From Candidatus Zhuqueibacterota bacterium (GTDB lineage Bacteria > BS750m-G25): a stretch of DNA of 8,926 nt. Below the pieces are notes generated by a model. The model made no database searches, had not been told where the DNA came from, and saw only the letters and a program-made list of their open reading frames with translations. The translations under genes and the position numbers were made by a program. The stretch is from NCBI GenBank assembly GCA_016783505.1, contig JADHWK010000076.1, forward strand, positions 1 through 8,926, given 5' to 3'. Positions 1-8,926 of this stretch are shown one piece after another. Position 1 is the stretch's first letter, and every line of letters starts with the position of its first letter.

Positions 1-2
1 CC

Positions 3-371
3 TCGGCCGCCTCCCGTGCCATGCTGGACCCCTACTGGTTGGGCGGTCCCGAGAAGCACACCAAACGGACCAGCATTCGCTGGGTCTTTCTGATGAGGAA
101 GGATGCCATCTCCCCGCCCATCGTCAAACCGGAGCCGGAGGAAGCGGTCAAATTCTTGGAGGAGGGCCGTTCGCAGACTGAGAGTGGTGGGTATAAAAAC
201 GAGCCCTTTTTCAATCCCCACCTGCTGGTGAAGACGCAGGAAAGGATCGAGCTCCAGAAACGGTTCTTTGGCAAGCTGTTTCAGACAGCGGATTGCTACA
301 TCGTGAATATCGGAGCAGAGAAACCGGAGCAGATTCAAGCCCGGATAAGGGCGATTATTGAGGGGGGATGA
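3..371 (+). CDS. C-terminal end of a large protein, possibly PEP-carboxykinase/HPr-kinase-like (5' truncated)
   Basis: The reading frame is open from the first bases of the window and ends at TGA 369-371, so only the last ~122 residues are present and the true start lies upstream. The fragment is GC-rich like the genes at the other end of the window and unlike the AT-rich genes that follow. It contains a striking segment, D-P-Y-W-L-G-G-P-E-K-H-T-K-R-T-S, and later N-E-P-F-F-N-P-H-L-L and A-D-C-Y-I-V-N. From memory, these resemble the tails of long ATP/GTP-using PEP-carboxykinase or HprK-like proteins found in anaerobes. That resemblance was not tested and should be treated as tentative. The stop codon overlaps the ATG of the next small ORF (ATGA 368-371). 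The last ~30 bases of this gene are repeated at 1246-1272, so the gene end is also the left boundary of the inserted island. Confidence 0.75.
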   Translation, partial: SAASRAMLDPYWLGGPEKHTKRTSIRWVFLMRKDAISPPIVKPEPEEAVKFLEEGRSQTESGGYKNEPFFNPHLLVKTQERIELQKRFFGKLFQTADCYIVNIGAEKPEQIQARIRAIIEGG

Positions 372-421
372 AGGGGTACACTGATGGGGAATATTATATG
401 AAATATTTCTTGAATAACAAA
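340..421 (+). repeat. Direct repeat copy A (3' gene end plus start of small ORF)
   Basis: Eighty-two bases match 1246-1326. The first 21 bases are identical, starting CCCGGATAAGGGCGATTATT. A one-base length difference follows in the G-run, and then 46 of 54 bases match in register. Copy A spans the last codons of the truncated upstream gene and the first 18 codons of the small ORF at 368. With copy B it brackets the MntA/HepT pair. Confidence 0.85.
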
Positions 422-535
422 ATAATGAATGTTAACCAAAACAATAAATTCCTCTTTTTGAATGAGAATGGAAGAAAGTATGCTATTGTTTTAGGAGAGA
501 AGAATAATAAAGGCACTTATGGGAGTATAAAATGA
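368..535 (+). CDS. Small 55-aa ORF coupled to the MntA-like gene
   Basis: The ORF runs from ATG 368 to TGA 533-535. Both ends show the ATGA overlap: the start overlaps the stop of the upstream gene, and the stop overlaps the ATG of the nucleotidyltransferase at 532. This suggests translational coupling. A GAGG at 360-363 lies 4 bases before the start. The peptide begins M-K-G-Y-T-D-G-E-Y-Y-M-K-Y-F-L-N-N-K and continues with hydrophobic/asparagine-rich stretches. There is no signal peptide or membrane segment. Its first 18 residues match those of a second small ORF at 1273 in 15 positions, and 5 of the 8 base differences are silent. I do not recognise a family. It could be a leader peptide, a third component of the toxin-antitoxin cassette, or a chance frame created when the cassette inserted. 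Confidence 0.45.
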   Translation: MKGYTDGEYYMKYFLNNKIMNVNQNNKFLFLNENGRKYAIVLGEKNNKGTYGSIK

Positions 536-819
536 CAAAAGAAGAGATAAAGAGAATTATAAGGTATCATAAAGAGATTTTAGAAGAATACAAAGTTAAA
601 TCTATTGCTTTATTCGGCTCTTATGTAAGAAATGACCAAAAAGAAGATAGCGATATTGACTTTTTGATTGAATTTAACCAACCGACATTTCGAAATTATA
701 TAGGGCTCCTTTCGGAATTAAAAAAAATATTTGGTGAAAATACCGACCTGGTATGTAAAGATGCATTAAAGGAACGTATAAAGCCCTATATTTTAAAGGA
801 AGCAGAGGAAATAAAATGA
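532..819 (+). CDS. mntA: MntA-type minimal nucleotidyltransferase, antitoxin of a HEPN/MNT toxin-antitoxin pair
   Basis: The 95-aa protein has the full signature of minimal nucleotidyltransferases. The active-site pattern G-S-x10-D-x-D is exact (G29, S30, D41, D43), and a third acidic residue is available at D72 in T-D-L-V. In characterised MntA-HepT pairs this enzyme transfers AMP from ATP onto a tyrosine of the HEPN toxin and so blocks its RNase activity. The length is normal for the family. The start is supported by GGGAG at 521-525, seven bases upstream. The stop (817-819) overlaps the ATG of the toxin gene at 816, the usual coupled arrangement. The gene is AT-rich compared with the metabolic genes in the window, consistent with transfer. 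The biochemical role is inherited from the family, but the catalytic residues are visible here. Confidence 0.93.
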   Translation: MTKEEIKRIIRYHKEILEEYKVKSIALFGSYVRNDQKEDSDIDFLIEFNQPTFRNYIGLLSELKKIFGENTDLVCKDALKERIKPYILKEAEEIK

Positions 820-1169
820 GCAAAAGAAATTATAAATTGTACATTGAAGATATACTTGAGTCTATTGAGAAGATTAAGAGATATACTAAAGGAATGAGGT
901 TAGAAGAACTTTCAAAGGACAATAAAACCATAGATGCGGTAGTCCGGAATTTTGAGATTATTGGCGAAGCATCAAGACAATTGCCTGAAGCAATCAAAAC
1001 TAGATATCCAGAGGTTGACTGGAGAGCGATGATTGATTTTAGAAATGTTATAATTCATGAATATTTTGGAATAAGCATTAATATTGTCTGGGATATAATA
1101 AAAAATGAATTGCCACCTTTAGAGAAAGAAATAAGAAAACTGAAAGAAAGTTGGAAAAATGAGACTTGA
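816..1169 (+). CDS. hepT: HepT-type HEPN (DUF86) RNase toxin
   Basis: This is a 117-aa all-helical protein of the DUF86/HepT family. The HEPN catalytic motif R-x4-H-x-Y is intact: R76, H81, Y83 within F-R-N-V-I-I-H-E-Y-F. In studied members the Arg/His pair cleaves RNA and the nearby Tyr is the residue AMPylated by MntA. All three are kept, so the toxin looks functional and controllable. Other typical family segments are N-F-E-I-I-G-E-A-S-R and Y-P-E-V-D-W-R. The start has AGAGGA at 804-809 and overlaps the antitoxin stop (ATGA 816-819), so the two are expected to be co-translated. The gene ends just before an AT-rich hairpin region and a copy of the repeat that also precedes the antitoxin. 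Confidence 0.93.
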   Translation: MSKRNYKLYIEDILESIEKIKRYTKGMRLEELSKDNKTIDAVVRNFEIIGEASRQLPEAIKTRYPEVDWRAMIDFRNVIIHEYFGISINIVWDIIKNELPPLEKEIRKLKESWKNET

Positions 1170-1199
1170 AAAATATCTCATATTAAATAAATATTTATT
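1159..1199 (+). terminator. Possible weak AT-rich terminator region after hepT
   Basis: Two small inverted repeats lie in a row. ATGAGA/TCTCAT (1159-1164 with 1176-1181) includes the hepT stop. AATAAATATTTATT (1186-1199) is a perfect 14-nt palindrome and is followed by CTTTCTTTTT. The stems are AT-rich, so termination would be weak. The palindrome could instead be a protein-binding site. Confidence 0.25.
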
Positions 1200-1245
1200 C
1201 TTTCTTTTTGGATTTCGGCGGAAAGGGATTGCTATTAGTTGCCCC

Positions 1246-1326
1246 CCCGGATAAGGGCGATTATTGGGGAGGATGAAGGTGTACGCTGATGGGGAATATT
1301 ATATGAAGTACTTTGTGAATAATAAG
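1246..1326 (+). repeat. Direct repeat copy B
   Basis: This matches 340-421 with a period of 905-906 bases. The upstream part repeats the 3' end of the truncated first gene, but here it is not joined to any gene body. It is therefore a displaced copy, and copy A looks like the original context. The second half carries the first 18 codons of the small ORF at 1273. The similarity stops near 1326. Confidence 0.85.
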
Positions 1327-1356
1327 TTATACGCCACGCTTAGGAGACTACAATGA
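1273..1356 (+). CDS. 27-codon small ORF / leader before the winged-helix gene
   Basis: The ORF runs from ATG 1273 to TGA 1354-1356. Its stop overlaps the ATG of the 207-aa gene at 1353 (ATGA), the same geometry as the 368-535 ORF has with mntA. The peptide starts M-K-V-Y-A-D-G-E-Y-Y-M-K-Y-F-V-N-N-K and then leaves the similarity and ends L-Y-A-T-L-R-R-L-Q. GGGGAGG lies directly against the ATG, too close for a good ribosome site, so translation is uncertain. It may be a leader peptide, a truncated copy of the first small ORF, or a non-functional duplication relic. Confidence 0.3.
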   Translation: MKVYADGEYYMKYFVNNKLYATLRRLQ

Positions 1357-1976
1357 AACGACAGTTTGATGAAAACATTTATACCTCAGTATCACTAACT
1401 AAACTGACAATATTTGCAATACATGAGATAGCAAATAATGGTGAAGAATGTGCTTATGAAAGAGTTGTAAAAGAATGTTTTACGCTATTCCCGAGACGAT
1501 TTAGCTTCCAAAGATACCCTGAATGGCCTGATGGAACGAGAGTTAAAATTGAGATATTGCGTTGTCGTGATAAGGGATGGGTTACAGGAAATGAAAAAAG
1601 AGGATTTCAAATTACATTATTAGGTAAAAGAGTAGCTCAAGAAGTGTTGAGAGAGTTGCAAAAGAGCAAGGTTAAGGAACTACGAAGAGGACAGACAAGG
1701 GACCGTGGGGATACAATAATCACTTATTTAAAAGAAAGTGAGCCTTTTGAGAGATTTAAACAAAACAAAAAGGATTTCAAAATCACTGAAGAGGAATTTA
1801 GAAAGTTGTTGGTTGCTACATTTGAGACTCCTCACAGAGTTCTTGAGCAAAATCTTAACTATTGTCTTGATGTATGCAAACAATATAGAGAAGAAGAACT
1901 TTATGCATTTTTAAAAGAATGTGAAAAACAAAAAGCACCCTTATTGAAAAGTCACACTAAAAGCAAGAAACATTAA
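1353..1976 (+). CDS. Winged-helix-like protein paired with a GHKL ATPase, unknown function
   Basis: This 207-aa protein is of no family I can name with certainty. Residues ~13-105 look like a winged helix: a helical start (S-L-T-K-L-T-I-F-A-I-H-E-I), a segment with F-P-R-R-F and Y-P-E-W-P-D-G-T-R-V, a helix resembling a recognition helix (V-K-I-E-I-L-R-C-R-D-K-G-W-V), then a wing and L-G-K-R-V-A. A linker rich in Arg (~105-120) leads to a second helical domain (~120-195) and a basic tail ending K-S-K-K-H. There is no membrane segment or nuclease motif. TAGGAG at 1341-1346 sits six bases before the ATG, which supports this start. It lies 18 bases upstream of the GHKL ATPase gene and is probably its operon partner. 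It could be a DNA-binding regulator of the operon or a DNA-recognition subunit. The choice between these is inference. Confidence 0.85.
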   Translation: MKRQFDENIYTSVSLTKLTIFAIHEIANNGEECAYERVVKECFTLFPRRFSFQRYPEWPDGTRVKIEILRCRDKGWVTGNEKRGFQITLLGKRVAQEVLRELQKSKVKELRRGQTRDRGDTIITYLKESEPFERFKQNKKDFKITEEEFRKLLVATFETPHRVLEQNLNYCLDVCKQYREEELYAFLKECEKQKAPLLKSHTKSKKH

Positions 1977-1983
1977 GTATCGC

Positions 1984-1989
1984 AAGGAG
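1984..1989 (+). promoter_or_regulatory. Shine-Dalgarno that decides the ATPase start
   Basis: AAGGAG sits five bases before ATG 1995. An in-frame GTG at 1989 lies inside this motif and so could not use it, which makes 1995 the likely start. Confidence 0.7.
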
Positions 1990-1994
1990 TGAAG

Positions 1995-3899
1995 ATGGTT
2001 GAAAGAGAATTTGAAGATGAATTAGAAAAAGAGCAAGACCTCCCTACAGATCCAAGAATACAAATACAAATGACTTATGGAACTATTCGTAATCTTGTCG
2101 ATGCGATAGTTGAGCTTGTGACAAATAGCGATGATAGTTATAAACGGCTTGAGGAAAAAGGTATTAAAGTTAAAGGAGAAATCAAGATATATATACGGAG
2201 ATTAAAGTATGGTAAATGCGAAAGACTTGAAGTATTAGATTTTGCAGAGGGGATGGATAAAGAAGATCTCAAAAAAGCCTTGAAGTTTGCAGCGGAAACC
2301 AGTGGATTTGAAAAAGGGAAAAGTGTTAGGGGGTTATTTGGAAGAGGGCTAAAAGAAGCGATAATGGCCTTAGGAATAGGAGAAATCTATACTATAAAGG
2401 ATGATAAACTATCTAAAGCTATTTTGTGGCAAGGGACTAAGGGAGGAAGATATAGACCACCAAAGGGGTCGCATATTCCAAGTAAAGAAGAAAGGGAAGA
2501 AATAGGTATTATTGAAGGGAATGGAACATTAGTAAGAATAAGTGTGACAAACGAAAAGATGAGTTGCCCAGATTATAAAACTTTAGTGCCACGGATTACC
2601 AACCATTATGCTCTACGAGATATCAATTCTTCACCCAAGAGAAAGGTTATCTTGAATTTTGAAACTCCTGAAAAGAGAGGATTGATGTATACAACGCCAA
2701 TCTCGTATGAAGCTCCCAAGGGAAAAGTCGTATTTGATGAGTCCATAAAGCTGTCTATTCGGGGAGATACGATTGAGATAAAAATATATAAAAGTGATGA
2801 GAAGTTAGAAAGCCCTCATAATAATCCTTTTGCGAAAGCGGGATTACTGATTAAAACTGCCAATGCTATTCTTGATAATGAACTTTTTAAATATACATAT
2901 GAAGAAGCAGGGTGTTTCTTCTTCGGAGAAGTAATATGGGAAGGTTTGGCTGAAAGATTAAGAAAAGGACAGTCGCTACTTGACCTTAATAGAGTAGGCG
3001 TTGAATGGAAACAAGAGGTTTGTCAGGTTTTGCGAGATGAGATTGAAAGGATTTTAGAGCCATTTATAGAAAAAAAGAGAAAGCAACTTGAAGTAAAACC
3101 AGCTGCTCCACCTCCCGAAAAGACCAGAAAGATGTTAAACAAATTATGTTCCTTGTTAAACCGATTTGCAAAAGAGGTATTAAGCGAATTGCCTCCTGAC
3201 ATAGAACCAGGTGAAAAGATAGAGGAATTAACTATTAAACCCTCATACGCAAATATTGAAATTGATAAAGAGAGACCCTTTTCTGTTTATGCGCCATTAG
3301 ACATTCTTGACCTTTCATCTGCACACTACGAAGTAAAAGTTGAGTCAGATAATCTCCATATTCAAATTCTTGACCCGGATATAGAACTTCAACCTGATCA
3401 TAAATATCCAGACCGTTATTATCGTGGTAAGTTTAGAGTCATAGGCAGAATAGATAAAGAGGAGGCAACGATTACCTGTAAATTAGGCGAGCATACGGCG
3501 ACTGCCATAGTGAGAGTCGCTCCATTGGGAAAAATAGGAAAGAGAAAGAAGCTGACTGGTCCAAGGGGTGGGTTTTTCCGTAAGATTGAGGCAGATTCAA
3601 ATAAAGACCCTTCGCATCGGGTCCGTTATGACAAAGGAGTAATCCGGGTCTTTATTAAGTTTCCTGTAGTTGCAAAGTATTTAGACGAGAGTTTAAGTCC
3701 CGAAACCCCCGAAGCCAAGGCAGTATTAGCAGAATTAGTAGGTGAGGCATTTTGTAGATTTGTAGCAAGAGAAGGCATTGACAGAGGCAAATATATTGTG
3801 CTTACCAGTGAGATTGATGCTTTTGCCACTGCTATAAACGAGTTGCAGAAGAACTTTTTGCATCTGATCCACGAAGCTATTCTAAAATATAAATTATAA
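1995..3899 (+). CDS. Multidomain GHKL (Hsp90/MORC-like Bergerat-fold) ATPase, candidate defence protein
   Basis: The 634-aa protein has a complete N-terminal Bergerat ATP-binding fold. The N box is E40-L-V-T-N44-S-D-D47, the G1 box D82-F-A-E-G86-M, the G2 box G113-L-F-G-R-G118-L-K-E, and a late G-T-L-V-R strand lies near 177. Residues ~190-365 look like the second, transducer-type domain of such ATPases, with A-G-L-L-I-K and F-F-F-G-E-V followed by a long basic helix. A Pro-rich hinge (P-A-A-P-P-P, ~369-374) precedes a helical stretch, a probable Ig-like beta-sandwich (~412-510) and a C-terminal helical domain (~525-634). There is no histidine-kinase H box, MutL endonuclease motif or membrane segment. 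The role is probably ATP-driven dimerisation or clamping on a target with the winged-helix partner. Sequence alone supports the ATPase, while the defence function is inferred. The gene lies 14 bases before the radical SAM gene. Confidence 0.88.
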   Translation: MVEREFEDELEKEQDLPTDPRIQIQMTYGTIRNLVDAIVELVTNSDDSYKRLEEKGIKVKGEIKIYIRRLKYGKCERLEVLDFAEGMDKEDLKKALKFAAETSGFEKGKSVRGLFGRGLKEAIMALGIGEIYTIKDDKLSKAILWQGTKGGRYRPPKGSHIPSKEEREEIGIIEGNGTLVRISVTNEKMSCPDYKTLVPRITNHYALRDINSSPKRKVILNFETPEKRGLMYTTPISYEAPKGKVVFDESIKLSIRGDTIEIKIYKSDEKLESPHNNPFAKAGLLIKTANAILDNELFKYTYEEAGCFFFGEVIWEGLAERLRKGQSLLDLNRVGVEWKQEVCQVLRDEIERILEPFIEKKRKQLEVKPAAPPPEKTRKMLNKLCSLLNRFAKEVLSELPPDIEPGEKIEELTIKPSYANIEIDKERPFSVYAPLDILDLSSAHYEVKVESDNLHIQILDPDIELQPDHKYPDRYYRGKFRVIGRIDKEEATITCKLGEHTATAIVRVAPLGKIGKRKKLTGPRGGFFRKIEADSNKDPSHRVRYDKGVIRVFIKFPVVAKYLDESLSPETPEAKAVLAELVGEAFCRFVAREGIDRGKYIVLTSEIDAFATAINELQKNFLHLIHEAILKYKL

Positions 3900-3913
3900 T
3901 GTAGAGTAATTTA

Positions 3914-5089
3914 ATGAAAAACATTCTTCTTGTCGAACCGGCATATAAAAATCCATATCCGCCATTAGGTTTGATGAAAATTTCAACTTGGCACAAGAGG
4001 AAAGGAAATAATGTACAACTTATTAAGGATACACCACATAGTCCAAGTTTAGACCTTTTTGAGGAAAATGAAATATGCTATAAAAAACTCAAAAACCATT
4101 ATGATATCATATATATTACCAGTTTATTCACATATCAAGCTCAATTCGTAATTGAAACAATTAGATACTATATAGATAAGTTCCCTAAAGCTCGAACTAG
4201 AGTAGGTGGAATTATGGCAACTCTCATTCCAGAGTATATTAAAGAAAAAACTGGGATAGAAACACATGTGGGACTACTACGAGGCGCTGAGAATTGCCCT
4301 CCAGATTATTCTTGGTATCCTAATTTAAATTATTCCATCAGCTTTACTACTCGGGGCTGCCCAAGGAATTGTCCTTTTTGTGCTGTTGGGAAACATGAAC
4401 CAATATTTAAAGTAAAAGAAAATTGGCCAGAAGATATTGATATTACTAAGAGAAAAATAATTTTTTGGGATAACAACTGGCTTGCATCACCTAACTTTGA
4501 AAAAGACGTTAAAAGACTAATGAAATTTCGGAAAATAGGAATAACCCAAGTTGATTTTAATCAAGGATTAGATTGCAGATTATTTGATGAAGATAAGATA
4601 AAACTACTGAGTCAAATAAAAATCAAACCACTAAGACTTGCATTTGATAATTGCTCAGAAGATGGGTATATACAGAAAGCCATACAATTGTCTCAAAAAT
4701 ATGGATTTAAAGATATAAGTGTTTATGTCTTGTATAATTCTGAAGATAAAAATGATACACCAGAATATTTCTATTATAGGATTAATGAAATAAATAAATT
4801 GGGAGCGTTGACATATCCTATGCGTTATCGGGCACTTTATAATGCAAATGGACAATATATATCTGATAAATGGGATAAAAAATTGTTAAGGGCTTTGAAA
4901 TTGTCTCTCATGTTTTATTATACGAAGGGGATGATTACAAAAAGTCGTGATGCTTTTAAGAAAATATATGGTAATAATGGCAATGAGTTTAAGCACAAAT
5001 TATACGAGATATATGAAAAAGATAAGCGAATAAATTCGAGATTGAGTCGGAGTAATTCCAGAATTAAAAGTGATTTTGTAGTTCCTTAA
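3914..5089 (+). CDS. Radical SAM protein with cobalamin-binding-like N-terminal domain
   Basis: The 391-aa protein carries the radical SAM iron-sulfur motif C149-x3-C153-x2-C156 within T-T-R-G-C-P-R-N-C-P-F-C, so it should reductively cleave S-adenosylmethionine. The N-terminus (I-L-L-V-E-P-A-Y, then P-P-L-G-L) resembles the Rossmann-like B12-binding domain of this superfamily. I see no D-x-H-x-x-G cobalamin motif, so B12 binding is doubtful. The TIM-barrel region follows (K-I-I-F-W-D-N-N-W-L, then D-F-N-Q-G-L-D-C-R, then L-R-L-A-F-D), and a characteristic Y-P-M-R-Y-R-A-L sits near 301. The C-terminal ~70 residues are basic and Ser/Asn-rich. It is not viperin-like. The substrate is unknown. 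It starts 14 bases after the ATPase stop with only a weak TAGAG (3902-3906) as ribosome site, and it is the most AT-rich gene here. Membership in one operon with the ATPase is likely but not proven. Confidence 0.88.
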   Translation: MKNILLVEPAYKNPYPPLGLMKISTWHKRKGNNVQLIKDTPHSPSLDLFEENEICYKKLKNHYDIIYITSLFTYQAQFVIETIRYYIDKFPKARTRVGGIMATLIPEYIKEKTGIETHVGLLRGAENCPPDYSWYPNLNYSISFTTRGCPRNCPFCAVGKHEPIFKVKENWPEDIDITKRKIIFWDNNWLASPNFEKDVKRLMKFRKIGITQVDFNQGLDCRLFDEDKIKLLSQIKIKPLRLAFDNCSEDGYIQKAIQLSQKYGFKDISVYVLYNSEDKNDTPEYFYYRINEINKLGALTYPMRYRALYNANGQYISDKWDKKLLRALKLSLMFYYTKGMITKSRDAFKKIYGNNGNEFKHKLYEIYEKDKRINSRLSRSNSRIKSDFVVP

Positions 5090-5145
5090 AGAATTAAAGA
5101 GAAAGCACAGCACAGGCTTATAACACGGGTAAAAGACTACGCTTC

Positions 5146-5203
5146 GTTCCGTCCCTGCCTGCGGCAGGCAGGCAAATCCTGCTTACGGAGGAACTTCTTT
5201 TTT
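5146..5203 (+). terminator. Probable terminator of the three-gene operon
   Basis: GTTCC (5146-5150) can pair with GGAAC (5190-5194), enclosing the strong inner hairpin at 5154-5172, and is followed directly by TTCTTTTTT (5195-5203). It lies 57 bases after the radical SAM stop. The outer stem is short and interrupted, so efficiency is uncertain. Confidence 0.45.
5154..5172. repeat. Perfect 19-nt palindrome, REP-like element
   Basis: CCTGCCTGCGGCAGGCAGG has nine-base arms that match perfectly around a single central G. Palindromes of this CCTGCCTGC type are, as I recall, dispersed in intergenic regions of several bacterial lineages. Only one copy is in the window, so dispersion cannot be shown here. 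It marks the GC-rich transition out of the AT-rich island. Confidence 0.6.
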
Positions 5204-5209
5204 ACCGAT

Positions 5210-5227
5210 ACCGTTAAGTGAAACGGT
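5210..5227. repeat. Short hairpin ACCGTT/AACGGT
   Basis: ACCGTT (5210-5215) and AACGGT (5222-5227) form a six-bp stem with a six-base loop just downstream of the probable terminator. There is no T-run after it. It may be a binding site or a chance structure. Confidence 0.3.
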
Positions 5228-5274
5228 GGCTTGAACCGAATGGTGGTCAAAGTGATGTGGCGAGTGATCATCCA

Positions 5275-5361
5275 TTCTTAAGGGGAAAGCAGAGGCAGGA
5301 TAGCGATATTGATATTTTAAAAGAAAAAACAAAAGATGATTTTCTAAATTGTGTGGCTTAG
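5275..5361 (+). pseudogene. Remnant of an MntA-like nucleotidyltransferase gene
   Basis: This reading frame gives F-L-R-G-K-Q-R-Q-D-S-D-I-D-I-L-K-E-K-T and ends at TAG 5359-5361. The segment R-G-x4-D-S-D-I-D matches the core of MNT nucleotidyltransferases (compare R-N-D-Q-K-E-D-S-D-I-D at residues 33-43 of the intact gene at 532). At DNA level GATAGCGATATTGA is identical to that gene. The upstream G-S motif, the start and the C-terminal half are missing. The fragment abuts the FmdB gene and probably records an earlier toxin-antitoxin insertion that decayed. It is short enough that chance similarity cannot be excluded. Confidence 0.5.
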
Positions 5362-5368
5362 GATAGAA

Positions 5369-5647
5369 ATGCCGACCTACGAATATAAATGCCAGGTGTG
5401 TGGTTATCTTTTTGAAGAATTCCAGAGCATGCTGGCCGAGCCCATAAGGCTCTGTCCCCGATGCAAAGGCCCGGTAATCCGGCTCCCGGGCACCGGGGGC
5501 GGGATCATCTTCAAGGGGAGTGGGTTTTACGAGACGGACTATAAGCGGAAGAAAGGGGAACCCGAGAAGCCCGAGGTGGAAAAGAAGCCTGAGCCTGAGA
5601 AAGCCAAAACCGAAAAAACCAAAAAAGAAAAGACCGCTGAGGATTAG
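5369..5647 (+). CDS. FmdB-family zinc ribbon protein
   Basis: The 92-aa protein begins M-P-T-Y-E-Y-K-C, the canonical FmdB-family start. This ATG is therefore preferred over an in-frame GTG at 5351, and TAGGA at 5359-5363 lies five bases upstream. Four cysteines (C8, C11, C29, C32) form the CxxC...CxxC zinc ribbon. A Gly-rich stretch and the typical G-S-G-F-Y-E-T-D-Y follow (~50-58). The C-terminal third is a highly charged Lys/Glu/Pro tail with E-K-x repeats, common but variable in this family and probably disordered. FmdB proteins are called putative regulators, but no molecular function is settled. The gene ends five bases before the GlcD-type oxidase gene, so co-transcription is likely. 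Composition switches back to GC-rich here, marking the end of the island. Confidence 0.92.
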   Translation: MPTYEYKCQVCGYLFEEFQSMLAEPIRLCPRCKGPVIRLPGTGGGIIFKGSGFYETDYKRKKGEPEKPEVEKKPEPEKAKTEKTKKEKTAED

Positions 5648-5652
5648 CTATT

Positions 5653-7029
5653 ATGGATTCTGATTGGAAAAAGGGATTGAAGAGGCTCATCCGCAAGGTG
5701 GGTCGGGATAAGGTGTTAACGGGTCCTGAAGATCTGTTGATGTACAGCTATGATACCACCCCCTTGCGTCACCTTCCCCAGGTGGTGGTAACCCCAACGG
5801 AAGTCCAGGATGTGGTAGAGGCGGTTCAGTTCGCCCGCCGGGTTAACATTCCCGTTGTCCCCCGGGGTGCGGGGACGGGGATGTCCGGGGGATCGGTGCC
5901 CATTCAAGGAGGGCTGGTGCTGAACTTCGAGCGGATGAATCGGATTCTGTCCATTGACATAGAAAAAAAAATGGGAATCTGTGAGCCGGGGGTGGTGACC
6001 GCCACCTTTCAAGACGAAGTGGAAAAATTAGGCCTGTTTTACCCCCCCGACCCCTCCAGCTACACTATTTCCACCTTAGGGGGGAACGTGGCCGAGAACG
6101 CTGGGGGCTTGAGGTGCTTCAAATACGGGGTGACCGCCAACTACGTGCTGGGGCTGGAATTTGTGAATGCAGAAGGAGAAATCGTTCCCACCGGCTATTT
6201 TGATAACTATAAGTCAGAGATCAACCTGACGGGAATACTGATAGGTTCTGAGGGAACCCTGGGAGCCATTACCAAGGTTGCCCTTCGACTTATCAAGAAA
6301 CCGGAATATACCCGGACCATTCAAGCCCCCTTTTCCTCCATCGAGCGGGCCCTGGAATTGGTCAATGAAGTGATCGCCAAGGGGATCACCCCGGCTGTGA
6401 TGGAATTTATGGATGAGGAGACCCTGTCTGCCGTTACCCAATATTTAAACTATGATTTTCCCCACGGGGTCGCTGCCGTGTTGCTCATCGAGGTGGATGG
6501 GCCGGAGGATCAGGCTAGCCAGGAAGGGGAAGAGATTGCTTCTTTATGTCGTATTCATAAGGCGATGGCCACGGAATATGCGGACCGGCCCGGGGAGCAG
6601 GAGCGACTGTGGAAGATCCGACGGGAGATTTCCCCCTCCCTGGCCCGGCTGGCACCCGACAAGATCAACGAGGATGTGTGCGTCCCCCGGGATCAGATGC
6701 TTTCTTTCTTGAAAGGGGTGAAGGGTATTGCCAGGGGCCATGGGCTTTTGATCCCCACCTTCGGACATGCCGGGGACGGAAACTTCCATGTGAACATCAT
6801 GTATGACAGGAGGGATGAGGGGCAGAATACCGACGCCCAAATCGCCTTGGAAGAAATTTTTGATTTGACCCTTCAGCTGGGGGGAACCCTCTCCGGCGAA
6901 CACGGTATCGGACTGGTCAAAAGGGACTACCTTAAGAAGCAGTACCGTGAGGTGGAACTGGACTTCATGCGGCAGGTGAAAAAGGCATTTGATCCGGAAG
7001 GGTTGTTTAATCCCGGGAAAATACTTTAA
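5653..7029 (+). CDS. glcD: FAD-linked 2-hydroxyacid oxidase subunit, GlcD / D-lactate dehydrogenase type
   Basis: The 458-aa flavoprotein is of full family length. The PCMH-type FAD-binding domain is at the N-terminus, with P-R-G-A-G-T-G-M-S-G-G (70-80), then G-G-N-V-A-E-N-A-G-G-L-R (143-154) and I-G-S-E-G-T-L-G (197-204). The C-terminal FAD-oxidase domain shows G-H-A-G-D-G-N-F-H-V-N (371-381), S-G-E-H-G-I-G (414-420) and the terminal D-P-x-G-L-F-N-P-G-K-I-L. Members oxidise glycolate, D-lactate or other D-2-hydroxyacids and pass electrons to partner Fe-S subunits (GlcE/GlcF) or electron-transfer flavoprotein. No such partner is in the window, so the substrate and acceptor cannot be fixed. 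GAGGA at 5639-5643 precedes the ATG at a slightly long spacing. It probably shares a transcript with the FmdB gene. Confidence 0.92.
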   Translation: MDSDWKKGLKRLIRKVGRDKVLTGPEDLLMYSYDTTPLRHLPQVVVTPTEVQDVVEAVQFARRVNIPVVPRGAGTGMSGGSVPIQGGLVLNFERMNRILSIDIEKKMGICEPGVVTATFQDEVEKLGLFYPPDPSSYTISTLGGNVAENAGGLRCFKYGVTANYVLGLEFVNAEGEIVPTGYFDNYKSEINLTGILIGSEGTLGAITKVALRLIKKPEYTRTIQAPFSSIERALELVNEVIAKGITPAVMEFMDEETLSAVTQYLNYDFPHGVAAVLLIEVDGPEDQASQEGEEIASLCRIHKAMATEYADRPGEQERLWKIRREISPSLARLAPDKINEDVCVPRDQMLSFLKGVKGIARGHGLLIPTFGHAGDGNFHVNIMYDRRDEGQNTDAQIALEEIFDLTLQLGGTLSGEHGIGLVKRDYLKKQYREVELDFMRQVKKAFDPEGLFNPGKIL

Positions 7030-7056
7030 AAAATGCTTGATTTTTAACTTTTTTTT
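7026..7056 (+). terminator. Possible weak terminator after glcD
   Basis: TTAAAAA (7026-7032) can pair with TTTTTAA (7041-7047) and is followed by C and eight Ts (7049-7056). The stem is entirely A-T, so it would be a poor terminator. The placement directly after the stop is suggestive. Confidence 0.3.
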
Positions 7057-7057
7057 C

Positions 7058-7080
7058 GTTAAATTTTTAACAGGTTAAAA
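7058..7080. promoter_or_regulatory. Nested palindromes upstream of citrate synthase, candidate operator
   Basis: Two overlapping inverted repeats share an arm: GTTAAATTTTTAAC (7058-7071, six-base arms) and TTTTAACAGGTTAAAA (7065-7080, seven-base arms around AG). A further TTTTAAC is at 7042-7048. The sites lie 50-90 bases before the citrate synthase ATG, in an AT-rich stretch that must contain its promoter. I could not fix convincing -35/-10 boxes. A TATTAT at 7105-7110 is the best -10 candidate. Confidence 0.4.
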
Positions 7081-7130
7081 TCGGGTCTTTGTTTTATTAA
7101 TTTTTATTATATAAGAAAGGAGAAGGGTAG

Positions 7131-8411
7131 ATGGCAAGTCTAAAAGAAAAGCTGGCCAGCCAGATACCGGCCCTGCGCCAGGATGTTCGCGGGTTGGTCA
7201 AGGAGCACGGCGCCAAGGTGATTTCTGAGGTGACGGTGACCCAGGCCTTTGGCGGTATGAGGGGGGTGAAGTCACTGATCTGTGACACTTCATTGGTTGA
7301 GCCTGAGAAAGGTCTCATCATCCGGGGTATTCCCATTGGGGAGCTGACAGACAGAATGCCTGAAGAGATTTTTTATCTCCTATGCACCGGTGAGCTTCCG
7401 TACAAAGCTACTCTGGAGGATCTACAGAAGGAGTTCAAGGATCGTTCCACCGTACCCGCTTACGTCTGGGATGTTCTTAGGGCGATGCCGGCAGACGCTC
7501 ACCCGATGGTCATGTTGAGCACTGGCATTATGGCCATGGAGGGGGAATCGGTGTTCAGGAAGAAGTATACTGAGGGGATAAAGCGGGAGGAATACTGGGA
7601 ATACATCCTGGAGGATTCCCTGCAGTTAATCGCTAAGCTTCCGGCTCTAGCTGCTGGGGTTTACCGGATCCGGTTTAATAAGGGCGATCTGATTCCCTCC
7701 GATCCCAGCCTCGACTGGGCAGGGGATTTTGCCCACATGTTGGGTATTCCTGACCCAACGGGTGAGTTCGCCAACCTGATGAGGCTCTATTTAACCCTCC
7801 ACTGTGACCATGAGGGGGGGAACGTATCCGCCTTTACCTCACATGTGGTGGCCTCGGCCCTGTCCGATCCCTATTATGCTGTATCGGCCGGGCTCAACGG
7901 TCTCGCCGGCCCCCTCCACGGTCTGGCAAATCAGGAATGTCTGAAGTTCGTACTCGCCCTCAAGGATAAGTACAGCGGTGTTCCCGACGATGAAGCGTTG
8001 AAAAAGTTTACCTGGGATACCCTGAACAGCGGCCAGGTAATCCCGGGCTACGGCCACGCGGTCTTAAGGGTGACCGACCCCCGGTTTACCGCCTTTCATG
8101 CCTTCGGCCAGCGGGTATGCCCGGACGATGAGGTCTTCAAGATCGTGGCTCGCCTGTTCGCAGTGGTGCCCGACATTCTGAAAGAGCAGGGCAAGGCAAA
8201 GGACCCCTATCCCAACGTGGATGCCGGCTCTGGATCTCTGCTCTATCACTTCGGAATGACTGAGTTTCCTTATTACACCGTTCTGTTCGGGATTTCACGA
8301 GTCCTGGGGTTCTGCTCCCAGATGATTATTGAGCGGGCATTAGCCATTCCCATTACCAGGCCGAAATCGGTGGGGACGGACTGGGTTAAAAACTTCGTGG
8401 CGAAAAAGTAG
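7131..8411 (+). CDS. gltA: Citrate synthase, eukaryote-like (mitochondrial-type) form
   Basis: The 426-aa enzyme condenses acetyl-CoA and oxaloacetate to citrate. The catalytic residues of the pig-heart enzyme are all recognisable: H263 in G-P-L-H-G-L-A-N-Q-E, H309 in I-P-G-Y-G-H-A-V-L-R, and D364 in P-N-V-D-A-G-S-G. The strongly conserved H-C-D-H-E-G-G-N-V-S (224-233) and L-N-G-L-A-G (255-260) follow the mitochondrial pattern rather than the E. coli GltA pattern, and no N-terminal targeting extension is seen. Similar eukaryote-like citrate synthases are known from Geobacter and related bacteria, which supports the lineage guess. A strong ribosome site AAAGGAGAAGG is at 7117-7127. The gene is separated from glcD by 101 bases with palindromes and so appears to be its own unit. 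The symbol is used in the functional sense, and the protein is not an orthologue of the hexameric GltA type. Confidence 0.96.
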   Translation: MASLKEKLASQIPALRQDVRGLVKEHGAKVISEVTVTQAFGGMRGVKSLICDTSLVEPEKGLIIRGIPIGELTDRMPEEIFYLLCTGELPYKATLEDLQKEFKDRSTVPAYVWDVLRAMPADAHPMVMLSTGIMAMEGESVFRKKYTEGIKREEYWEYILEDSLQLIAKLPALAAGVYRIRFNKGDLIPSDPSLDWAGDFAHMLGIPDPTGEFANLMRLYLTLHCDHEGGNVSAFTSHVVASALSDPYYAVSAGLNGLAGPLHGLANQECLKFVLALKDKYSGVPDDEALKKFTWDTLNSGQVIPGYGHAVLRVTDPRFTAFHAFGQRVCPDDEVFKIVARLFAVVPDILKEQGKAKDPYPNVDAGSGSLLYHFGMTEFPYYTVLFGISRVLGFCSQMIIERALAIPITRPKSVGTDWVKNFVAKK

Positions 8412-8421
8412 CGTTGACATC

Positions 8422-8444
8422 TTGGAATCTCTAAGAAAGAGCTA
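8422..8444 (+). repeat. Short direct repeat, copy 1
   Basis: This is nearly identical to 8566-8587. The shared core TCTAAGAAAGAGCTA is preceded in both by TTGGA. In this copy CTCT and AGAG (8429-8441) also form a tiny hairpin just after the citrate synthase stop. Confidence 0.6.
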
Positions 8445-8496
8445 AGAAGTCGTTGCAAAGCGGCCGTATTCAAAAAACAGCAGGGGGCGGAGGAGC

Positions 8497-8559
8497 AAAG
8501 GAGCAGGGGAGACTCATTTTATCCATCTGTTTTTAAATTCTTTTTCCCCTCTGCTCTTT
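8497..8559. repeat. Imperfect inverted repeat
   Basis: GAGCAGGGGA (8501-8510) can pair with TCCCCTCTGCTC (8545-8556) with a two-base bulge, and flanking AAA/TTT extend it. The loop is ~34 bases. It lies between the two copies of the 8422/8566 repeat. Confidence 0.4.
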
Positions 8560-8565
8560 AAAGTT

Positions 8566-8587
8566 TTGGATTTCTAAGAAAGAGCTA
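8566..8587 (+). repeat. Short direct repeat, copy 2
   Basis: This matches 8422-8444 with the shared core TCTAAGAAAGAGCTA. Copies are 143-144 bases apart and bracket the inverted repeat. Confidence 0.6.
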
Positions 8588-8654
8588 CGGAGTTATCCGA
8601 GCATTCGGAGTTATGTTCTCCATAGTACGTTGCTTGGCAGGCGAGGAGAAAAAG

Positions 8655-8691
8655 CACCGGCGGTTAAGCATACCCCGCCGGTGTTTTTTTT
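8655..8691 (+). terminator. Strong Rho-independent terminator, probably bidirectional
   Basis: The stem CACCGGCGG (8655-8663) pairs perfectly with CCGCCGGTG (8675-8683) around an 11-base loop and is followed by eight Ts (8684-8691). On the other strand the same stem is followed by a short T-run (complement of A 8649-8653), so it could also stop transcription from the right. Confidence 0.9.
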
Positions 8692-8926
8692 GCCAAAGTT
8701 ATGGAAAAACAAACTTATGAAAAATTTTTTTAAGATAATCAAAAAAATACTTGCATTTTAATTTAGAATTTATTATTGTGTAGTACCGATATGGAGATGA
8801 ACTGTTGTAAAAAAACAATATATGGATTAAGAATTTTGGCTGGTATGTTTTTCATTAAGGTAGCAAATAACCACTATTGGAGAACATTAATATTATGATA
8901 TTTAGCAGAAAATCTGGATAACATTT
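8692..8926. other. AT-rich leader region at the window edge
   Basis: There is no supported gene. A candidate promoter is at 8751-8779. A 35-codon frame at 8791-8898 ends in an ATGA overlap with ATG 8895, whose own frame stops after eight codons. This may be the upstream region of a gene starting beyond the window. Confidence 0.4.
8751..8779 (+). promoter_or_regulatory. Candidate sigma-70-type promoter
   Basis: TTGCAT (8751-8756) and TATTGT (8774-8779) are separated by 17 bases in an AT-rich tract that follows the strong terminator. Each box matches consensus in four of six positions. This is the expected location for a promoter of the next transcription unit. Confidence 0.4.

Follow-up and report, generated by a model that had tools for sequence, protein, structure and literature searches.

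The locus described here raises the question of whether three adjacent genes, encoding a winged-helix protein, a GHKL ATPase and a radical SAM enzyme, belong to one system, and of what such a system would do. It lies on a complete contig of 8,926 bases (the window, by which we mean this whole stretch of DNA) of a 2.5-Mb draft genome (MAG) that is 60% complete. The products of genes 1, 2 and 3 are called WH, GHKL1 and rSAM, and GHKL2 designates the ATPase of another family that is encoded beside relatives of rSAM.

Organization of the locus

The genes of WH (207 aa, 1353..1976), GHKL1 (634 aa, 1995..3899) and rSAM (391 aa, 3914..5089) are all present, intact and collinear on the forward (+) strand. 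The GHKL1 reading frame opens at GTG 1989, but its start is likely ATG 1995, upstream of which a Shine-Dalgarno sequence, AAGGAG, occupies positions 1984-1989; an AGGAG likewise precedes the ATG of WH. With ATG 1995 taken as the start, the intergenic gaps are 18 bases between WH and GHKL1 and 14 bases between GHKL1 and rSAM. The GC content of the three genes (WH 34%, GHKL1 38%, rSAM 31%) contrasts with the 52-56% of the flanking genes, and together with the two preceding genes they make up an AT-rich stretch of 4.7 kb set between GC-rich genes, those downstream encoding a Zn-ribbon protein, an FAD-linked oxidase and a citrate synthase-like protein. Reading frames, composition and gaps thus agree with the preliminary description of this DNA, which had reported three AT-rich genes on one strand, with gaps of 18 and 14 bases, in GC-rich surroundings. 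A palindromic GC-rich repeat (CCTGCCTGCGGCAGGCAGG), possibly a small repeat element, lies at about 5150-5175, in the interval between rSAM and the Zn-ribbon gene.

The two genes preceding WH encode an MNT antitoxin (532-819, + strand; Pfam NTP_transf_2, 1e-16) and a HEPN RNase toxin (816-1169, + strand; Pfam HepT-like, 1.7e-32), which score 47.5 and 51.3 bits against the NCBIfam MntA and HepT equivalogs, below the cut-off of 60 that would place them in type VII. Repeat comparison revealed that the pair is flanked by an imperfect direct repeat of about 80 bp on the + strand (left copy 340..420, right copy 1246..1325, 89% identical), which includes the end of the gene upstream of MNT/HEPN and has only these two copies in the genome; the right copy ends 28 bases before the start of WH. 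Since it is bracketed by this repeat, MNT/HEPN probably arrived separately. The HEPN/MNT pair noticed beside the trio in the preliminary description is therefore confirmed as to its families, by Pfam, and looks like a separate insertion; its inclusion in one unit with the trio was rejected on account of its own flanking repeat and of its absence from other WH-GHKL1 loci. A counterpoint is provided by L186, where MNT-HEPN stands directly before an rSAM gene. Downstream of rSAM, a sequence at 5299-5346 (QDSDIDILKEKTKDDFLNCVA) reads as what is left of a second gene for an MNT nucleotidyltransferase, suggesting repeated toxin-antitoxin insertions at the locus.

WH, GHKL1 and rSAM gave zero matches to the models of PADLOC-DB 2.0.0 at E values up to 1, in keeping with the earlier view that the trio lies outside the named defence systems. 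Inspection of the reading frames and Pfam searches found no methylase and no nuclease gene on the contig, so that it does not qualify as a restriction-modification (R-M) system, unlike part of the loci of WH-GHKL1 and rSAM relatives, which do have methylase or nuclease genes.

Folds of the three proteins

One of the three folds was recognized by profile and two by confident models. Single-protein structure searches found no close relative of solved structure for WH, GHKL1 or rSAM, and single-sequence pattern scans gave nothing useful. WH matched no Pfam family. Its AlphaFold2 (AF2) model (pLDDT 90.8, 33-34 aligned relatives) consists of three helices, a β-hairpin and a C-terminal helical tail, and superposes on the DNA-binding domain of DtxR, over the first 88 columns, at about 2 Å; WH is thus, as modelled, a winged-helix protein.

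GHKL1 matches Pfam HATPase_c_3 at 2.7e-9, above the gathering threshold. The boxes E42..N46.DD49, D84.A.G88 and G106...G110...G115..G118.G120 are invariant or nearly so among 31 relatives, and GHKL1 is by these motifs a member of the GHKL ATPase superfamily with intact Bergerat-fold N, G1 and G2 boxes. When its profile was compared with solved structures, human MORC3 came out best (2.7e-4), and endoplasmin and MutL lower. The MORC-specific S5 motif GhXhhpXXRhl is not found in GHKL1: the window protein reads GLLIKTANAIL, without the Arg at the key position, and its relatives conserve AGxLIKxxxAILD where MORC has its S5 motif. Because this Arg motif is missing, we consider GHKL1 to be MORC-like and not a strict MORC. 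No Pfam domain was found in its C-terminal half; in the paraMORC1-5 families, as described in PMC2292703, a GHKL domain and S5 go together with a C-terminal module particular to each family, be it RE-fold, TIR, HxH or ExxxH.

Iyer, Abhiman and Aravind (2008) placed the MORC/paraMORC GHKL proteins in R-M operons (PMC2292703). GHKL1 shares with these prokaryotic proteins the N-terminal GHKL domain with all the ATP-binding motifs, the C-terminal extension, the sporadic spread in bacteria and archaea and the DNA methylase or restriction neighbours, and differs from MORC by the missing Arg of the S5 motif; moreover, the constant winged-helix partner and rSAM are features of the present loci of which PMC2292703 makes no mention for MORC/paraMORC. 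The distribution of GHKL1 is patchy (7/290 genomes), and on the grounds of this patchiness and of the AT-rich insert a housekeeping pathway was rejected. The idea of a plasmid- or phage-borne GHKL1 was also discarded, with zero matches in plasmids, phages and viral contigs.

rSAM is a member of PHROG 9298, 'radical SAM domain protein' (7e-59), while its Pfam matches, B12-binding (5.6e-6) and Radical_SAM (1e-5), both fall below gathering. Its CxxxCxxC motif is intact at residues 149-156, with C149, C153 and C156 invariant in the family alignment. The AF2 model (pLDDT 88.7) comprises an N-terminal B12-type Rossmann domain and a radical SAM barrel, and matches AprD4, MgmA, TsrM, CysS and MiaB with Z scores of 19-22 over 308-350 residues. 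The invariant cysteines and the fold matches at Z about 20 establish that rSAM belongs to the radical SAM superfamily. The two-domain fold is common to rSAM, AprD4, MgmA, TsrM, OxsB and MiaB (Z 15-22, >300 residues) at sequence identities of 9-17%. The DxHxxG motif is absent, and the Rossmann domain is nevertheless present in the model; several cobalamin-dependent radical SAM enzymes likewise lack DxHxxG, so that the 'degenerate cobalamin domain' of the preliminary description does not follow from that absence. AprD4, the top structural match, is known not to require cobalamin. The alignment displays no conserved N-terminal cysteines and Pfam no TRAM domain, which sets rSAM apart from the methylthiotransferases MiaB and RimO.

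A conserved WH-GHKL1 pair

A search of 84,980 species genomes with the conserved boxes yielded 131 GHKL1 relatives, the best 80 of which were examined. Among these 80, a WH relative adjoins GHKL1 in 36 other loci from more than 20 bacterial and archaeal phyla, the hosts including Chloroflexi, Desantisbacteria, WOR-3, Aminicenantes, Spirochaetes, Bathyarchaeota and Nitrososphaerota. The gaps mostly range from -47 to +41 bases and WH is upstream except in L033 and L038; in two additional loci, L026 and L027, WH is present as well but had been left unannotated by the ORF caller. The recurrence in 36 other loci makes the adjacency more than a chance event, and WH and GHKL1 form a conserved two-gene cassette.

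The 87 genes adjacent to the WH-GHKL1 pairs include N6_N4_Mtase (5), N6_Mtase (3), Mrr_N (2), PIN (3) and Fic (2) families, none of which reaches 2 among 80 distal control genes, and the PADLOC methylase models agree with the methylase enrichment beside WH-GHKL1. This is the context given for the MORC/paraMORC ATPases in R-M systems (PMC2292703). In L024, an 825-aa DNA methylase gene lies 20 bases downstream of the pair, in the slot that rSAM occupies in the window. Most pairs, for their part, stand in housekeeping surroundings devoid of an R-M gene, such as the ATP synthase genes around L018/L019 and the trp genes around L020. The association of GHKL ATPases and winged-helix partners with biological conflict, mentioned in the preliminary description, is borne out by the 36 recurring pairs and the enrichment in R-M- and toxin-type neighbours.

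Two further observations concern individual loci. In L026 (911-4753), pieces of two DNA methylase genes flank the pair, and both genes are interrupted close to the GSGTT motif. In Chloroflexi, a conserved small ORF of 70-90 aa (...EYTENDYYEWLKDNFKSFFNH...) directly follows GHKL1 (L018:3083-3304, L019:11894-12106, L021:11938-12180, L022:3120-3380) and is possibly a third gene there.

The rSAM family and its partners

Relatives of rSAM are encoded directly beside GHKL2, on the same strand, in 18 of 52 loci from genomes, plasmids and viral contigs. GHKL2 is an HSP90-like protein of about 500-520 aa with a HATPase_c_3 domain, alignable with GHKL1 over the ATPase domain only (127 columns); the two are thus different families. 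A GHKL2 profile gave four strong matches in an unbiased sample of 280 genomes, and all four adjoin an rSAM gene. Seven other sampled genomes contain a strong rSAM match (E up to 1e-50), with GHKL2 adjacent in four, HerA-NurA close by in four and either or both in six of the seven; in the seventh (L119), rSAM stands by a gene judged by eye to encode an SMC-like ATPase. The frequency of the adjacency in the 52 loci and its constancy for the four strong GHKL2 matches of the sample indicate that the GHKL-rSAM linkage is real as a theme. The test set in the preliminary description, whether the ATPase and radical SAM genes are neighbours elsewhere, thus comes out positive for rSAM relatives and a GHKL, but this GHKL is GHKL2 and not of the GHKL1 family.

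Some of the GHKL2 loci contain, whole or in part, a cluster with the order ParB-like, 139-aa protein, SNF2 helicase, ParB-like, DGQHR protein (Pfam DndB, PADLOC DpdB), rSAM and GHKL2, hosted by Rhizobium plasmids, by Novosphingobium pNL1 and by several contigs. The ParB-like, HerA and NurA labels derive from profiles built from the loci, from public annotation and from reading, Pfam having named none of them. The window trio and the pNL1/Rhizobium cluster have in common that a member of one rSAM family adjoins a GHKL ATPase; in the cluster, however, this ATPase belongs to the GHKL2 family, rSAM is longer (about 540 aa) and WH is absent. A literature search found no description of this cluster, which is a candidate for a conflict system in its own right, nor of a radical SAM protein linked with GHKL, HerA-NurA, ParB or DGQHR. 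The Novosphingobium HEPN-ParB protein Saro_3948 figures among the conflict proteins of PMC3710099 and is probably the product of the DGQHR-HEPN gene adjoining the rSAM-GHKL2 cluster. The cluster, from ParB-like to GHKL2, is conserved on conjugative plasmids and 'viral' contigs (L131:2936-11188, L132:6985-11125, L166, L154).

HerA-NurA modules of the defence type often adjoin the rSAM family (L121, L122, L123, L005/L118, L188), with the order NurA, HerA, GHKL2, rSAM in L121 and L122 and NurA, HerA, Eco57I-type methylase, rSAM in L188, whereas the window contig has neither HerA nor NurA. In the rSAM tree, the window copy groups with that of L142 (46% identical, support 100/98), outside the GHKL2 clade. 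Its nearest relative (L180, 61% identical) comes after genes for a ParB-like protein (profile and eye) and a Mrr_cat nuclease (1.3e-14), and the L180 genome also has a WH-GHKL1 pair, on a different contig (L086). In L186 (1374-2754), a type IIG-like methylase remnant is followed in tight order by MNT, HEPN and a frameshifted rSAM gene, 46% identical to that of the window. A search of 400 genomes from the phylum to which an Anaerolineales genome belongs found no window-type rSAM. The contexts of L180, L188 and L186, added to those of the cluster, indicate that the rSAM family recurs in DNA-directed conflict loci with interchangeable partners.

Joint function or independent cassettes

The trio was presented in the preliminary description as a candidate undescribed system, and neither a PADLOC model nor a description in the papers searched matches it. 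The exact WH-GHKL1-rSAM arrangement, though, was seen once, on this contig of 8.9 kb from a MAG of 60% completeness, and a conserved three-gene system is rejected, since the rSAM family was found near GHKL1 in none of the other loci, about 80 in number, of the best 80 of 131 relatives. We must therefore weigh the possibility of two independent cassettes, in which WH-GHKL1 would be self-sufficient and rSAM would have been inserted after it at the same hotspot, the two having no joint function. WH-GHKL1 stands alone in most loci, every other GHKL1 locus examined lacks rSAM, the region gathers insertions (MNT/HEPN between its repeats and the second MNT remnant), and the GC content of rSAM differs from that of GHKL1. 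On the other side, GHKL1 and rSAM share a strand and are separated by 14 bases, and the number of rSAM adjacencies expected from random gene order for 37 pairs is about 0.0007, a post hoc figure that island clustering would raise; furthermore, the rSAM family recurrently adjoins GHKL ATPases. Independent cassettes are thus a possibility to be reckoned with, though well short of probable.

At the genome level, strong rSAM matches (E 1e-50) occur in 5/45 genomes with GHKL1 against 7/279 (p=0.016, uncorrected for lineage), a modest co-occurrence that loses significance at E 1e-20. A joint function is favoured by the collinearity of the genes, by the gap of just 14 bases and by the independent GHKL-rSAM adjacency in the GHKL2 family: these speak for a common task of WH, GHKL1 and rSAM, whereas the single instance, the differing GC contents and the insertion-collecting region disfavour it. 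On this balance, we consider the chances of a joint function to be somewhat better than even.

A proposed model and its alternatives

The model we tentatively favour, at a little under even chances, is that of a modular, restriction-like conflict system, probably directed against invaders, in which the three products would work together for defence and rSAM would modify nucleic acid. WH would bind DNA and either hand it to GHKL1 or recruit GHKL1. The ATPase would then use ATP to clamp and remodel DNA, or complexes of DNA with protein, as MORC and MutL do. rSAM, which stands in the slot of a DNA methylase in some sister cassettes, would modify DNA or nucleotides, and this modification would serve as a self-mark or damage foreign DNA. 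A nucleic-acid chemistry is plausible by analogy, since the fold relatives of rSAM include the tRNA-base modifier MiaB and the deoxynucleotide-modifying OxsB. A broader and rather doubtful extension would place GHKL and the rSAM family at the centre of a class of DNA-modification defence not described before, in which a radical enzyme, and not a methylase, writes or attacks the DNA mark, the GHKL families (MORC-like with WH here, HSP90-like elsewhere) and the nuclease modules (HerA-NurA, Mrr, Eco57I-type) being interchangeable. The GHKL-rSAM theme may well merit a separate name, its kin being the DNA conflict loci of the MORC/paraMORC type.

Two other activities can be envisaged for rSAM. It might be a MiaB-like tRNA or rRNA modifier that repairs RNA or shields it, for instance from the HEPN RNase encoded next door, with the ATPase a mere bystander; MiaB is indeed one of the closest matches in structure (Z 19), and HEPN/MNT adjoins the trio and is found immediately upstream of rSAM in L186. 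We hold this to be unlikely, as the three N-terminal cysteines of the methylthiotransferases are not conserved and those of CxxxCxxC alone are invariant, as MNT/HEPN looks separately inserted, and as the neighbours of the rSAM family are DNA-directed. Comparably improbable is a viperin-like activity, in which rSAM would produce an antiviral small molecule or a modified nucleotide once triggered by the ATPase as sensor; the preliminary description had suggested the general logic of an ATPase sensor with an enzyme that makes or modifies a molecule. This reading finds some comfort in the structural match with OxsB (Z 17.7), a B12-type radical SAM enzyme acting on deoxyadenosine nucleotides, but the viperins match over the barrel only, with Z under 10, PADLOC gives no match, and the recurrent partners are DNA-processing and not nucleotide-signalling proteins. 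Lastly, we consider it very improbable that WH and GHKL1 together form a small mobile or selfish element: the pair does interrupt a DNA methylase gene in L023 (9059-12933), where it is accompanied by a target duplication of 13 bp (CATATAGATTGTT) and an end repeat of 16 bp, but about 26 other loci lack comparable repeats, save for a 25-bp palindromic repeat at L044, so that a single mobile element behind all the pairs is rejected, and the unit contains neither transposase nor recombinase.

If the link between rSAM and the ATPase holds, as our model of a restriction-like conflict system supposes, radical chemistry would join the tool kit of DNA-directed conflict systems in prokaryotes, and the rSAM family would point to a possible unknown modification of DNA or nucleotides. 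The WH-GHKL1 pair is found widely and combines a minimal MORC-like ATPase with a DNA-binding partner of its own; it offers a simple model for the action of MORC-type ATPases.

A last observation concerns the phage members of PHROG 9298, the family to which the window rSAM belongs. The phage copies are short and are found near DNA methylase, PAPS reductase or ParB-like genes, with GHKL absent; those of L144, L145, L149, L115 and L117 adjoin ParB-domain and DNA methylase genes. This context hints at a role in phage DNA modification or counter-defence.
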